A stretch of DNA of 64,000 nucleotides, taken from positions 22,589 to 86,588 of IMG/VR virus record IMGVR_UViG_3300024999_000067; one strand, 5' to 3'. The number at the start of each line of letters is the position of its first letter. The stretch's first letter is position 1. Of the stretch, positions 1 to 64,000 are shown piece after piece. The notes below the pieces were generated by a model, which did not search any database, was not told the DNA's origin, and saw only the letters and a program-made list of their open reading frames with translations. The DNA is from a virus. Made by a program: the position numbers and the translations under genes.

Positions 1-2
1 GT

Positions 3-548
3 GGCACTAATATTTTGCCTTGTTTTTGGAATGTGGATATTCATATTGAAAAACATTTACTAGATGTGGCTCTTGATGGTACATGGGTATCAGAAGGTTT
101 TGTGAAATCACCGCATGATTTTCCCAGGAATCATTTTAATACAATATTAGCGGAAATGTGCTTGGAACACATTCACCAAGATTTAATTCCTAATATTTTA
201 TTTAGTTTTTACCACTCTTTGGCAGAGGATGGGGGACTGGAAATAATTGTTCCTAATTTTTATAAATTAGCAAAGAGCTTGGTTGAATTAGAAGAAAATG
301 ATTCTGGTTTGATTTACGTAGATGGAATGCGGAATGTTACCAATGAATTTTTGGACCCATCTATGGATGACATAGGATTTGCTAGAGGACACCAATCTAT
401 TTGGACAAAAAAGTCCGCATACAGATGGCTTCATAATGAAGGGTTTATAAATATGGGATTTACTGAAATTGATAATTGGCATGTAAAAATAACAGCAATA
501 AAGCCCGCTAATAACTTTTATGGTTCCCCAATAAATAGACATGAGTAG
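3..548 (+). CDS. SAM-dependent methyltransferase-like protein, 5' end outside the window
   Basis: The reading frame is open to the first base, and residues before the first ATG (position 15) still look like protein (GTNILPCFWNVDIHIEK), so the gene starts upstream of the window. The pattern NVDIHIEKHLLDVALDGTW followed by EMCLEHIHQDLI and a glycine-rich LAEDGGLEIIVPNF strand fits the second half of a class I methyltransferase of the COG4627 type. The SAM-binding glycine motif would lie in the missing part. The substrate is unknown; such proteins in phages are linked to glycan or small-molecule methylation. It overlaps the following HNH gene by 8 bases. The family call is by motif only. Confidence 0.6.
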   Translation, partial: GTNILPCFWNVDIHIEKHLLDVALDGTWVSEGFVKSPHDFPRNHFNTILAEMCLEHIHQDLIPNILFSFYHSLAEDGGLEIIVPNFYKLAKSLVELEENDSGLIYVDGMRNVTNEFLDPSMDDIGFARGHQSIWTKKSAYRWLHNEGFINMGFTEIDNWHVKITAIKPANNFYGSPINRHE

Positions 549-1080
549 AATACTATTAACGCAAAAAGAATTTATTGAAAAATTTCAATATGTAGATGGT
601 GAATTGTTTAGAAAGAAAACTACTTCTGCTAGAGCAAGGCAAGGGGATAAAGTTGGTTACCCTGACAAGAATAAATATTTACAAGTCAGAGTAAATTATA
701 GATTGTACTATATAAGTGTAATAGTATGGGTAATGCATACTGGAAAATACCCATTAGGAATAATAGATCATATTGATAGAGATACTTATAATAACCGAAT
801 AGAAAATTTAAGGGATACTACAAAATCGGGCAATAGTATTAATTCAAAAATTAGGGAGGATAATAAATCAGGTGTACGCGGGGTATGTTGGGATAAAGGT
901 AGGGAAAAATGGAGAATGTTTATAACTCTTAATAGTAAACGGCAATCTCTTGGGTACCATAATGATTTTACAGAAGCTGTTTTTATCCGTTTTGCAGCAG
1001 AACAAAGTTGTGGTTTTGCCAAATGGGATAAAAACAGCTCCGCTTATCAATATGTAAAAACTATGGTTAAAATAAAATGA
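541..1080 (+). CDS. HNH homing endonuclease with AP2 DNA-binding domain
   Basis: The 179-residue protein has an HNH_3-type core (IIDHIDRDTYNNRIENLRD, about residues 74-92) with the His-Asn pattern typical of phage free-standing homing nucleases. An AP2-like domain (SGVRGVCWDKGREKWRMFI and onward) follows at residues 111-157 and would supply sequence-specific DNA contact. Such enzymes cut an allele lacking the gene and spread by repair. It overlaps the methyltransferase upstream and the intein-bearing gene downstream by a few bases, which is unusual for an inserted selfish gene and implies tight insertion. The target is unknown; the neighbouring dpdA-like gene is a plausible one. Confidence 0.85.
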   Translation: MSRILLTQKEFIEKFQYVDGELFRKKTTSARARQGDKVGYPDKNKYLQVRVNYRLYYISVIVWVMHTGKYPLGIIDHIDRDTYNNRIENLRDTTKSGNSINSKIREDNKSGVRGVCWDKGREKWRMFITLNSKRQSLGYHNDFTEAVFIRFAAEQSCGFAKWDKNSSAYQYVKTMVKIK

Positions 1081-2897
1081 GTAATATCAATATGGTGCTA
1101 GATAGTGGCGCATTTTCGGCGGACCAGAAAGGCACTGAAGTAGATGTTTACAAGTACATGGATTTTATCCGTGAGAACAAAGTAAAATTATATTTCAACC
1201 TTGATGTTATCGGTAGTGCTGAAGGTTCTTGGAAAAATCAGGAGATAATGGAGAAGAGCGGGTTTAGCCCATTACCAGTATTTCACGTAGAAGACGAAGA
1301 AAGATACCTAGACAGGTGCATAAGCGATTACCGATACTTTGCATTAGGCGGAATGGCAGGGGGAGTATCAGAGCAGTCAAGGGAAAGATTCCTTGACAGA
1401 TGCTGGGAAAAGATTTGCCCTGCACCAACATATATGCCCACAAACAAAGTACATGGTTTAGGTTTAGCTAGTCCGTTATTGATTTCTAAATACCCGTGGT
1501 ATTGTATGACAGAAGAGGACCATACAGTATTGACAAAATCTGGTTGGAAAGCGTTAAAAGATTTAACTATCGGTACAGAGATTTTATGCTTCAATAAAGG
1601 AGTATCAAAATGGGAGGAAATACTAGAGATACCTATATTTCCCGTGATTAATGCTACCATAAATAGGATGTTTAATCGAAACTTTGATTCATTTACATCT
1701 GATAATCATAGATGGAATATTTTTAGTAGAAAAGGAGAATATAAATGGAAAACAGAAAAAGAATTTGTAGCCAATGATACTATTCCAAGAATAGGAGAGT
1801 ATACTTTTCCCACTAAAAAAATATATTCGGATGAACAAGTTTCCGCTTTAGCTTGGTTTTGGACAGATGGGACCATAAAAGGAAGGAAAAACTATAAAAG
1901 TTCCAGTATTGTATTATACCAATCAGTAAAAGCAAACCCACAAAAATGTGATATTATACGGGATATTCTAATAAAGAGTGGGGAAAAATATTGTGAAATG
2001 AAACCTACTGGTGGTAATGGTATAATAGCTTTTGAACTGTATGGGGAACTTTGTAAATGGTTACTGAGTATTGCTCCTAATAAGGAACTACCAGAGTTCC
2101 TTCCTCTTCAATTAACCAAGGGGCAAACTAATTTATTCATTGAGCAAAGTATTCTTGCTGATGGTTTCAGGGGAAGGTTAGTACGAACTGACGGTTTTGG
2201 TATATCTGTCAGTAGGGGGTATAAAAGAAAAAATTTAGAGATACTACGGATAATGTGCTTGTTGTATGGAATACCTACTTCTATGAATTATACAGATGGT
2301 TATTCCAAATTGGCTTCTTCTTCTGTTAATAGAATTTATATTGGTAATGTAACAAAAGAAAAAGTTAAATACACTGGTAATCTGTGGTGTGTTCGTGTTC
2401 CGTCAGGGGCATTTTTTACTAAATGCAAAGAGAAAATATATGTAACTGGAAATTCGGCCGACACAGCCAGTGGTATACATTACGGTAGATATGGAATTAT
2501 TATTATTCCTAGAATGAAACATGGCGGGGAACCAGACTACCTGTCACCACCTTATTCAATCTATATAACGGAAAGGTCTTCTACTGTACAGGTAGAAGGA
2601 AAGCATATACGGAATGTTGCTCCGTCTGTCAGAAAATGGATATATGAATACATTGTTTCCAGAGGGTTTGCTGTAGGCAAGATTGATCTTGTTCCAGTTC
2701 CGAAAGGGTATGAACTACAGGAAGGGGAAAAGTTTACTGGTAAAGAAAAGGTATTGATTGAACGGGTAATTGAACCTGGGGTTGTTTCTAATGGTACAAT
2801 CCGAGATTACTTTAACTTAGATTTTTACCTACAGATGGAGAAGGCTATTCCCGCTTGGCCTTGGCCATATAAACCTAAAATGAAAAGGATGTTTTAA
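1077..2897 (+). CDS. dpdA: DpdA/TGT-like 7-deazaguanine transglycosylase precursor interrupted by an intein
   Basis: The 606-residue precursor carries an intein at residues 143-459; splicing would give a host protein of about 289 residues. The N-terminal extein has MVLDSGAFSADQKG, matching the DSGxF motif that holds the catalytic Asp of queuine tRNA-ribosyltransferase enzymes. The C-terminal extein begins SADTASG, matching the S-x-D-[ST] motif of DpdA-type proteins. DpdA enzymes swap guanine in DNA for a 7-deazaguanine base, and in phages this protects against host nucleases. No queuosine-precursor genes (folE, queD, queE, queC) lie in the window, so they may lie to the left or the base may come from the host. 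A tRNA-acting TGT relative cannot be excluded. The start overlaps the HNH gene by 4 bases. Confidence 0.72.
   Translation: MSNINMVLDSGAFSADQKGTEVDVYKYMDFIRENKVKLYFNLDVIGSAEGSWKNQEIMEKSGFSPLPVFHVEDEERYLDRCISDYRYFALGGMAGGVSEQSRERFLDRCWEKICPAPTYMPTNKVHGLGLASPLLISKYPWYCMTEEDHTVLTKSGWKALKDLTIGTEILCFNKGVSKWEEILEIPIFPVINATINRMFNRNFDSFTSDNHRWNIFSRKGEYKWKTEKEFVANDTIPRIGEYTFPTKKIYSDEQVSALAWFWTDGTIKGRKNYKSSSIVLYQSVKANPQKCDIIRDILIKSGEKYCEMKPTGGNGIIAFELYGELCKWLLSIAPNKELPEFLPLQLTKGQTNLFIEQSILADGFRGRLVRTDGFGISVSRGYKRKNLEILRIMCLLYGIPTSMNYTDGYSKLASSSVNRIYIGNVTKEKVKYTGNLWCVRVPSGAFFTKCKEKIYVTGNSADTASGIHYGRYGIIIIPRMKHGGEPDYLSPPYSIYITERSSTVQVEGKHIRNVAPSVRKWIYEYIVSRGFAVGKIDLVPVPKGYELQEGEKFTGKEKVLIERVIEPGVVSNGTIRDYFNLDFYLQMEKAIPAWPWPYKPKMKRMF
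1503..2453 (+). mobile_element. LAGLIDADG intein inside the dpdA-like gene
   Basis: The intein is 317 residues. It begins with Cys (CMTEEDHTVLTKSGWKALK, splicing block A) and ends VTGN followed by Ser as the +1 residue. The first LAGLIDADG motif is LAWFWTDGTIK and the second is IEQSILADGFRG, each with the expected acidic residue, so the homing endonuclease looks intact. A block B-like TSDNH follows the N-terminal splicing block. The penultimate residue is Gly rather than the common His, a known but less usual variant. The insertion point lies directly before the SxD active-site motif of the host protein, as is typical of inteins. Confidence 0.88.
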
Positions 2898-2983
2898 TGA
2901 AAATACTTCTGATAGTGGTAGCAGTGTATGTGGTACAGATACTTCTGTTAAAGCTTAACGGTTACAAAGGAGGGAAGTTTTGA
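2897..2983 (+). CDS. 28-residue single-span membrane peptide
   Basis: The ATG overlaps the last base of the dpdA stop. The product is one hydrophobic helix (KILLIVVAVYVVQILLLKL) followed by a short basic, Gly-rich tail. Its 3' end, AAAGGAGGGAAG, doubles as the ribosome binding site of the next gene, which fits translational coupling. The function is unknown; the peptide could also be only a leader that positions ribosomes. Confidence 0.45.
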   Translation: MKILLIVVAVYVVQILLLKLNGYKGGKF

Positions 2984-3222
2984 TTCTTTATCTCGCAGGT
3001 GGATTCCACTTTAGTAATACTGTAGAGTCCGAGAAAAAACTAGCGGTGCAAATGATTTCCCTATATAATCGATACAATAGACTTGCAACTTTCTTCTACC
3101 AGAAGGATGCACGAAACATAATAACTGTCATGGAGGAATTAAATGGAGACAAAGGAATTGGTACGGATAGTCAATCTTCTCATGGTTGCAGTAGAGAGGA
3201 AAGCAGTAGTATCCCAGTATGA
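2980..3222 (+). CDS. Conserved phage protein of unknown function, TTG start
   Basis: The reading frame opens with TTG at 2980, four bases after a strong AAAGGAGGG ribosome binding site. The first 54 residues (MILYLAGGFHFSN, later YNRYNRLATFFYQKDA) look like a folded protein with a beta strand and helices. The last 27 residues overlap the clamp gene and are low complexity, so part of the tail may be fortuitous. The N-terminal pattern resembles small proteins found beside TGT-like genes in other phages, recalled without a search. No function is assigned. Confidence 0.5.
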   Translation: MILYLAGGFHFSNTVESEKKLAVQMISLYNRYNRLATFFYQKDARNIITVMEELNGDKGIGTDSQSSHGCSREESSSIPV

Positions 3223-4222
3223 TCACGTAGTGTTCTATGGTGGTGCAATCTCAACATTTAACGGTAAGATATTTATTTCCCACCCTGTTGATCTTGATCT
3301 GGAATGTTCTGTTCCAGCAGAAGACTTGTTAAACATTCTGAAGACGGTAGAAGACAAAGAAGTAACATTGACGGTGGACAAAAATCTGTTGAAGATTAAA
3401 TCCAGTGATGTAGAAGCAGAACTGTCCACCGATGTTTACGAAGACAATGTTGTTAAAACCATTAAGTTTCTGGACATTGGTAAATTTAACAAAACCGATT
3501 ACAAGAAGGCAGCCAAAGAATTCATCCAGGCATTGAACGATTGCCGTTTCAGTGTTGGTAAAGATGTATCCTGTTCCCATAATTCCTTCTGCATTCATGT
3601 GGTTGAGGAAGCTGTGGAATCTACTGACGGTTACAGGTGCTCAGAATATATAATGGATTCTGTTATGGATGAGATGCTTTTACCAGTATCTTCAGTAAAT
3701 TCTCTCTTGTCCTTTGCCCCTGTCTACTATGTACTTGACAATGGCTGGGCACATTTTATCGATGAAAACGATGTTTTCTTTTCTATATCGGTTATCAAGG
3801 GAACCTTTCCAGATGTTCCTAAGATCATGGATAGAGCAAAGGCAGAAGTGGAAGTGGCATTACCGATTCAGATAGCAAATATTCTAAGTGAATTTGGGAA
3901 GCTCTCTTCAGGGGAGACTGATATTTACAAGTTCATGGAAGTGGAAATTAAAGGTAAGGAAATTATCTGTAAGACGGATAAGCAGGGCTGTTCGGTAAAG
4001 AAAAAGATTCCTTTTCCCGAAAGCCAAACTGACCTAACATTCCTTATCAGTCCCACGTTGCTGAACAGTGTATTATCGAAAACGAATATTATCGGTATAA
4101 ACTATACCAGTAACATGGCATCCTTTTCTTCAAAGAACTTTACTCATGTAATGGTTCTGCCTGAAGGGAAGGAAGTGAAAGAGGAAGTATATACTGGAAC
4201 AGGTTCCGACGTCCCTTTTTAG
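3143..4222 (+). CDS. dnaN: DNA polymerase sliding clamp (beta-clamp-like)
   Basis: The 359-residue protein has the length and three-domain repeat layout of bacterial DnaN: strands such as VVFYGGAISTFNGKIFI in domain 1, SVNSLLSFAPVYYVLDNGWAHFI in domain 2, and a final NFTHVMVLP strand like the conserved C-terminal MP-[ML] end. A clamp rings DNA and tethers the polymerase. The start is supported by GGAGG six bases upstream. The clamp loader is encoded 5 kb downstream and the polymerase lies between, so the phage seems to carry its own processivity system. Similarity is by fold pattern, and sequence identity to cellular DnaN appears low. Confidence 0.75.
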   Translation: METKELVRIVNLLMVAVERKAVVSQYDHVVFYGGAISTFNGKIFISHPVDLDLECSVPAEDLLNILKTVEDKEVTLTVDKNLLKIKSSDVEAELSTDVYEDNVVKTIKFLDIGKFNKTDYKKAAKEFIQALNDCRFSVGKDVSCSHNSFCIHVVEEAVESTDGYRCSEYIMDSVMDEMLLPVSSVNSLLSFAPVYYVLDNGWAHFIDENDVFFSISVIKGTFPDVPKIMDRAKAEVEVALPIQIANILSEFGKLSSGETDIYKFMEVEIKGKEIICKTDKQGCSVKKKIPFPESQTDLTFLISPTLLNSVLSKTNIIGINYTSNMASFSSKNFTHVMVLPEGKEVKEEVYTGTGSDVPF

Positions 4223-4223
4223 G

Positions 4224-4391
4224 ATGGTACAAATGGTATATGTAAACGATAAGTATGTGGAACCGGAAGTGTTATGGTGCAGAAGATGTGGAAAAGTTAT
4301 TTTAGTAGTAGTTTTTCCTGGAATGCAACCAGAACACTTACTTTGCGAAGACTGTAAACTGGAGAGGAAACATGAAAACAAAAACCATTAA
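4224..4391 (+). CDS. 55-residue zinc-ribbon-like protein
   Basis: The ATG lies one base after the clamp stop. Two CxxC pairs (CRRC at residues 19-22 and CEDC at 41-44) spaced 18 residues apart fit a small zinc ribbon. The 3' end overlaps the next gene by 20 bases. The function is unknown; proteins of this type often bind nucleic acid or another protein. Confidence 0.55.
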   Translation: MVQMVYVNDKYVEPEVLWCRRCGKVILVVVFPGMQPEHLLCEDCKLERKHENKNH

Positions 4392-5316
4392 GACAGTGCT
4401 GCGAAAGAAGATTGACAGTTGGCTGAAGTCTATTGCTAATGAAAGAATCCGTAAGATTGCAGAAGAGAATACAATAGTAACTGGTGGTTGCATAGCCAGT
4501 ATGCTGTTGGGAGAAAAGGTAAATGATTACGATATATATTTCCGTTCACAGTTAGCAGCAAAAGAGATTGCAGAGTATTACATTGGATTGTTTTCCATTA
4601 AGAACAGGGAAGGAATTCCATGTAAAATCTATGTAGAGTCTACTGAAGACAGGGTAAAGATTGTGGTTAAGTCTGCTGGTATTGCAAGTGCAGATGGAAC
4701 AGAAAAACCGTATGAATATTTTGAAGGATCACCAGAACAGAATGCTTCCAATTATGTATCAGAAGTAATGCAGGACCCAGGAGAAATTGAAGATAAGTTT
4801 GAAGAGGTATCGGAAAAGATTGAAGATCAGGCAGAAGATACCGATACCCAGTACAAGCCTGTCTTCCTGAGTACAAATGCAATTACTTTGAGTGGTAAGA
4901 TTCAGATGGTGTTCCGTTTCTTTGGGGAACCTGAAGAAATCCACAAGTATTACGACTTCATGCATTGTACAAATTACTGGACAAGTTGGGACGATAAACT
5001 GGAACTGAAGAAAGAAGCATTAGCCTGTTTGCTTTCCAGAGAATTGATTTATGTTGGCAGCAAATATCCGATATGCTCTATCTTTCGTGTCCGTAAGTTT
5101 ATTAAACGTAACTTTACCATTAATGCTGGGCAAATTCTGAAAATCTGTATGCAGATATCGGAACTGGATTTAACCAAGATAGAAGTATTGCAGGATCAGC
5201 TTACTGGTGTAGACTGTGCTTACTTTCTAGAAGTTATTGGTAAGTTGAAAGAGAAAGATCCAGAGGTTGTAAATTCAGCCTATCTTATTGAAATAATTGA
5301 TCGCATGTTTAATTAA
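4372..5316 (+). CDS. Nucleotidyltransferase-fold protein (poly(A) polymerase/CCA-transferase head-like)
   Basis: The 314-residue product shows VTGGCIASMLLGEKVNDYDI near residues 36-55: a GG loop followed by Asp-x-Asp, the metal-binding signature of the nucleotidyltransferase superfamily. An acidic, low-complexity stretch at about residues 130-160 (EIEDKFEEVSEKIEDQAED) interrupts the fold, and a helical C-terminal half follows. Similar proteins in phages are labelled as nucleotidyltransferases without known substrate. The position beside clamp and polymerase genes fits a role in nucleic acid metabolism, but none can be specified. Confidence 0.6.
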   Translation: MKTKTIKTVLRKKIDSWLKSIANERIRKIAEENTIVTGGCIASMLLGEKVNDYDIYFRSQLAAKEIAEYYIGLFSIKNREGIPCKIYVESTEDRVKIVVKSAGIASADGTEKPYEYFEGSPEQNASNYVSEVMQDPGEIEDKFEEVSEKIEDQAEDTDTQYKPVFLSTNAITLSGKIQMVFRFFGEPEEIHKYYDFMHCTNYWTSWDDKLELKKEALACLLSRELIYVGSKYPICSIFRVRKFIKRNFTINAGQILKICMQISELDLTKIEVLQDQLTGVDCAYFLEVIGKLKEKDPEVVNSAYLIEIIDRMFN

Positions 5317-5326
5317 TGGAGAAAAT

Positions 5327-5857
5327 ATGATTGATATAATGCTGGATCTTGAGACTATGGGAAATGGTAACAATGCTGCTATTGCCGCTATTGGTGCTGT
5401 AAACTTTGATCTTACTACTGGTGAAATAGGAGAAGGGTTCTATGAAGTAGTTGATCTGGAATCTTCTGTTAGACATGGTGGTGTTATGGATGTTTCTACC
5501 GTATTATGGTGGATGCAACAATCAGATACAGCAAGAGCCGAGTTTAAGCGGGAAGGGAAACATATACAAATGGCATTAGTGTCCTTCCAAACATATCTTG
5601 CATCTTTTACAGGGGAAGTAGCCTTATGGGGTAACGGTGCTGTTTTCGATAATGTAATTCTAAAATCGGCTTATGATCGTGGTGGATTGATTCTACCGTG
5701 GCACTTTAAAAACGATAGGTGTTACAGAACAATGCGGGCAATGCTCCCTGTTGTAGAATTGCCTGAGATTGCTGGTACCCATCATAGAGCTATTGATGAT
5801 GCAAGGTGGCAAGCCCAGTATCTTATTGAAGCATGGAAGTTAAGAGAACAAAATTAA
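5327..5857 (+). CDS. DEDD-family 3'-5' exonuclease
   Basis: The ATG at 5327 follows a GGAG site; an in-frame upstream start at 5297 would add ten residues inside the previous gene. The 176-residue product has Exo I (DLETMG), Exo II (GNGAVFDNVIL) and Exo III (HHRAIDDARWQAQYL) motifs with the four acidic residues and the His of the DEDDh class. Close relatives include the Rv2179c-like exonucleases. It could proofread, trim recombination ends or degrade RNA. The polymerase gene starts 24 bases downstream. Confidence 0.8.
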   Translation: MIDIMLDLETMGNGNNAAIAAIGAVNFDLTTGEIGEGFYEVVDLESSVRHGGVMDVSTVLWWMQQSDTARAEFKREGKHIQMALVSFQTYLASFTGEVALWGNGAVFDNVILKSAYDRGGLILPWHFKNDRCYRTMRAMLPVVELPEIAGTHHRAIDDARWQAQYLIEAWKLREQN

Positions 5858-5881
5858 TGGGGACTTTCCCAAGGTGAATTA

Positions 5882-8482
5882 ATGAAGATAAAGAGTTTCT
5901 GGAATGATGGGCCTGCCATCAGTGAGGATTGTGATTCCTGTGGTCTACACACAATCTGTAAATCACCATTCTCAAAACATTATGGTAATGGTAGACTGAA
6001 TGCTTTGATCATTACTGGTAAACCTTCTGCTATAGAGGACAGTAAAGGGTTTGGTTTCTCAGGGGAAACAATGGATACCATGAAGGAATTCTTTTCCAGT
6101 GTAGGAGTGAACCTGGAGAACAATTTCTGGAAAACATCCGCTGTTTCCTGTTACTGTAAAGGGGAAATAAAAGATGACCATATACTGAAATGTAAACCGA
6201 ATCTGATAGCCAAGATCAAGGAACTGAAACCGAAGTATATTCTAACTGTTGGGAATGCTGCAACGAAAGCGGTTCTTGGTAAGATAGGAAGGAAAACTCC
6301 ACAACTAGAAACTCTGGTTATGAGAGCTATTCCCGTACATGAATATGGTGCCTGGGTCTTGCCTATGCTGAACCCAGGCAAGATGAAGACAGAGAATCAG
6401 AAAGCTTATTTCGGCAGACTGGTTAAGTTTGTCATGAACGAAATAAAACAGAAGAAAGAATTGTTAAAGGTAAATCCATTTGAAAATGTAAAAGTCCTAA
6501 TCGAGTACAAGGATATTATAAATGGATTGGAAGACCTGTTATCCGATTCTGATTTCGTTTCCTCAATCGATATTGAAGGAACTGGTTTAAAACCACAGTA
6601 TGAAAAACACTGTATTACTTCTGTTGGTATATCTACCAGAAAGGGAACAATATCTTTTCCACTTGATCACAGTGAGGTTTCTTTTTCCGATCAAGCATAC
6701 GACAATATTGTTGAATTACTTGTGGAATATCTGGAAAGAGAAGATATAAAAAAGATTGCCCACAAGTTACAGTTTGACACAATGTGGTTAGAAACTATTC
6801 TTGGCTGTCACGTTAATGGATGGTTACAATGTACCAATATAAATCAACATCTTCTTGATCACAGAACAGGGGCCAAAGGATTGAAGGAACTTTGTTTCCT
6901 TAAATGGGGTATCAGAGATTACGATAAAAAAGCCGACAAGTATATTGAAGCAGACAGGCAGGGGGCAAAGGAACTCAACAGAATGCGGGAAATGCCCCTG
7001 TACGATCAATTACTCTATGTAGGTGCTGATGCCTATCTTACCCTTAAACTAAGCGATGCCGAGGACGAAGAATATCGGCAACTTGATTCTAAGAAAAAAC
7101 ATTACCCTCGTATCCTGTTTACAGAAAGTGCCAGAACTTTATGCACTATGCAAGAGAATGGTATTCCAATAAATGCGGAATATTATGTAAAGGCAGAAGC
7201 AGAAGTAACTGGTAAGATCCAGGATTTAGAAGAAAAGATAGCCAATGAACCGTATGTAAAGAAGTTTACCAATCTGTATCGAAAGAAATTTGAGCATTCA
7301 AAGCCAGCCGATTTGAAGAGACTGTTCTTTGAAGTGATGAAACTAGATGCTAAGAAACTGGGAACTACCGATGGTGGCAATATCTCTTTAGATGAAAAGG
7401 CATTGAAAGATATTGGTTTGCCCATATGTGAAAATATCCTGTCACTGAGAAAGTTATTGAAGGTACGGGATACATACCTGTCCCAGTTTGCAAGAGAAGA
7501 GGTTAATGGAAAGATTCATCCATTTTTTAATCTGACTATTGCCCGAAGTTTTAGGTCAAGTTCCAACCAACCGAATTTCCAGAACATTCCGAAGCGGGAT
7601 GATTATGCTAAGAAGATAACAAGAACTGGTATTGTAACTGAACCTGACTGTGGTATTGGTGAGATTGACTTTTCGGGAGTTGAGGTTTGTACATCGGCAG
7701 CGTATCATAAAGATCCAAACTTTATTGCATACCTGACTGTAGAAGGTTCCGATATGCATAGGGATAATGCTTGTGATATTTGGCAGGTACGTAAAGAGAA
7801 CCTAGATGAAGATGGAAAGATCAGATTCTATATAAAGAATCAATGGACATTCCCTCAGTTCTATGGGGATTACTGGGGAAGTTGTGGTCCTACTTTATGG
7901 GAAACTGCTATCGAGAAAGAGAAGTTTATTCTACGGGACGGTACTCCATTAGTGGAACACATGCATAATAAGGGAATCCATAATGTAGACGATTTCCTCA
8001 AGCATTGCAAGAAAGCCGAAGAGAAAATGTGGAATGAACGGTTTAAAGTTTATACTGCATGGAAGAAAGAAGTAAACGATTTCTATATTAAGTACGGTTA
8101 CGTGGAAACGTATTTAGGTTTCAGATTTTATGGTCTACTGGACAGAAAGCAGACAACCAATTACCCCATACAGGGAACAGCGTTTCATATCCTGCTGTGG
8201 TCTATCAACCGTATACAGGAGTTTATCAAGAAAGAGAAATTACGGTCATACCTTTGTGGTCAGATTCATGATTCTTTGGTGTTTCAGTGGTACCCAGAGG
8301 AACGTGATTACTTATTGACGGAGATGAATGAAGTATGTTCTAAGAGAGTGCTGAAGGAATTTGAATGGATCAACGTCCCTTTCAAAATTGATGTGGAATT
8401 GTCAAAGGTAAATGGTAATTTTGCAGGGTTATCTAAATATGTAAAATCGGGGGATATATGGGTACCGAAACCAAAGAAGTAA
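5882..8482 (+). CDS. Uracil-DNA-glycosylase-like / 3'-5' exonuclease / family A DNA polymerase fusion
   Basis: The 866-residue protein has three parts. Residues 1-190 resemble family 4/5 uracil-DNA glycosylase: Cys pattern CDSCGLHTIC and CYC...C for an Fe-S cluster, and ITGKPSAIEDSKGFGFSG as the uracil-pocket motif. The usual catalytic HP motif seems replaced by MLNPG, so excision activity is uncertain. Residues 220-390 hold proofreading motifs (DIEGT, KLQFDTM, YVGADAYLTLK). Residues 420-866 are the polymerase: motif A IDFSGVEV near 594, motif B KNQWTFPQFYG near 651, and motif C IHDSL near 795 (Ser where Glu is common). This is the likely replicative polymerase. It would work with the clamp and loader encoded on either side. 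Confidence 0.9.
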   Translation: MKIKSFWNDGPAISEDCDSCGLHTICKSPFSKHYGNGRLNALIITGKPSAIEDSKGFGFSGETMDTMKEFFSSVGVNLENNFWKTSAVSCYCKGEIKDDHILKCKPNLIAKIKELKPKYILTVGNAATKAVLGKIGRKTPQLETLVMRAIPVHEYGAWVLPMLNPGKMKTENQKAYFGRLVKFVMNEIKQKKELLKVNPFENVKVLIEYKDIINGLEDLLSDSDFVSSIDIEGTGLKPQYEKHCITSVGISTRKGTISFPLDHSEVSFSDQAYDNIVELLVEYLEREDIKKIAHKLQFDTMWLETILGCHVNGWLQCTNINQHLLDHRTGAKGLKELCFLKWGIRDYDKKADKYIEADRQGAKELNRMREMPLYDQLLYVGADAYLTLKLSDAEDEEYRQLDSKKKHYPRILFTESARTLCTMQENGIPINAEYYVKAEAEVTGKIQDLEEKIANEPYVKKFTNLYRKKFEHSKPADLKRLFFEVMKLDAKKLGTTDGGNISLDEKALKDIGLPICENILSLRKLLKVRDTYLSQFAREEVNGKIHPFFNLTIARSFRSSSNQPNFQNIPKRDDYAKKITRTGIVTEPDCGIGEIDFSGVEVCTSAAYHKDPNFIAYLTVEGSDMHRDNACDIWQVRKENLDEDGKIRFYIKNQWTFPQFYGDYWGSCGPTLWETAIEKEKFILRDGTPLVEHMHNKGIHNVDDFLKHCKKAEEKMWNERFKVYTAWKKEVNDFYIKYGYVETYLGFRFYGLLDRKQTTNYPIQGTAFHILLWSINRIQEFIKKEKLRSYLCGQIHDSLVFQWYPEERDYLLTEMNEVCSKRVLKEFEWINVPFKIDVELSKVNGNFAGLSKYVKSGDIWVPKPKK

Positions 8483-8688
8483 TGGAAAGCCCAATTTCTT
8501 TTGCTCTTAGATGGATATTTATTTTTTATATGGTGTATACTTGTTACCAAGAAACTGGATTGTTTACTTCCCTTTTATTTATATTTATTTTTATTCAAAT
8601 GGATATACACGCCTATGCTATTCGGAAACTGCTTAATATTCATATAAGGAGGATTAAATGGGAAGAGTGGAAAGCCGATCATTCATAA
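8482..8688 (+). CDS. 68-residue two-span membrane protein
   Basis: The ATG overlaps the polymerase stop (TAATG). Two hydrophobic segments (ALRWIFIFYMVY and LFTSLLFIFIFI) flank a short loop, followed by a basic tail with RRIKWEEWK. The 3' end overlaps the next gene by 31 bases. The function is unknown. It is an isolated membrane protein in a replication operon and may be a host-takeover factor. Confidence 0.5.
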   Translation: MESPISFALRWIFIFYMVYTCYQETGLFTSLLFIFIFIQMDIHAYAIRKLLNIHIRRIKWEEWKADHS

Positions 8689-8861
8689 AGAAAATCTGGT
8701 TCTTTCTTTTATGTCGTATTGGTATTCATAGACGGAAGCAGCACTACGTAGAGAACATAACCACCGATAGTGATGCTGTTATAACAGTGGGTTGGTGGGA
8801 CTGTCACGATTGTGGTGCCAGTAAAATAAACTTCTTTTACGGTAACAAACCATGGCTATAG
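8658..8861 (+). CDS. Small CxxC protein of unknown function
   Basis: An AGGAGG site lies six bases before the ATG. The 67-residue product is basic at its N-terminus (SRSFIKKIWFFLLCRIGIHRRK) and ends with WWDCHDCGASKINFFYG, a CxxC pair in a Trp-rich context. An earlier Cys and His could complete a metal site. The start lies inside the membrane-protein gene and the end overlaps the next small gene by 10 bases. No family is recognised. Confidence 0.55.
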   Translation: MGRVESRSFIKKIWFFLLCRIGIHRRKQHYVENITTDSDAVITVGWWDCHDCGASKINFFYGNKPWL

Positions 8862-9025
8862 CAAGAAAGAAGCAAGTAACCCGTATTGAACTTGATCTTA
8901 AAGAGTATGAAGCAAAATGGTTATTGAATATGTTGCAGAATTCCTTTGAAGAAAACGAATCACTGGAACATAAGGAAATAAGGGAATCTCTATTTACCGA
9001 AATAAAGGAGGCTTTGGATGAGTAA
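8852..9025 (+). CDS. 57-residue helical protein of unknown function
   Basis: The frame runs from ATG 8852 to TAA 9025. The product (MAIARKKQVTRIELDLKEYE...) is highly charged and predicted to be mainly alpha-helical. It overlaps the gene upstream by 10 bases and the clamp-loader start by 8 bases. Its AAAGGAGG-containing end provides the ribosome binding site for the loader gene. The overlaps on both sides and regular codon use support a real gene. Confidence 0.55.
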   Translation: MAIARKKQVTRIELDLKEYEAKWLLNMLQNSFEENESLEHKEIRESLFTEIKEALDE

Positions 9026-9950
9026 CAGTTTACCGTTGAAGTATAGACCAGAATATTTTGATGAAGTATATGGCAATGACGCTGCCATTAAATCAGTTGA
9101 ATCAATGCTAGACAGGGATTTTAAAAATATCCCCAAAAGTTGGCTTTTCACAGGAGCAAGTGGTTGTGGCAAGACTACAATGGTCAGGATCATTGCCAGA
9201 ATATTGGAATGTGCTGATACCGATTACCATGAATACAATGCAGCAAATACAAATGGTGTAGACACTATACGGGAGATTAATGCTACGTCAAGACTTTCCC
9301 CTATGGGTGGTAAGGTAAAGGTTATCTTACTCGACGAAAGCCATATGATATCGTCGGCAGCACAGAATGCTATGCTTAAAATGCTTGAAGATTCACCAAA
9401 GTATACATTCTTTTTTCTGGCTACAACAAATCCAGAGAAGATGATTCCAGCAATCAAAACCAGATGTGTTGCAGTAAACATGAAGTCTCTACCGTCTAAC
9501 ACTGCTTATTCTTTAGTTAAGGATATAGCAGAAGCGGAGAAGGTAGCAGTTCCTAATTCAGTTCTGAAAGCTATCAGTATGGCATGTGGTGGTTCTGCAA
9601 GAGAAGCAGTGAAGTTACTGGACCAGGTTATCGATATCGAGAAAGAAGAAGATGCTCTGGATATGATTGAGAAAACCATAAGTTGTGAGACTTCAGTACG
9701 TGACTTATGTATGGCTATGATGGAAGAGAAACCGTGGAAGATTCTATCCAAGATTATAACTGATCTTGATTCAGACCCAGAAGCAGCAAGGAGAAGTATT
9801 CAAGGATGGTTTTCCAAGGTTCTTTTGGATAAAGGGGATATGAGATCCGCTATGATTCTGGAATCATTTTCTGAAAACTATTTTGATAGTGGTAAGGCAG
9901 GGCTGATTCTCTCTTGCTTTTCTGTATTTACGGAGTATAGCAGAAAATGA
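9018..9950 (+). CDS. Clamp loader ATPase subunit (DnaX/RFC-like AAA+)
   Basis: The 310-residue protein has the KYRPEYFDEVYG N-terminus typical of clamp loaders. It then has a Walker A motif GASGCGKTT (residues 45-53), Walker B VILLDESH (about 104-111) with the SSAAQNAMLKMLEDSP segment after it, and an ATTNPEKMIPAIKTRC sensor region (the SRC-type arginine finger is here TRC). It would open the phage sliding clamp on primed DNA using ATP. Only one loader gene is seen, so it may act as a homo-oligomer or with host subunits. Confidence 0.88.
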   Translation: MSNSLPLKYRPEYFDEVYGNDAAIKSVESMLDRDFKNIPKSWLFTGASGCGKTTMVRIIARILECADTDYHEYNAANTNGVDTIREINATSRLSPMGGKVKVILLDESHMISSAAQNAMLKMLEDSPKYTFFFLATTNPEKMIPAIKTRCVAVNMKSLPSNTAYSLVKDIAEAEKVAVPNSVLKAISMACGGSAREAVKLLDQVIDIEKEEDALDMIEKTISCETSVRDLCMAMMEEKPWKILSKIITDLDSDPEAARRSIQGWFSKVLLDKGDMRSAMILESFSENYFDSGKAGLILSCFSVFTEYSRK

Positions 9951-9979
9951 TTGATTCTATTAGTATAGTAAAGTAAACT
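9951..9979 (+). promoter_or_regulatory. Weak candidate promoter and inverted repeat before the recombination genes
   Basis: The 73-base gap is the longest in the first 12 kb. It contains TTGATT and, 17 bases on, TAAACT, a poor but correctly spaced sigma70-like pair. An AGTATA...TATACT inverted repeat lies at 9962-9982. A GGAGG site follows before the start at 10024. This could be a middle promoter for the ssDNA-binding and recombinase genes, but it may be chance in A+T-rich DNA. Confidence 0.25.
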
Positions 9980-10023
9980 TATACTTTCAGGAGGGAATAT
10001 TATATTTAACCATAGGAGAAGTT

Positions 10024-10533
10024 ATGGCAGATCGAATGAATGATTTTCGGATTGATAAACTCAATCTGGATATGGAATGTATTCGTCAAGCGGAACTGTA
10101 TAAGGAATACAGTGACAACTTGGCTTCCGCAGTTTTTAATAAAGATAAATGCAAGGAGGAATTGGCAGTATTAAAAGCGGAAGTGGATTCTGAAATAAGG
10201 GCGGACCCTTCTGAGTATGGGTTTGAATCTGTACGTCCAACTGAGACCGCAATAATCAATGCAGTGATTCAAGATTCCAGAGTTGTAAAGAAAACAGAAG
10301 AATACCTGGAATCCTGTTATCAGGTAAATGTACTTGAAGGAAGTAAGTGGGCAATGGAGCAAAAGAAAACTGCTCTGGAACTCATTGTTAAATTATATGT
10401 TTCCGGTTACTGGGCTGACCCACATGTCAGTAAGACTGATGGTGAACAGTTCGAGAAACAAGTAGTGGATGAAGAAAGTGTTAAAGAATTGGAATCTAAT
10501 CCAAGAATGAAAAGGAGGCAGAAGAATGGCTAA
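10024..10533 (+). CDS. Helical protein encoded before the ssDNA-binding protein (possible recombination mediator)
   Basis: The 169-residue protein is mainly helical and charged, with a middle block PSEYGFESVRPTETAIINAV and a helical end AMEQKKTALELIVKLYVSGY. This layout is common in phage proteins encoded directly before a gp32-like ssDNA-binding protein. By position it could be a UvsY-like mediator, but the sequence alone does not prove that. It overlaps the next gene by 8 bases, so the two are probably translated together. Confidence 0.55.
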   Translation: MADRMNDFRIDKLNLDMECIRQAELYKEYSDNLASAVFNKDKCKEELAVLKAEVDSEIRADPSEYGFESVRPTETAIINAVIQDSRVVKKTEEYLESCYQVNVLEGSKWAMEQKKTALELIVKLYVSGYWADPHVSKTDGEQFEKQVVDEESVKELESNPRMKRRQKNG

Positions 10534-11488
10534 AGTATCCAAATTCCGTAGTCAGGAAGGGTACCACGAGGAATTGAAGAACAGAACAGATGAAACTGTT
10601 GGTGGAAATTATATCACCATTTTCGTCAAAGATACTGATCTGAATTTCTGGAAGGATAAAGAAGGGGATCACGCACTGGATGTTATTCCCTGGATATCGT
10701 CAGAGAACCACCCGAACTATCCGAAAGGTAAACCTGTATACAAGGTTGAGATTTGGGTACATAAGCGTGTAGGGCCAGAGAAAGGGGATTACATCTGTCT
10801 GAGAAATTATGGTGAAGATTGTCCTCTCTGTGATGCAAAATCAGAAGAGATGGCAAAGGATAATCCCAGGAAGAAAGTAGTTGAAGCACTGAAGGGTAGC
10901 CAGCGATGTCTGTATAATGTAGTTGTTTACACCGATAATCAGGAACAGAATGGTGTTCAGATTTGGGAAGCCAGTTCTTACCTTGCAGAAGGCCCGTTCA
11001 AAGAGACTGCAAAGAATAAGCGTACTGGTGAAAGGATTCCCTATTCTGATCCTGACCGTGGTAAGACTATTACCTTTACCATTGCTGGTAAGAGCAAAGG
11101 CAAGAAGTTGACTGGTATTGTATTTGAGGATCGACCAGCACCAATTGAGGACGACATTCTTGACCAGGCATATACCATTGAGGATTATCTGGTTAAACCC
11201 GAAGTGGAAGATCTGAAGCTTATTGCAAAGGCCGTTCTTTCTGGTGTATCCGATGATGACGATGAACCAGAATTACCTGTTCGTGGTCGTCGTAGAGGGG
11301 AAGATTCTGAGAAAGAAGAACCCGAAACACGTAAGGAAAGAGAAACTTCCAGACAGGAAGAGGAACCACCCCCACGTAGAGGTCGCAGAACTGAAGAAGA
11401 ATCTGGTGGGTTGAACGAAGAACCAGAACAAAAGAAAGAAGAGGAACCAGAACCTCCCCCGACCAGACGTTTACGAAGAAGGGATTAA
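10526..11488 (+). CDS. Single-stranded DNA-binding protein (gp32-like)
   Basis: The 320-residue protein has an OB-type core with IWVHKRVGPEKGDYICLRN and a GEDCPLCDAK zinc-site segment, as in T4 gp32-like proteins. The core runs to about residue 225. The last 80 residues are disordered and highly charged, alternating acidic blocks with RGRR patches (residues 253-318), which resembles the protein-recruiting tail of gp32. The basic patches within that tail are unusual, since SSB tails are normally only acidic. The recombinase gene follows after three bases. Confidence 0.8.
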   Translation: MAKVSKFRSQEGYHEELKNRTDETVGGNYITIFVKDTDLNFWKDKEGDHALDVIPWISSENHPNYPKGKPVYKVEIWVHKRVGPEKGDYICLRNYGEDCPLCDAKSEEMAKDNPRKKVVEALKGSQRCLYNVVVYTDNQEQNGVQIWEASSYLAEGPFKETAKNKRTGERIPYSDPDRGKTITFTIAGKSKGKKLTGIVFEDRPAPIEDDILDQAYTIEDYLVKPEVEDLKLIAKAVLSGVSDDDDEPELPVRGRRRGEDSEKEEPETRKERETSRQEEEPPPRRGRRTEEESGGLNEEPEQKKEEEPEPPPTRRLRRRD

Positions 11489-11491
11489 ACA

Positions 11492-12559
11492 ATGGCTACA
11501 CTAAAGAGAAAAGAAGTTTCTATTACTGCGGAAGAGTATTCTGATGCAGTTTCAGAACGGGAAGAAGAAAAAATCCCAATAGATACTTCTATCCTTGTCT
11601 CTACTGGTGTCACCCTCCTTGACCTTGCCATTTCTGGTGGCAGGGTCAAGGGTGGGGGTATGCCTGGTGGCATTATGGTAGAATTGTTTGGGGGATCAGG
11701 TTCTGGTAAGACTGCAATTCTTACAGAAATTGGAGCATCGGTACAAGCAAAAGGTGGTGAGGTTCATATCTGTGATCCTGAAGCAAGACTTGATCGGGAG
11801 TACACAAGAATAACTGGACTGGAACTGCCAAGAGACCATTACTATCGTCCTAATACAGTAGGGGATAGGAAAGATGCAAAAGGGAAAGTAACGGAATTAG
11901 GACTGGAAGGTATTATAATGGGGTGGGAACCCAAAAACCCAGATGTAATAAACCTTCTCGGTGCTGATTCTATTGCTGCTCTGTCTACTGCAATGGAGAT
12001 GGATGATGGTGATAAACGTGGGCAACGTAAGGCGAAAGAATTATCGGAACTGTGCCGTAAAACTGCAAGGATAATTGCCCATGAACATAAGCTGGTAGTG
12101 TTTACTAACCAGATAAGGGATGGGGAATTTGGTGTTACTACTCCTGGTGGACATGCTGTACCGTTTCATTCCTCTTTGCGAGTTGCCTGTAACCAAAAGG
12201 AAGTAATTAGAAAAGTAAAGAAGAATGAACATGGTGTAGAAATTAAAAAGGATGTTGGTATTATTTCCAATCTGTTTGTAAAAAAGAGTTCCATTGACGA
12301 TCCGTTCAGAACAGTACCTATGTACTTGATGTTTGGTATTGGAATAGATGATGTGCGTGGCAATCTTCAGTATTACAAGGACATGACCAAAGGAACCGTA
12401 TACGATTGTGTTGATAAAACCTATACTTCCTTGGACAAAGCCGTAGAATACATTGAAGAAAATGATCTTGAAGCAGAGTTACGAGAAATGGTAATTGATG
12501 TGTGGGAGAGCAATGAGGCTCTATTTAAAGTAAACCGTAAAAAGAAAAGGAGATTTTAA
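11492..12559 (+). CDS. RecA/UvsX-family recombinase
   Basis: The 355-residue protein has a RecA core: Walker A GGSGSGKT (about 68-75), a Glu/Asp-rich DPEARLD segment, Walker B INLLGADSIAAL (about 152-163), and TNQIRDGEFGVTTPGG, equivalent to the L2/MAW region of RecA. It should form ATP-dependent filaments on DNA coated by the ssDNA-binding protein encoded just upstream, and drive recombination-dependent replication and repair. An N-terminal segment of about 30 residues is variable and charged. Confidence 0.88.
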   Translation: MATLKRKEVSITAEEYSDAVSEREEEKIPIDTSILVSTGVTLLDLAISGGRVKGGGMPGGIMVELFGGSGSGKTAILTEIGASVQAKGGEVHICDPEARLDREYTRITGLELPRDHYYRPNTVGDRKDAKGKVTELGLEGIIMGWEPKNPDVINLLGADSIAALSTAMEMDDGDKRGQRKAKELSELCRKTARIIAHEHKLVVFTNQIRDGEFGVTTPGGHAVPFHSSLRVACNQKEVIRKVKKNEHGVEIKKDVGIISNLFVKKSSIDDPFRTVPMYLMFGIGIDDVRGNLQYYKDMTKGTVYDCVDKTYTSLDKAVEYIEENDLEAELREMVIDVWESNEALFKVNRKKKRRF

Positions 12560-12560
12560 A

Positions 12561-12731
12561 ATGGACTTATTTGCAGAAATAAAGAAAAAATTGGAAGAAA
12601 AGTGTAATGAACTGTTGGCAGAATTGAATGGTCGGCAGAGTAAAGCCGCATACAAGAGAGCGAGAAAGTTGACCTCGGAAATTACTGTAATCGGTAAACA
12701 ATACCGAAAGTTGTCTACTTCAGAAGAGTAA
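12561..12731 (+). CDS. 56-residue basic helical protein
   Basis: The frame starts with ATG one base after the recombinase stop, with AAGGAG upstream. The product (MDLFAEIKKKLEEKCNELLAEL...) is a charged helix followed by basic AYKRARKLTSE and a second helix. It may bind nucleic acid or the recombinase. No family is recognised. Confidence 0.5.
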   Translation: MDLFAEIKKKLEEKCNELLAELNGRQSKAAYKRARKLTSEITVIGKQYRKLSTSEE

Positions 12732-12741
12732 TATAAAGTTT

Positions 12742-12848
12742 ATGGTTGTGGCGGAATAGGTAGACGCTATGGTGCTTCCCAAGGGAGGGAACAATGAGCC
12801 AATATAAGGACACTCCTAAATGTAAGGTGCAAATCCTTACCAACCATA
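12742..12848 (+). tRNA. tRNA-like element, leucine-type D-arm, aberrant anticodon region
   Basis: The ends pair as a 7-bp acceptor stem (ATGGTTG with CAACCAT). The next bases, TG then GCGGAATAGGTAGACGC, match the U8/G9 and D-arm of bacterial tRNA-Leu. The 3' part forms a T-arm with loop TGCAAAT closed by GTAAGG/CCTTAC, six pairs instead of five. An AGGA-CAC-TCCT hairpin stands where a long variable arm would be. The middle, however, gives no normal 5-bp/7-base anticodon arm: TATGG can pair with CCAATA only around an extra hairpin (TTCCC/GGGAA) containing AAGGGAGGGA and an ATG. CCA is not encoded. It is therefore tRNA-like and may not decode. Confidence 0.5.
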
Positions 12849-12866
12849 ATATAAGGAGGATTAACT

Positions 12867-13070
12867 ATGGAACTATCTGTGGTAGAAGAACCTTTTTCAA
12901 TGACCAAAATATACACTATAAAGTTTAATTCTATGGAATTTTCGGAAGCCATGTTTAATCTTTCCGATATGGATCGTGCCGTTATACAAGACTGTGATAA
13001 ACCCGATGCAACTATAGCCGATAAATTACTCGCCCTTGAAATCATAGCGAGAAGGATTGAGCGGAAATGA
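12867..13070 (+). CDS. 67-residue protein of unknown function
   Basis: An AGGAGG site lies seven bases before the ATG. The product starts MELSVVEEPFSMTKIYTIKF, suggesting a beta hairpin, and ends with a helix ADKLLALEIIARRIERK. It overlaps the exonuclease gene by 4 bases (ATGA arrangement). No family is recognised. Confidence 0.55.
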   Translation: MELSVVEEPFSMTKIYTIKFNSMEFSEAMFNLSDMDRAVIQDCDKPDATIADKLLALEIIARRIERK

Positions 13071-13942
13071 AATATAAACGACTGGTAATCGATTGTTCAA
13101 GTCTCTGCTATGCTGATGCCTATTCCTTGAAAGGATTGAGGACCAGTGAGATAGAGACAAGCGTTATCTTTGGTTTTTTAAATCAGATACTTTCCCTCTC
13201 AGAGAGATTCAAAACCAATAGATTTGTATTTTGTTGGGACAGTAAAGGATCAAAACGGGAAGAATTATTTCCAGAGTATAAGTTAAAGCGTAGACAGAAA
13301 AAGAAAGATAGTACGGAAGATGAAAGGGCTTTTTACCAGTCCATGATACAGCAAATTATTAAACTTCAACAGGAAATTATTCCATCTATAGGATTCAGAA
13401 ATTCTTTTTCAGTTGACGGATTAGAGGCTGATGATATAATGGCTGATATAGTTATTGGTTATGAAGATTGTGTAATGGTTACAGATGATGAAGATTTATT
13501 CCAGATGTTAGAGTACGCCGATTTGTATAAACCAAGAACAGAAGTTCTTTGGACACCAGAGAAATTTAATAAAGAATATGGTATACCTGTTAAACAATGG
13601 GTAGATGTAAAAAGTATCGGTGGATGTACTTCCGATGAAGTGCCAGGAATACAAGGGGTAAGGGAAACAACTGCTATTAAATGGTTACTTGGTACTTTAA
13701 AGCCTACCCATAAAACGTATCAGGCTATTCTTGCTGGTAAAGATATTATTGAAAGAAATCGGCAACTGGTTAAACTTCCCTTTCCTGGTACACCAGAATT
13801 TGAACTGAAGAAAGATGAATTCAGTATGGGTAACCTGATGAAAGTTGCCGATGAATATTGGATTGATTCCTATAAGACCAAAATTGGAATGCAACGGTGG
13901 GAAAATTTCTTTAACAGGGGGCGGATATGTTCTCTTACGTAG
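13067..13942 (+). CDS. 5'-3' exonuclease / flap endonuclease (T5 D15-like)
   Basis: The 291-residue protein has the PIN-like core of FEN nucleases: VIDCSSLCYAD, VFCWDSKGSKRE, the acidic cluster DGLEADDIMADI, and VTDDEDLFQML. A helix-3-turn-helix DNA-binding motif follows (SIGGCTSDEVPGIQGVRE). The metal-binding Asp residues are present. It would remove RNA primers or flaps and resect ends. It replaces the N-terminal nuclease domain of Pol I, which is absent from the phage polymerase. Confidence 0.88.
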   Translation: MKYKRLVIDCSSLCYADAYSLKGLRTSEIETSVIFGFLNQILSLSERFKTNRFVFCWDSKGSKREELFPEYKLKRRQKKKDSTEDERAFYQSMIQQIIKLQQEIIPSIGFRNSFSVDGLEADDIMADIVIGYEDCVMVTDDEDLFQMLEYADLYKPRTEVLWTPEKFNKEYGIPVKQWVDVKSIGGCTSDEVPGIQGVRETTAIKWLLGTLKPTHKTYQAILAGKDIIERNRQLVKLPFPGTPEFELKKDEFSMGNLMKVADEYWIDSYKTKIGMQRWENFFNRGRICSLT

Positions 13943-14196
13943 TGGCTGATCCCAATCTGAATGACGAATACGGTAACCCCAGTAAAGAAGCTGGAATATA
14001 CATGGATGCCGAAGGAAAGATGTATGCTATGTGTAATACAAAATTGGCACAGAGAGTAATAGACGGATACTTTGGAATGTTTCAAGTTAAACTGGAGGCA
14101 ATAGATAAGGATGAGTGGGAAAAAGCGGATCACCGTTTCGTCAGCAAAGGCGAAGGGGAGAAGATTACAGCAACTGGTGGCACAGAAAGTATCTGA
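13927..14196 (+). CDS. 89-residue protein of unknown function
   Basis: The start lies inside the exonuclease gene with CAGGGGG upstream; the end overlaps the nuclease gene by 86 bases. The N-terminal half (MFSYVVADPNLNDEYGNPSKEAGIYMDAEGKM in two blocks) looks like a small beta domain. The final 25 residues share DNA with the next gene and may be less constrained. No family is recognised. Confidence 0.5.
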   Translation: MFSYVVADPNLNDEYGNPSKEAGIYMDAEGKMYAMCNTKLAQRVIDGYFGMFQVKLEAIDKDEWEKADHRFVSKGEGEKITATGGTESI

Positions 14197-14494
14197 TTTA
14201 CTGGGAATTCCTCATGGTAAGGATGAACTTATCCAGTCCAGAGAAATGGGACAGTCTGGTACTGATGTTAAACTGATAGGGGAAGCAAAGGAAAGGTTTC
14301 GGTTTTCCATAGAGTGCAAAGCGCAGGAGTCTTGGTCAATACATGACTGGATAGACCAGGCTAAAGGTAACAAGATTACTGGTACTGATTGGCTTCTTGT
14401 TGCCAAAAGATCAGGAAGTGAACCAGTAGCTGTTATGGATTTAGATACCTTTTTCCGATTGTTGAAAGCAAGACCAACTTTGAAAAGGAAATAA
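14111..14494 (+). CDS. PD-(D/E)XK nuclease, Holliday-junction-resolvase-like
   Basis: The 127-residue protein begins with a basic stretch and helix AKAKGRRLQQLVAQKV. The restriction-endonuclease fold follows: an Asp in GQSGTDVKL (about residue 52) and ECKAQ (about 69-73) give the D...ExK catalytic set. A late WLLVAKRSGSEPVAVM strand completes the fold. Length and layout fit Hjc-like resolvases or related phage branch-cutting nucleases. Its place between the 5'-3' exonuclease and ligase supports a role in resolving recombination intermediates. Confidence 0.75.
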   Translation: MSGKKRITVSSAKAKGRRLQQLVAQKVSDLLGIPHGKDELIQSREMGQSGTDVKLIGEAKERFRFSIECKAQESWSIHDWIDQAKGNKITGTDWLLVAKRSGSEPVAVMDLDTFFRLLKARPTLKRK

Positions 14495-14496
14495 CT

Positions 14497-15903
14497 ATGA
14501 GTTTAAAAACGGTACTGGAGCAGTTAACCATAATTGAAAACATAACATCTACCAATGATAAAGTAGCTAAACTTGCAGAATTTCTGGAAGATCCAACATT
14601 CCGTAAAGTAATTCAGTATGCCTATAATCAGGGATGGGCGTACAATCTGAAAGAAGTTAATTTCGTGGAAGAGAGTACCGCTACCGATATAAGCAACATT
14701 TTCGATTACCTTGACTTCCTGAAACAGAAAGGTGGTGCAACCAATGTTGAGAAAGCAAAGTTTAATTGGATATGTTCCATAGATAAAGAGACTATTGAAG
14801 TTGTTTCCAGGATATGTAAGAAAGATTTGCGGGCAGGGTTCTCTTTCAAAACTATTAACAAAGCGAAGAGAGGGATAGTGGAAGAAGTTCCATACCAGAG
14901 ATGTTCCACAGAAGATGAAATACATAGAGTATGTTATCCAGCTATTGTACAGAAGAAAGCAGACGGAATGTTTGCTTATGGATTTCCGTGGAAAGATGAT
15001 GAAATATTCACTACAAGATATGGTAATACATTCCATTTATTTGGTTACCTGAAAGAAGAACTTCTTGAACTGCTTAACGGTGAAAAGTTTGTTACTGTTG
15101 GTGAAATGGTAGTTATAGATGAAAATGGAAAAGTGCTTGATAGAAAGACTGGTAATGGTTTCCTCAACTCTTTTGTACAAGGTTGTGGCTCAGAAGAGAT
15201 AGCAGAACGAGTGGTTTACGTTCTATGGGGATTGATTCCATTTGAACATTACGAGAAACGATTCAGCCCTATACCATATTCACAGGGTTTTCCTAAGCTA
15301 TGTGGTATGGTAGATAAATTTCTCAACAAGAATTATCCTGCTGGTGGATTAGGACCGATAGAAGTTATTCCATATGAGATAGTGCATAGTGTAGACGAAG
15401 CCAGAGCATTCTACAAAAAGATGCGGGATAATGGATTTGAAGGGGCTGTACTGAAAGACCTCGGTGAAATATGGAAACCTACCACCAGTAGAAAGTTCAT
15501 CAAGATGAAGAACCGGGCTTTTGCTGAATTCAGGATCGTTAAAGCATTACCAGGAACCAAGGGAAAGCAGTACGAACATTGTCTTGGTGCTTTGATAGTG
15601 CGAACAGAAGACGGTGGTATTGTTACTGAGATAGGGAAAGGGTTCAGCAAAGAGGAACGGGAACGTGGTATTGAATGGTGGGATTCCCACTTTGATGATA
15701 TTGTTACCTGTTCTTTTGAATCAGTAATTACGGATAAAACCAATAGGGAAACAAAGAAATTGTTTCTGGAATCATTTGAGGAAACAAGATTCAATGAGAA
15801 ATGGGAGGCCGATACCACTGAGTATTGTGAAAAACAATGCAAACCGAAGAAAGAAGTGAAAGAGGAACCGAAGAAACTGAAAGTAAAATCGCTACTAATA
15901 TAA
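14497..15903 (+). CDS. ATP-dependent DNA ligase
   Basis: The 468-residue enzyme has motif I QKKADGMFAYG (the Lys that takes AMP lies near residue 152). Motif III-like EMVVIDENGKVLDRKTGNG follows, then DNGFEGAVLKD (motif IV) and RKFIKMKNRAF (motif V), and an OB domain with GIGKGF-type residues (EIGKGFSKEERERG). The first 130 residues are a helical DNA-binding domain. It would seal nicks after the 5'-3' exonuclease and polymerase. The Lys-rich C-terminus shares DNA with the next gene. Confidence 0.9.
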   Translation: MSLKTVLEQLTIIENITSTNDKVAKLAEFLEDPTFRKVIQYAYNQGWAYNLKEVNFVEESTATDISNIFDYLDFLKQKGGATNVEKAKFNWICSIDKETIEVVSRICKKDLRAGFSFKTINKAKRGIVEEVPYQRCSTEDEIHRVCYPAIVQKKADGMFAYGFPWKDDEIFTTRYGNTFHLFGYLKEELLELLNGEKFVTVGEMVVIDENGKVLDRKTGNGFLNSFVQGCGSEEIAERVVYVLWGLIPFEHYEKRFSPIPYSQGFPKLCGMVDKFLNKNYPAGGLGPIEVIPYEIVHSVDEARAFYKKMRDNGFEGAVLKDLGEIWKPTTSRKFIKMKNRAFAEFRIVKALPGTKGKQYEHCLGALIVRTEDGGIVTEIGKGFSKEERERGIEWWDSHFDDIVTCSFESVITDKTNRETKKLFLESFEETRFNEKWEADTTEYCEKQCKPKKEVKEEPKKLKVKSLLI

Positions 15904-16160
15904 GACCATATTTTGCAATTGTACAAAGTAAGAACCACCAGGGCATGCTTAATGCAATGGCAGAGGCTGCCAGAAAAACTTCATATAGTTTATTAGATTT
16001 TAAAGGAGCCATGGCTGCTATAAATTCACTTGGAATTAGTTTTATAGCAGCCAACAAAGCTTTAAGAGAGGCATTAGAATCATTCGGTAAGTTTAAAACT
16101 AACGGGAGAATTAAAAATGGAAGAATTTATTTTAAAAGGCGGGTACGTTACAAAAGATAG
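15837..16160 (+). CDS. Helical protein of unknown function, start uncertain
   Basis: The longest frame overlaps the ligase end by 67 bases and has no clear ribosome binding site. A shorter start at 15945 would keep MLNAMAEAARKTSYSLLDF, but residues just before it (IRPYFAIVQSKNHQG) also look natural. The product is helical (AMAAINSLGISFIAANKALREAL) with a basic tail RIYFKRRVRYKR. It overlaps the protease gene by 44 bases. No family is recognised. Confidence 0.5.
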   Translation: MQTEERSERGTEETESKIATNIRPYFAIVQSKNHQGMLNAMAEAARKTSYSLLDFKGAMAAINSLGISFIAANKALREALESFGKFKTNGRIKNGRIYFKRRVRYKR

Positions 16161-16812
16161 ACGGTTAGATAGAATCCCCGAGTTTGATGAAAGAAGCAAA
16201 ATGTATCGGGTAACTGCTCTGACAACAGAACGGCAACCCATAAATAAGATTCATTTATGTACTTCTGTTTTAGACCAAGGAGTGGAAGGGGCATGTGTGG
16301 GTTTTGGTTTAAGTCATGCATTATTGGCTGAACCATTCCAGATGAAGAAACAACTTATAACCCCTAAATTTGCCAGAGAAAAGATTTACTGGCCAGCACA
16401 GCACGACGATCCGTGGCCAGGTGGCTCATATCCTGGAGCAGATCCGTACTATGAAGGAACATCGGTACTGTCAGGGGTAAAGGTTCTCCATAAAGAGAAA
16501 TTGATTAAAGGATACCACTTTGCATTCAGTTTCACTGATCTGGTTATTGGTGTATGCTACAAAGGCCCACCAGTAATAGGGATAAAATGGTTTGAGGGTA
16601 TGCAAACACCTGACAAGAATGGTTTTGTTTTCCCTACAGGCAGATTGGTAGGTGGTCATTGTTTAATTATCTCTGGCATTAACTGGTTTGAAGAATACTT
16701 TCTGCTGCATAATTCCTGGGGAAAGAAGTGGGGAATATTTGGCCAGTGTAAAGTCCGTTTTGTTGACATGGCAAAGTTGATGGTAGGTGGTGAATTTATC
16801 TTCTTAACATAA
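16117..16812 (+). CDS. Papain-like (C1) cysteine protease
   Basis: The 231-residue protein has all papain-family hallmarks: the oxyanion Gln and nucleophile Cys in LDQGVEGACVGFG (residues 51-63), the catalytic His in GGHCLIISG (about 187-195), and Asn in LLHNSWGKKWG (about 204-214). There is no signal peptide, so it should act in the cytoplasm or in the particle. It lies among replication genes, not beside the head genes, which have their own S49 protease. Its target may be a host protein or a phage precursor; neither is shown by the sequence. Confidence 0.85.
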   Translation: MEEFILKGGYVTKDRRLDRIPEFDERSKMYRVTALTTERQPINKIHLCTSVLDQGVEGACVGFGLSHALLAEPFQMKKQLITPKFAREKIYWPAQHDDPWPGGSYPGADPYYEGTSVLSGVKVLHKEKLIKGYHFAFSFTDLVIGVCYKGPPVIGIKWFEGMQTPDKNGFVFPTGRLVGGHCLIISGINWFEEYFLLHNSWGKKWGIFGQCKVRFVDMAKLMVGGEFIFLT

Positions 16813-16823
16813 TGGTGGTGTAA

Positions 16824-17093
16824 ATGAATCAGCATGAACCAGAACCAATAAAAAACAATCTCCCTGCTGTATGGGATTTGGTTAAGAAAGACATTGAAGA
16901 AAGAGATTCAATTGGTGAGAAAAAATATGGAACAAGACTGCAACCTTTCAATGGTAGGGATGTTCTAGTAGATGCCTATCAGGAAGCATTGGATCTTGTT
17001 GTATATTTACGGCAAGCAATATATGAGCGGGATAATCGTGTTGTAAATGTTGATACTAAAACTGGTAAAATAGTTGATACAATAAAACTGTAA
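16824..17093 (+). CDS. Small conserved phage protein, possible nucleotide-pyrophosphohydrolase relative
   Basis: The 89-residue protein contains SIGEKKYGTRLQPFNGRDVLVDAYQEALDLVVYLRQAI, quoted here only in outline. A KYG-x-PLQPFNGRD-like core followed by an Asp/Glu-rich helix recurs in many phages. The helix DAYQEALDLVVYLRQAI with spaced acidic residues resembles one helix pair of MazG-type all-alpha enzymes. A true MazG-like protein is encoded next, so the two may act together. Confidence 0.6.
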   Translation: MNQHEPEPIKNNLPAVWDLVKKDIEERDSIGEKKYGTRLQPFNGRDVLVDAYQEALDLVVYLRQAIYERDNRVVNVDTKTGKIVDTIKL

Positions 17094-17110
17094 AAACCGA
17101 AAGGAATACT

Positions 17111-17659
17111 ATGATTGACTTGAAACAAAAAGAACTGGCTGAGTGGCAAAATAGAAATTTTCCACGATCCCGATATGAAGAGATGACCAAGGATCAGTTG
17201 ATAGATATGATTCTTGCTATGCAGTTCTCTCTTGGTATGGCTGAGGAAGTTGGTGAAGTAGCCCACCATATACTGAAAGGAGTACAAGGAATCAGAAACG
17301 GTGTAAATGGTTTTGATGTAAACCAAATAGCTGATGGGGTAGTTGATTCCGGTGTTTTCGGACAACAGCTTCTATCCTTATTCGATATAGATTCTGAGAA
17401 AGAAACGGAAAAGGTTATTGATACTGTTCTGCAACGTGATTGGTTAAATAATCCATCTGGTTCCAATCTTAAAGAAGGAGCGGTACAACTTCACAATGTA
17501 CCAATTACAGAATCAGTTCCTAAACCATCTTTATATGAGACTGTAAAAAAGAATGTCCATAATAATTCAATCTATTTTGAAGGCAATATGCCTATTCCAG
17601 TTATTACTTGGATTAAGGCATTAGCTGATGAAATAGAAATGAGAATGGAGGGAAGGTAA
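17111..17659 (+). CDS. MazG-like nucleoside triphosphate pyrophosphohydrolase
   Basis: The 182-residue protein has the metal-binding helices of the MazG/all-alpha NTP-PPase fold: GMAEEVGEVAHHILKG (E-x-x-E) near residue 41, and QIADGVVDSGVFGQQLL (D-x-x-D) near 73. Such enzymes remove non-standard dNTPs or change alarmone levels during infection. The last 80 residues form an extra region (PIPVITWIKALADEIEMR) not needed for the core. The gene overlaps the next by one base. Confidence 0.75.
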   Translation: MIDLKQKELAEWQNRNFPRSRYEEMTKDQLIDMILAMQFSLGMAEEVGEVAHHILKGVQGIRNGVNGFDVNQIADGVVDSGVFGQQLLSLFDIDSEKETEKVIDTVLQRDWLNNPSGSNLKEGAVQLHNVPITESVPKPSLYETVKKNVHNNSIYFEGNMPIPVITWIKALADEIEMRMEGR

Positions 17660-17949
17660 TGGAGAAACCAAAATACCCAGCTATTTGTATAGCTCACACA
17701 CCATCAGGACCAACCTATTGCTGTGCAAAACATGCTAAGAAGATAGTGGCTTTGTTCAACTTTATGGGAGCCCATGTTCATATTGAAACCATATCCGATA
17801 ATGTGGAATGCCAGAACTGTTTGAATGAAGCCGCAAAGTCAGGACCACCTGAAGAACACACTTGTACTTGTGATATGAGAACTAAACTGGTAGGGGATGG
17901 TTGTTCTGTATGCAATCCAGAATACTATAAGGCTACGTTAGAGGAATAA
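17659..17949 (+). CDS. Cysteine-rich protein, probable zinc binder
   Basis: The 96-residue protein has 12 Cys and several His: THx..YCCAKHAKK near the start, CQNCLNEA in the middle and HTCTCDMRTKLVGDGCSVC near the end. Several CxxC pairs imply two zinc sites. The start overlaps the MazG gene stop (TAATGG). No family is recognised. It may be a nucleic acid or protein-binding accessory of the nucleotide-metabolism genes. Confidence 0.6.
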   Translation: MEKPKYPAICIAHTPSGPTYCCAKHAKKIVALFNFMGAHVHIETISDNVECQNCLNEAAKSGPPEEHTCTCDMRTKLVGDGCSVCNPEYYKATLEE

Positions 17950-17950
17950 A

Positions 17951-18214
17951 ATGGAAAAACAAATATGGAAGTATGTTTTAGAACCAGAAACTACAATTGC
18001 AATGCCACTTGGAGCAGAAATTCTTACTGTTCAATCACAACATGGACTCTCTTGTCTATGGGCACTTGTTGATCCATCTGCAAATAAAGTATTAAGGAAA
18101 TTCCGAGTTTATGGTACTGGTCATCCTATTACTGAGAAAAATGGAAAGTATATTGGTACATTTCAGTTGCATGAGGGTTATCTGGTATTCCATGTATTTG
18201 AATATCCTATGTAG
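17951..18214 (+). CDS. Conserved phage protein of the DUF7352 type
   Basis: The 87-residue protein reads MEKQIWKYVLEPETTIAMPLGAEILTVQ in two blocks, then LWALVDPSA, VYGTGHPI and LHEGYLVFHVFEY. This run of short motifs is seen in a widespread phage and bacterial family of unknown function (recalled as DUF7352). A small beta barrel is likely. It starts two bases after the preceding stop. The family name is from memory. Confidence 0.6.
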   Translation: MEKQIWKYVLEPETTIAMPLGAEILTVQSQHGLSCLWALVDPSANKVLRKFRVYGTGHPITEKNGKYIGTFQLHEGYLVFHVFEYPM

Positions 18215-18222
18215 AGGAAAAC

Positions 18223-19290
18223 ATGATAAACTATATTGAAGGAGCAGACTGGGAGGGGTTCCCATATTTTTGTATGGATTTTGCTAAAGGGGTTAATGTC
18301 ATAATTGGTAAATCTCATTACGGCAAAAGTTCCCTTGTCCGGTCTATAAACTGGGTATTGGAAAACAGACCACAGGGAACTTCTTACTTCCCTCATGGTA
18401 AAAAGAAACCAAGTACAGAAGTATCCATTGATTTTGATGATGGTGGATACATAAACCGTTTAAGAAGTAATACCAATAACTACTATGAAGCTTCTGGTGA
18501 AGAGGAACCATTTTCAGCTTTACGAACAGGAGTACCAGAACAGATAACAAAACTGTCCAATATGACCGGAATTAATATCCAGTTACAGAAAGATGTTAAT
18601 TTCTTTCTTGCAGAGCATTGGACACCAGGAAAACGGTCAAAGTTTCTGAACAACATTGTTCATCTGGAAGAAATGGATGTAGCTACAGAGATTATTAATT
18701 CCACTATAACCGAGATGAATTCTAGTTACAATTCAAAAACGGCTGAATTGAAATTGGAAAAAGAAAAGTTTCAAGAACTAGAATGGGTAGACAAAGCGTT
18801 AGAATTTCTGGATAAAATATCTGAACTGGAAAGTAAGATTACAAATAATAGGGGCAAAAGTTTAAGTATTGGTTTTATTAGAGAGGCCATTTTAATACTA
18901 GAACACCAGATTGCAGAATTACCAGATATGACTGCTTTGCCGTTTGCTGAAGCAATACTGGTGTTCGATGAAAATCTTTGCAGGAAAGAGGATCAGGAAG
19001 AGAATATTAAAAAATTAGCGGGAGACCTTCGGGACTTGAAAGTCAGGGCAAAGGGAATCAGTATACCTCCCCCTACTGAATTGAAGAAATTAGAGGTATT
19101 CTCCGCTATTATTGAAAGCAGGAAAGCATCTGTAAAGCTATTGCAATCGATAAAAGCAGACTTGCAGGTACAGAAAGATATGGAAGATAAAGCCATTAAG
19201 ATAGTGAATGGTAAAGAAAAGGAACTGAATACACTGTTACAGTCAATCGGTATATGTCCATTGTGTAATGGAAAAGGAAAATGGATATGA
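18223..19290 (+). CDS. SbcC/Rad50-like ATPase, N-terminal half with zinc hook
   Basis: The 355-residue protein starts with an SMC/Rad50 head: FAKGVNVIIGKSHYGKSSLV holds a Walker A of the form GKSxxGKSS (residues 28-36), followed by beta strands and a coiled coil. It ends ICPLCNGKGKWI, a CxxC as in the Rad50 zinc hook. Walker B and the signature motif are missing here and are encoded in a separate gene at 20414-21022. The two halves would pair to form one ATPase site with the SbcD-like nuclease encoded between them. Confidence 0.8.
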   Translation: MINYIEGADWEGFPYFCMDFAKGVNVIIGKSHYGKSSLVRSINWVLENRPQGTSYFPHGKKKPSTEVSIDFDDGGYINRLRSNTNNYYEASGEEEPFSALRTGVPEQITKLSNMTGINIQLQKDVNFFLAEHWTPGKRSKFLNNIVHLEEMDVATEIINSTITEMNSSYNSKTAELKLEKEKFQELEWVDKALEFLDKISELESKITNNRGKSLSIGFIREAILILEHQIAELPDMTALPFAEAILVFDENLCRKEDQEENIKKLAGDLRDLKVRAKGISIPPPTELKKLEVFSAIIESRKASVKLLQSIKADLQVQKDMEDKAIKIVNGKEKELNTLLQSIGICPLCNGKGKWI

Positions 19291-20177
19291 GAATTATTGC
19301 AACTGGTGATTGGCACATACGTGGTAAAGGACCACGTATCAGGAAAGATGATTATGCCGAAGTACAGTTTAACAAAATTAAATGGATCCGTAATTTAGCG
19401 AATGAACTAGATGCCACCATTATTTTGGCAGGGGATGTATTTGATAAACCGTATTGTTCCCTGTATTGGTTAAATCGCTATATCTTTTTGCTGAAAACAG
19501 TAGAGAATGGGGTAGGTGGTATATTTGGTCAGCATGATATCTTTTACCATAACCCTGTACTGGATAAAACACCATATAATACTTTGTTGGCAGCAGGAGC
19601 AATAAGAGAATCCAATTACTTTGATTATGAATGGGAAGATGTATCGTTTGGACAAGAGCCACGTAACTTAGAAGGATCAGACTGTTTGCTAATCCATTTT
19701 CCGGTAACATTTAAAGAACCGCCTTTCTTTATGCCCGATGCTTTGTCAGCTAAACAGTTTATGAATAAGTATCCCCAGTACAAACTCATAGTTTCTGGTG
19801 ACTACCACGATCACCATATTACCAAGTACAAAGATCGGTTACTGATTAATCCTGGACCGATAATGAGAAGTGCCAAAGATAAAATGAACTATAAACCCAG
19901 TGTAACCTTTGTTGATACAGATACACTGGAATACAAAGTTTATTACATTCCCATAGAAGAAGATGTATTTGATCTGGATAAGATTGATAAAGACGATATG
20001 TCCTCTTACAAACAGGACGTTAAGGAATTGGCACAAAGCATCAAGTTCCAAACACAGGGTAAGGAATACGAGGAAGTTCTCCAGATAGTTATAGAAGAAG
20101 CAAAAGCGGATAAGGTAACCAGAAAGATTATATCAGACATAATGGAGAAAGTACATGAACGACTTGGAACGAATTGA
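19281..20177 (+). CDS. SbcD/Mre11-like nuclease
   Basis: The 298-residue protein has the metallophosphoesterase series GDWH, GDVFD, GQHD, LIHF and GDYHDHH, which gives all expected metal ligands. Together with the SbcC halves on both sides it would form an end-processing nuclease. Two ATGs (19281 and 19287) are possible after GGAAAAGGAAA. The start overlaps the first SbcC half by 10 bases, and the end overlaps the coiled-coil gene by 23 bases. Confidence 0.88.
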   Translation: MDMRIIATGDWHIRGKGPRIRKDDYAEVQFNKIKWIRNLANELDATIILAGDVFDKPYCSLYWLNRYIFLLKTVENGVGGIFGQHDIFYHNPVLDKTPYNTLLAAGAIRESNYFDYEWEDVSFGQEPRNLEGSDCLLIHFPVTFKEPPFFMPDALSAKQFMNKYPQYKLIVSGDYHDHHITKYKDRLLINPGPIMRSAKDKMNYKPSVTFVDTDTLEYKVYYIPIEEDVFDLDKIDKDDMSSYKQDVKELAQSIKFQTQGKEYEEVLQIVIEEAKADKVTRKIISDIMEKVHERLGTN

Positions 20178-20412
20178 AGATATAAAAAACAAACTGGAAA
20201 AGTCCAAGGAAACTCTTGCAAATATTCGGGGTAAGATATCTGCTAAAGAGGATCAGTTAGTGGCAGCTGGTTTCAAGAAGTCTGATAATATTCTGGCGGA
20301 CGTGGACAAGGAACTGATCCGATTAGGGAAAGAGATAAAATCTGATACCGAGAAGCTGAATGAAATGATTGAAGACTTCAAGGTAAAGTTCCCAAGTATA
20401 TTTGAGGACTAA
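20155..20412 (+). CDS. Coiled-coil protein between SbcD and the C-terminal SbcC half
   Basis: The 85-residue product is almost entirely coiled coil (heptads through LERIEDIKNKLEKSKETL and ELIRLGKEIKSDTEKLNEMI). There is no CxxC. It may supply part of the missing second coiled-coil arm of the split SbcC, since the downstream half has only a short coil. Its start lies within the SbcD gene. Confidence 0.6.
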   Translation: MNDLERIEDIKNKLEKSKETLANIRGKISAKEDQLVAAGFKKSDNILADVDKELIRLGKEIKSDTEKLNEMIEDFKVKFPSIFED

Positions 20413-20413
20413 T

Positions 20414-21022
20414 ATGGAAATAGCAACCGTAAGAGAAAAACTCAGGGACAAACGGTCAGAGAGAGCAATTCATAAAGATAACATTACCCGATTAAACAAA
20501 GAACTGGATACACTATTTACTTCTACTGCTGGGCATATCAAAGCCAGGGAGTTGATGCAGAAAGCGGCAGAGTTGACCCAGAAGAATCTGGAAGAACACC
20601 TGTCTAAGATCACGACAAAAGCTTTGGATATTGTCTTTGAAGAAGAGGCACCGAAGTTTATTGTCCGGTTTATCTCAAGGAGAAATGTATCGGAATGTGA
20701 TATGTTCTTTTCAGATGATGGTATAAATGAAATGAATCCATTAGATTCTTGTGGATTCGGTGCAGTAGATGTAGCCAGTTTTGCTTTACGTGTTTCCATT
20801 TGGGCATTAAGCAAAACCAGAAACTGTCTAATCATAGATGAACCTTTCCGGAATCTGGATGAAGAACGTATGCCCAGAGCATCCCAGATGCTGAAGATTT
20901 TATCGGATGAATTGCAGATACAAATGATAGTGGTTACCCATGAAACATATCTGGAAGATGCTGCCGATAAAGTATTTGTGGTAACCAAGAAAAACAAGAT
21001 CAGTTCAGTAAAGGAGAAATGA
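20414..21022 (+). CDS. SbcC/Rad50-like ATPase, C-terminal half
   Basis: The ATG at 20414 follows GAGG six bases upstream; a TTG at 20402 would add four residues. The 202-residue protein has a basic coiled-coil N-terminus, the ABC signature region DSCGFGAVDVASFALRVSI (about 118-136), Walker B NCLIIDEPFRNLD (about 142-154) and the H-loop IVVTHE. It has no Walker A and so must pair with the 18223-19290 product. The short coil implies a compact complex compared with cellular Rad50. Confidence 0.82.
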   Translation: MEIATVREKLRDKRSERAIHKDNITRLNKELDTLFTSTAGHIKARELMQKAAELTQKNLEEHLSKITTKALDIVFEEEAPKFIVRFISRRNVSECDMFFSDDGINEMNPLDSCGFGAVDVASFALRVSIWALSKTRNCLIIDEPFRNLDEERMPRASQMLKILSDELQIQMIVVTHETYLEDAADKVFVVTKKNKISSVKEK

Positions 21023-21023
21023 T

Positions 21024-21212
21024 ATGGCTTATCCACAAATAGTAATGGTTAAAGAAAAGATACAGCAAGTGATTGATTCTACAGAATGGGAGAAGTTTGA
21101 TACCCCATTACTTATGGAAAAAGGAATAGAATTGCGTAGCAGTCTCATTATCGCTACACGGAAATGTGATAAGATATTGGATATTATTTTAAAGTATGGA
21201 GAATCAAAATGA
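21024..21212 (+). CDS. 62-residue helical protein of unknown function
   Basis: AAAGGAG precedes the ATG, which lies one base after the previous stop. The product is helical (KEKIQQVIDSTEWEKF, then LRSSLIIATRKCDKILDII). The 3' end overlaps the next gene by 4 bases. No family is recognised. Confidence 0.55.
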   Translation: MAYPQIVMVKEKIQQVIDSTEWEKFDTPLLMEKGIELRSSLIIATRKCDKILDIILKYGESK

Positions 21213-21943
21213 TAAATGAGGAATTCTGTTGTGTACGGGCAGCAACTATTGAAGATGCTTGGCGAGAAGCAATGTGGCTGTGTGTCAAGAAAGGATACGA
21301 TTTTATGGTAAAAGGTGGATCATACGTCGGTCAGATTAGTAAGCAACTGGAAGACGTAAAGATTGTAATAGATAAACCGTGGATCAGGCCACTTGCTCCG
21401 ATCTTACCGCCAGGTATTCCAGCACCGACAAGTGATGAAAAGATTGAAGAGTATTTTTTCCGTTATATTTTCGGTTCAGAGAAACGGGAAAACGAGGTTT
21501 ATACTTACGGTGAGTTTATTTCCAAGCAATTAAGTAGAATTTTGGAATTACTCATATCATCCAATGGTAATACCAATCAAGCAACAATTTGTATTGGTAA
21601 TGTGGAAACAACTTTTCTTGACGATCCACCATGTCTAAGATCGATATCCTTTAAAGTAGTTGACAGTAAATTGAATATGACAGTATATTTCAGGTCATGG
21701 GACCTGTATGCTGGGCTACCAGAAAACCTTGGTGGGTTACAAAGGCTGAAAGAAATTGTACTTGAATACCTTTTGGATGCTGGTCTTAAAGTTGAAGATG
21801 GGAAGATAATTGCATTCTCAGACGGTTTGCATTTATATGACCAATACTTCCAGATAGTGGATACTTTGAATGTGGACAAGGTTCAAGTAGGGGCCCAAGC
21901 ATTAAGAGATAAGCAAGAATTTCTATCCAAAGAAGGAATATAA
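21209..21943 (+). CDS. Thymidylate-synthase-superfamily protein
   Basis: The 244-residue protein resembles the thymidylate synthase / dCMP-dUMP hydroxymethylase fold. It has VRAATIEDAWREAMWL at the start, RPLAPILPPGIPAPT, YTYGEFISKQL, TNQATICIG, DDPPCLRSISF with the likely nucleophile Cys near residue 141, and FRSWDLYAGLPENLGGLQ, which corresponds to the RSxDxxxGxPFN nucleotide site. HLYDQYFQI lies near the end. It may make dTMP or a 5-substituted pyrimidine. The PEN and NLGGLQ residues differ from canonical ThyA, so substrate and cofactor are open. Confidence 0.7.
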   Translation: MINEEFCCVRAATIEDAWREAMWLCVKKGYDFMVKGGSYVGQISKQLEDVKIVIDKPWIRPLAPILPPGIPAPTSDEKIEEYFFRYIFGSEKRENEVYTYGEFISKQLSRILELLISSNGNTNQATICIGNVETTFLDDPPCLRSISFKVVDSKLNMTVYFRSWDLYAGLPENLGGLQRLKEIVLEYLLDAGLKVEDGKIIAFSDGLHLYDQYFQIVDTLNVDKVQVGAQALRDKQEFLSKEGI

Positions 21944-21953
21944 AGAGTTTCTT

Positions 21954-22229
21954 ATGAGAGCCGAGTATCCGAAAAAGATGAACAAGGTTTGTCATGATTG
22001 TGGCAATAGGGCAGCAATAATGGTGCATAACTGGAGAGAAGCCAGAGACCGTTACTATTGTCCTACCTGTAGAGAGAGCAGGGCTAAAAAGGAATTAGAA
22101 ATTTCTAAACCAGCTTTACCTAAAACAGAATTGGAAATATTTATATGGAAAAAACCAGAAAGGAGAAATAGAGAAGAGGAAGAGAAGGAATATTTATTGG
22201 CTTTACGGAAACAAAAGGGGTTACGCTAA
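21954..22229 (+). CDS. Zinc-ribbon protein with charged helical tail
   Basis: The 91-residue product has CHDCGNRAAIMVHNW then YYCPTCRESRAKK, two CxxC pairs 24 residues apart that form a zinc ribbon. A helical, strongly charged tail follows (RRNREEEEKEYLLALRKQKG). It may be a nucleic acid-binding or transcription-related accessory. It overlaps the next gene by one base. Confidence 0.6.
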   Translation: MRAEYPKKMNKVCHDCGNRAAIMVHNWREARDRYYCPTCRESRAKKELEISKPALPKTELEIFIWKKPERRNREEEEKEYLLALRKQKGLR

Positions 22230-22408
22230 TGGCAAATATTCAAGTGATACGGGCATTCAAAAGAGATGGTATTACTAAAGTATATAATTATACTGGTGAT
22301 CCTATTTCGACAGGTCCTATCTATCCACTGAAACAGATAGTGATTAGTCCTACTCTGATTAGAGTTGTGGACGATCCACCTGATAAAGAGAAGAAAGATA
22401 AATCATAA
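22229..22408 (+). CDS. 59-residue protein of unknown function, last gene of the plus-strand block
   Basis: The ATG overlaps the last base of the previous stop (TAATGG). The product (MANIQVIRAFKRDGITKVYN...) is probably a small beta barrel with a Lys-rich tail. It ends 1 base before a leftward terminator stem region and overlaps the convergent ferredoxin gene by 6 bases. It marks the end of the rightward gene block. Confidence 0.5.
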   Translation: MANIQVIRAFKRDGITKVYNYTGDPISTGPIYPLKQIVISPTLIRVVDDPPDKEKKDKS

Positions 22409-22609
22409 TGGTGAAAAAGAAATAGCTTTGGTAGGGCAGGAATTGACTACCAAAGCTATTCCAGCTTTAACATCTTCTCGTTCCAATGCCCAATCGGATA
22501 CGTCAATTCTTCCCTCATAGATAGTTTTGAATCTTGGCAAAATCTTTTCGCAAGAACCACAGTTTTCACATTTACTTTTATCCATTTTCAGAACGTGTTT
22601 ATAATACAA
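22403..22609 (-). CDS. Small ferredoxin
   Basis: The frame opens with TTG at 22609, seven bases after AAAGGAGA. The product has KCENCGSCEKILPRF (CxxCxxC) and NSCPTKAI (C-P) near the end, the ligands of one Fe-S cluster in single-cluster bacterial ferredoxins (3 Cys in the first group plus 1). An ATG eight residues on (MDKSKCENCG) is an alternative. An electron carrier as the last gene of a lysis block is unexpected; partners such as a phage redox enzyme are not seen here. Confidence 0.72.
   Translation of the reverse strand: MYYKHVLKMDKSKCENCGSCEKILPRFKTIYEGRIDVSDWALEREDVKAGIALVVNSCPTKAISFSPL
22411..22460 (-). terminator. Intrinsic terminator for the leftward block, inside the ferredoxin 3' end
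   Basis: A perfect 14-bp inverted repeat (AATAGCTTTGGTAG at 22421-22434 and its complement at 22447-22460) encloses a 12-base loop. Reading leftward, the stem is followed at once by TCTTTTTC, a U-run in RNA. Rightward there is no U-run, only A-rich sequence before the stem. It would stop late leftward transcription before it enters the replication genes. It lies within the last codons of the ferredoxin gene. Confidence 0.8.
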
Positions 22610-22621
22610 AATAGTTCTCCT

Positions 22622-23137
22622 TTAATCGGTGTCTTCCGCACCATACAACAGGTTATTGGCTATTCGATCAGCCCAGCCTCTGGAATTCTCATGCCAGTTA
22701 TCCAAGTCTTTCAGAAACTTTAGCCTACCAGCAGTAAGTCTCATTACTAGATCACTATCTGTAAAGCTAAGAATCTTTGCTCTGGTATATGGTCCTATTA
22801 CCCCATCAGGTTCAACTTTCTCACCACCAATTACTATATTCATTTGACGTTGCAATTCTTTTACTGCTCTACGTATACCGCTATGAACACCAAAATCAAT
22901 CAACTGGAAAGTGATTCCGTCAGGGAGTTGCCTTGAAGATATAGGAGCAATGAAATCCCGCTCGTATATTACTGCGGCATCTTCAAGTGACAGGTTTTTG
23001 ATATCTAGGTAAGGGTACGACCTTTTCGAGATACCCCACTTAGTTTCTCCCCCTGGATCAGCTTTAGGGGATCGATTAGAATAACCCCCTTCATGGCCGT
23101 TTATTCTGATAAGCCATTTCTTAATTTTTTCCTTCAT
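22622..23137 (-). CDS. Endolysin, GH108-type N-acetylmuramidase
   Basis: The 171-residue protein has the GH108 (ZliS-like) pattern: INGHEGGYSNRSPKADPGGETKWGIS, given here in outline, with the catalytic Glu in HEGGY near residue 16, then DFIAPISSRQLPDGITFQLIDF and a C-terminal peptidoglycan-binding half with DGVIGPYTRAKI. There is no signal peptide, so a holin is needed for release. It would cut the glycan strands of the Gram-negative wall. The secreted nuclease is encoded directly upstream in the operon. Confidence 0.9.
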   Translation of the reverse strand: MKEKIKKWLIRINGHEGGYSNRSPKADPGGETKWGISKRSYPYLDIKNLSLEDAAVIYERDFIAPISSRQLPDGITFQLIDFGVHSGIRRAVKELQRQMNIVIGGEKVEPDGVIGPYTRAKILSFTDSDLVMRLTAGRLKFLKDLDNWHENSRGWADRIANNLLYGAEDTD

Positions 23138-23138
23138 C

Positions 23139-23717
23139 TTAGTTCCTTATTCCCCTTGCATATTCCCGCGAAAATTTTAGTGCGGCATTCACTTTTTCTT
23201 TATTGTATGATAGTTTGTACCTGTCACAAATAGAAACGAATTTAGATATATATTCCGCATGAAATGAGATATTAGGAGGTAACCATTTATCTGGGCTACT
23301 ATCCCCTTTTCCACTATGAACAGTTCTGTTTACTGCCAAAAGATTTTCTACATCATTGGCAAATTCTTCTCTTTCTTTATCTGTCCAGTTCTCAGCACCA
23401 TGTTCCCAGGCATATTTCAATGGCACAACATGATCAATATCTAGGTAACTGGCTGAATAGAATATTTTACCAGAATATGGACATACCCATATACCTAGTT
23501 TAATATCATTTCCGACAATGGATATAAGGTAATTACCATTAGCCGTCTGAACAGATTGCCTTATCAATACATCTTCACGGGTATTGAAACCATTTCTGTC
23601 TAAATCAGACCAGTGTTTAAAGTGTTTAGTTCTATTATACTGTTCCGTATAGGCAAAACTTGGAAATAAAAACAGTACCAAAATACAGATGATTGCTCTA
23701 CTCATTTTATAAACCAT
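23139..23717 (-). CDS. Secreted HNH endonuclease (GmrSD/DUF1524-like)
   Basis: The N-terminus MSRAIICILVLFLFPSFAYTEQ is a clear Sec signal peptide; the ATG at 23705 is the alternative start to 23717. The mature part has DRNGFNTREDVLIRQS, a WVCPYSG turn, LDIDHVVPLKYAWEHGA with the DH catalytic pair, and NDVENLLAVNRTVHSGKGDSSPDKWLPP, which is the layout of secreted His-Me finger nucleases. It would act in the periplasm or after lysis. Uses could be to degrade DNA from lysed cells, lower viscosity or block superinfecting DNA. Confidence 0.85.
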   Translation of the reverse strand: MVYKMSRAIICILVLFLFPSFAYTEQYNRTKHFKHWSDLDRNGFNTREDVLIRQSVQTANGNYLISIVGNDIKLGIWVCPYSGKIFYSASYLDIDHVVPLKYAWEHGAENWTDKEREEFANDVENLLAVNRTVHSGKGDSSPDKWLPPNISFHAEYISKFVSICDRYKLSYNKEKVNAALKFSREYARGIRN

Positions 23718-24171
23718 TTATATCTTCAATAGGTTTTAATAGTGGCCGAATCCACTCCAGTACTTTAACCGCAGCAACCGAAGCTACAACTAAATATATA
23801 ACAAGCCTTTGCCAATTTGCTTTCTTCCAATCTTCTAAAGCAAGAACTCTAGCCACCAATAAAGCAAGTTCTACTTTATCGGCTTTTGCATTCTCAACCT
23901 CTTTTAGTCTACTATAAATTTCACCACGGCGAAGCTCACATTTATTGGAGCAACTGGTATTAGTCTTTTCAATCCTTTGCAGTTCTGTATCGATGGTTAC
24001 TTGCCTAGCAGTGGTGGTTGAATTAATCAAATCTCGTAGAGCTTCCAATTTCTCTTTGATATTAGTAATCAACCTATCTTCAACTCTTCCTATGGATTCT
24101 TCCACCCGGCCTTCAAGCCTCTCCATAGCTTCGTAGACTGATCTACGTCTTTCCTCGGGGGAATCTTCCAT
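23707..24171 (-). CDS. Coiled-coil protein with C-terminal membrane span (lysis-associated)
   Basis: The 154-residue protein is mostly coiled coil with a repeating LEGRVEESIGRVEDRL pattern, and four Cys-containing residues in the middle (TSCSNKCELRRGE). A single C-terminal transmembrane helix (LVIYLVVASVAAVKVLEWI) follows. This tail-anchored layout is seen in phage proteins encoded near holins and may be a holin, an antiholin or a spanin-like part. The function is not proven. Confidence 0.6.
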   Translation of the reverse strand: MEDSPEERRRSVYEAMERLEGRVEESIGRVEDRLITNIKEKLEALRDLINSTTTARQVTIDTELQRIEKTNTSCSNKCELRRGEIYSRLKEVENAKADKVELALLVARVLALEDWKKANWQRLVIYLVVASVAAVKVLEWIRPLLKPIEDINGL

Positions 24172-24174
24172 GAA

Positions 24175-24597
24175 TTATTTCTCCAAAAGTTCGTTGAAAT
24201 TCTTTCTCTTAATCAGTAAATCCAACCATATTGGCAACTTTCCCTCAATTTCATTTAGATAGTTTTTGGATAAAGTACCATCAGCGCCAGCACTCAACGA
24301 TTGTCCAATAAAAGTGATACCAGATTTCTTAGATGATATAAGAAATAATATTTCTGGTCTCACTCTCTTTGCTACCCCACAAAGGAAAACCCCTGTGGGG
24401 CGTAAATCTTCATCGGTTAAATCAGCAATGACTAAATCTATATTTGGATCTTGTTCAATTATAACCATTGCCTCTTTATAGTCATGAACACATATAATGG
24501 TTTCTACTCCCAAAGATCGTAGGGAGGTACAGGTTTTTTCCAATTCATTATCGTTCTGCTCTACTACCATAATTATTAGATTTTTAACAGTACACAT
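24175..24597 (-). CDS. CheY-like receiver-domain protein
   Basis: The ATG at 24597 follows GGAG nine bases upstream; longer starts (ATG 24612, TTG 24639) are possible. The product reads as one receiver domain: strand NLIIMVVEQND, phosphorylation-site Asp in DLVIADLTDED, a switch Ser in FLISSKKSG, and Lys in GADGTLSKNYL, matching the GADxYLxKP end of CheY proteins. The usual acidic pair at the first strand is Glu-Gln, which may weaken metal binding. It lacks an output domain. A stand-alone receiver in a lysis block is unusual; it could take phosphate from host kinases or only bind a host partner. Confidence 0.75.
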   Translation of the reverse strand: MCTVKNLIIMVVEQNDNELEKTCTSLRSLGVETIICVHDYKEAMVIIEQDPNIDLVIADLTDEDLRPTGVFLCGVAKRVRPEILFLISSKKSGITFIGQSLSAGADGTLSKNYLNEIEGKLPIWLDLLIKRKNFNELLEK

Positions 24598-24628
24598 TGG
24601 CTGAGTCTCCATTAGAAAACTGGTTGCA

Positions 24629-24889
24629 TTACTTTTCAATCTGATCGGTTACCTCAACTTCAGGTTTTTTAAATACACCTGTAAGATTGGCGAGTTTAAC
24701 CATAGCACCAATAAATACTTCAACTGCTGGCCATACTGAATCAATTTCCTTAAAAATTACACTGAGACTTTCCCTGATGGAGGCAATTTTCTCCTTACCC
24801 CAACCAGAAGCAGGAATAAATTCTTCAATCTTCTGTACTGCTTCAATAATAGCTGGTACCATTTGCAAGAACATAAGTATGTATTTCAT
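24629..24889 (-). CDS. Small protein with hydrophobic N-terminus, unknown function
   Basis: A GGAGG site lies seven bases before the ATG. The 86-residue product has a hydrophobic start (MKYILMFLQMVPAIIEAV), a GWGKEK turn and a second hydrophobic helix (AVEVFIGAMVKLANLTGVF), followed by an acidic tail. It overlaps the holin-like gene by 4 bases. It could be an antiholin or accessory of the lysis system. Confidence 0.55.
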   Translation of the reverse strand: MKYILMFLQMVPAIIEAVQKIEEFIPASGWGKEKIASIRESLSVIFKEIDSVWPAVEVFIGAMVKLANLTGVFKKPEVEVTDQIEK

Positions 24890-25206
24890 TTCGATTCCTC
24901 CACTAAAGGTCCAATTTTCAGGGCATCTTCCCCGCTTAACTTCCGTGTAGTAACTACAGTGATAATGATATTTGCTACCTGTAACAAACCAGCAATAGAT
25001 CCAGAGGCAATAATTATAGCTTCATCTGTAACCGGTAACTCTACGTCAATCACTTTCAATCCAAGAATGATTGCAGTCAGGATAAGAGCAATTTGATTGG
25101 TTGTGATGCTGACATTCTTCCACCCTGCTGGATCGGAAACTTGTTGTCCCGCTTCCAGTGCTGTTTTGAATTTTCCCACATTTGCTATTAGAGTTCCCCA
25201 TCTCAT
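24886..25206 (-). CDS. Holin-like membrane protein
   Basis: The 106-residue protein has two hydrophobic segments (QIALILTAIILGLKVI and AIIIASGSIAGLLQVANIIITVV) joined by a short polar VELPVTDE turn, and a charged tail RKLSGEDALKIGPLVEESK. This is the size and topology of class II holins. It lies 2 kb upstream of the endolysin in the same transcription unit. The assignment rests on topology and context. Confidence 0.6.
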   Translation of the reverse strand: MRWGTLIANVGKFKTALEAGQQVSDPAGWKNVSITTNQIALILTAIILGLKVIDVELPVTDEAIIIASGSIAGLLQVANIIITVVTTRKLSGEDALKIGPLVEESK

Positions 25207-25312
25207 AATATGCCTTATCTCCTATAATCAGTTTAATGTAATCGTTTCCAGTCATTGTTCTTGGTTGACAAGATATACAAATAATTCCGATCAACCAAAC
25301 AATAAATCTCAT
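25046..25312 (-). CDS. Possible small lipoprotein overlapping the holin-like gene
   Basis: The frame starts with ATG 7 bases after the previous stop, with a weak A-rich ribosome binding site. It begins MRFIVWLIGIICISCQPR, a short signal sequence with a lipobox-like ICISC. The second half (about 53 codons) shares DNA with the holin-like gene in another frame and has low-complexity composition. Nested lipoproteins occur in spanin pairs (Rz/Rz1), but no partner is obvious. It may be spurious beyond the first 35 residues. Confidence 0.35.
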   Translation of the reverse strand: MRFIVWLIGIICISCQPRTMTGNDYIKLIIGDKAYYEMGNSNSKCGKIQNSTGSGTTSFRSSRVEECQHHNQSNCSYPDCNHSWIESD

Positions 25313-25318
25313 TTCTTT

Positions 25319-25504
25319 TTATTCTTCTGGAATAACTGTTTTATCCATTTCACCACTTTCTTGATATCTACTTTTATTCCAATTACCTTGTCTTTCGGTG
25401 GGGGAGGATAGTCGTTCATGAGTTTCCTCATTTGGATAATTGCATACTGGGCATTTAGACCCACCAACATATAAATGATGGCAGGTCTTGCAGATATTAG
25501 CCAT
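25319..25504 (-). CDS. 61-residue zinc-ribbon protein
   Basis: The product begins MANICKTCHHLYVGGSKCPVC, a CxxC/CxxC zinc ribbon, followed by a polar tail rich in Glu, Ser and Arg. It overlaps the preceding lipoprotein gene by one base. The function is unknown. Confidence 0.55.
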   Translation of the reverse strand: MANICKTCHHLYVGGSKCPVCNYPNEETHERLSSPTERQGNWNKSRYQESGEMDKTVIPEE

Positions 25505-26133
25505 TAGTTGTCAGTTACTGTAACAGGAGTATCTACAATATCTATTCCACCAGGAACTACAGGGTCAGCCACTGGTGTAGTAGTATCAAAGCCTCCACTT
25601 GTAGTCGCTGTACCTTCTTCCCCAGTATTAGTCACATCCGTAACTGTTTCTGTATTGGTCCTGGAATTAGTAACCGTAGAATCTCCTCCACCAGTATCAA
25701 TATTTGACGTACTCCCAGCATTCTTACCAATACTGTCTACAATCTCTGTGGCGGCCCAGGCTCCCGCTACCCATTTCAAGGTATTCAATACTCCACCACC
25801 TAGGACTTGAACACTTCTGTTTCTGTTATTGGAATCGGCAATGACTACATCATTCAGATTCGTCCCCCCACCACATGGATCGATCTGCTTACCAGTAAGT
25901 GCTCCAACAAGTTGTGCTGTAGCCTTCTGCTGCTCAATCATGACGATTGCCATATCTGACAACTTATTGTAATCTGGGCCATTCATCGCCAGGGCTTGAT
26001 AGCAAGCTGTCCGGGAATTTTCTTTGTTCATCTCAACCTGGAGAAGACCATCGTCAGGTGCGAACTTATGCATACTACACCCAGTCAATAGAACAATAAC
26101 AGAAAGTAACAGTACAGTAGCAACTCTTTTCAT
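25504..26133 (-). CDS. Lipoprotein with Thr/Gly-rich repetitive C-terminus
   Basis: The 209-residue protein has a lipoprotein signal peptide ending LLTGC (Cys at residue 19). The middle has SRTACYQALAMNGPDY and LTGKQIDPCGGGTNLND, and the final 80 residues are Thr/Asn/Gly/Val-rich (STVTNSRTNTETVTDVTNT) with no fixed fold expected. It should sit on a membrane facing the periplasm. Similar proteins occur near lysis genes of phages of Gram-negative hosts. A spanin role is possible but no motif proves it. Confidence 0.65.
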   Translation of the reverse strand: MKRVATVLLLSVIVLLTGCSMHKFAPDDGLLQVEMNKENSRTACYQALAMNGPDYNKLSDMAIVMIEQQKATAQLVGALTGKQIDPCGGGTNLNDVVIADSNNRNRSVQVLGGGVLNTLKWVAGAWAATEIVDSIGKNAGSTSNIDTGGGDSTVTNSRTNTETVTDVTNTGEEGTATTSGGFDTTTPVADPVVPGGIDIVDTPVTVTDN

Positions 26134-26144
26134 AACAATCTCCT

Positions 26145-26648
26145 TTAATAGTAAAATGAAACTCGGGATGGATGTCTTCCAAATGGTGAGTGAGCAAATG
26201 TATTCGTTCTATCTTTTGCATTCTTTACTACGAATCCATTGTGTTCACCACTACTTATTCTATTCGCTTTACCTAACTGTACTCTATACCCCTGCCTTGG
26301 TCTATCCGAGAATACAACTATGGCAGTACCACTTCTAAACATGGGGAATATACGGAATGCTTGACGACCCCCATTGGCAACCCTGTATGTATTTGCACTC
26401 TTTACCGCAGATGCAAATTGACCAGCACCTGAATAAGGTACAGGAGTAGCTTCTACCCACTGTACTCCTTCAAGTTCCGCAGCATCAATATCCTGTTCAA
26501 TTGCTCTATCTTCATCATCTTTAGCAAATGGGTCATACTTTGCAGTAGTATCTCCTGGCCCTGTCTGTTTGTTATCATTATCGCTGGAACAGGCAGTTAC
26601 CAAAAATAACGATAACACTGATAGCACTAAAACCATTAATCTTTTCAT
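26145..26648 (-). CDS. Lipoprotein of unknown function
   Basis: The start at ATG 26648 follows AGGAGGATCAG; a longer frame to 26696 lacks a site. MKRLMVLVLSVLSLFLVTACSS is a lipoprotein signal with lipobox VTAC. A polar linker follows, then a compact C-terminal domain with YSGAGQFASAVKSANTYRVANGGRQ and RQGYRVQLGKANRIS. It may be a surface or periplasmic protein that alters superinfection. No family is recognised. Confidence 0.6.
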   Translation of the reverse strand: MKRLMVLVLSVLSLFLVTACSSDNDNKQTGPGDTTAKYDPFAKDDEDRAIEQDIDAAELEGVQWVEATPVPYSGAGQFASAVKSANTYRVANGGRQAFRIFPMFRSGTAIVVFSDRPRQGYRVQLGKANRISSGEHNGFVVKNAKDRTNTFAHSPFGRHPSRVSFYY

Positions 26649-26658
26649 TCTGATCCTC

Positions 26659-27159
26659 CTACTGTAACGAATTCCATAAAGCAAAACTCCCACCAATTAC
26701 GCCAAACGTACCGTATATCCAATTTCTGTATTCCTGCTGTTTCGGATGATCTTTTAAATAAAATTCGGCCATCCAAATAACAAATGAAGTTGCAACCACT
26801 TTCGAAGCAATGACTACTCCTTTTTCTGGGTTTGTTCCAAATAGAGGATTTGCTTCAATGTACCCATCATCAAGCTTGTCGAATGTAGTTAACGTATCCG
26901 CAACCTGTCCTGCTACTGCTGTTCCAAGCCAAAACTTATTCCAATTAGTAAAAAGTACTTGAGTATTTGAAGTATCTACTTCCTTTTTCGGTTCTATCAA
27001 TCCCATTGGTTCTACTGGAACCACAAACATTTCTTCGATAGGTAATTGTTCTACTGGCTCAAGGTATACTTTTCCACACCCTATAAGCTGCGAAATAACG
27101 AGTATTACAGCAATGCCCCAGAGTATACCAGATACTATCTTTTCAGTTCTGCTTATCAT
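26659..27159 (-). CDS. Membrane protein of unknown function
   Basis: The 166-residue protein has an N-terminal signal or membrane helix with a lipobox-like SQLIGC, a Pro/Glu-rich linker, and a membrane domain with QVADTLTTFDKLDDGYIEANPLFG and two further helices (VVIASKVVATSFVIWMAEFYL and WIYGTFGVIGGSFALW). An ExNP motif before paired helices recalls DUF5658-type membrane proteins. Its role in infection is unknown. Confidence 0.55.
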   Translation of the reverse strand: MISRTEKIVSGILWGIAVILVISQLIGCGKVYLEPVEQLPIEEMFVVPVEPMGLIEPKKEVDTSNTQVLFTNWNKFWLGTAVAGQVADTLTTFDKLDDGYIEANPLFGTNPEKGVVIASKVVATSFVIWMAEFYLKDHPKQQEYRNWIYGTFGVIGGSFALWNSLQ

Positions 27160-27431
27160 TTCCCTGTTTCCAACTCCAAATTTAGTACAGCCAAATCTAG
27201 CAAAGGTCTTACTTCAATCTTTGACTGCTCGGCAAAGTGGAGCAAATCTATTAGTAGACCAAGAATATCTGTTTCCAGCTTATCTTCACTAAATCCATCT
27301 GTATCTGGTGGTATCCATGCGAGTAGTGCTTTCTTTGCGCGTTCAGCACGTTCCTTATTAACGTACTTCATCGCAGACTTTCTACCATGTAAAGCGGCAT
27401 GAACGATGGTACTTGAACTTACTTTCTGCAT
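27156..27431 (-). CDS. 91-residue helical protein of unknown function
   Basis: The start is taken at ATG 27431, one base after the stop of a 27-residue peptide gene; a longer frame to 27467 would overlap that gene. The product has a basic helix (MKYVNKERAERAKKALLAWI), then SEDKLETDILGLLIDLLHFAEQ and a C-terminal helix. Phage relatives near lysis and tail genes are common but unnamed. It overlaps the next gene by 4 bases. Confidence 0.5.
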   Translation of the reverse strand: MQKVSSSTIVHAALHGRKSAMKYVNKERAERAKKALLAWIPPDTDGFSEDKLETDILGLLIDLLHFAEQSKIEVRPLLDLAVLNLELETGK

Positions 27432-27432
27432 T

Positions 27433-27516
27433 TTACATAGGTCCAGCAAGTTGCCACAAGAGAGCAACCAATTCGATGATCAGCACTACAAGCAAGATAT
27501 TAATTGCTCGATTCAT
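27433..27516 (-). CDS. 27-residue single-span membrane peptide
   Basis: ATG 27516 follows GGAGG ten bases upstream. The whole product is one hydrophobic helix (MNRAINILLVVLIIELVALLWQ plus a short end, given only in part here). The stop is one base before the next start, so translation of the pair is probably coupled. It resembles minimal holins or lysis peptides in size only. Confidence 0.45.
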   Translation of the reverse strand: MNRAINILLVVLIIELVALLWQLAGPM

Positions 27517-27554
27517 GGCACCATGTCCTCCACTATCGTTAGGTTATATACCAA

Positions 27555-27974
27555 TCACACTACATCATCGATATCTACATTCATTACTTCTTCCTTGGAT
27601 TTTGCCTCTTTGATTTTCTCCTTAGCGGCAAAGTATCCATCCTTTACATGCTTCATAACAGGCATCGCGTCAAACTCCAGTACATCCATTACAGCAGACG
27701 CACCACCATATCCGGCAAGCATTTGAGTAACGTAGTTGTCCAGTCTGGCAATGATCATAGGATCTTTAATAATCCCAGAGGATACTGCATAGCATAGAAG
27801 CACCCCGCGAAGAACATCGGTTATATTATCTTCGCAATCTCCTATTTCTGCTGCTAGTTTCTCTCGCATTTTGATTTTCAAGAATCTTTCACGAGACAGT
27901 TTATCTAATTCAATATCAGTCTCTTCACCTGTAAGGTATTTGCCGTACACTTGAAATTCTTCTACTGGTAGCAT
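27555..27974 (-). CDS. Helical protein encoded after the reverse transcriptase, unknown function
   Basis: A GGGAGG site lies eight bases before the ATG. The 139-residue product is mainly helical with EETDIELDKLSRERFLKIK and CEDNITDVLRGVLLCYAVSS, and a Lys/Glu-rich tail. It overlaps the reverse transcriptase gene by 13 bases. An accessory role in the retroelement (Avd proteins are helical and of like size) was considered, but no Avd sequence pattern is visible. Confidence 0.5.
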   Translation of the reverse strand: MLPVEEFQVYGKYLTGEETDIELDKLSRERFLKIKMREKLAAEIGDCEDNITDVLRGVLLCYAVSSGIIKDPMIIARLDNYVTQMLAGYGGASAVMDVLEFDAMPVMKHVKDGYFAAKEKIKEAKSKEEVMNVDIDDVV

Positions 27975-28603
27975 AATCCTAACCTCCCTTGATGTGATTG
28001 TGGTAGACGACTCACCATTGCAGCGTTATTCAAAATAACAGACTTTAGTATTTTTATACTACTAGTCTTTTGTGAATGTGCAATTATAGATCCAACTGTA
28101 ATTATATTTCCTTTAAGTACTGCCTTCTTAAATTTACATAAACTATACTTACGGATCAATCTGTGAGTAGGCCACGTTCTATACCCAACAAAGTTTATAC
28201 CGTCAGCAACAGTTCTTTTCGACCATTTGGATAAATGCAGGTGTAGTCTAGTAAACAAATACTCTTCAATATTCTTTCTGGCCATGGAGGCTTCAGCAGA
28301 TGACATTCCTATTAGTACCATATCGTCAACATAGCGGACATACCTGCATATTTTAAGTTTTCTTTTAATATAATGATCTGCAGGATTTAGATAAATTAAA
28401 GCGTATAGCTGTGATAGTAAATTTCCTAATGGGATTCCCTTACCCATTCCTAGGCAAGTGTAAAATTGTTTCATTACGCTAAGCAGCTGTTCATCTTTTA
28501 TCTTATTTCTTATTAATTTTTCAAGAACTATTCTATCAATAGAAGGAAAGAATTTTCTTACGTCAAGATGAAGTGTGTAAAGACTTTTAGAACAATTTTT
28601 CAT
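27962..28603 (-). CDS. DGR-type reverse transcriptase, N-terminally truncated
   Basis: The 213-residue product has palm motif A (LHLDVRKFFPSID), motif 4 GIPLGNLLSQLYALIYLN, the catalytic YVRYVDDMVLIG and the later FVGYRTWPTHRLIRK block, as in diversity-generating retroelement enzymes. A full enzyme is about 300-400 residues and has finger motifs (a basic RT1/RT2 region) before motif A; these are absent. In frame before the ATG, the residues CDYAYFS still look like RT, then a TAG appears at about 28632. The gene therefore looks cut at its 5' end and is probably inactive, unless the sequence is misassembled. Confidence 0.82.
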   Translation of the reverse strand: MKNCSKSLYTLHLDVRKFFPSIDRIVLEKLIRNKIKDEQLLSVMKQFYTCLGMGKGIPLGNLLSQLYALIYLNPADHYIKRKLKICRYVRYVDDMVLIGMSSAEASMARKNIEEYLFTRLHLHLSKWSKRTVADGINFVGYRTWPTHRLIRKYSLCKFKKAVLKGNIITVGSIIAHSQKTSSIKILKSVILNNAAMVSRLPQSHQGRLGLCYQ

Positions 28604-28646
28604 AGAAAAGTAAGCGTAATCGCATAAGTTCTATATACTTATGCAT
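28587..28646 (-). other. Short leader frame with strong ribosome binding site before the truncated RT
   Basis: GAAGGAG lies six bases before ATG 28646. The frame encodes only 19 residues (MHKYIELMRLRLLFYEKLF) and ends inside the RT gene in a different frame. It may be the start of the gene that once stood here, left after the deletion that truncated the RT, or a coupling leader. The DNA also has an 8-bp inverted repeat (GCATAAGT/ACTTATGC). Confidence 0.3.
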
Positions 28647-28693
28647 TATTACTCCTTCTCTACTATACTTCTTTCCTGTAGACATATTACAGA

Positions 28694-28711
28694 GCCGCGC
28701 TATCGCGCGAC
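28694..28711 (-). other. G+C-rich hairpin after the DGR variable repeat
   Basis: Reading leftward, directly after the TAG stop of the target gene, the DNA forms GTCGCGC-GATA-GCGCGGC. This is a seven-pair stem (one G-T) with a GATA tetraloop. Hairpins or cruciforms with a GRNA loop just 3' of the variable repeat are a known requirement for efficient DGR retrohoming, e.g. in the Bordetella phage BPP-1. Its presence supports that a working DGR once acted here. Confidence 0.7.
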
Positions 28712-30360
28712 TAGACAGGGTAACAGGCGGAGCGACCACCATAGTGCGCGTTAGAGAAGGAACGGATGCTGCCCAGGTAACGGAGCCAAACCCCGGCAAG
28801 CGAGCCAGCGTTCCAGTTCCCACTACCTATAACGCATAACTGATCTCTAATGTACTGATAGAATCCATCTTTTCCAAATAAGTCTGTACCTGTGGTTGAA
28901 ATCCCTGAACTGTCTTTAGGAAAACCAATAGAAGTCAAGGCGTAGGAATTACCACTTGCTCCATTAGATAAAACTTGGTTTGTTCCGTTACCAAATAATT
29001 GAGTTACGGAAGAACCACCAGATGCAGCAATAAAAGGCATAGTAATAGCCTCCATCATTGCTGCAACTCCAACTGATCCCCAATGATCTGTGGCTAGAGT
29101 AGCTCCTGCAGTGAAAGATTTCATAGATACTGACTCTTTCGCTACATAAAAAGACCCTGTATAGATTGTTCCACCAGAAACCCATGCAGTATACCCAGTA
29201 GCATTAACTCCATCTAAAGTAAAATTAGTAGGATCAACTACAGTCACAGTAAACAATTTATCGTTTAGCTGCGTAGTTCCCACAATAGATGTAATATTAA
29301 CAATTTGTCCAGTAGTATATCCATGGGCTGCTGTGGTTGTGACCTGACATGGATTAGCTAACGTAATAGCAGATATGGCTTTAGTTGTTACAATGCTTGT
29401 CATTCCAATTAAAATCTGCCACATATTTCCATTTATATCAGATACACCACAAGCTTGTCCATTGTGCGTAGTTTTAGCAAATAGATTTCCAGATCCTGTT
29501 TTGGCACAATTTGGATATCCATCAGAAACATACAGGACTGTAGTATCATTAGTATCCCTTAGTGCGTTATTGTTGTTCCCTTTAGGAAAGTTTGTAGTAG
29601 CGGATGCCCACCAAGCGCAATTCGCAGTACCAGTCGCAGCTTGCCCATGCGCTAAAGAAAGCATAGCAAGTGCAGAACTCATGAATACAGATTGATTAAA
29701 AAATATACTTGAGTTATTTACAGCACCATTTACACCATCTCTCGCTTTCGCAGCAGTAAGGAAAGCATAATTTGCATTTATTCCTAATACTGACGTAAGA
29801 GCACTGATAGGATTATGATCTGATCCAGAAGAAAGTGGTAATCCATTCTTTATAGAACTTGCGATAAAACCAGTCCCCTTGGCGTTTTTACTGACTTGAT
29901 ACTTATCAATGAAGAATCCAGGCTGCTCTACACCACCATCAATAAATGCCCTATGTAACACGAATCCAGCAGCAGTCGCAGCAGCCCTATTAGCAAATGT
30001 TTCTGATCCGACAATATTAATATCGTTAGGAGTGTAAATTGAATAAGTAGGGTTTTCAGAATGGTTTATCCTGTAAAAGAACTTAGGAATCCAGACCATT
30101 ACGGAACCATCAGAGAACTGGTAGTTTCCATAATTAGGGGAAAGAGGATCGGAATATCCTGACATGGGGGTAAATCCAACAGGTAGTACAGCAGGATCAC
30201 AAACTCCTACTCCAAATCCAGTAGAACCTGGGAGTCCTATGGTCATTACATTTCCAAGTATGCCAGCATGCATCCAGCCAGGATTGCCAAGTGTATCTTG
30301 ACCGTAAACTTTTGCTCCATTGGTCGATATTGGGGCAGCCGAAGTATTAATGTTTGGCAT
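28711..30360 (-). CDS. DGR target protein with C-type-lectin/FGE-like fold (receptor-binding candidate)
   Basis: The 549-residue protein starts with a phage tail-tip-like segment (MPNINTSAAPISTNG). A formylglycine-enzyme/C-type-lectin fold follows (DGSVMVWIPKFFYRI, FIDKYQVS, GVNGAVNN, DINGNMWQILIG), which ends in the variable GGRSACYPV segment. Residues of about 345-415 look like an inserted beta domain (VTTTAAHGYTTGQIVNITSI, TLDGVNATGYTAW) of the E1-FCCH-like type seen in phage fibres. Such proteins display the variable surface at the tail tip to bind host receptors. The next gene upstream is an SGNH tail hydrolase. Confidence 0.82.
   Translation of the reverse strand: MPNINTSAAPISTNGAKVYGQDTLGNPGWMHAGILGNVMTIGLPGSTGFGVGVCDPAVLPVGFTPMSGYSDPLSPNYGNYQFSDGSVMVWIPKFFYRINHSENPTYSIYTPNDINIVGSETFANRAAATAAGFVLHRAFIDGGVEQPGFFIDKYQVSKNAKGTGFIASSIKNGLPLSSGSDHNPISALTSVLGINANYAFLTAAKARDGVNGAVNNSSIFFNQSVFMSSALAMLSLAHGQAATGTANCAWWASATTNFPKGNNNNALRDTNDTTVLYVSDGYPNCAKTGSGNLFAKTTHNGQACGVSDINGNMWQILIGMTSIVTTKAISAITLANPCQVTTTAAHGYTTGQIVNITSIVGTTQLNDKLFTVTVVDPTNFTLDGVNATGYTAWVSGGTIYTGSFYVAKESVSMKSFTAGATLATDHWGSVGVAAMMEAITMPFIAASGGSSVTQLFGNGTNQVLSNGASGNSYALTSIGFPKDSSGISTTGTDLFGKDGFYQYIRDQLCVIGSGNWNAGSLAGVWLRYLGSIRSFSNAHYGGRSACYPV
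28714..28830 (-). repeat. DGR variable repeat (VR) at the 3' end of the target gene
   Basis: The last 35 codons of the target gene encode GSGNWNAGSLAGVWLRYLG and SIRSFSNAHYGGRSACYPV. Compared with usual DGR repeats (NN-rich, e.g. W-N-N-G-S-N-A-G-V), the Leu, Tyr, Gly, Ser, Ile, Phe, Ala and His codons stand where template Asn codons would be. Almost all of these codons end in C or T, as expected if AAC/AAT template codons were changed at their A bases. The G+C-rich end CTCCGCCTGTTACCCTGTC could be the initiation-of-homing sequence. No template copy was found in the window. Confidence 0.72.
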
Positions 30361-30361
30361 A

Positions 30362-33049
30362 TCAAACTCCTAGGTATAGATTTTCATTGTTTATTGTAAG
30401 TTCTACAAAGTTTACAGATATGTATGGTGGTAGCCCTAAAACACGGTCTACTCTTAGTTGGTCGGCGAAACTAAGAGGTGTTCTGTAGACCGCCATGCCC
30501 CTATCCCCGATCCGTATCTTCGCTGTCGGCACCAGCGCAGCCAGATCGACACTGGCGTTGCCGGTGAACTCGGGGATGAGCTGAAAGTCTCTGCCGAGGG
30601 GGGCCTGAAAGTTGCCGACTGGGAAGGCTGTACCATCGAATGCGCCGTCTATGCCGAGGGGTCCGGGAACAACAACAGGAGTGCTCTCGGCTTTGGCAAA
30701 ATCAAAAATTGTCCCATTGAATACGCCCACTCCATCAGTTTTACTGCCGATAAAAATAGTCTCTCCCCAGCCGATTGCGGCGGTAACTGTCTCGTCGGTA
30801 TCAGTTGCGCCGTTCAGGATCATTGTTGTCCCTGTGGGTGTGTGATCAATCACTAGAGTGTTGATCTCGTTCAGCGCCACTGAGCCTGATGAAGTCAATA
30901 TCGCGGACCCGCCGCCCGAATAAACAATTTTGTTCAGAGCCGAGATATAAATACCATTTGTTCCATCAGACAACAGCCATTGCTCTGTGTCGGCCAGGTT
31001 GGGGATAAACTTTATACTGATTTCGTCGCGTCCGCTCAGTCCAGTGTCCGTCAGGGTGTCAGCAATATTTGTCTCCCCAGGAATTGATACAACGCCATCA
31101 ATTGTGTGATAATTACTCGCCGCCCCGGTCCACACAACATCTCCGTCAGATACAGGGGCAGAATTATCAGGGAATGTGACGGCATCAGCAGAAGTTGTCC
31201 CGCCAGTCGTGCAGGTAAACCATCTCTTAATGCTGTCTGAGCATACAGCAGAGATCTTATCTCCGATGGAGTATGCAGTTGATCTCCTGGATGGTAAGTG
31301 TGTGTCAAATATTTTATTGCCATCAACAGTGGTGTATGGCTGCAATGTTACGGACTGGTTCGGAGATAGTATGGCTATTCCTGCGGCAATGGCCAGGTGG
31401 CCGGCTGAATTAGAATGGAGACCATCTGAGGAGTCGTAGGCAGCTAATATATTAATGGTTCCAGGATCACGGAGGATCTCATACAAATCAATCTTGTCAC
31501 GGTCTAGCGTCCTCACCCATGCGCTGTATGCCTCTGCCCTTGACTGTTTGTCTGCGGTCCAGCCAGAATAATTTCCAAACGGTGGAATTGTACAGATAAT
31601 CGGATGGATAGATGCTGCATCAGCCTTAGCAAGCATTGAGTTGAGCGATGCTTGCATGTCTGCCAAGGTCCGTGCAGTATTAATCACATCATTAACACCA
31701 CCCATTATCAGCACTGCAATCGGAGCACCAGCAACAACGTCAGTGGCAAACCGAGTATCAAGATCAGCCAAAGTCTGCCCGGAGATACCAGATTTAACCA
31801 TCCCTGTTATCCCGATGATTTGACCGAGATGCGTGATATATGTTCCGGTGGCTGTGTAGGAATCTCCAATAGCTACAGACTTGTTGAGTTTGTTGTACTG
31901 GACAGTGTCATGCAGCACAGATTTAGTGGCACTGGTGGTTTTGATATACTCGAATGGCATCAACCGTGGCCGGCCTGTAATAATCTCAGCTTGATATCCA
32001 GTAACTGTAAACGCCTTATTGGAATTTGTTGGGTATGCAATAACCCCAAAATTTCTGTTTGCTGCGCCAGCAGTAGTGGTGCGGACCGCAGAACATTTGT
32101 ACGTTCCATCTGGTTGCAACTCAGGGATATTTGCAACTGTGGTTATGTTAGCATCTATACTGAGCATCAGGTCGCTATTAACGTCAGTTGTGGAGACCCC
32201 AATACGTGGGACCGAATCGTCTGCCATCTTGACAAAACAGGAAAATCTGTACACATATCCAGTCACGGTGGTTAATTGCTTAAACGCTGACCGGAATGTA
32301 GCTGATTCGGGGAAAAGTAGAGCATTAACAAAACCGGCAAGCGAGGTGACAGTTACATTTGCGGTCGTGGAGTTGAGATCGGCTTTGCCGTTTGTAAACT
32401 CTGACTCTAATAGCAGATTCTTCGCAATCCTACTGCCTTTAATAGCTGGAGATAGTCCACCAGAGGAATACACAGCCGACATATCAGCATCAGTGCCACT
32501 GTAATCTGCTACAGCCGTTGTAGGTGCGTCAATGGTCAACGCCCCGGTTGTTACAGCGCCTGTGGAGCTTATCCGGTAAAGCACACCACCCGGGAGGGAG
32601 AATCCGTTCTCATTGACATAGTTCGTCCCGCTCCCGTCCAGCCTTTCGGTAATTGTCGTACCCACCAGCCCTGTCAGGTGATGACCATTACCCGAGGCGT
32701 CAAGCTCCGTAGCCTGGCCGACATTAATCCCCTTCCAACTCGCCCACCTCACACCATCCCGGAACACATCAATATCCCAACAATCCGGCCCAGGGAATGT
32801 CAGCGTACCATTCACGGTACATGTCGGAGCGTCGCCGGAGGCTGTGATGGTGTCGGTGACCAACAGGCCGGGGCAGGGTGAGCTGCCCGCGCCGAGGAAG
32901 CCGCTGGACTTTACTTGCTGGGTGGTGTGGTTGGCATGAGGATATCTGGCGACGAGCTTGCCGTCTGTTACAGTAGTCTTGTAATAAGCAAGCAGGGTAT
33001 CCCGATTAGGAAGTGATCTTCTATTATTAAGTAAACCAAAGTTTAGCAT
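30362..33049 (-). CDS. Tail protein with SGNH/GDSL hydrolase and LamG-like domains
   Basis: The 895-residue protein has a tail-associated N-terminus (MLNFGLLNNRRSLPNRDTLL), a beta-rich domain with a LamG-like DASGNGHHLTGL (residues 115-330), and an SGNH hydrolase from about residue 385: VAIGDSYTATG (Ser), SGISGQTLADL (Gly), IMGGVNDV (Asn), DGLHSNSAGH (Asp-His). A C-terminal LamG-like domain follows (about 650-810). SGNH enzymes on phage tails remove acetyl groups from surface polysaccharides. G+C content of this gene is well above its neighbours, except at the two ends. Confidence 0.85.
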   Translation of the reverse strand: MLNFGLLNNRRSLPNRDTLLAYYKTTVTDGKLVARYPHANHTTQQVKSSGFLGAGSSPCPGLLVTDTITASGDAPTCTVNGTLTFPGPDCWDIDVFRDGVRWASWKGINVGQATELDASGNGHHLTGLVGTTITERLDGSGTNYVNENGFSLPGGVLYRISSTGAVTTGALTIDAPTTAVADYSGTDADMSAVYSSGGLSPAIKGSRIAKNLLLESEFTNGKADLNSTTANVTVTSLAGFVNALLFPESATFRSAFKQLTTVTGYVYRFSCFVKMADDSVPRIGVSTTDVNSDLMLSIDANITTVANIPELQPDGTYKCSAVRTTTAGAANRNFGVIAYPTNSNKAFTVTGYQAEIITGRPRLMPFEYIKTTSATKSVLHDTVQYNKLNKSVAIGDSYTATGTYITHLGQIIGITGMVKSGISGQTLADLDTRFATDVVAGAPIAVLIMGGVNDVINTARTLADMQASLNSMLAKADAASIHPIICTIPPFGNYSGWTADKQSRAEAYSAWVRTLDRDKIDLYEILRDPGTINILAAYDSSDGLHSNSAGHLAIAAGIAILSPNQSVTLQPYTTVDGNKIFDTHLPSRRSTAYSIGDKISAVCSDSIKRWFTCTTGGTTSADAVTFPDNSAPVSDGDVVWTGAASNYHTIDGVVSIPGETNIADTLTDTGLSGRDEISIKFIPNLADTEQWLLSDGTNGIYISALNKIVYSGGGSAILTSSGSVALNEINTLVIDHTPTGTTMILNGATDTDETVTAAIGWGETIFIGSKTDGVGVFNGTIFDFAKAESTPVVVPGPLGIDGAFDGTAFPVGNFQAPLGRDFQLIPEFTGNASVDLAALVPTAKIRIGDRGMAVYRTPLSFADQLRVDRVLGLPPYISVNFVELTINNENLYLGV

Positions 33050-33053
33050 AATA

Positions 33054-33311
33054 TTACCCGAAATGGAAAGTTCCAGTAGTAATAGTTACTGACTTAGCCC
33101 CTATAATAGAAAAAGTATTTCCTTCAATGGCATCTATGCTACTGGTTGTATCATCATCCCATGTAATGGTAAATCCACCATCAACTACACAATAAACAAG
33201 GTTAGTTATTTGGGCACCATCTGCAATAGTTAAATTTACTTTCCCCTTAACTAATGGCATGGCCTGTATCAGACCGTTACCATCACTCTTAGCTAACACC
33301 GAATCTCTCAT
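33054..33311 (-). CDS. 85-residue beta-rich tail-region protein
   Basis: The start at ATG 33311 follows ATGGAGGAAATT; an upstream in-frame ATG at 33323 is part of that site. The product (MRDSVLAKSDGNGLIQAMPL, then VTITTGTFHFG) is all beta and ends five bases before the hydrolase gene. It may be a tail-tip adaptor. No family is recognised. Confidence 0.55.
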   Translation of the reverse strand: MRDSVLAKSDGNGLIQAMPLVKGKVNLTIADGAQITNLVYCVVDGGFTITWDDDTTSSIDAIEGNTFSIIGAKSVTITTGTFHFG

Positions 33312-33344
33312 AATTTCCTCCATAAATTGGATAAGAATATCATT

Positions 33345-33379
33345 ACTTGGATCATACTACAAAAATTTGTACTATACAA
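33345..33379 (-). promoter_or_regulatory. Candidate leftward promoter before the tail-tip genes
   Basis: Reading leftward, TTGTAT (33379-33374) and TATGAT (33356-33351) are separated by exactly 17 bases. The -10 box matches the one of the stronger promoter at 57.6 kb. The 48-base gap and an ACAAA/TTTGT repeat support a regulatory role. The -35 box is weak. Confidence 0.4.
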
Positions 33380-33602
33380 GAAAAGTTTTTCTTGACTTTT
33401 CAATACCTGCGTATCCTTGGATAACTCGGTCAAATACTACTACCCGATCACCAACTTTATATGGAGTAGTGGATTCTACCTGCATTTTACCGGTATCAGT
33501 AGAAATAATGTACCGAAGATATTCAGGGTTCCCAACTATAGTTCCAATTATTTTAACCGTCTTTTTCTTACTGTTCAGGATACTGTCTAAAATTTCTTTC
33601 AT
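33372..33602 (-). CDS. 76-residue protein, possible small beta barrel
   Basis: The product has strands KTVKIIGTIVG, LRYIISTDTGKMQVE and KVGDRVVVFDRVIQG, like an OB or SH3 barrel as found in baseplate and hub proteins that close around the tail tip. It overlaps the next gene by 4 bases. The function is inferred from position only. Confidence 0.5.
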   Translation of the reverse strand: MKEILDSILNSKKKTVKIIGTIVGNPEYLRYIISTDTGKMQVESTTPYKVGDRVVVFDRVIQGYAGIEKSRKTFLV

Positions 33603-33940
33603 TCTGCCACCTTTTCTATTTCAATTGAAGAACGTGCTGAGAAAACACCCCCTTTCTTCTTCTGAATTGTAATGGAAAATTTCAATAACTTACCACGGTA
33701 AATACCATATTCTTTATCAATTGCTTCTACTAAAGAGGAAGGTTTCAAATAAGGGGTCAAGGAGCAATTGGCACTGACGATTTCTTTATCCTGTTCCTCT
33801 CTATCGATGACAGCCCTTGCAGCAGATGCCGCAACTAAATCCGTTAAAATAAGGCTATTAGAAATAGTATCCCCTACGATGCATTGATCAGAAAGTTCCA
33901 CGCAACATTCCGGCTTTCTCGTAACACATAAATTTATCAT
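33599..33940 (-). CDS. 113-residue tail-region protein of unknown function
   Basis: The product begins MINLCVTRKPECCVELSDQC with four Cys and ends with a basic strand LLKFSITIQKKKGG. It lies in a run of overlapping tail-tip genes (4-base overlaps on both sides). No family is recognised. Confidence 0.5.
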   Translation of the reverse strand: MINLCVTRKPECCVELSDQCIVGDTISNSLILTDLVAASAARAVIDREEQDKEIVSANCSLTPYLKPSSLVEAIDKEYGIYRGKLLKFSITIQKKKGGVFSARSSIEIEKVAE

Positions 33941-34470
33941 GATTTCTCCAAGTAAATGGCGATATATACTTCATAGGTATCAAATGAGAGAACTTGTGGT
34001 GTTAACCGATAAGAATTGAAAGAAACTGGATAAGTTACTTTACAGTAACATGGAATAGTACCAGTTCTAATATCTACTTTCATCTGTTCTTGATCTACGT
34101 AAAGTGGGCCACCTACGTTACCATACCATACTGGGGGTAAAGAATCACTAGGAACGTAGGATATACTTGGTTTATTATCAACAGAATTGATTTCAGTGAA
34201 CACTAAATCGTTTTCTCTGGTTCTGGTAACTGAACCGAGAGCAGTAATATCACCAGCAGTAGCCAATATTTTAGAGATGTAAATACCATCAGGACATTTA
34301 GTTAAGAAATGGTATGGATCCCCTGGAGCAAAACTGGTTTTCTCTACCACTTTACCATCAGAATCGGTAACAGTATCAAGTATTTCATCATGTTCAACGG
34401 TACAAGAACTGGAATCTTGGGTTACCCCTTCCCCATAATGCAAAACTATTGTTGCATGTACTTTACTCAT
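33937..34470 (-). CDS. 177-residue beta-rich tail-region protein
   Basis: The protein is mainly beta (MSKVHATIVLHYGEG; VKVDIRTGTIPCYCKVTY-type strands at the end). It shares 8 bases with the hub-protein gene. The similar N-terminal lipid-free, strand-rich layout of the three SVTY proteins further right suggests a tail-tip part. No family is recognised. Confidence 0.5.
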   Translation of the reverse strand: MSKVHATIVLHYGEGVTQDSSSCTVEHDEILDTVTDSDGKVVEKTSFAPGDPYHFLTKCPDGIYISKILATAGDITALGSVTRTRENDLVFTEINSVDNKPSISYVPSDSLPPVWYGNVGGPLYVDQEQMKVDIRTGTIPCYCKVTYPVSFNSYRLTPQVLSFDTYEVYIAIYLEKS

Positions 34471-36784
34471 GTACTGGCCTCAGTATGCATTGGACGTCTT
34501 TAATATTGGGGGAAGTTACCAACCATTTATGGTATTTAGTAGTATAAGTAATCTTCAGCAAAGATTCACCAGGAATTTCAGAGGTTAATGTACCATCTTC
34601 AGCAAAAGTAATTCCTCCTAAAGAGTCCATAACCCATTCAATAGTATTTCTTACATATATCGGTTTAGAGACATGCCCAGAACCATTGACAAATTCAATC
34701 AATTCATATGGTACCTCTGAATCGATTGAATGCATGTTTTCTGTAACCACTCCAAGGTACTCAATAAGCACAGAAGTGCCACCAGAAGTATCAAGATAAA
34801 CTTCTTCACTATCCCATGGAGTATGGAATCCTTTCACATATTTTGCAATACTGGATACTACTTCTTCTTCCAAATTATAGGTACTATTGGCAGTTAATTG
34901 ATCCGATACATAAACAGTGTTTACCCCTGATCTTTCTTCTGAAGTAGTGGAAACATTCTCGTAACGGATATCTTGTTTCAGATCAATATCAACTGTTTCT
35001 GTTTGGTAACTGGGAACCTTCTTTGGGTACACATGCATGATCTCCAATCCACCTGCTGGGGTAGACTGCATTATGGCCCCCAAAGGTTCCAGTATTTTTC
35101 TGATCACTGCCAGTGGTTTCTCATTATTAGCAAACAGATAACCAGCAGGTATAAGTTCATCTACCAATTGACCACTCTCATACACATTCCAACTTACAGG
35201 AATACTATGAATGGCTGCAAGTTCTACTACTGTGGTAGATGCCAAATTAGCAGGAAATTCTTTCTGCAATGTTGGGGAATATTTACTATCCAGAAGCACA
35301 GATTGACTTCTGCAAGTTAAAGTGTATATGGTAGAATTAACAGTAGTAGTCCTGGTTTTCTCCCATAACAATAAATGGAATTCTTTTGTATCGGAACCAA
35401 CTGTTATGGTAATTACAACATTGGCTTTCTTAATGCATAATGGAAAGTAATCTGGTTTATGTAAAGTGAATGTTCCCTCGATGTAATGTTGTTCAATATC
35501 ACAGTTTACGTTTACATTTTCGGATGGTACTTGTACTCCCGAAATAGTAACTTTATAATCTATTGTATTGTTCAACAAAATATTGGAAGTTATGTTCCAA
35601 TTCTGCCGTAAACCAGAAACTATAGAATTAAGCAATTCCAAATTATAGTTCTGGGACAGTTTTAATGGTGCCCCAACTGTATGTTCTGTAATAGAATAGG
35701 AATGATCGGAACTGGCAACAATATTTCCAATTAAAGTAAATGCCTGTTGTAATTGAACAATGGTTCTTATTTCTTTTCCGTAAACCTGTTCCAATATTTT
35801 TATAATATTCCTACTGGAACTATAATATTGTTCCAAGAATTTTGTAATGGATTTGGCATCCCCGTAATGTTGGGTGAGGGTAATTAGAAGTTGTAGACCA
35901 TACTGTTGTTGGCATAAGTTAAAACAAGTTAGAGTTAAAATGTATGGTTGTTCTATAAAACAAAGAAGATTCTCCCGCAAATCGTAAGATTGGGAAATTG
36001 AACAAATTAAATCTTCTTCAAAATTATACAGTTGATCTAAGTTAATATGTATTGTCGGATCAAGAATAGTCGGGGCCGCATCCTTGTACGGATGATCAGC
36101 CGCCAGGTTGCCCTGTAATCCAAAGTTCCAGGCGTAAAATCCCTCGACACGCTGGCGATTATCGTCGGTAGGAATCCCGGCTAAAAGCAAAAATGCGGCA
36201 ATATAACCATCTAAAAAATAAACATTTGAACCATTCGTCCGGCCCAAATAAATTCCGGTAGCCGTTGTGACAATATTGGAGGTAGTGGAATAAAGTTGAA
36301 CGCCGTCCAAACGGTTTTTCCAACTTCCAGCCGCCGATTCGACTGAATAAATACGGGGGTCTCCAAGGGACGGCGTTGGGTTTACCGTTGTTTTTCTCGC
36401 CGATGATGCAAAATTGTCGTAAATTGATCCATTTGTACCTGGATACATCGTGACCAGGCTGGCAGTGCTATATCCCCACAGGCCGCTATTATAGACATCC
36501 GGTTGAGGATCGGTGGCCTTGACCACCACAAACCCGGTAACGGCGGTTTGTGCAGGCACGCCGGAAATCAACAGGAAATCATTAACGGCATCAAACTGGA
36601 TGACGTTCTTCCCGTTCAATCCGCCGCTGACCAATGCCGGTTGGTTTGCGGCAGTAGCCTGCACTGCATTTCGGCCGTTACCAGACTTATCGGCCCAGAT
36701 ACTGACACCGGTCTCGACAGTGACTGCACAGGTGTCATCCAGTTCGACAAGCGGGGCAAGCTGCGCTGGAGTCCAGAGGGCCAT
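34463..36784 (-). CDS. Tail hub-like protein with LamG domain and 14-residue repeats
   Basis: The 773-residue protein has three parts. Residues 1-230 are a LamG/concanavalin-like domain (SIWADKSGNGRNAVQATA, FQLDGYIAAFLLL-type end), encoded by G+C-rich DNA. Residues 245-405 are short repeats with Q-x-Y/F/W about every 14 residues. Residues 420-773 resemble a tail hub/baseplate domain (FTLHKPDYFPLCIKKANVVI, PLAVIRKILEPLGAIMQST, LEIMHVYPKKVP). The LamG part lies at the N-terminus, ahead of the structural hub, which is unusual and suggests a recent fusion. It may combine glycan binding with tail assembly. Confidence 0.65.
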   Translation of the reverse strand: MALWTPAQLAPLVELDDTCAVTVETGVSIWADKSGNGRNAVQATAANQPALVSGGLNGKNVIQFDAVNDFLLISGVPAQTAVTGFVVVKATDPQPDVYNSGLWGYSTASLVTMYPGTNGSIYDNFASSARKTTVNPTPSLGDPRIYSVESAAGSWKNRLDGVQLYSTTSNIVTTATGIYLGRTNGSNVYFLDGYIAAFLLLAGIPTDDNRQRVEGFYAWNFGLQGNLAADHPYKDAAPTILDPTIHINLDQLYNFEEDLICSISQSYDLRENLLCFIEQPYILTLTCFNLCQQQYGLQLLITLTQHYGDAKSITKFLEQYYSSSRNIIKILEQVYGKEIRTIVQLQQAFTLIGNIVASSDHSYSITEHTVGAPLKLSQNYNLELLNSIVSGLRQNWNITSNILLNNTIDYKVTISGVQVPSENVNVNCDIEQHYIEGTFTLHKPDYFPLCIKKANVVITITVGSDTKEFHLLLWEKTRTTTVNSTIYTLTCRSQSVLLDSKYSPTLQKEFPANLASTTVVELAAIHSIPVSWNVYESGQLVDELIPAGYLFANNEKPLAVIRKILEPLGAIMQSTPAGGLEIMHVYPKKVPSYQTETVDIDLKQDIRYENVSTTSEERSGVNTVYVSDQLTANSTYNLEEEVVSSIAKYVKGFHTPWDSEEVYLDTSGGTSVLIEYLGVVTENMHSIDSEVPYELIEFVNGSGHVSKPIYVRNTIEWVMDSLGGITFAEDGTLTSEIPGESLLKITYTTKYHKWLVTSPNIKDVQCILRPVHE
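35570..36042 (-). repeat. About eleven degenerate 14-residue repeats (Q-x-Y) in the hub-like protein
   Basis: Successive units read LDQLYNFEEDLICS, ISQSYDLRENLLCF, IEQPYILTLTCFN, LCQQQYGLQLLIT, LTQHYGDAKSITKF, LEQYYSSSRNIIKI, LEQVYGKEIRTIVQ, LQQAFTLIGNIVAS, and further weaker units to LRQNWNITSNILL. Each has hydrophobic-x-Gln-x-aromatic at its start. The spacing is mostly 13-15 residues. The DNA repeats are too diverged to recombine. The units probably form a beta solenoid or regular linker between the LamG and hub parts. Confidence 0.7.
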
Positions 36785-37170
36785 TATTTAACGCCCCCGG
36801 TGATCTCGAGAGCACTCTTGGCGCTGTATTCGGTGTGCCGACAGTCAGTATTCATGCAAACTATCGCCGTCCGCAGTCCCTCGCCGACATTGGTAGCCGG
36901 GGAGATGTTAACCAGCTCGATGGTTGCCGGGGCCCCGCAGGCCGCACAGACGGTGGTCGGTCTCGTCGCCCGGCGCAGACTCCGCTCTTTGCGTTTTTCC
37001 CTGGGCAGGACAGCCATGGCCGTCTTTTTGGCATCGATTGCTCTTGCTGCAATATGCTCATGCAAACGCTGCCGAATGATCCTTGGATCGGTAACGCCAG
37101 CAGCCTCGCACTGGGTGAGCAGTTGCTGCATGTTACGCAAATCAGATAGCCCATACGCCTGGAAATTCAT
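36784..37170 (-). CDS. Zinc-binding protein encoded in a G+C-rich patch
   Basis: The start at ATG 37170 (TGATG overlap with the preceding stop) has GGAGG five bases upstream. The 128-residue product is helical and basic at first (RIIRQRLHEHIAARAIDAKK, REKRKERSLRRATR). It then has CAACGAPATIELVN and CMNTDCRHTEYSAK, a four-Cys zinc site. The codons are G+C-rich, unlike the genes beyond it, and match the adjoining LamG domain, so both probably arrived together. It may be a fibre assembly factor. Confidence 0.6.
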   Translation of the reverse strand: MNFQAYGLSDLRNMQQLLTQCEAAGVTDPRIIRQRLHEHIAARAIDAKKTAMAVLPREKRKERSLRRATRPTTVCAACGAPATIELVNISPATNVGEGLRTAIVCMNTDCRHTEYSAKSALEITGGVK

Positions 37171-39008
37171 CAGCACCTCCACTCATAGACATAACTGTAG
37201 ACCACAGATCTGAAATGGGCCTTGGCATACCACCAGTAGGAATCTGGTTCGAGTAATCCGTAATAGGCAAAGACGTCCATATCACAACTAGACACCCAGG
37301 CGGGATCATAATTAGGAAAAGATGTGCCGGTATTTGCACATGGAGAGTAGCCACTGCCGTGAAAACAGACCTCACAGCGGTTATTTTGAGCACAATAGGT
37401 AGATATTTCGGCCAAGTGGTCATTGTATTTTCCCATACAAGCAGTGTGGGCTGCTTCCTCAGAGGCATAGGCTTGACCCGCTTCAAACGACGGATAAATA
37501 CTTTGTTGAATTTTGAAATTATTCTTAATTACTTCAAACTCATCACCACTGATATGGTCGCTACTACAATCACCAAACACTCCACAACTCGCGACACTGC
37601 CGTCGCCCTGGAAGGTTAATACCCATGAACCATTGGTCGATCGCACCCCGCCATTCGCAATACTGCAGCCGTCCGTAACCTCAATCGGGCACCAGCCGCA
37701 GGCGTCTCCGACATAGACTCTGATCCAGGGTACGTCAGTCTCGGCCTCGCGCAGAGAATAATTGTCGAATGTCATGCCGACACCGCGGATCTGCCAGCGG
37801 TACGGGGCGCGGCCGCCGGTGACGAACACTAATCCCGATGAATAATCAGCCAGAACTTCTACCGAACTCTCGTAGTCCCAGACAATCGGCGTGGCATCCT
37901 CGCAGCAGTTCTGCGGTCTGACGATCTGTTCTGTATAAATGGCACCACATCCTTCAGGGGTAATGGGTCCTAATGCTATAAATTCTATTGGTCCAGGCCA
38001 TTCTCTGGTCAACTTATCAATAACTTCTTGTGGCAAAACATTACCCCCTGGATTTGGGGATTTCCAAGTTCTACATGGATTTGGTGTTCCCTCTACACAG
38101 CATTTCTCCGCATAGAAAGATGGTTCAGCTATGGGCATGGGTCCAAATGGACCAGAACCATATTCAATACATCCGTACTCAACAGGTTCTATAGGTTCTG
38201 TTTCAGGTTCTGGTTCTTCCTCTTCTTCTGTATTACCATCAGACCAACCACATATCTTAGCCAACATTTCTTTATCTGCTGCTATATCTTCTGTTGGTGC
38301 AGTAACACTTCCTTCATAAAACTGGTAATGGTAAAAAACCAAAATATTTGCATTTTGTGGTTCCCCAAATTCTGATCCTATATATTTAGGTATTCCTGGA
38401 ACTTCTATTTCTAATACATCGTAAACGGTAACAAATTCTGCTCGTAAAACACCAGTTACAGGTCTATCCCAAAATAGAGTATTACCATAAATTTCTTTTA
38501 TGACAGGAGGGGGGATTAAACCAGAAGTATCAAAAACAGAACCTACCCATGAAGCAACTAATCCAGACTTTATTGGAAAATCTAATTTAAGAGAAGACAA
38601 TCCTTCTATGGAAATAATAACAATTTTCTCTTTAGTTAAAGTAACTGTACTTTTTACTTTACCAACATCTAAATGCAAAGTGTATGGTTCATCAGGATGG
38701 CTTCGGTAAATGTTTACCAAGGCAGTGTATGTTCCACTTTTTAACCTTTTGCATTCTTCCAAATCTAATTCAGCTTTGGCTACTTCCAATAATTTTTCTT
38801 CAGTGGGTGGTTCTTCCGGTACTGCATCTGTCTGTTCTTTATCACCGTAACATGGATTCAGATCATATAATTTATCTATTACTTCCGCCACTTCCCCCGC
38901 AGTTACCAGGTCTTCTTCAATATCCTGCTCAATTCGTAACCAATATTCTTCTGCTGGAATTTCAGAAGCACTAGAAGAATATGTTACCGATGTAATTTGG
39001 GTGTTCAT
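37170..39008 (-). CDS. Large tail-tip protein of the SVTY group with a G+C-rich Ig/PKD-like insert
   Basis: The start is ATG 39008 in an ATGA overlap; longer frames begin inside the neighbour. The 612-residue protein starts MNTQITSVTYSSS, like the next two genes. It has an acidic linker EEEEEPEPETEPIEPVE near residue 265, many Cys, and at about 355-480 a domain with SGLVFVTGGRAPYRWQIRG and DACGWCPIEVTDGC, which resembles bacterial Ig/PKD-type surface repeats. That domain coincides with a G+C-rich DNA patch (37.57-37.94 kb). The Cys-rich C-terminus (CAQNNRCEVCFHGSGYSPC) may be disulphide-bonded. It is a probable receptor-contact protein. Confidence 0.6.
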   Translation of the reverse strand: MNTQITSVTYSSSASEIPAEEYWLRIEQDIEEDLVTAGEVAEVIDKLYDLNPCYGDKEQTDAVPEEPPTEEKLLEVAKAELDLEECKRLKSGTYTALVNIYRSHPDEPYTLHLDVGKVKSTVTLTKEKIVIISIEGLSSLKLDFPIKSGLVASWVGSVFDTSGLIPPPVIKEIYGNTLFWDRPVTGVLRAEFVTVYDVLEIEVPGIPKYIGSEFGEPQNANILVFYHYQFYEGSVTAPTEDIAADKEMLAKICGWSDGNTEEEEEPEPETEPIEPVEYGCIEYGSGPFGPMPIAEPSFYAEKCCVEGTPNPCRTWKSPNPGGNVLPQEVIDKLTREWPGPIEFIALGPITPEGCGAIYTEQIVRPQNCCEDATPIVWDYESSVEVLADYSSGLVFVTGGRAPYRWQIRGVGMTFDNYSLREAETDVPWIRVYVGDACGWCPIEVTDGCSIANGGVRSTNGSWVLTFQGDGSVASCGVFGDCSSDHISGDEFEVIKNNFKIQQSIYPSFEAGQAYASEEAAHTACMGKYNDHLAEISTYCAQNNRCEVCFHGSGYSPCANTGTSFPNYDPAWVSSCDMDVFAYYGLLEPDSYWWYAKAHFRSVVYSYVYEWRC

Positions 39009-39994
39009 CCGTTCAAAAGACTCTTTAACCATGGACTAGGATCAGTAAAAGAAGACATTTTACTGCAATAACTTTGTGGATCTTCTCCATCAAATATTGC
39101 CACTACTTCAGCAGGGTTCGTACAAGTATTATAGTACACTTGACGGGTAGAAATAGTTTCACACCACAATAAAATATAGGGGAACAACCCAGGACAAAAC
39201 GCCAAAATGTCTTGTACACATTGTGGTATCTCTAAAGGCAGTTGTTCCGTCATTGTCAGCATTTCTTCATTTAACCAAGTAGCTGTTATTGTATTTGTTA
39301 AATTTTCTATTTTATAACCATTAAATCTGGTAGTAGGAATTTTGGAAAGTATATGATATTCTACCCCATCTTTTGTGTACTCAGCTTGTTCTTTAATTTC
39401 TTCTTCGGGAACTTCCTCTTCCTTTACTTCTTTATCTAGTACCATTTCACAAACATGATATTGGCCTACCGCTTTACCAAATATTCTTACTGCACCGAAA
39501 CATTCTCTATCAAATTTTAATTTTATTCCATCAAAAGTTGCTGTTGGGTATGGGATCATTTCCCCGACCGAGTTGAAACAAGGGGATTCCCAAATGATTG
39601 TAGCATCTTCAAGATAAAAATCAAGGGAAACTTCAGAAGAGTTATCCACAAATACAGAAAATTCTCTAGGCTTCTTAACTATTTCCGTGCTGAAAATAGT
39701 TCCTACAGCTGGTGTCACATTGTAAATTAGATCAGGTTTTGATGGCCAAGAGTAAAAACCAAGGTAAACTTTTATTTTTGTTCCGTCAAATTCAACTGGA
39801 CACCCCACTATCTTTATTGCCTTTGCAGATGTTCCAGTGGCAGCAGCAGTCCACAATCGATATACGTCCCAAATATTAGCATACTTCAAAACCTTAGATG
39901 GAATGATCTGTTCCAGTTTTACCCATAATTCCAGTAAAGATAAATCAGAATCATCTACCGTATATGTAACACTATGTAAAGTATTATTTCCCAT
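39005..39994 (-). CDS. Tail-tip protein of the SVTY group
   Basis: The 329-residue protein begins MGNNTLHSVTYTVDDSDLSL, then WDVYRLWTAAATGTSAK, KIKVYLGFYSWPSKPDLIY and a Glu-rich linker KEVKEEEVPEEEIKEQ near residue 200. The N-terminal 30 residues match the genes on both sides, pointing to gene duplication. The C-terminal 90 residues have paired Cys (IPQCVQDILAFCPGLFPY). A part of the tail tip or fibres is likely from position, but no family is recognised. Confidence 0.55.
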   Translation of the reverse strand: MGNNTLHSVTYTVDDSDLSLLELWVKLEQIIPSKVLKYANIWDVYRLWTAAATGTSAKAIKIVGCPVEFDGTKIKVYLGFYSWPSKPDLIYNVTPAVGTIFSTEIVKKPREFSVFVDNSSEVSLDFYLEDATIIWESPCFNSVGEMIPYPTATFDGIKLKFDRECFGAVRIFGKAVGQYHVCEMVLDKEVKEEEVPEEEIKEQAEYTKDGVEYHILSKIPTTRFNGYKIENLTNTITATWLNEEMLTMTEQLPLEIPQCVQDILAFCPGLFPYILLWCETISTRQVYYNTCTNPAEVVAIFDGEDPQSYCSKMSSFTDPSPWLKSLLNG

Positions 39995-40746
39995 TAGTCT
40001 TCAATAACCGTTTGATCACAATAATCTATCTTTGTAAACTGATCTTCTGGATCAACATGATCTGGTCTAGGTTTATCTGGATTAATATCCACTGAACCAG
40101 AATTATTACATTGACCTTCTTCTGCTCCTTCTGGTGCTTTCAGTTCAATAAACTCGTTTCCACCATCCCATATAGCATAAGCAAAAGCAGTGAACGGATT
40201 CTCTATAGCCCCTACTCTTCTTTGTACTGAAAACGGATACAGGTGCTGGCATACTTTATACTTGACAATAACAGTACCGTATACTTTACTGGCAACATGG
40301 GCTCCTGTATCAGTTAAAGTCAATGCAGGTGGCGTTACTATTGCACCATCAGAACCATAAGCACCCCCTTTCCATCCTGCACTAATAATTTCCATTGCAG
40401 GGTATTTGAGATCAAGGTCTTGCTCCATATTACATTGAAGCAGTTCTGTAAATATTGGAAACTGGATAATTTTATCCACGTTCAGAGCATTTACCCATCC
40501 CATTGAATAAGCTAAATCCTCTCTTGAAGGGTAAGCGTACACTTTACTGGAATACGTAAGCCCATCGGAAGCACAGTTTGTTTCTGGATCTTTTCCACTA
40601 AACATTATTTTGTTTAGTGCCGTTATAAACTGTACTTTGGTTAACACCCCTACATATGGATCCCATGGCTCTTGTTCTAACAACACAAAATCATTACTGG
40701 TCTTGGATTGAACTGAGTAAGTGACTGAATGAAGTTGAGTAGACAT
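39994..40746 (-). CDS. Tail-tip protein of the SVTY group
   Basis: The 250-residue protein begins MSTQLHSVTYSVQSKTSND, then shares KVYAYPSREDLAYSM-type strands with the 39-kb gene (FYSWPSKPDLIY). It has YGTVIVKYKVCQHLYPFSV near residue 150, and an acidic, Pro-rich end. Its overlap by one base with the next gene indicates a single transcript. It is the first gene after a 72-base gap that holds no clear promoter. Confidence 0.55.
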   Translation of the reverse strand: MSTQLHSVTYSVQSKTSNDFVLLEQEPWDPYVGVLTKVQFITALNKIMFSGKDPETNCASDGLTYSSKVYAYPSREDLAYSMGWVNALNVDKIIQFPIFTELLQCNMEQDLDLKYPAMEIISAGWKGGAYGSDGAIVTPPALTLTDTGAHVASKVYGTVIVKYKVCQHLYPFSVQRRVGAIENPFTAFAYAIWDGGNEFIELKAPEGAEEGQCNNSGSVDINPDKPRPDHVDPEDQFTKIDYCDQTVIED

Positions 40747-40818
40747 TTATTTAAACTATTCCATTAAAAATTTTACTTCGGGAATCAATTTATATTCCTT
40801 TTGAATACAAGACTACCT

Positions 40819-41823
40819 TTACGCAGTTTCTAACGAGACCGCTAAAGTGAAGCTATTGTTTGCAAATGAGGAACATCCCGCAGGAACCACCCTATTCTCT
40901 CCTATACAAATACTTGCCTCATTAGTGGGTAAAGTCAGGGTATCATTATTCGCCCAAGTACCACCCCAGAATTCTGATTCAATTGTGAAGTAAGGGCGAC
41001 TACATCTTGGGTTATTTGGGGAGTAATCAGAAGTGGTAACACCAGCAGCCAATGCCCCGTATCTTGCACTAACACAAGTGAAGTTAGTGGCATTGCTGAA
41101 AGTAAAAGTAAAAGTATCTTGTATGGTACCAATATTGTCAAGCAAAGGTGGGTAAGTGGAATCATCGAATGTACCAGCAGCCGATGATTTAGTGATAGTT
41201 CCCTGAGTAGCTTTCAATGATGCTACTTCGGAAACCTTACTGCAACGGGAACCTTCTGCTACTGTATAGGCGTAGGCAGTTACTGGTGTAAAGGTAAAGG
41301 AAGTTTGGGTACCAGCTATAGAAGGAACGCTATTTACCGTAACAAACTCTTCGGTTCCTGTAACAGCATCAGGAGTGGCTTTATTGGTTAATCGAATTTT
41401 GCTTCCGTTTACAATAGAACCAGTTAAACCAGCAACAGGGAAAGTTCCTACAAAAGTATTACCACCTACAGCAATATTAGTGGTTAAAGTGGCTACGGTA
41501 AACTTTTCCTCTGTACCAACTATATCCCCTTGGGTCATGCCCTGAGTGCCCATAAAGAACTGGACGTAATCACCAGCAGGTGTTTCTTTATCCAACCACA
41601 TTTTCAGGTTTAGTGCCTCTTCCCTGTTTGCATTATGGTTGGCTATATAAACAAATCTATGTTTATCAGATCCAGCATTTCTCTCAGCAGAGAATACATT
41701 GGGAAATACGTTTGCAGGACTACCAGAAGTTATCTGGTTATCACTACGATACCCACCATTTGTAGCATCGTCAGATACTACCATAGATTTAAAAAACTTT
41801 ATTTCAGATGCCAAAATAGTCAT
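40819..41823 (-). CDS. Tail protein with Ig-like insertions
   Basis: The 334-residue protein begins MTILASEIKFFKSMVVSDDA, followed by NGGYRSDNQITSGSPANVFPNV and DKHRFVYIANHNANREEALNLKMWLDKETPAGDYVQF. These are conserved in a family of phage tail proteins of unknown exact position (recalled). The middle has two beta inserts (FTVATLTTNIAVGGNTFVG; FVTVNSVPSIAGTQ), similar in style to those in the capsid and tail tube proteins here. It lies just before the small tail gene next to the tape measure. Confidence 0.6.
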   Translation of the reverse strand: MTILASEIKFFKSMVVSDDATNGGYRSDNQITSGSPANVFPNVFSAERNAGSDKHRFVYIANHNANREEALNLKMWLDKETPAGDYVQFFMGTQGMTQGDIVGTEEKFTVATLTTNIAVGGNTFVGTFPVAGLTGSIVNGSKIRLTNKATPDAVTGTEEFVTVNSVPSIAGTQTSFTFTPVTAYAYTVAEGSRCSKVSEVASLKATQGTITKSSAAGTFDDSTYPPLLDNIGTIQDTFTFTFSNATNFTCVSARYGALAAGVTTSDYSPNNPRCSRPYFTIESEFWGGTWANNDTLTLPTNEASICIGENRVVPAGCSSFANNSFTLAVSLETA

Positions 41824-42212
41824 ACACTAACCCCCATTACAGTAAGAGTACCATAGTAAATATCCCCTGGAGAATGACCAACATAGTCTCGTAAAGGGGT
41901 GACTGACAAACAATTTGATGGAAATCTAATCGGGTAAGTATTCCCATTATAGATTAAATTAACCACATCACCAGAAATTTCATACTGTTCAAACAATTCT
42001 ATCTGTCTTCGGGTAAAGTAGGAACGTCCACCAGAATCAGAACCTTTAGCTTCCAATATAATCTTTCTACCACCAGACAGAAAAGTCCTTTGTACAACTT
42101 CTCCACCGTCAACATCGATAAAAGCATCTTCAGCTATTCTGGGTTCAGAGAATTCATTTACCCAAAAGACACCATTATGTAACTGTTCTGCACCAATATA
42201 TATCGGGTTCAT
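41820..42212 (-). CDS. Small distal tail protein
   Basis: The 130-residue protein (MNPIYIGAEQLHNGVFWVNE, RIAEDAFIDVDGGEVVQRTF, YFTRRQIELFEQYEISGD, GDIYYGTLTVMGVSV) is beta-rich and sits directly after the tape measure gene, the usual place of a minor tail or distal tail protein. It overlaps genes on both sides by 4 bases. The role is inferred from position and size. Confidence 0.6.
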   Translation of the reverse strand: MNPIYIGAEQLHNGVFWVNEFSEPRIAEDAFIDVDGGEVVQRTFLSGGRKIILEAKGSDSGGRSYFTRRQIELFEQYEISGDVVNLIYNGNTYPIRFPSNCLSVTPLRDYVGHSPGDIYYGTLTVMGVSV

Positions 42213-45200
42213 GAAGATGCCCCCATTTCCATTTTCCTGATCATCTTCAGAAAAGATTTTGCATTCATTGGATCAGCCATTATAGTTGCAGATTCTCCAC
42301 CAATATTAACTGAAATTGTTCCAAAAGACTGAAGTTTGCTCATTATATCGCCACCTGAAGTAGTAGTCAAGGATCGAGAAGTGGCAGAAAGTTTATTTCT
42401 TGTTGTAATGTTTTGACTTTTTATGGTATTGGCTATCATCCTGCCTACCGAAGAGAATGGCTTATTAATACCATTCATGAATCCTGGTGCAATATCATCC
42501 CAGTAATTAGCAGATTCATTTCGTATAAACCATTCCCCTTTACGGGCTTTTACCAGTTCAGTATCTCTTGTCGAAGAAACTCCAGAAAGACGGCCACCAC
42601 CAGCATAGCCCCTTACCCTTCCCCCTTGGGACTTCTGTTCTACATTCTTGGTGTGGACAGTCACGTAGATATCTTCCGACAATTTATTGAGAGCAGCCAC
42701 CACTTTATTGTAGGAAGATTTATCTAATTTAGACAAGACTTCTGCTGGATCTTCCTTTATTTTGGCTATAGTGGCACTCCATTCTTCATCCACTTTCTTG
42801 AACATTGCATCTGTATCTATTGGGAAAATATCACCACTCTCTTTAACCTTCTCTTTAAAATCTGCAATGGCATCCTCTATTTGGGTAATGGCCAAAGGAA
42901 CCATAAATCCTTCAATCTGACCGCTTTCTATTTGAGAATTTAATGCCTGAATTTTCTTCACTAATTCAATAGCGGAACCCTCAATGTCCTGAGTGACAAT
43001 CGGGATCTCTATGGGTTGGCCATTCTTAATCTTATCTTCTGCTACCTGAATCATCCCAGGTATCTGTTGCAAGAATTTAAGTACAGTGGAATTACTGTCG
43101 AACTGTAACGGAGAAGCTTTAAGAGTATTGTACAGTTGGGTTACTCTCTTTCCAGCATCATCTATAGTGGTAACAAACTCTCTACCATTATCAAGTTCTA
43201 ATTCTATTGGTTTGTCTGCTTCCACAGCAATAGCCTGGAGTTTAACAAACATCTCATTCAGTTTACCAGTAGCCACTGCACCAGTAGATGCAACAGTATT
43301 GTAAGCTTTCATTGCAGCGTCAAGTTTTTCTGTCGGTGAAACCTCTTTAGAAAACAGAGAATTTACATTGGCAGAAAGGTCTTTCACAATACCAGAAGCA
43401 GTGGTAGCATCCATCGTAGTATTAATAACGGAAGCATTTACTCTTTCCATTATATGGGATAAAGCTTCCAGTGACCGAGCGGCAGAATCAGAATCCTTTA
43501 CAGTCTGATCGAATCCTGTATCTTTAGCCATTGTGTCTTTGGATTGCCCTACACTCTGGGATACTTGCTGCCATACACCGTTTATCTTTTCTATCTTCTG
43601 AGCCTCTTGAGCAGCAGCAGTACCAGAGTTCTTCACTTCCTGGTTATATTGCTGAACATTCTTGGTCACATTTTGCCACACACCGTTTATATTTTCCACA
43701 GAAGTTATCTGAGCTTGAGACACACCAACATCAATAGCGGTTTTATCAGCATTGGTAACGTCACCAGTATTTGTGTTATGGTTCATAACAGTATCCTGTT
43801 GACCGTTAAGAATAGCTATTTTTGCTTTAGCTTTGGCAATCTCTGTATCAAGATTCTTCATCTCGTTTGCATGGCGTCGGTTCTCAGCGGCTATTCTCTC
43901 CCCTGATTCTTCTTTAGCAATGGCTATTTTTATTTTGGCTTTAGATTTTGCATCGGCAATTTCTTTATCAATGGCTTTTACTGCAATGTCCCGATCAACA
44001 TTAATTAGTTTCTCCATTTCCTTAGAAACTTTAGAAACACCAGCAACAGCTTTAGACGGATCTTCTAAAGACTCGTAAAGAGAAGCAGAATCATCCAAAA
44101 GTTTCTTAGCCTGATCCAGCATCTTCTCATCGCTGTTAATCTTGGCTTTGTTCAGGAGTTCAATACCTTTTACATATTTCTCCTGGGCCCAGTGGGCATT
44201 GTCATATTCTTTGGCTTCATCGGACATTCCCCTTTGATGAATCTTACGGATCTTGTCCTGAAGACTGGATTGATTACCCGCTATATCAGCAGAGGCTTTC
44301 TGGTAAGCTTCTTTCCGTTTTTCCAGAAGGTCTTCTATTTTTTCATGCAAAGATGTATTGATATCCAGGATTTTATCCCCCAGATCATCTTCTATCTCCG
44401 CAATTTTAGCATTAACATCTTTGGTTTTATCTACCCGTTCATCCCCCCACTCTTTAATCTTCTCTTCCAGTTCACCACGTTTCTGATTTACTTCCTGAAG
44501 GGCTTTAGTCTCTTCTTGCAAGTATTTTGTGGAAGCATCTTTATACCGTTTCAATGCGGATGCCATTGCTACAGGATCCATAGAATTTTGTGACCGTAAA
44601 GCATCGTAATGGCGCTTAGCTTCCTGTTCAATCTGCTTATATGTATCCAGAGAAAGTTGGAGTTTCTTCTTCTCTATTTCCTCTTTGGAAACTAATCCCA
44701 GTGCTTCTTGTTTCTCTGCATTGAGAAGTAATTCAGCCAATGCTTCTTCCGCTGTTTCTTTAAACTCTTTAAATTGAGCAGCAAGTTCTTGTGGATCATA
44801 TATGTTTGCATTGATCTGGGCTATTTTATCAGCATAAGCCTGACCAAGTTCTTCTTTTTGTTTATAAAATTCTTCTTCCAATAATGCTTCATTTGCATAT
44901 AAAATTTCTTTTTCTTTTAATTGTTTCTGGTACTCTGCATCAGCCCTCTTAATAGCTTCATACCGTTTCATATCCTCACTTTCTATCATCTTCATAGAAA
45001 GTTCCATAGCTCTTTTTTCCAGATTAGCTTTTGCTCTGGTATATGTAGTTACATCAATAACACCATCTTTATACATTTTGGCATTAGCTCTACCAGCTTC
45101 TGCAATTTCTTTCTTCTGGGCTTCAAACCCAAGAATAACTTCTTTATTTAACACAGCAACCCCCGCTAATGCCATCGCATTAGAAGTGGTCATTCCATTC

Positions 45201-48200
45201 ATAAAATCTCTATAGGAACTACCAGCTTTTTCAAATTCCTGAGCCCACTTTTCAGCCAACCCATTTATTTCAGCATCCTTTAATTTCTTTGTTTCATCTA
45301 TAAGACTACGGATAGCCTGTATCTGGGTATCGGTAGCATTGGTCAAATATCCCATATCTTTTGCTACTTTAATAATGGAATCAGTGGACATAGAATAATC
45401 CACATCACCAGCCAGCATCAACTTAGTAATTACTTCAGCGGCTTCTCTTTGCATCTGGTCAAAAGCAAGTTTCATTGTTTTTCCCATTGCAGTAGAAGCA
45501 AAACCAACATCAGCTAAAGCTGTTTCCATATCTTTAAAAGTAGCTTTACCATCCTTGAATCGTTTAACGATATCAGATAGTTCTACAAGTTCACCACCAG
45601 CATCCTTTATCTTCCTTTCAAATTCTTCTGCCCCAGGTAGATTAAAGAATGGAAGAAATATATTTGGAATTTTACCAAACAAATCAATTGCGAATGCAGC
45701 AAATTCCAGTAACTTTCCCTTTGAAGTATTGATAAATACATTCAAATTGGACATGCTTTCTTCAAATATTTTACCAGTAGCTTCAAAAGACTTGGCAAGA
45801 TTAAGTGTTTCCAGTTCTCTGGCTTTCTTGTAAAAATCATCTAAAGCGGTAGAACCTTCTTTAAACTGCCCAGTTAATGGATGAATGGCAGAGACAACCA
45901 GACGAGCAGAAGCAGCCAGAGCAGTGTTGCCCTTACCAACTTCAATAAGTTTAGTTCTCAGTTCAAATGTGGCATCCTTATATTCTTGTGTGGTTTTATC
46001 AAGACTGGATATTTTTACCTCATAATCCACTACAGAATCAGCCAGTGATTTAAACTCATTAGCTAGATTTTTGGATTCATCATAACTCTCTTGCAGATGT
46101 TTCCTGTACATGGAAAAACCAACACCTACAGCAGCCAGAGCAGCAGCAATAGCAACCATTGTCCATTGTATTGGGCCAAGGGATACACTGAATACCCCCA
46201 TTGCAGTAGCGGCAGCATATATCTTTGGAACAAGTGCAACAAAATGACCAGCAAATGAAGCAATCATTGTTCCAATAGAAGCTGCCTTAATAACCATAAA
46301 AACGGCATACATAGCAGATAAAGCCGCTGTTGCAAGTCCTATCTTAATAATCCATCCACCTATAGGATTTCCACTGATATAGACAAGAATGTCAAGGAAA
46401 TTTCTCATTCTGTCTACTAAGAAACCAAGAATAGTAGACAGACCATGTTCCCCTAAAGCAACCGCTACCAGCTTGGCCTTATCGTACATATTCTTGATAC
46501 GGACAGCAAGACCTTCCATCTGTTTAGCTGCCATCGCAGCAGCAGTACCAGATTGGGATACAGCAGATCGCATCTTGTTGAAACCAGCTTCACCGTTTGA
46601 TATAAGAGCGGTGACGGCAGACGCACCACGAATACCGAACATTCTGAAAGCTTTCTCAGAAGTGTTTACTACTACGGAAAGGTTACCAACTATTTCCCCC
46701 AATGAATGCATCTTCGGATTAAAGTCATCGATAGACATACCGGCAGCCTTAATACCAGCCAGAAAATCCTCGGATGGTTTAACCAATCTTTCAAGAACCT
46801 GGCGTAAACCAGTACCAATAGTAGATGCCCGAATACCTTTATTAGATAGTTCCGACATTGCAGCAGCAGTATCTATAAAAGTTACACCAGTTTCTTCCGC
46901 TATTGTTCCAACATAGTTGAAGGCTACTCGTAACTTCTCAACATCAAGTTTAGATTTATTAATTGAATTGGCAAAAACATCTGCAATATGGGAAGAATCA
47001 GTGGCTTTAATGCCGAATACGGCCATTGCAGTGGTAACAAGGTCTACCGATGTGGCCATATCAGAAAGTGTACCAGTAGACAAATCAGATACAGCTTGCA
47101 TAGATTCAATAGATTCCTGGGCAGTAAGACCAGCCTGTCCCAGAATCTTCATTCCATCAGCAACTTCTTGAGCGGAGAACTTTGTCTTACTGGCAACATC
47201 TTTGATGGTCTTTCCCATCAAAGTTACTTCCCTATCGGTTGCCTGAGTAATGGCTTGCAAATCCTTTAGAGACTGATCGAAGTCAATTATGGCTATGGTA
47301 GCTAAACTAAAACCACCAACTAAACCAGCAATAAATGTGGCAGCAGTAGCATAGGAGGCAAATGATTTCACATGATCGATAACGTCAGCAGCAACCTTCT
47401 GGAAAATCGACATGGCCTTTGCGGAATCCCTCGTAGCTTTCGCATGAAGCTTTAGCCTTGCCTCTGCTTTCTTGCCCTCTAAATCGCTACGACCGTAAGC
47501 CTTTACAGTATTGTTTAATTCCTTGACAAAATCTCTGTTAGTGGTTGCAAGGTCAGCGTAAGTAGAACGGAGACGGACATTAGTTTTGTCCATCTTATCC
47601 TTACTTGCCAAATTCTCTTTTATTTTAGTATTTTCTCTCTGAAGTTCTTCAAGACGTTTCTTAGCTACAGTAATAAGTTCCTGATCGGATTTTGCACTGT
47701 TTATCTGGGCTGCAGTACGTTCATGAATTTTCTTTACATTGGCACCGGTAGTTTCAGCTAACCGTTTCTCCGCAGTTTCAATCTGTGAAGCTAAATTGGA
47801 ATATTGCTTGTAAGTGGAAATTTTACTATTTATGGCATTGACAATATCGTCATGTGGTTTCTTCTGGGCTTTCAGTGCTTGGGCTTCTGCATGTAAAGCG
47901 GCAGTAGACTGACCAGTAATAGAAGAAACTCTATTAATGGCTTTCCGTAATTCTTCATATTCTCTTTGTGGTTTACGCAGAGCATTTGTCAGAGCATTAG
48001 AAGATACTGCCGAAGCATTAAACCCTTCTTTCATCTTCTTGGCAGTCTCTTCGGATATCTTACCAGTCTTCTGTAAAGTGGTTACATGCTTGTTCCAGAT
48101 AGATTCGGATCGTTTCATGTCTTCATGCTGATCGCGGAAAGCTTGGGTAAGAACACCATGCTTATTCGCCATCTGGGCAAGACCTTTCAGGAACTTATCT

Positions 48201-49249
48201 GATTTTCCTCTGGAACTGTCTAATGCCTTTCCGTAGTCGAGAAGGCTCTGGGCGCCTACTTTTACACTTAGCTGATTGAACCCTTTAGAGAGCATTCCCA
48301 GCTTGCCAGCGGCCTCTTCCGTTAATCCTGAGAAGGCTTTCAAGCCCTTCTCATTCATTACAGTGAACCCTGACGCGGAAGCTTTCAAATCTTTTTGCAG
48401 TACAGCCTGGGTAAGAGCAGCAAGTTTGGTATCCTTGGTCATTTGGGAGAAAGCTACTCCAGTACCAGTAGCGGATACCCTTGTCTTCTCCATTGCAGTC
48501 TGCACGTTCTGCAATGCTGGTGCCCATATCTTTGCTTGTTCGTTATTATACTGAAATTTCTTGCCTAAAGTGGAAACAGCTTCTCCGTAAGCAAGACTTA
48601 TTCCTTTTGCTTTAGATGTTTCTTTGGCATAAATAGAATTGGATTTATTGAAAGCATCAATGGATTTGATCAGGTTGGTGTTCATGTTCATAAGGGAGTA
48701 GCCTTCCTTACGGACAAACTCCATATTGGAGCCCACCAGTTTCAGATCACCAGATTTTAATCCACCTTTGATCTTGGAAAAGTCTAAGGATTCTGCCCAC
48801 TTTGCTATACTGGATTCAGAAGCACCACCGATTCTCATCTGTTGCTTCATGTTCTGGATAGAAGTGGAGAACCGTTCTGTCCAAGAAACAGCACTCTTTA
48901 AAGCGGCCCCAGATGCTGTCCCCCCTTTCGAGAACAGCATCCAGGCATCTTTAACAGCACCAATTTCCTTGGAATACTTCGTCATACTCTTGGTGTTTTC
49001 ATCCACCAATTTAGAAGTATCTTTACCAGTTTTATGAAGATTAGAGAATGAAGTAGTGAGGCGGTCAACAGCCATACCGACATGACCGAGACTATCCGCA
49101 GTCTCGGTCTTGCCCATATTATATAAATCTTTGGCTGTTGCTTTGAGTTCCTTGCCTAAACCTCGGAAGGCACTGGCAAGTGTTTTGAATGCTTCGGTGG
49201 AACCACCTTTCAGCGCAGCTTTTAATCCAAGTTCTATTGTTTGAGCCAT
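42209..49249 (-). CDS. Tail tape measure protein
   Basis: The 2346-residue protein is the longest in the window. It has a helical N-terminus, a TP901-type core (about 650-860: DFDQSLKDLQAITQATDREV, then SELSNKGIRASTIGTGLRQV), and a hydrophobic region with membrane-like helices (about 955-1040: GLATAALSAMYAVFMVI, MVAIAAALAAVGVGFSMY). Long coiled coil follows to about 1900, and a C-terminal domain ends at 2346. It sets tail length and enters the cell during DNA ejection. At about 0.15 nm per residue it predicts a tail near 350 nm, long for a siphovirus. Confidence 0.93.
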   Translation of the reverse strand: MAQTIELGLKAALKGGSTEAFKTLASAFRGLGKELKATAKDLYNMGKTETADSLGHVGMAVDRLTTSFSNLHKTGKDTSKLVDENTKSMTKYSKEIGAVKDAWMLFSKGGTASGAALKSAVSWTERFSTSIQNMKQQMRIGGASESSIAKWAESLDFSKIKGGLKSGDLKLVGSNMEFVRKEGYSLMNMNTNLIKSIDAFNKSNSIYAKETSKAKGISLAYGEAVSTLGKKFQYNNEQAKIWAPALQNVQTAMEKTRVSATGTGVAFSQMTKDTKLAALTQAVLQKDLKASASGFTVMNEKGLKAFSGLTEEAAGKLGMLSKGFNQLSVKVGAQSLLDYGKALDSSRGKSDKFLKGLAQMANKHGVLTQAFRDQHEDMKRSESIWNKHVTTLQKTGKISEETAKKMKEGFNASAVSSNALTNALRKPQREYEELRKAINRVSSITGQSTAALHAEAQALKAQKKPHDDIVNAINSKISTYKQYSNLASQIETAEKRLAETTGANVKKIHERTAAQINSAKSDQELITVAKKRLEELQRENTKIKENLASKDKMDKTNVRLRSTYADLATTNRDFVKELNNTVKAYGRSDLEGKKAEARLKLHAKATRDSAKAMSIFQKVAADVIDHVKSFASYATAATFIAGLVGGFSLATIAIIDFDQSLKDLQAITQATDREVTLMGKTIKDVASKTKFSAQEVADGMKILGQAGLTAQESIESMQAVSDLSTGTLSDMATSVDLVTTAMAVFGIKATDSSHIADVFANSINKSKLDVEKLRVAFNYVGTIAEETGVTFIDTAAAMSELSNKGIRASTIGTGLRQVLERLVKPSEDFLAGIKAAGMSIDDFNPKMHSLGEIVGNLSVVVNTSEKAFRMFGIRGASAVTALISNGEAGFNKMRSAVSQSGTAAAMAAKQMEGLAVRIKNMYDKAKLVAVALGEHGLSTILGFLVDRMRNFLDILVYISGNPIGGWIIKIGLATAALSAMYAVFMVIKAASIGTMIASFAGHFVALVPKIYAAATAMGVFSVSLGPIQWTMVAIAAALAAVGVGFSMYRKHLQESYDESKNLANEFKSLADSVVDYEVKISSLDKTTQEYKDATFELRTKLIEVGKGNTALAASARLVVSAIHPLTGQFKEGSTALDDFYKKARELETLNLAKSFEATGKIFEESMSNLNVFINTSKGKLLEFAAFAIDLFGKIPNIFLPFFNLPGAEEFERKIKDAGGELVELSDIVKRFKDGKATFKDMETALADVGFASTAMGKTMKLAFDQMQREAAEVITKLMLAGDVDYSMSTDSIIKVAKDMGYLTNATDTQIQAIRSLIDETKKLKDAEINGLAEKWAQEFEKAGSSYRDFMNGMTTSNAMALAGVAVLNKEVILGFEAQKKEIAEAGRANAKMYKDGVIDVTTYTRAKANLEKRAMELSMKMIESEDMKRYEAIKRADAEYQKQLKEKEILYANEALLEEEFYKQKEELGQAYADKIAQINANIYDPQELAAQFKEFKETAEEALAELLLNAEKQEALGLVSKEEIEKKKLQLSLDTYKQIEQEAKRHYDALRSQNSMDPVAMASALKRYKDASTKYLQEETKALQEVNQKRGELEEKIKEWGDERVDKTKDVNAKIAEIEDDLGDKILDINTSLHEKIEDLLEKRKEAYQKASADIAGNQSSLQDKIRKIHQRGMSDEAKEYDNAHWAQEKYVKGIELLNKAKINSDEKMLDQAKKLLDDSASLYESLEDPSKAVAGVSKVSKEMEKLINVDRDIAVKAIDKEIADAKSKAKIKIAIAKEESGERIAAENRRHANEMKNLDTEIAKAKAKIAILNGQQDTVMNHNTNTGDVTNADKTAIDVGVSQAQITSVENINGVWQNVTKNVQQYNQEVKNSGTAAAQEAQKIEKINGVWQQVSQSVGQSKDTMAKDTGFDQTVKDSDSAARSLEALSHIMERVNASVINTTMDATTASGIVKDLSANVNSLFSKEVSPTEKLDAAMKAYNTVASTGAVATGKLNEMFVKLQAIAVEADKPIELELDNGREFVTTIDDAGKRVTQLYNTLKASPLQFDSNSTVLKFLQQIPGMIQVAEDKIKNGQPIEIPIVTQDIEGSAIELVKKIQALNSQIESGQIEGFMVPLAITQIEDAIADFKEKVKESGDIFPIDTDAMFKKVDEEWSATIAKIKEDPAEVLSKLDKSSYNKVVAALNKLSEDIYVTVHTKNVEQKSQGGRVRGYAGGGRLSGVSSTRDTELVKARKGEWFIRNESANYWDDIAPGFMNGINKPFSSVGRMIANTIKSQNITTRNKLSATSRSLTTTSGGDIMSKLQSFGTISVNIGGESATIMADPMNAKSFLKMIRKMEMGASS

Positions 49250-49250
49250 T

Positions 49251-49646
49251 TTAAATACTCTTTGTCAAAGGGTTTGCTGCCCAAACTCTATGTTTCCCTA
49301 ACATAGATTCGGTCATTTTCTCTCTTTCCTCTGGAGAAATATTTTTGTACTCTTCAGGATCACCAAACAATGGAACTTTAGTGGTATCTGATTGCGGTTC
49401 TTTTTTACTCTGTTTCTTACCACCCTTTAAAGACGTACCGTGCAATGCTGCCTGGAATTCGTATTCTCTGGCAATCTTTGATTGGTACGCACTATACAAG
49501 AAATCGAACTGTGTTTTGGTTAAACCTCCTTGAAAGGAATGGTACTTATAGAAATGGTCTACCGTGTAACTGGTAGAGAATATAAGTTCGGCTACTGCTT
49601 CGTCTGTGGTAATATACTCTTGATTTTCTTCCACAGACTCTGGAAC
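49251..49646 (-). CDS. Tail assembly chaperone T-part, expressed by -1 frameshift
   Basis: The frame is open from the slippery site at 49646-49652 through GTG 49634 to the stop at 49251. There is no good ribosome binding site, so it is most likely made only as the C-terminal part of a G-T fusion. It reads VPESVEENQEYITTDEAVAEL, then helical DHFYKYHSFQGGLTKTQFDFL and a Lys-rich end. In phage lambda the T domain binds the tape measure, the G domain the tail tube protein. The tape measure gene starts one base after the stop. Confidence 0.8.
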   Translation of the reverse strand, partial: VPESVEENQEYITTDEAVAELIFSTSYTVDHFYKYHSFQGGLTKTQFDFLYSAYQSKIAREYEFQAALHGTSLKGGKKQSKKEPQSDTTKVPLFGDPEEYKNISPEEREKMTESMLGKHRVWAANPLTKSI

Positions 49647-50044
49647 TTTCCCAAAGCACCCGCAAAATTCATTTCATATATTTTTTCACAAAGATCGGCA
49701 AACTGTTCATTGGTAAGATCGTTTAGAGTAACTTCCTCTTCACAGATCATTTTCAGAATATCGGTAAGATTGTCCTGAATAGTGGTAATGATGAAAGAGA
49801 CTGCTTCTGCGGAAAAGAAATCGTCTGATTCCAGTTCCTGCATGAAACCAACTACGTCATCTGGATCCTGTTTCTCAACTTCTGGTAATGGTTCCTTTTT
49901 ATTCAGTTCATTAAACTTGTAAAAAGCATTGGCTATAACGGAAGTGAATTTTACCTCGTCTGCCATAGACAGACAATATAAGGTTATACTTCTTGCGGAT
50001 CGTACACCAATTTCCAATGTATCGGATTTAACTACTAAAGCCAT
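49592..50044 (-). CDS. Tail assembly chaperone G
   Basis: The 150-residue protein begins MALVVKSDTLEIGVRSARSI, has an acidic middle with PLPEVEKQDPDDVVGFMQEL, and helical ITTIQDNLTDILKMICEEEV and NEQFADLCEKIYEMNF. It lies between the tail tube and tape measure genes, as gpG does. The last 14 codons overlap the T frame, and the slip site precedes the overlap. Most ribosomes would end at the G stop (TAG at 49592), with a minority making G-T. Confidence 0.8.
   Translation of the reverse strand: MALVVKSDTLEIGVRSARSITLYCLSMADEVKFTSVIANAFYKFNELNKKEPLPEVEKQDPDDVVGFMQELESDDFFSAEAVSFIITTIQDNLTDILKMICEEEVTLNDLTNEQFADLCEKIYEMNFAGALGKFQSLWKKIKSILPQTKQ
49646..49652 (-). promoter_or_regulatory. Slippery heptamer GGGAAAG for -1 ribosomal frameshift
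   Basis: Reading leftward, the G frame has TTG GGA AAG, i.e. G GGA AAG, the X XXY YYZ pattern and exactly the heptamer used by lambda gpG-gpGT. A -1 slip moves ribosomes to the T frame and would give a product of about 264 residues. The G-frame stop lies 57 bases further on. Confidence 0.85.
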
Positions 50045-50066
50045 TGTTCTTCTCCTTAGAGATTAA

Positions 50067-50094
50067 ATGAGAGGGGAGTGGTTACCCCTCTCAT
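50067..50094 (-). terminator. Hairpin between tail tube and chaperone genes, possible attenuator
   Basis: A perfect 10-bp inverted repeat (ATGAGAGGGG and CCCCTCTCAT) encloses an 8-base loop, 23 bases after the tail tube stop. Leftward the stem is followed by TTAATCTC, a weak U-rich end. It may stop part of transcription or protect the abundant tail tube mRNA end, which lowers expression of the downstream chaperone and tape measure. Confidence 0.6.
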
Positions 50095-50116
50095 AATTAG
50101 TCAAAATAGATGGAGC

Positions 50117-51007
50117 CTAGTCGAAGAATATACGCCCAAGCGGCATATCGTTCCAAGCCGCATCTCCACCAGCAGTTTCACTATCAGCACGTTTAGCCTC
50201 AAACGTAATCGGTGAAGCGGCAGCATCCTCAGCCTGAAGATCAAGTTCGGTAGATGCAGTAGCATTGGCCCGAGGAAAGATAATATACATATGGTTAGTG
50301 CCATTCGGATACGTGTAAACAGCTTCCATACGTACAAACGCAGGAGCAGCAAGGGCACCAAGCTTAATCTGGCCAGAATGGGCACCGTCATAAGCACCAG
50401 CTGCCTTGTACTCTACAGTCTGGAACGTAGCAATCTGAGTAGCAGCCCATGTACCAGAAAAGAAGTTTGCAGGAATGGTGAAATAGGGGGCACCACCATT
50501 ATCAGGAGCAAATTCAGTAGATACAGTACCAGAGCCTACGGTACCAGTCTTTTCACCATATACAGTATAAGCAGTTGCGGAAGTAAATACTGCGGTAAAC
50601 TTATCAGTTACTGGACCAGCATTCTGAGTAACAGCAATAACCCCAGTAGTAGTACCGAGAGTGGTTACTTTACTCAAAAATGTAGCAGTGGCAACCTGGG
50701 CACCAACAGGATCAATACCACGAGCAAGTGCCAAGTTGTACGGTGTAATTTCCTTGAACTCACATTCAAGCTGGGAAGTTTCCCGAAGAGGAATGGACAT
50801 ATCCTCCAGCTGAGGGAAACCAGAAAGAAGTTTCCAGTAATCTACCGAACCAGTATACTTCGTACTGGCAAGAGCACCAATAGAAGCAGCAGGCAGCAAT
50901 ACTGAGTTGACGTTGGCGATGTTTGCAGCGGATGCGCCAACACGGATTTGTGCAAGTCCCAGTGCTATAGTACTGGTATCCTTAGTTACGGGTCCCGAGC
51001 GTGACAT
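50117..51007 (-). CDS. Major tail tube protein
   Basis: The 296-residue protein has the tail tube layout: an N-terminal arm (DTSTIALGLAQIRVGASAAN), KYTGSVDYWKLLSGFPQLED, PLRETSQLECEFKEITPYNL, and a C-terminal EAVYTYPNGTNHMYIIFPRA then TFEAKRADSETAGGDAAWN. The middle (about 110-195) is an Ig-like insert rich in Thr, Val and Gly (TGVIAVTQNAGPVTDKFTAV). The position between connectors and chaperone fits. Ribosome binding site AAGGAG lies before the ATG. Confidence 0.8.
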   Translation of the reverse strand: MSRSGPVTKDTSTIALGLAQIRVGASAANIANVNSVLLPAASIGALASTKYTGSVDYWKLLSGFPQLEDMSIPLRETSQLECEFKEITPYNLALARGIDPVGAQVATATFLSKVTTLGTTTGVIAVTQNAGPVTDKFTAVFTSATAYTVYGEKTGTVGSGTVSTEFAPDNGGAPYFTIPANFFSGTWAATQIATFQTVEYKAAGAYDGAHSGQIKLGALAAPAFVRMEAVYTYPNGTNHMYIIFPRANATASTELDLQAEDAAASPITFEAKRADSETAGGDAAWNDMPLGRIFFD

Positions 51008-51041
51008 AAAATGTTCTCCTTAATATTTATGTTTTTAATGG

Positions 51042-51260
51042 TTATTCCTTTTCAGGATTGATACTTGTAGGGAAGTAGTTAAAAATATTGATATGACGGC
51101 AGGACTTCCGTATACAAATCATTTTTACAGAGCCATGTATTTCCATATCAATTGCCGGTTCAACTCCTTCCCTTTTGCCGAACTTGAACTGCCATAAACC
51201 ATTGGGTAACCTGCTGAGTAACTTTTTACCACATTTTTCACAGTAGACAAAGTTAATCAT
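51042..51260 (-). CDS. Com-like zinc finger protein
   Basis: ATG 51260 overlaps the preceding stop (ATGA) and follows GGGGAA. The 72-residue protein has CEKCGKKLLSRL, then ICIRKSCRHINIFNYF: a Cys4-type finger with spacing as in Mu Com, a translational regulator. It may bind the mRNA of a neighbouring tail gene, but Com-like fingers are common in phage and this role is only inferred. Confidence 0.6.
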   Translation of the reverse strand: MINFVYCEKCGKKLLSRLPNGLWQFKFGKREGVEPAIDMEIHGSVKMICIRKSCRHINIFNYFPTSINPEKE

Positions 51261-51712
51261 TTGGTTCCCCAATTCATTCTAATGGATACTGTTTTTACAT
51301 TGGAACCATCTGCTCCAAGTTCTATTTCAGATTCATTAACAACTAACGGTACAATTCCACCAATCTTTGCCCTTGCATCATTCAGATAAGGTATCTTCTT
51401 TAAACCATCCGTAGCAGTATGGTCGAATAAAGTATCCATTAACTTGTCTCTCAGTACAGATAAATTTACATTATCTGGATCTTTTCTGGAGAAGACATAT
51501 GCAAATAACAGGGCATTGGAAAGTATATCTATTTTAATTGGTCCAAAATGGAACACAATCCAATTAGTTGCTTCCACACCATTTATTAAAGGAATAGAAT
51601 ATGCCCTATCAAAAGAGACATACACTCCACGGGCTGTTACCAGATTATCTACAAAGTATTTCCTTATGGATAATTTGTATAGAGATTCCTGTAAGGTGGG
51701 ATCAAGTGCCAT
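51257..51712 (-). CDS. Tail completion/terminator-like protein
   Basis: The 151-residue protein has TLQESLYKLSIRKYFVDNLV, WIVFHFGPIKIDILSNALLF and RDKLMDTLFDHTATDGLKKI. A compact alpha-beta protein directly before the tail tube gene is in the position of a tail terminator (lambda gpU-like). The motif match is weak. It overlaps the next gene by 11 bases. Confidence 0.55.
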   Translation of the reverse strand: MALDPTLQESLYKLSIRKYFVDNLVTARGVYVSFDRAYSIPLINGVEATNWIVFHFGPIKIDILSNALLFAYVFSRKDPDNVNLSVLRDKLMDTLFDHTATDGLKKIPYLNDARAKIGGIVPLVVNESEIELGADGSNVKTVSIRMNWGTK

Positions 51713-51911
51713 CAGTTGCCCCTTTTATGGTTTCTTCCAAGAACTTCACAAAGTTATCGACAAGAAAATCTTTTGCTTCTACTTCCTCTGGTATGGTTTG
51801 ATCAAAATTAACGGTTATCATGTCCATTGCAGTACGCAACTTTGCAAGATCAGACAAAGTAAATTCACAGATGAAAGTAATATCTTTCGGGTACATCTGG
51901 AGAATACGCAT
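51702..51911 (-). CDS. 69-residue protein of unknown function in the connector region
   Basis: The product (MRILQMYPKDITFICEFTLS, DLAKLRTAMDMITVNFDQTI, DFLVDNFVKFLEETIKG) is a small alpha-beta protein. It overlaps genes on each side. A structural or assembly role is likely from position. No family is recognised. Confidence 0.5.
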   Translation of the reverse strand: MRILQMYPKDITFICEFTLSDLAKLRTAMDMITVNFDQTIPEEVEAKDFLVDNFVKFLEETIKGATDGT

Positions 51912-52825
51912 TATTTATACCCAAATTGTTTTAGAATTTTCTGTAACTCGGGATCCATAGTACCGTAATCGATATTGTGTTTCTTATTGAAAGCATCCAG
52001 ATCGGCTTGATCCTGTTTCTTCACCGCAGATTCCTGTCGTTTGGCATCACTTGCCATATTACCTAAACTGGAACTGATCCTCATTTCGGATCGTTGCATT
52101 TCGTCAAACTGACCATCAGAAAAATCCTTATTAGGTTCCATTCCTTTTGAATAATCAACAGATGCCTGGCTCATTATTGTACCGGTATCACCAGTAGATT
52201 TACTGCTACTGTATGGAGTTACCCGATACAAATTAGCCGCATTGGACATGGATTTTTTAACCAAATCCAGTAATTCAGGAACAGTTCCAGCCTTAAATTG
52301 AGCAAAAGCAGGAAAGAATAATGGGCGTTCTGGAATATTGGCATTCTCACTGCTATGACCAAACTCAATCATGGCAGCATAGGTTTCAACTTTAATCCTT
52401 TGAACTGGTCCTCTTACATTAGCATTGGTACGAAAACCAATCTTAGGAACAGTAACTCGCTTATCAATGCCAACAGTCCAGGCAGAACCTACTTTCCGTA
52501 TCACTATATTTCGGTATATGTTTCCTTCCATCTTCCAAGGAGAAGTAAAAGCGTTTCGATCTTCCTTGAAAGCAATCTGTTCTTTCGATAATGGATCCCA
52601 GTGAGGTTTCCAAGGACTGGTACCATCCATTGTTGCTTTTATAAAATCCTTCAGTGCTTGGGCACCTAACGGAGAAAGTATACCATTGCCATTACGATCT
52701 GCCCATTTATGAATTGCATTGTATCCCATGCCAAACCAGGCAAAAGCACTCTTCATATCTTCATAGAAGATAGCAAGGGACTTTCCATCCAGTTCAATTA
52801 CTGGAAATGATTTCCTGGCGGTCAT
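51911..52825 (-). CDS. Neck/tail completion protein with extended C-terminus
   Basis: The start at ATG 52825 forms an ATGA overlap with the preceding stop. The 304-residue protein has a domain with IRKVGSAWTVGIDKRVTVPK, YAAMIEFGHSSENANIPERP and LFFPAFAQFKAGTVPELLDL. The order E-F-G-H/P-x-RPFF-A is typical of HK97 gp10-like tail completion proteins. The last 90 residues are charged and flexible. It lies between connector and terminator genes. Confidence 0.65.
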   Translation of the reverse strand: MTARKSFPVIELDGKSLAIFYEDMKSAFAWFGMGYNAIHKWADRNGNGILSPLGAQALKDFIKATMDGTSPWKPHWDPLSKEQIAFKEDRNAFTSPWKMEGNIYRNIVIRKVGSAWTVGIDKRVTVPKIGFRTNANVRGPVQRIKVETYAAMIEFGHSSENANIPERPLFFPAFAQFKAGTVPELLDLVKKSMSNAANLYRVTPYSSSKSTGDTGTIMSQASVDYSKGMEPNKDFSDGQFDEMQRSEMRISSSLGNMASDAKRQESAVKKQDQADLDAFNKKHNIDYGTMDPELQKILKQFGYK

Positions 52826-53442
52826 ACTCGGGAATCCTCTTTCAATCCACAAATCAGAACATTGGATAATCTTCTTTTGTCAATGGTAACTACTCTGTAA
52901 TATTCGGTATTGTCTAAGTAATTGGGTTGCCACCTATCGTCAATTTTTACAGGATATCCTGCGGGAATGTATAAAGAAAGTTTCTGGGCTACAAAAGCCA
53001 TCACATCATTTTCTAGAATCATCTCATTACCAAAACGATCCTCGCACTGCAATGTCTTTACCTGAGTATATAACGGTGTCCACGTAGGGACTTCTACATA
53101 ATTTTCATCTCTAACTATGGTCAATCGGCGAAGAGTACCATTGCAATTACAACGGTACAAAGCCACTGTATTATCAACTTTTGCGTCTTCAAAGTAGGAA
53201 CTCAGCACATTAGTAGCTAAATAGTAAATTCCATTTAGTAAAACAGTATCACCGGCAAGGATATTTGAATCAAATACAGTGGTAGCAGTAGCAAAGAATT
53301 GTCGGATAAACTCAGTGGAACTATCTGGATATATTTCCAAATCTAATTTTTCAGAGAAAACACTCCCGCCTACTCGGTAAACTGTGGCAGCAGTTCCAAG
53401 TTCTTCAAGCACTTCTCGTATGTCATCTCCGATACCTGCCAT
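52822..53442 (-). CDS. Head-tail joining protein
   Basis: The 206-residue protein begins MAGIGDDIREVLEELGTAAT and has strands VYRVGGSVFSEKLDLE and AGDTVLLNGIYYLATNVLSS. That resembles head closure (stopper) proteins that contact the portal-adaptor ring. It follows the adaptor gene. The assignment is mostly positional. Confidence 0.6.
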   Translation of the reverse strand: MAGIGDDIREVLEELGTAATVYRVGGSVFSEKLDLEIYPDSSTEFIRQFFATATTVFDSNILAGDTVLLNGIYYLATNVLSSYFEDAKVDNTVALYRCNCNGTLRRLTIVRDENYVEVPTWTPLYTQVKTLQCEDRFGNEMILENDVMAFVAQKLSLYIPAGYPVKIDDRWQPNYLDNTEYYRVVTIDKRRLSNVLICGLKEDSRV

Positions 53443-53444
53443 TA

Positions 53445-53870
53445 TTAAACCTCATCAAGATAGGTTACGTCCATACCAAGACTGTCATAGATAAATCCTG
53501 GAGCAAGGTAATAGGCGAAATTATCCCATGTACCCTGATCGAACAAATCAGAAAACTCTTCTACAGCCTTCAAGAAATCCTGGTCACACTTCTCCAGCAA
53601 CTGGATATAGTGTTTAAACCTGTGCTCGATATGGATCTGTTTGTATTGGAACTTATGGGCAGATTCAACCATGAGGATATAGAGAGCATGTCTCCGCATA
53701 CGCTCTACCATCCAATAAGACTTTGTATCGTCAGAAATTGGGTATATCCATTTAAGCTCAGTCTCGGTTTGCTGTGCTGCCTGGACATACCCTGTGTCTG
53801 AAACCTTAGTGGAAGAACCACCCATAAGGTTCTTCGTAAATGAAATAAGTTCTTCCCTATTGGTTATCAT
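53445..53870 (-). CDS. Head-tail adaptor protein
   Basis: The 141-residue, mainly helical protein (MITNREELISFTKNLMGGSS, YWMVERMRRHALYILMVESA, HRFKHYIQLLEKCDQDFLKA) is in the usual position of a head-tail adaptor. It has an acidic end DSLGMDVTYLDEV. The start overlaps the preceding gene by 4 bases. Confidence 0.6.
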   Translation of the reverse strand: MITNREELISFTKNLMGGSSTKVSDTGYVQAAQQTETELKWIYPISDDTKSYWMVERMRRHALYILMVESAHKFQYKQIHIEHRFKHYIQLLEKCDQDFLKAVEEFSDLFDQGTWDNFAYYLAPGFIYDSLGMDVTYLDEV

Positions 53871-54193
53871 TTGGCTTTACCTCTTTTGAGAATTTTCTTC
53901 TCAATAGGTGCTGATTTTTCAACCTTCACTTCGGGTTTTGCTTCGGTCTCCTTCGCTACAGGAGCAGGAGTATCAATACCTCCTGTCAGTTCAGGAATCG
54001 ATTCCGTAGTAACCTCCGCTATTTTCTCTTCAACAAGTTCAGTTACCGAGATATAACTTTTCTTTGCTTTTACAGCACGACGAATTTCCTCTGGAAGTTC
54101 ACTGAGGGTTCCAGTAAATATAGTTCCCTCAGTGAACAGGTCTCCATCATACCGTTTAAGAGTACAGTTCAATTTTACTTTCAAAACGGTCAT
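53867..54193 (-). CDS. 108-residue protein next to the capsid gene
   Basis: The product begins MTVLKVKLNCTLKRYDGDLF and has FTGTLSELPEEIRRAVKAKK, then a Pro/Glu/Lys-rich tail (APVAKETEAKPEVKVEKSA). A small beta domain with a flexible tail is common between capsid and connector genes in phages. Function unknown. Confidence 0.55.
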   Translation of the reverse strand: MTVLKVKLNCTLKRYDGDLFTEGTIFTGTLSELPEEIRRAVKAKKSYISVTELVEEKIAEVTTESIPELTGGIDTPAPVAKETEAKPEVKVEKSAPIEKKILKRGKAK

Positions 54194-54212
54194 TGGATTG
54201 CCCTCTCTTGTA

Positions 54213-55439
54213 TTAACGTACAGTCAATTTAACACTGCAATCGGGATGGTACATAACCGGAAGTGCCTTGTCCTGTACACGCAACCAGGTTCCTTCTGGA
54301 TCCCACTCATCCTTACTGTCAACATAGGTTCCCCAACGACGACCAAGTCCGTAAGGCGCTTCCAGAATCTCAGCAATATCATCACCATCTGCCGAGGTCT
54401 TGCTGAACAGGAGAAAATCGGTATCGGGGATGAACTTCTTCCGCATAACGACCTTATCCTCTCCAGCCTTGAAGGAAAGGGTGGGGGCAGTTCCAACGGT
54501 GATAACACCAGTAGACTTATTTACAGCAGTAATGGTTTCATCTTCCCATACACGATTCTGGGAACGATCAACATAGCGCAGTTTACCACCAACCTCGAAA
54601 TCGGTAGCATCATCAACGGTTACAGTGGTAGAAGAACCACCAGTTACAGCCGACATAATCTCTGCGGTTACCTCATAGAGTTCGTCATAGATCATCAGCT
54701 GGCCAATACCAAGAATCTCACCAAGAACCTTTGCAGGATTGGCGAAAAGCTGACCGTCACCAAATGCAGATTTTGCCAGAAGTGCCTGAAGTTTTGTATC
54801 ATTAATCAAAACACGCAGAAGGGAACTGTTACAAATAGCATAATCGGGGGTAACACCAGCATCGTCAGCCAGAATCTGTTTGGCATCAAAGATATCACCA
54901 ACCGGATTACGATTTGCACCATCATCCCACTCATAACCAGAGGCAAGAGTGATCATATGGGTAGTGGGGATACCATAAGAAACAGTGGCCTTTGAACCAC
55001 CCTTCATAACGTAAGAGAAAGTACCATTGATTGCCATCTGAGCAGCCATCCACTCACGACGACGATCAATACGGTTACGCAGTTTCTTCAGACCACGTGC
55101 CAGATGCCTTTCAGCGGTCTGATAAGTAGCATACGTTCCAAGCTGCCGAAGATTGTTAAGAAATTCCTCATCAAAATAAATCTTCTCTTTGAAAAAGGCA
55201 CATTTTGCGGAACCTTCACCGATGCCGTCCAGTCCGATAGTAGGAGCAATCGAACCAGGGGCAACAAACGGTGTCATTCCTGCCGAACCGTACTCAACTT
55301 CCCATTTAATAGTATCCGAATCTGCTTTCTGTGTAGAAAACAGACTGGAAAAGAACAAGTTGGAAGGCCGCTGAAAAGCCATGATCAGCTTATTCAGCAC
55401 TTCCAGTTGTAATTGGGGGATACCAGCAGAACCTTTCAT
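54213..55439 (-). CDS. Major capsid protein (lambda E-like, HK97 fold)
   Basis: The 408-residue protein has features of the E-family: a helical N-arm (GIPQLQLEVLNKLIMAFQRP), FAPGS/VAPGSIAP loop, YFDEEFLNNLRQLGTYATYQ spine helix region and RRREWMAAQMAINGTFSYVM. A beta insert lies at about 275-340 (STTVTVDDATDFEVGGKLRY), then FIPDTDFLLFSKTSADGDDI and KALPVMYHPDCSVKLTVR. Insert domains of this type project from capsids. The gene order capsid-decoration-protease-portal-terminase (leftward) is as in lambda-like heads. Confidence 0.85.
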   Translation of the reverse strand: MKGSAGIPQLQLEVLNKLIMAFQRPSNLFFSSLFSTQKADSDTIKWEVEYGSAGMTPFVAPGSIAPTIGLDGIGEGSAKCAFFKEKIYFDEEFLNNLRQLGTYATYQTAERHLARGLKKLRNRIDRRREWMAAQMAINGTFSYVMKGGSKATVSYGIPTTHMITLASGYEWDDGANRNPVGDIFDAKQILADDAGVTPDYAICNSSLLRVLINDTKLQALLAKSAFGDGQLFANPAKVLGEILGIGQLMIYDELYEVTAEIMSAVTGGSSTTVTVDDATDFEVGGKLRYVDRSQNRVWEDETITAVNKSTGVITVGTAPTLSFKAGEDKVVMRKKFIPDTDFLLFSKTSADGDDIAEILEAPYGLGRRWGTYVDSKDEWDPEGTWLRVQDKALPVMYHPDCSVKLTVR

Positions 55440-55480
55440 TTATATTCCTCCGATGTAGTTTTAGTGGTTATATTAACCAA

Positions 55481-56179
55481 TTATTTAAGAATGGTATGCA
55501 TACCATCGGCAACAGCACTCATTGCTGTAATAGCTGCGGTATCCATATTAAGCAACGATGCCGTATACAGCATTGCATTGGAAATAACCACTGAAGTTTC
55601 AGCCCCCTTTGCTGTGGCCCCCACACCAGTAAAAATGTCCTTATCCAAGATATACTTTGCGGTAGAGAACGGAGAAGAGGTTCCCGTTTTAATGTAAACA
55701 TTGGTAAATCGGGCAACTGTAAAAGTAGCTACAGCTACAGCAGTGGTAAAAGTAATCTTGTCCATATGTGGATAGGTATCCACATCAATTTCAGTAATAG
55801 CTCCACCGTCATGAACAACAGCAGTACCAGAGTTATCATTAACCAGTATTAAAGACTGGCCTACAACAAACTTGTACCCATCTCCTTTCGGTACGTAAAC
55901 AACTGTTCCAGTATCGGGTACATCAGCAACAGCGTAAACACGGGCGGGCATCACTGTTTTATGTGCCGGAGTAGTAGTAGCGGCATACGGAACCAAATCA
56001 CCAGATACTGGCTCAACAGCCATTACCTGACCAGCCCTCAGTACACCAAAACCACCAAGAACATGCTTGTCTTTGATCAGGGCAATCTCCCGAAGACTAT
56101 AGAAAAGTCGTTTCTGACCAGGAGTTTCCCCACCGTGATTAACTTGCGGAGTGCTTCCACCTAAACCCATTTCTACCAT
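55481..56179 (-). CDS. Head decoration protein (lambda D-like), extended
   Basis: The start at ATG 56179 has GGAGG eight bases upstream. The 232-residue protein contains GFGVLRAGQVMAVEPVSGDL, VYAVADVPDTGTVVYVPKGD and a strand-rich end with SVVISNAMLYTASLLNMDTA. That fits the gpD fold with a central insert of about 80 residues. It would cap the capsid threefold axes and stabilise the filled head. Confidence 0.7.
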   Translation of the reverse strand: MVEMGLGGSTPQVNHGGETPGQKRLFYSLREIALIKDKHVLGGFGVLRAGQVMAVEPVSGDLVPYAATTTPAHKTVMPARVYAVADVPDTGTVVYVPKGDGYKFVVGQSLILVNDNSGTAVVHDGGAITEIDVDTYPHMDKITFTTAVAVATFTVARFTNVYIKTGTSSPFSTAKYILDKDIFTGVGATAKGAETSVVISNAMLYTASLLNMDTAAITAMSAVADGMHTILK

Positions 56180-56211
56180 TGTAAATTCCTCCAATTATAT
56201 AATCGTTATTT

Positions 56212-56739
56212 TTAGTTGACAAGGCTGGCCAAATGGGCAACTACATCATCGGTCTTCCCATCATCAGTTTTGTCCTCAAGCCCTTCTTTGCTACCAATTC
56301 CTTTTATAGAACTGGAAGAATCTTCCCACTCAGCAACTTCTGATTTTGCAGCAGCGGTAAAAGCATCTGCATCCAGTTTGCCTTCAACCACAAACTTTGA
56401 ATGATCCAGCAATGCACGTACTTTCTTATGAAGATGATTCGGAACGGTACTTGAAGCCAGAGTCTCAGAAACAATAGCGTTTGCGGTAGCAACCATATTC
56501 TGTTCTTCCTGCATTGCTTCTTTCTTCTGGTATGCCTTGATCTGGTCAGTCATGTCCTTATTGGAAGCGACCAACTTATCATTATCTTCCTTCAGGGAAA
56601 CAATAATTTTATCCTTGGAGGCAACAATCTCTTCGGATTCTTTCACTGCGGCAGCAGCACCAGCATTGAAAATATCATCATAAATACTCGGGTTGTCTTC
56701 TTTCAAGGATACGGCTGTACCCTCATACTTTTTCGGCAT
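56212..56739 (-). CDS. Nested scaffold protein (Nu3-like), internal in-frame start
   Basis: Inside the protease gene, AAAGGAGGAAATTCC precedes ATG 56739, a near-perfect site with 7-8 base spacing. The 175-residue product is acidic coiled coil (KIIVSLKEDNDKLVASNKDM, YQKKEAMQEEQNMVATANAI) with a short C-terminal domain. Phage lambda makes its Nu3 scaffold from the same layout inside gene C. The separate start would allow many scaffold copies per protease. Confidence 0.8.
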   Translation of the reverse strand: MPKKYEGTAVSLKEDNPSIYDDIFNAGAAAAVKESEEIVASKDKIIVSLKEDNDKLVASNKDMTDQIKAYQKKEAMQEEQNMVATANAIVSETLASSTVPNHLHKKVRALLDHSKFVVEGKLDADAFTAAAKSEVAEWEDSSSSIKGIGSKEGLEDKTDDGKTDDVVAHLASLVN

Positions 56740-57552
56740 GGAATTTCCTCCTTTGCTCTTTTCGGACAGAAGTTCCTCAAAGGAACCAATTCGGTCAGCC
56801 ATGCCTGCTTTTACGGCATCTGACCCCACCAATATACCACCTTTTCCAAAATCCTTCGTGACCACTGATGGCGTCACATTCCTAAATTCGGCTACTGAAG
56901 AAATGAACACACCGGCAAGAGCATCCAGTTCCTCTACTACTACGGCTTTCCCCTCTTTAGTGGTGTAATCCACTCGTTTATTAGGGGAAGCTGTATTGAC
57001 AATCTCTATTGGATCTCCTTCGGTTTTAGGAGGGAGACCAACAACAACTCCAATGCTTCCAACTCTGGCAGTGGCATCAATAGTAACATCCGAACAAGAA
57101 GAAAGCAACCAATAACCAGCAGAAGCAGCAGTTCCACCCGAATAACCATGTATAGGCTTATCGGCGGAGTAGCTTCTGATCATATTGGCAAGTTCGTTTA
57201 TACCAGTAACGTGACCACCAGGGGAATCAACATTCAGAATAATACTGTTTACTTCATCATCTTCCATGGCAACAGTCAAATCTCTTGCTATGGATTCAAC
57301 AGAAGTAGCTCCACAGTATTCAGTCATCAAATTGGCTTTTGGGAAAATAGGACCAGAAACAGGGATAATTGCAACCCCATCTCTTACTGTTGCCCGTTCA
57401 GCATTGATTAATGGCTGGGCAAATCTGGCCTGTACAGCTTCAATATCAACTTCTCGGTTAGAAATTTCAATCATTGTCAACAGCATTTCCTGGGTGATTA
57501 ACCAGGGACGGTTAAACAGTTGGGCGAAAATCCTGTCATATTTTTTGGTCAT
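56212..57552 (-). CDS. Head maturation protease (S49/SppA-like) with C-terminal scaffold
   Basis: The start at ATG 57552 follows GGAGG by five bases. The 446-residue protein has the S49 fold: GVAIIPVSGPIFPK, SIILNVDSPGGHVTGINE, and the catalytic Ser in SGGTAASAGYWLLSSC (about residue 149), with Lys expected near VDYTTKEG. The last 175 residues (from MPKKYEGTAVSLK) are coiled coil and acidic, and can also be made alone from an internal start. It would cut the scaffold and perhaps capsid N-terminus during head maturation. Confidence 0.88.
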   Translation of the reverse strand: MTKKYDRIFAQLFNRPWLITQEMLLTMIEISNREVDIEAVQARFAQPLINAERATVRDGVAIIPVSGPIFPKANLMTEYCGATSVESIARDLTVAMEDDEVNSIILNVDSPGGHVTGINELANMIRSYSADKPIHGYSGGTAASAGYWLLSSCSDVTIDATARVGSIGVVVGLPPKTEGDPIEIVNTASPNKRVDYTTKEGKAVVVEELDALAGVFISSVAEFRNVTPSVVTKDFGKGGILVGSDAVKAGMADRIGSFEELLSEKSKGGNSMPKKYEGTAVSLKEDNPSIYDDIFNAGAAAAVKESEEIVASKDKIIVSLKEDNDKLVASNKDMTDQIKAYQKKEAMQEEQNMVATANAIVSETLASSTVPNHLHKKVRALLDHSKFVVEGKLDADAFTAAAKSEVAEWEDSSSSIKGIGSKEGLEDKTDDGKTDDVVAHLASLVN

Positions 57553-57582
57553 TCGTTCCTCCATATCCGTGGGGTTTTGCTA

Positions 57583-57611
57583 ATCATATAGGGATGTTTT
57601 TGTAATGTCAA
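57583..57611 (-). promoter_or_regulatory. Leftward sigma70-type promoter before the protease-capsid genes
   Basis: Reading leftward, TTGACA (57611-57606) and TATGAT (57588-57583) are 17 bases apart, a near-consensus host promoter. It overlaps the last codons of the portal gene and lies 31 bases before the protease start. It would raise expression of scaffold, decoration and capsid genes above that of the terminase and portal. Confidence 0.7.
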
Positions 57612-59266
57612 GTGTTTTCCTCCGTATCCTTAGATTTTTTATCAGGCTTATTTGGTGTTTTATTCCCTTTGTCGGGATTATTCTTCGGATCCTTTGTTTC
57701 CCCACCACCTTCCTGAAGTGATTCAATTTCGATTGTAGTTGGCAATTCAGGGTAATTCTCATCCTCGGTTGCCCGTTGCAGTCTTTTCTTTTTATAATTA
57801 CCAATACCAAGTTTCCTTGCTACCTCTTCATGAGGAATGCCAAGAACTTCAATAAGTGACGGATGCTTTACACCAAGCAGAGCAGAAGCTTTCATATCCA
57901 TATCCGAGATATCCGAGATAGGATATTCAATTGAGATAAGATCATGGGCAAGTTTCTGTACTTTCTTTATTACTGGTTTCTTATTCTTGAAATCTACCAC
58001 TTCCTCTACAGAGTACTCCAGTTTGAATTCAGGTAACACAACATTACGCAGAAGGAACAATGGTCTCCAGAAATCCAACTTCAGGAATCGATCAAAATAG
58101 GCTATCTGGTCATGGATACGATCAGCAGCAGGGCCACGGGAAGCTTTAACACCAGAGAAGGTAGACCCTTTTGTTGCACCAGTTACCATATCTTCAGGCT
58201 TATTCAAACCAGATACAACCATCGACATAATATCGGTATCTGCATCAGATATCTTTGGCAAATTGGGATTAACACATTCCAATGTTATACCAGGAGGAAG
58301 AACAATAGTGCCACCAGGTTTCTTCTTAGCAAATAGACCAGTATTTTTCTTCTGATCATCAGTAAGTTTCAACCATGTCCTGAATGCTTTTGCATCTGAA
58401 ATAGTAGCTACCCACAAATAAGAACCACTTGACTTCTTATGATCTATTTCCCACTTCTTCAGATTTTCGTAATGGGATAACCAGACAAGAGTAGTTCTTA
58501 TATGAGAAACATTTCTTGTGGTGAAAAATCCCTTATCCCATTCGACAATAAATTGATTGAACCCGCCTAACTTGGAAAATTTCCTTGACTTGGATCTTGA
58601 ACCAGAAAGTTTCTTCTCAGTAATACCAGCTTGCTTATACTCTTTCCAGTAATTAGCATACTCAGGGAAATAGGCGATATTAATGGATGGAATGACAATT
58701 GTACCCGTTGGCACTTCTGATACTTCACTATCCTTTAGATCAAATTCGTAGAATAGCGGGAATCCTGCTTTCCTTTTATGGAAAAATATACCAGAGTTCT
58801 TATGCCCTGTGGAAGCAAGAGTTCTTGGACTCATAAAGTCTATTTCCACGAATCCATCATTGTGCAAAGTAAAGCACAAGAACAGTTCCCCCTCGATCCC
58901 TGAACGGGCTACATGCTTGGGTAGGTTTCTGTACAGGGCATTTCGTGGATCTTCTATATGGGCTTTCATTACTTCAGCCACTTTAGGCTGGTCAGAATCC
59001 ATATTAAAGCCGAACCCTGTAAGATTGCCCATGTAGTCCTGGATATGGGTATTGATCTGTGGATTCTCCAGGAACTTCTTCCAACAAAGTTCCTGTAACT
59101 CCCTGAAGTTCTGGTAATCAGAAACCCCTGTTATGGGAAAACCATCTTCATCCAATACCTGAGTTCCTTCCCCTGTGTAATTAGACCATGGCATAGAAGC
59201 AGCCAGTTGTCCCAGTACCTCATCGGGCAAATCATCAATAATCTGGTCAATATCCATCTGTTCCAT
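57608..59266 (-). CDS. Portal protein
   Basis: The 552-residue protein has LEELCWKKFLENPQINTHI-type helices (ELQELCWKKFLENPQINTHI) and VARSGIEGELFLCFTLHNDG, FVEIDFMSPRTLASTGHKNS, then a clip and crown with WVATISDAKAFRTWLK and SGLNKPEDMVTGATKGSTFS. The C-terminus is Lys/Pro/Glu-rich and probably flexible. It lies between terminase and protease as expected. It forms the dodecameric gate for DNA. Confidence 0.8.
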   Translation of the reverse strand: MEQMDIDQIIDDLPDEVLGQLAASMPWSNYTGEGTQVLDEDGFPITGVSDYQNFRELQELCWKKFLENPQINTHIQDYMGNLTGFGFNMDSDQPKVAEVMKAHIEDPRNALYRNLPKHVARSGIEGELFLCFTLHNDGFVEIDFMSPRTLASTGHKNSGIFFHKRKAGFPLFYEFDLKDSEVSEVPTGTIVIPSINIAYFPEYANYWKEYKQAGITEKKLSGSRSKSRKFSKLGGFNQFIVEWDKGFFTTRNVSHIRTTLVWLSHYENLKKWEIDHKKSSGSYLWVATISDAKAFRTWLKLTDDQKKNTGLFAKKKPGGTIVLPPGITLECVNPNLPKISDADTDIMSMVVSGLNKPEDMVTGATKGSTFSGVKASRGPAADRIHDQIAYFDRFLKLDFWRPLFLLRNVVLPEFKLEYSVEEVVDFKNKKPVIKKVQKLAHDLISIEYPISDISDMDMKASALLGVKHPSLIEVLGIPHEEVARKLGIGNYKKKRLQRATEDENYPELPTTIEIESLQEGGGETKDPKNNPDKGNKTPNKPDKKSKDTEENT

Positions 59267-61080
59267 TAATATTCTCCCTTTGTTTCTTCATAATACATTG
59301 TACCAAAATTAACATCGGCACTTCTGGATTTAAAATCTTCAGGCCCAAGGTTCCTTCCACCGTAAACTGCATTAGCTAAACTATAAATAGCGTCATCTTG
59401 GATGCCCCATTTCTCTGTCTTTTCAGGGGAACCATACCATTTTTTAAACGGGTTATGGTCAAATCTTTTGGCTTCTTCTTCAAGAATATCTGGTCCTTTG
59501 GCTCCCGGTACATATACTTTGGGAGTCTTGAACAATCCATTTTTGTATAAAGAATAGAGTTCTGAGAACATTTGACGTTGCCGGTCATACGTCGGAGAAA
59601 TAACTTCCAAAGCAATCTCATTTTCCGCACACCATTCACCCATATCCCACATACCCCATCTTTCAGAGCATAACGTATCCAAACCGTCAAATACGTCCAC
59701 CATTCTCTTCAAAACGTCCTTGATATCGTTAAGATCATTACTGGCAACGTGTGCCAAATGCATTAAAAAGTAGATATATTTCTTTACGGAACCATCTTCC
59801 AGGTAAGCATCAGGGTTATTTTTACTGTTTGGAAGCCCTTTTGCGGTCAGTGTAAGGATAGTTTTGGCCCCTGCCATCTTGTTTAACTTCAATGGATCTG
59901 CTCTATCTATCCCTGCACATAGGGCCCAATCGGTCTTAAATACATCGGTTAAACGCTGCAAATCGGTCAAATCGGACATTTTGGCATGCATGGAACCGTC
60001 ATGCAAGACGTATATTTGATCGATTTTCATCAAATCTTTCTTCAAATATGGTGCGGATAATGCCCTATCCCTGCCTATTTTCTCGTCCCGATCCCCTATT
60101 AACTCTAGTTTTTGGATAGTTTTTATGGTCTCCACAAGTTGATTCTGCATTCCAAGCGTATTATTTACCCCAATATAGTGGGTGGCTTCAACCAAATCAG
60201 CAGTAAACATAGCTTTACTGCCCGCATCCCATGTATTTTTGAAGTAACGGGCAAAATCTGCTTCGGGAAACTTGGATTTATAGGAATCTAGTTGCTGTTG
60301 GGTCATTTGCGGGTTCCAGAAGTCTTTAGAAGACCCCTCTGGACTGCAACGAAAATGAAAGAATAGTGCTGGGTCTTCACCACGACTATATGTCTGGTAC
60401 AATTTATACAGGATATGGCTTTTCTCAGATACGGTACTATCGATAACACCCAAAGCGTTCGGTATATTACGGATACTACCATCCAACTGTACAAAGAATT
60501 TCGGATTATTCATATCGAACATCTCCGAGAAGGTGTATCCGGATACGTTCGACACGATACCACTGAATGACGAGATACTTTTAATGAAAGAGCCAATATT
60601 ACCACTCTTGTCTCTCATCCGTATTTCTTTCTCTTGCACATTACGTTTACCAACTATCCGCAATAACTTCGGGCTATTCAAAATGATATCCCGCATAATA
60701 TCATAATGGACAAACTTGGTCTGTTCCTTACTATTGGCACCCAGCATGATCTGTTGCCTGGGGAAACAGAAGAATTTCCATAACTGTATCAGACACGCGA
60801 AAAGCGATTTCCCTTCACCTCGGGGCCAGCAAAATATGATCAATCTATGGATAAACTTACCATCTATCATCCGTAAAGCGTCTTCGGCAACAAGTTTCTG
60901 GGCTTCCCACATCTCCCAGTATGATCTACCAGTACTAGGATTTGGATCCCTGCTCATATCAGCGACAGGAATCCAGGTAGCTATAGTTTCCCCTTCCCGG
61001 AAGATTGGTAAACAGATATGGTCCTCTACCCACAGCCCAAACCCTTCTCCACCATTACGATACTCAGTAATGGTTCTCAT
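59266..61080 (-). CDS. Terminase large subunit
   Basis: The 604-residue protein has a Walker A-like WPRGEGKS (about residues 84-91), a coupling region SSFSGIVSNVSGYTFSEMFD with acidic residues equivalent to Walker B, and a C-terminal RNase H-like nuclease with acidic residues (AGIDRADPLKLN, FDGLDTLCSERWG, WGIQDDAIYSLANAVYGG). It would package DNA through the portal and cut it. It overlaps the portal gene by one base. Confidence 0.85.
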   Translation of the reverse strand: MRTITEYRNGGEGFGLWVEDHICLPIFREGETIATWIPVADMSRDPNPSTGRSYWEMWEAQKLVAEDALRMIDGKFIHRLIIFCWPRGEGKSLFACLIQLWKFFCFPRQQIMLGANSKEQTKFVHYDIMRDIILNSPKLLRIVGKRNVQEKEIRMRDKSGNIGSFIKSISSFSGIVSNVSGYTFSEMFDMNNPKFFVQLDGSIRNIPNALGVIDSTVSEKSHILYKLYQTYSRGEDPALFFHFRCSPEGSSKDFWNPQMTQQQLDSYKSKFPEADFARYFKNTWDAGSKAMFTADLVEATHYIGVNNTLGMQNQLVETIKTIQKLELIGDRDEKIGRDRALSAPYLKKDLMKIDQIYVLHDGSMHAKMSDLTDLQRLTDVFKTDWALCAGIDRADPLKLNKMAGAKTILTLTAKGLPNSKNNPDAYLEDGSVKKYIYFLMHLAHVASNDLNDIKDVLKRMVDVFDGLDTLCSERWGMWDMGEWCAENEIALEVISPTYDRQRQMFSELYSLYKNGLFKTPKVYVPGAKGPDILEEEAKRFDHNPFKKWYGSPEKTEKWGIQDDAIYSLANAVYGGRNLGPEDFKSRSADVNFGTMYYEETKGEY

Positions 61081-61382
61081 ACAATTCCATGCTCCGAAAT
61101 AGGTACAGTTTGTCCAGCTAGTTTATGGGTACAGTCACCAAGAAATTGGATCATTCCTGCCTTCACAAAGCAATGGCAAACATGGTTAATACTATGTTCT
61201 TCTCTACCATCAGTCCATCTTGTCAACGCAGACGGGCTAAAGGTAGGAGAATCCACTGATTTATCCCAAGTCCAGCTACCCGCCTTATTCACAAATATGC
61301 GGTGCAGGGTTTCACAACCGGGACATTGCCAACCTATACTACCATCTTCCAGTTCAACCAATACTTTACTTATAGCTTTCAT
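61077..61382 (-). CDS. DUF6527-family protein
   Basis: The 101-residue protein has GWQCPGCETLHRIFV, SWTWDKSVDSPTFSPSALTR and CHCFVKAGMIQFLGDCTHKLAGQTV, the Cys/His pattern of a widespread phage family recalled as DUF6527. It probably binds zinc. Members often lie by terminase genes. No function is known. Both ends overlap neighbours by 4 bases. Confidence 0.7.
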   Translation of the reverse strand: MKAISKVLVELEDGSIGWQCPGCETLHRIFVNKAGSWTWDKSVDSPTFSPSALTRWTDGREEHSINHVCHCFVKAGMIQFLGDCTHKLAGQTVPISEHGIV

Positions 61383-61951
61383 ACCCTATTCCTCGTCTTA
61401 CGGATTACCTTCGGTGCCTCTCCCTCAAACAACTTATCGTAATAACCAGTGTTACCAAGAACATCATCCCCTTCCCCACCCTTACCAAAATCACTGCTGA
61501 AACTCTCAGCAAGATCATTTATATTCAGGTTAATACTCCGGATGGTTTCCCTTATCTCTCTAAACAACGGGTTCACTTGCACACTACCTTTATCGGTTAA
61601 AGTGGTTACAGGTCTACCATGGTTAGCTATCTTCAACGATACCAAATGACTAAATAACGGTATCAACTCAAACCCAATCCGAAACAAAGCCTGCTTATCT
61701 TCGGCATTCACGGAACCCATAAAATGCCGATACACGTAATCCAGATACTCCTTCCGCACTCCACACAAACTCCCCTCTTCTATATAGGGGCAAGTAGCAG
61801 CTATCTGGCAATAGTGGACGTCGCACTGTGGAACAGCGTCCCACATCACTACAGGTATTCCCTCGGTAGTGGCTCCCTTGACAATTGGTATAGTGCCCAT
61901 CCTTTCTTTTGTTCCCCTGGCACTGTGGGGTTGCGGTCCTCGTTTTCCCAT
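61379..61951 (-). CDS. Terminase small subunit
   Basis: The 190-residue protein starts MGKRGPQPHSARGTKERMG, a basic arm as in P27-type small terminases, and has a helical VNPLFREIRETIRSINLNIN segment, given only in part. The middle has an additional Cys cluster (CDVHYCQIAATCPYIEEGSLC), which may bind zinc. The C-terminus (APKVIRKTRNRV) is basic. It would recognise the packaging site and load the large subunit. Confidence 0.75.
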   Translation of the reverse strand: MGKRGPQPHSARGTKERMGTIPIVKGATTEGIPVVMWDAVPQCDVHYCQIAATCPYIEEGSLCGVRKEYLDYVYRHFMGSVNAEDKQALFRIGFELIPLFSHLVSLKIANHGRPVTTLTDKGSVQVNPLFREIRETIRSINLNINDLAESFSSDFGKGGEGDDVLGNTGYYDKLFEGEAPKVIRKTRNRV

Positions 61952-62106
61952 TATCTAAACTCTGGATACTCGCTGAAGAAAGCTTCTTCGGGAGTCATGC
62001 CAGCCTCATAAGGTATAATCCAATCAGCAATAGATATCAGTTCTCCGTACTCTGCCGATATAAGTGTAAGGTGTTCGTACCATTCATCAAAAGTTCTCTT
62101 AGACAT
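61951..62106 (-). CDS. 51-residue acidic protein, first gene of the leftward late block
   Basis: GGAGG lies six bases before ATG 62106. The product (MSKRTFDEWYEHLTLISAEY, ADWIIPYEAGMTPEEAFFSE) is acidic and helical and overlaps the small terminase start by one base. It is the first gene after the late promoter. No family is recognised. Confidence 0.55.
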   Translation of the reverse strand: MSKRTFDEWYEHLTLISAEYGELISIADWIIPYEAGMTPEEAFFSEYPEFR

Positions 62107-62136
62107 ACAAGACCTCCATTGGTTAAGGTTACTTGG

Positions 62137-62165
62137 ATGATATCTCTTCTGTTATATATTGTCAA
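62137..62165 (-). promoter_or_regulatory. Strong leftward late promoter
   Basis: Reading leftward, TTGACA (62165-62160) and TATCAT (62142-62137) are separated by 17 bases, close to the sigma70 consensus. The first gene start is about 30 bases downstream with a good ribosome binding site. This would drive the whole head, tail and lysis block. Confidence 0.75.
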
Positions 62166-62535
62166 GGATATGTTTGATATAAAGTATTCTGCTGAGAATT
62201 TTGCTTCGGCATTTGATTGTAGAGGGATAGTGTAGGGGAACGTATGCAGGAGGGAGAAAGAAGGGTTACCGCTAAAGGTTTCAGATGACGGCTATACGGT
62301 CTCCACAAATTGAGAAAGGGTATAGGTGCTAGGGATTGGAAATGGTGGGGGCAAAGTCTGTGGTGGAAGGTTGCAGGTGCAGGCGAAAGGTTACTTCTAC
62401 AGGAGCAAGCTAAAGGCGGCAGGTGCTGGGAGACCAGTACAGTTACGTTTGGCGGAAACCCAGGGAAAATATTGTGGGGTGGACCCCATACAGGGGTACA
62501 GGGACGTACACAGCGAAAATAAAGGGGTGTCCCTC
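62166..62535 (+). other. Purine-rich non-coding region of the divergent control segment
   Basis: About 370 bases lack a convincing gene. Frames on either strand are low complexity and have no ribosome binding site. The plus strand is rich in G and A (GGGAGAAAGAAGGG, AAATGGTGGGGGC). AGGTGC followed by a G-rich tail occurs three times (near 62326, 62376 and 62420). It could hold an origin, a packaging (cos/pac) site or repressor sites, and lies next to the small terminase gene. Confidence 0.45.
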
Positions 62536-62564
62536 TTGACCTCTTGATCAATAAAATTGATAAC
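62536..62564 (+). promoter_or_regulatory. Candidate rightward promoter
   Basis: TTGACC and GATAAC are spaced by 17 bases. The spacer contains ATCAAT-AAA-ATTGAT, an inverted repeat that could bind a repressor. Transcription from here would begin at the start of the structured leader. The -10 box is weak. Confidence 0.5.
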
Positions 62565-62566
62565 AA

Positions 62567-62726
62567 CTGAGAGTAGTCGAAACCTGATTGTCATCTCTCA
62601 GCTACATAGTCAGACCTTAATCAGGTTACATAAAAGCTTGACAACCAAATGAGGTTGTCAGGAGTGTAAAAGGCGAGTGAACACAGCAGACAAAGCAACG
62701 ATTGAGCCTGTATCGTTGCTTTGTCT
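62567..62726 (+). ncRNA. Structured leader or small RNA with pseudoknot pattern
   Basis: Two stems interleave: CTGAGAG (62567-62573) with CTCTCAG (62595-62601), and AACCTGATT (62581-62589) with AATCAGGTT (62619-62627), the order expected of an H-type pseudoknot. A hairpin TGACAACC/GGTTGTCA (62639-62660) follows. Then comes a 15-bp perfect hairpin (AGACAAAGCAACGAT at 62688-62702, partner at 62712-62726). The last stem could be a terminator or attenuator, with a weak U-rich tail. No known riboswitch class is recognised. Confidence 0.5.
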
Positions 62727-62759
62727 TAACTCTAATCAACAGGCTATTGAGGTTACACA

Positions 62760-63293
62760 ATGAATTTATTCGAGACTGCTAATGCAATCAAAGAGGCTAA
62801 AGAGGCTAAGGCTAGAAAGGCATCACAGGGTTCATCTCCTGACACCTTGACAGTCCCTTACTTCAAGGGGATAGTACGCAAGGGCGACAAGTACTCTGTT
62901 AGCCTTATGCCTCATGTTGTTGAGGAAAAAGGAATTATCGTAAGCGCAGAACCTGTAGCAATTCAGGTCAAACCCTTGACAGGTTCATTCTTGATCAGCT
63001 ACTTTTCCTGCCTTGCCTATCAATTGTGTAAGCACAATACAAAGGTTGTAGGCAAAAAGGTTGTAGCAGATGAGCAGCCCTTAACTGTGTTTGTTGTAGA
63101 AGCATTGTTGAGGATTGAAGGTTTTAGCCTTGACGATTACGCGCAGGGTAAAACGAAAGGTTCAGTAAGAATCGCTTCACACTTGAAAGCAATCGCAGAG
63201 CAGCGAGACTTGAAAGTCTCTGTAGATGCTAAAACAGGTATCATATCAGGCATCACTGATAAGATCGCCTGTCAAGTACTGAGTGCAATTTAA
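62760..63293 (+). CDS. 177-residue protein of unknown function, first rightward gene
   Basis: The start MNLFETANAIKEAKEAKARK is a charged helix, followed by a beta-alpha domain (PYFKGIVRKGDKYSVSLMPH, FVVEALLRIEGFSLDDYAQG, SVRIASHLKAIAEQRDLKVS). A GAGG site lies seven bases before the ATG. It follows the structured leader and may be an early gene. No family is recognised. Confidence 0.6.
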   Translation: MNLFETANAIKEAKEAKARKASQGSSPDTLTVPYFKGIVRKGDKYSVSLMPHVVEEKGIIVSAEPVAIQVKPLTGSFLISYFSCLAYQLCKHNTKVVGKKVVADEQPLTVFVVEALLRIEGFSLDDYAQGKTKGSVRIASHLKAIAEQRDLKVSVDAKTGIISGITDKIACQVLSAI

Positions 63294-63304
63294 ATCTTAA
63301 TATT

Positions 63305-63330
63305 CCCCTGCTATCGAAAGGTAGCAGGGG
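63305..63330 (+). promoter_or_regulatory. Stable hairpin with GAAA tetraloop before short genes
   Basis: CCCCTGCTATC, GAAA and GGTAGCAGGGG form an 11-pair stem (one T-G) with a GNRA loop, 12 bases after the stop of the previous gene and 15 bases before the next start. No U-run follows, so an mRNA processing or stabilising role fits better than a terminator. Confidence 0.6.
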
Positions 63331-63344
63331 ATAGGAGAAACACT

Positions 63345-63440
63345 ATGCAGGCTATAGGTTACTTGATGTTAGTCGCAATTCCTGTCTTGTATTTCTTGTA
63401 CAAGGTAATTGAGTTATCGCAGCATATTCCTGTCAGGTGA
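63345..63440 (+). CDS. 31-residue single-span membrane peptide
   Basis: AGGAG lies before ATG 63345. The product (MQAIGYLMLVAIPVLYFLYK, then VIELSQHIPVR) is one membrane helix with a polar end. It may be an early host-takeover peptide. No family is recognised. Confidence 0.5.
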   Translation: MQAIGYLMLVAIPVLYFLYKVIELSQHIPVR

Positions 63441-63444
63441 AACG

Positions 63445-63618
63445 ATGACACATATCGAAAGGGAGTTTATCAGGAACGTCGATCTTCTCCCTTTCGACGT
63501 TCCCTTTGACTATTACGATAATTGTACAGCGTCTGAGATACAATTATCAGGACACGAAATAAGCTTGATTGAGATCATAGATAGTTTATCAGGCTATAAC
63601 CTTGAGGTACAGGAATGA
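63445..63618 (+). CDS. 57-residue acidic protein of unknown function
   Basis: The ATG at 63445 follows AGGTG five bases upstream; the longer in-frame start at 63409 lies inside the membrane-peptide gene. The product (MTHIEREFIRNVDLLPFDVP, ISLIEIIDSLSGYNLEVQE) is acidic. It overlaps the next start (ATGA). Confidence 0.5.
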   Translation: MTHIEREFIRNVDLLPFDVPFDYYDNCTASEIQLSGHEISLIEIIDSLSGYNLEVQE

Positions 63619-63716
63619 AGAAACAAAAGAAAGAATTGACTGCATACGAAGTCTTTGCAGTTTACAGAATAGTGATAGGGATAATCATTGTATTAACAAT
63701 GTGCATTAACCTGTAA
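63615..63716 (+). CDS. 33-residue single-span membrane peptide
   Basis: The ATG overlaps the previous stop. The product has a Lys-rich start (MKKQKKELTAYEVFAVY) and one membrane helix (IVIGIIIVLTMCINL). Translational coupling with the previous gene is likely. Function unknown. Confidence 0.45.
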   Translation: MKKQKKELTAYEVFAVYRIVIGIIIVLTMCINL

Positions 63717-64000
63717 CAAAAACGACCTGATCATGTCGCTAAACTGATCATTTTTACGCCCTGTTTTCCAGTAACCGCTTACTTGTACTTTTCTCGACCT
63801 TTCCCTTATACCCTACAGATTTTCTGTTTTGTATCCTACCTCTGGCTTTTCACTGGTCATTTTCCCCTATAGCGGTTAAGCCGCTATTCACCGCTATTCC
63901 CTGTCGTTTCTCTATTTCCCCTGTCGCTGGCATCGGTTTTGGGTACTTGTCTGGTACGATCAACCGCCGTCGCCAACCCGTTACCTTCCCCTTATCCACT
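63717..64000 (+). other. Pyrimidine-rich non-coding end region
   Basis: No gene is visible in the last 284 bases. The plus strand is rich in C and T (mirroring the purine-rich stretch at 62.2-62.5 kb), with a direct repeat CCGCTATTC (two copies near 63.88-63.9 kb) and GCGGTTAAGCCGC, an inverted repeat. It continues beyond the window. It may carry an origin, a terminus or control elements. Confidence 0.4.

Follow-up and report, generated by a model that had tools for sequence, protein, structure and literature searches.

Remnant of a phage diversity-generating retroelement, probably broken by a single internal loss of about 1 kb

Described systems and the layout of the locus

In Bordetella phage BPP-1, the diversity-generating retroelement (DGR) follows the order mtd with its variable repeat (VR), avd, template repeat (TR) and brt, with a hairpin after the VR. 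In the reconstituted BPP-1 system, inactivating the reverse transcriptase (RT), Avd or TR singly drops homing to ~1e-9 (PMC12875486). The laboratory phage BPP-1 delta-ATR lacks the stretch between avd position 48 and brt position 882, and its VR is still a recipient when Avd, TR and RT are supplied in trans (PMC3240598). Inactivated DGRs have already been described. Strains of Treponema denticola have VR genes left but no RT or TR (PMC4891356), a survey found DGR RT genes cut short by insertions, nonsense mutations or frameshifts (PMC3521204), and Nanoarchaeota carry RT-less VR fragments that are possible fossils (PMC4372165). Those cases are cellular or involve other lesions, whereas the locus described here is a phage cassette with one Avd-to-RT deletion and both stubs readable. 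It is a clean natural example of an inactivated DGR. The deletion is closely similar in kind to that of delta-ATR, although delta-ATR was engineered and most of its RT was removed, while the palm and the C-terminal part remain here.

We analyzed a window of 64,000 nt, positions 22589 to 86588 of the 86,588-base record IMGVR_UViG_3300024999_000067, which is one metagenome-derived record. The window encodes the tailed-phage genes for a tape measure, terminase, major head protein, DNA polymerase and endolysin. On the minus strand, we found a target gene with a VR, a GATA-loop hairpin, an avd stub, an RT remnant and a downstream gene, in that order. This arrangement is like that of BPP-1, which is itself intact. 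The target, hairpin and RT named in the original prediction were all found again, and the RT open reading frame (ORF) lies ~108 bases past the target gene, as had been reported.

An IMG/VR protein search with the RT returned one close relative, IMGVR_UViG_3300025000_000221 (here L002; ~60 to 62% identity), and a search with the target gene also led to this contig. L002 has a complete cassette consisting of a VR (4788-4899) in the target gene, a hairpin, Avd (4942-5346), a TR (5378-5489), an RT (5551-6726) and then the downstream gene. We found that 20/20 of the VR/TR differences in L002 fall at template adenines. Its Avd scored above the cutoff for Pfam bAvd and matched the NCBIfam Avd model below that model's cutoff. 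L002 resembles the window in having a homologous target with a VR, hairpin, Avd, RT and downstream gene in the same order, and it differs from the window in having a full Avd (134 aa), a 112-nt TR and a full RT. The downstream gene (27555-27974, minus strand; 139 aa) occupies the same place in L002 and bounds the shared module at its far end; a search with this gene as the query returned no relatives. We concluded that the locus is a homologous, derived DGR that has been naturally inactivated in a phage.

The receptor gene and its variable repeat

The DGR target gene (28711-30360, minus strand) encodes a putative tail receptor protein of 549 aa that is 69 to 72% identical to the L002 target. 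The VR-like motif NWNAGSLAGVWLRYLGSIRSFSNAHYGGRSACYPV closes this ORF. The protein had been labeled C-type-lectin-like. This label did not hold up, as the Pfam match covers an FCCH-like insert only and the predicted structure has a mean pLDDT of 27. In the register of the 112-nt TR of L002, the VR spans 28725 to 28836 on the minus strand. Since the window has no TR of its own, we scored its VR against the TR of L002. We found changes at 20 of the 31 template-A positions. At non-A positions, 5/44 sites were changed at codon positions 1 and 2, and 11/37 were changed at third positions, the latter as expected from ordinary synonymous divergence. The excess of change at A over all non-A sites was significant (Fisher p ~1e-5). 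Thus, relative to the L002 TR, the VR lies at the 3' end of the target gene with adenine-directed changes. Because it differs from this TR mainly at adenines, the VR was once actively diversified, and the sequence pattern indicates that the element worked in the recent ancestry of the window phage.

Just past the VR, we found a hairpin/cruciform element with a GATA loop (28693-28712, minus strand; fold -8.7 kcal/mol, z -2.4), and the same element is present in L002. Its loop fits the 5'-GRNA loop consensus of the DGR hairpin (PMC3240598), so a GRNA-loop hairpin lies downstream of the VR. The intact receptor gene presumably remains in use.

Reverse transcriptase, Avd and template repeat

The RT remnant (27962-28621, minus strand) comprises palm motifs A and B, YVDD and the C-terminal part, and the fingers are missing. 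Its ORF (27962-28603, minus strand) carries LDVRKFF, GIPLGNLLSQ and YVDD. The dipeptide SQ in motif 4 serves as a criterion for DGR RTs (PMC3521204). The remnant has it (GNLLSQ), together with YVDD, and its best matches are DGR RTs, which places it in the DGR clade. The original prediction described an RT that keeps motif A and YVDD and lacks the finger region, and proposed alignment with full DGR RTs. In that alignment, homology of the window begins at L002 residue 145, residues 1 to 144 are unmatched, and the description is confirmed. The retained part aligns from ~residue 119 onward of the 328 residues of the solved DGR-type RT 8ub7, which we take to be the BPP-1 RT. Thus, the full-length RT with fingers that a functional DGR requires is absent. 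The first in-frame ATG is at 28603, ~12 codons ahead of motif A. RT-like residues had also been reported above this ATG, and we recovered them up to the D at 28621, with an in-frame TAG at 28631-28633. These residues (DYAYFS) align with DCAYHA of L002 and stop at the deletion junction.

What remains of the RT is well preserved. Across 96 non-redundant intact RTs, 38 columns are conserved at a level of at least 95%. The remnant differs at one of these columns, and intact RTs, when left out, differ at 0.53 on average. It has no stop or frameshift across 213 codons. This lack of decay suggests that the deletion, if real, was recent. A long-dead gene would not look so intact; an assembly error would.

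The prediction that no Avd gene is present was correct in that most of avd is gone, but the first ~20 codons survive at 28617-28685 (minus strand) and match the N terminus of the L002 Avd. The ORF at 28587-28685 (minus strand) opens with MSTGKKYSREGVIMHKYIELMRL, compared with MLKTYSRDGVVPHKFIETMKL at the L002 Avd N terminus (63% identity over 19 aa), and continues beyond the homology to a stop at 28587. Of the 134 Avd codons, ~20 are left, short of the Avd that a functional DGR requires. Homology to the L002 Avd ends at residue 21 (28617) and homology to its RT resumes at residue 145 (28621), within 5 bases. The avd stub and RT are in different frames and so do not form a fusion protein.

We also found no TR, as predicted, in the 86.6-kb record, of which both the window and the rest were searched. 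An A-tolerant scan gave a best match of 10 mismatches in the window, within the range of shuffled VR controls (8 to 12), and 13 or more mismatches in the left flank. The L002 TR, divergent as it is, served as a positive control and gave a score of 3. A DNA search of the whole record matched the VR itself only, and the record holds no second RT. Thus, the template repeat required by a functional DGR is lacking from the 86.6-kb record. No terminal repeat was found in these 86.6 kb. The record may be incomplete, and a TR or RT could lie beyond it.

In L002 coordinates, the sequence absent from the window is 5005-5982, or 978 bases. These bases cover Avd residues 22 to 134, the TR, the spacer and RT residues 1 to 144, or the first third of the enzyme. 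One loss of ~978 bp relative to L002 therefore explains everything that is missing, which supports the predicted deletion of a segment with Avd, TR and the RT N terminus. Assuming that the immediate ancestor had an intact RT N terminus, the locus is very likely the remnant of a phage DGR inactivated by one internal deletion of ~1 kb. From aligned relatives, we placed the deletion junction at 28616-28623 (minus strand), where GCGATTAC fits either reading, MRL in Avd or (S)DY in RT. At the Avd end of the deletion, relatives have MRLL or MKLL, and at the RT end they have SDYA or a like sequence. The codons ATG CGA TTA C.. for Avd and AGC GAT TAC for RT have GCGATTAC in common, and this is the sequence at the window junction. 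As both sides contain it, a deletion by 8-bp microhomology is plausible, with the junction and the microhomology both read from relatives that are ~60% identical. Searches of viral and genome collections with TR-like and Avd-derived DNA patterns returned no near relative with an intact cassette.

In the window sequence, Avd codon ~21 runs into RT codon ~145 in a different frame, and the whole TR is lacking. According to this model, illegitimate recombination at a short repeat (~8 bp) would have produced this join. The receptor would then stay fixed at the present VR sequence, unless ordinary mutation changes it or a cognate DGR rescues it in trans. With the template, Avd and RT fingers all gone, the phage would be unable to mutate its receptor on its own, and self-mutation of the receptor has probably been lost. 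The prediction that diversity is frozen thus stands in the sense that the phage on its own would be unable to diversify the receptor. It goes too far in that the VR and hairpin remain, and rescue in trans is conceivable, as with BPP-1 delta-ATR. The window phage is a natural counterpart of that laboratory phage, and its loss of targeted hypermutation looks recent.

We considered whether the deletion is an artifact. The prediction had offered assembly collapse of TR and VR as an alternative. Collapse would leave an intact RT start and a junction inside the repeat. Instead, the 3' end of the VR, the stop codon and the hairpin are kept and the junction joins Avd to RT, so we rejected this explanation. 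More generally, the living phage could have a full DGR, with Avd and RT wrongly joined in the assembly or a minority deletion variant picked up. Assemblies are known to break at DGR variable loci (PMC8008677), the loosely comparable contig L073 looks chimeric, and the undecayed RT is consistent with a molecule still intact in the very recent past. However, the junction lies outside TR and VR, and Avd and RT share no apparent long repeat on which an assembler could go astray, just the inferred 8 bp. Gene order also continues into the downstream gene common to L002, and deletions that are comparable but have different endpoints are found in the unrelated records L148, L066 and L037. We consider an assembly or chimera artifact improbable.

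A real deletion might still leave the element working. The persistence of the VR 3' end and hairpin would fit a VR still diversified in trans by a DGR in a host prophage, a co-infecting phage or a missing part of the genome, and the VR of BPP-1 delta-ATR does act as a recipient when a donor supplies Avd-TR-RT in trans (PMC3240598). The donor TR would, however, have to resemble the window VR; no TR or RT was found within the 86.6 kb, and no matching TR/VR pattern was found in viral or genome collections, which leaves this explanation with very little probability. It is harder still to credit that the RT remnant has a function of its own, for instance as the palm-only partner of another factor. 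Its 213-codon open frame with intact catalytic motifs would be in keeping with this, but recent loss explains the open frame equally well. The fingers and the entire TR are missing, the first in-frame ATG is just ~12 codons before motif A, and full RT length is nearly universal in the clade. We therefore favor natural inactivation by the internal deletion.

Deletions, losses and module swaps among relatives

We found that the N-terminal part of the RT is kept in 158 of the 161 related RT loci that could be evaluated. The sample, drawn from genome and viral collections, holds the 80 best-scoring loci of each, with some redundancy, and the numbers are therefore counts and not a rate. L148 is included in the 158 even though it has lost most of Avd and the TR. 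The exceptions are L037, L066 and L073. Among the best 60 named phage records, all keep the RT from query residue 41 or earlier.

The viral record L148 has a second Avd-to-RT deletion with other endpoints (L148:1490-2547), in which Avd residues 1 to 26 are joined to the RT at ~residue 16 (Bise RT numbering) and no TR is present. In L066 (a Desulfuromonadales MAG), ~118 residues of Avd are fused in frame to ~residue 178 of the RT, and motif A is lost. The fusion is a 315-aa ORF behind a VR-type target (L066:4656-5603), with matches to Pfam bAvd and, just below the cutoff, RVT_1. In L037 (a Helicobacteraceae MAG; 3230-3400), the TR-like, nearly unmutated VR of the target runs directly into RT residue ~129. 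Altogether, the span around the TR is lost and the target gene kept in four records (the window, L148, L066 and L037), and the RT stubs are undecayed in the three that were scored (the window, L148 and L066). Loss of the mutagenic core with the receptor kept might be a recurrent, selected "receptor locking" step in this clade, perhaps promoted by the element's own cDNA synthesis, although we regard this as unlikely. With these other deletion derivatives, it becomes testable in metagenome reads how frequently phages lose a DGR after they have a receptor variant that works, and whether locked and mutable forms occur side by side.

Other records differ in other ways. A VR-type target is present in L008 (5674-7494) with no RT in the 41-kb record, a possible orphan target or complete DGR loss. 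A DGR RT in L086 (2300-3800) has an apparent frameshift, which is either a sequencing error or a mark of another inactivated element. Elsewhere in the L037 genome, a different contig carries a second, more distant RT with an open frame of 374 aa.

The window phage has close backbone relatives (L015 to L018 and L020), and we compared the receptor region in L015. L015 is 88% identical in the neighboring tail genes, and another gene set replaces the target and DGR (L015:7330-10246). By eye, the first gene of this replacement module is polysaccharide-deacetylase-like. The presence of another module in the same place shows that these phages exchange the receptor module. Losing or replacing it may belong to the normal turnover of receptors.

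Elsewhere in the window, a tail-region gene at 30362-33049 encodes a GDSL lipase domain and has a G+C content of up to 0.57, compared with ~0.39 around it; the high G+C suggests recent acquisition. A 606-aa protein encoded at 1077-2897 has a queuine tRNA-ribosyltransferase-like N terminus. Its middle resembles an intein with an endonuclease, where the one model match is a weak match to ribonucleotide reductase.
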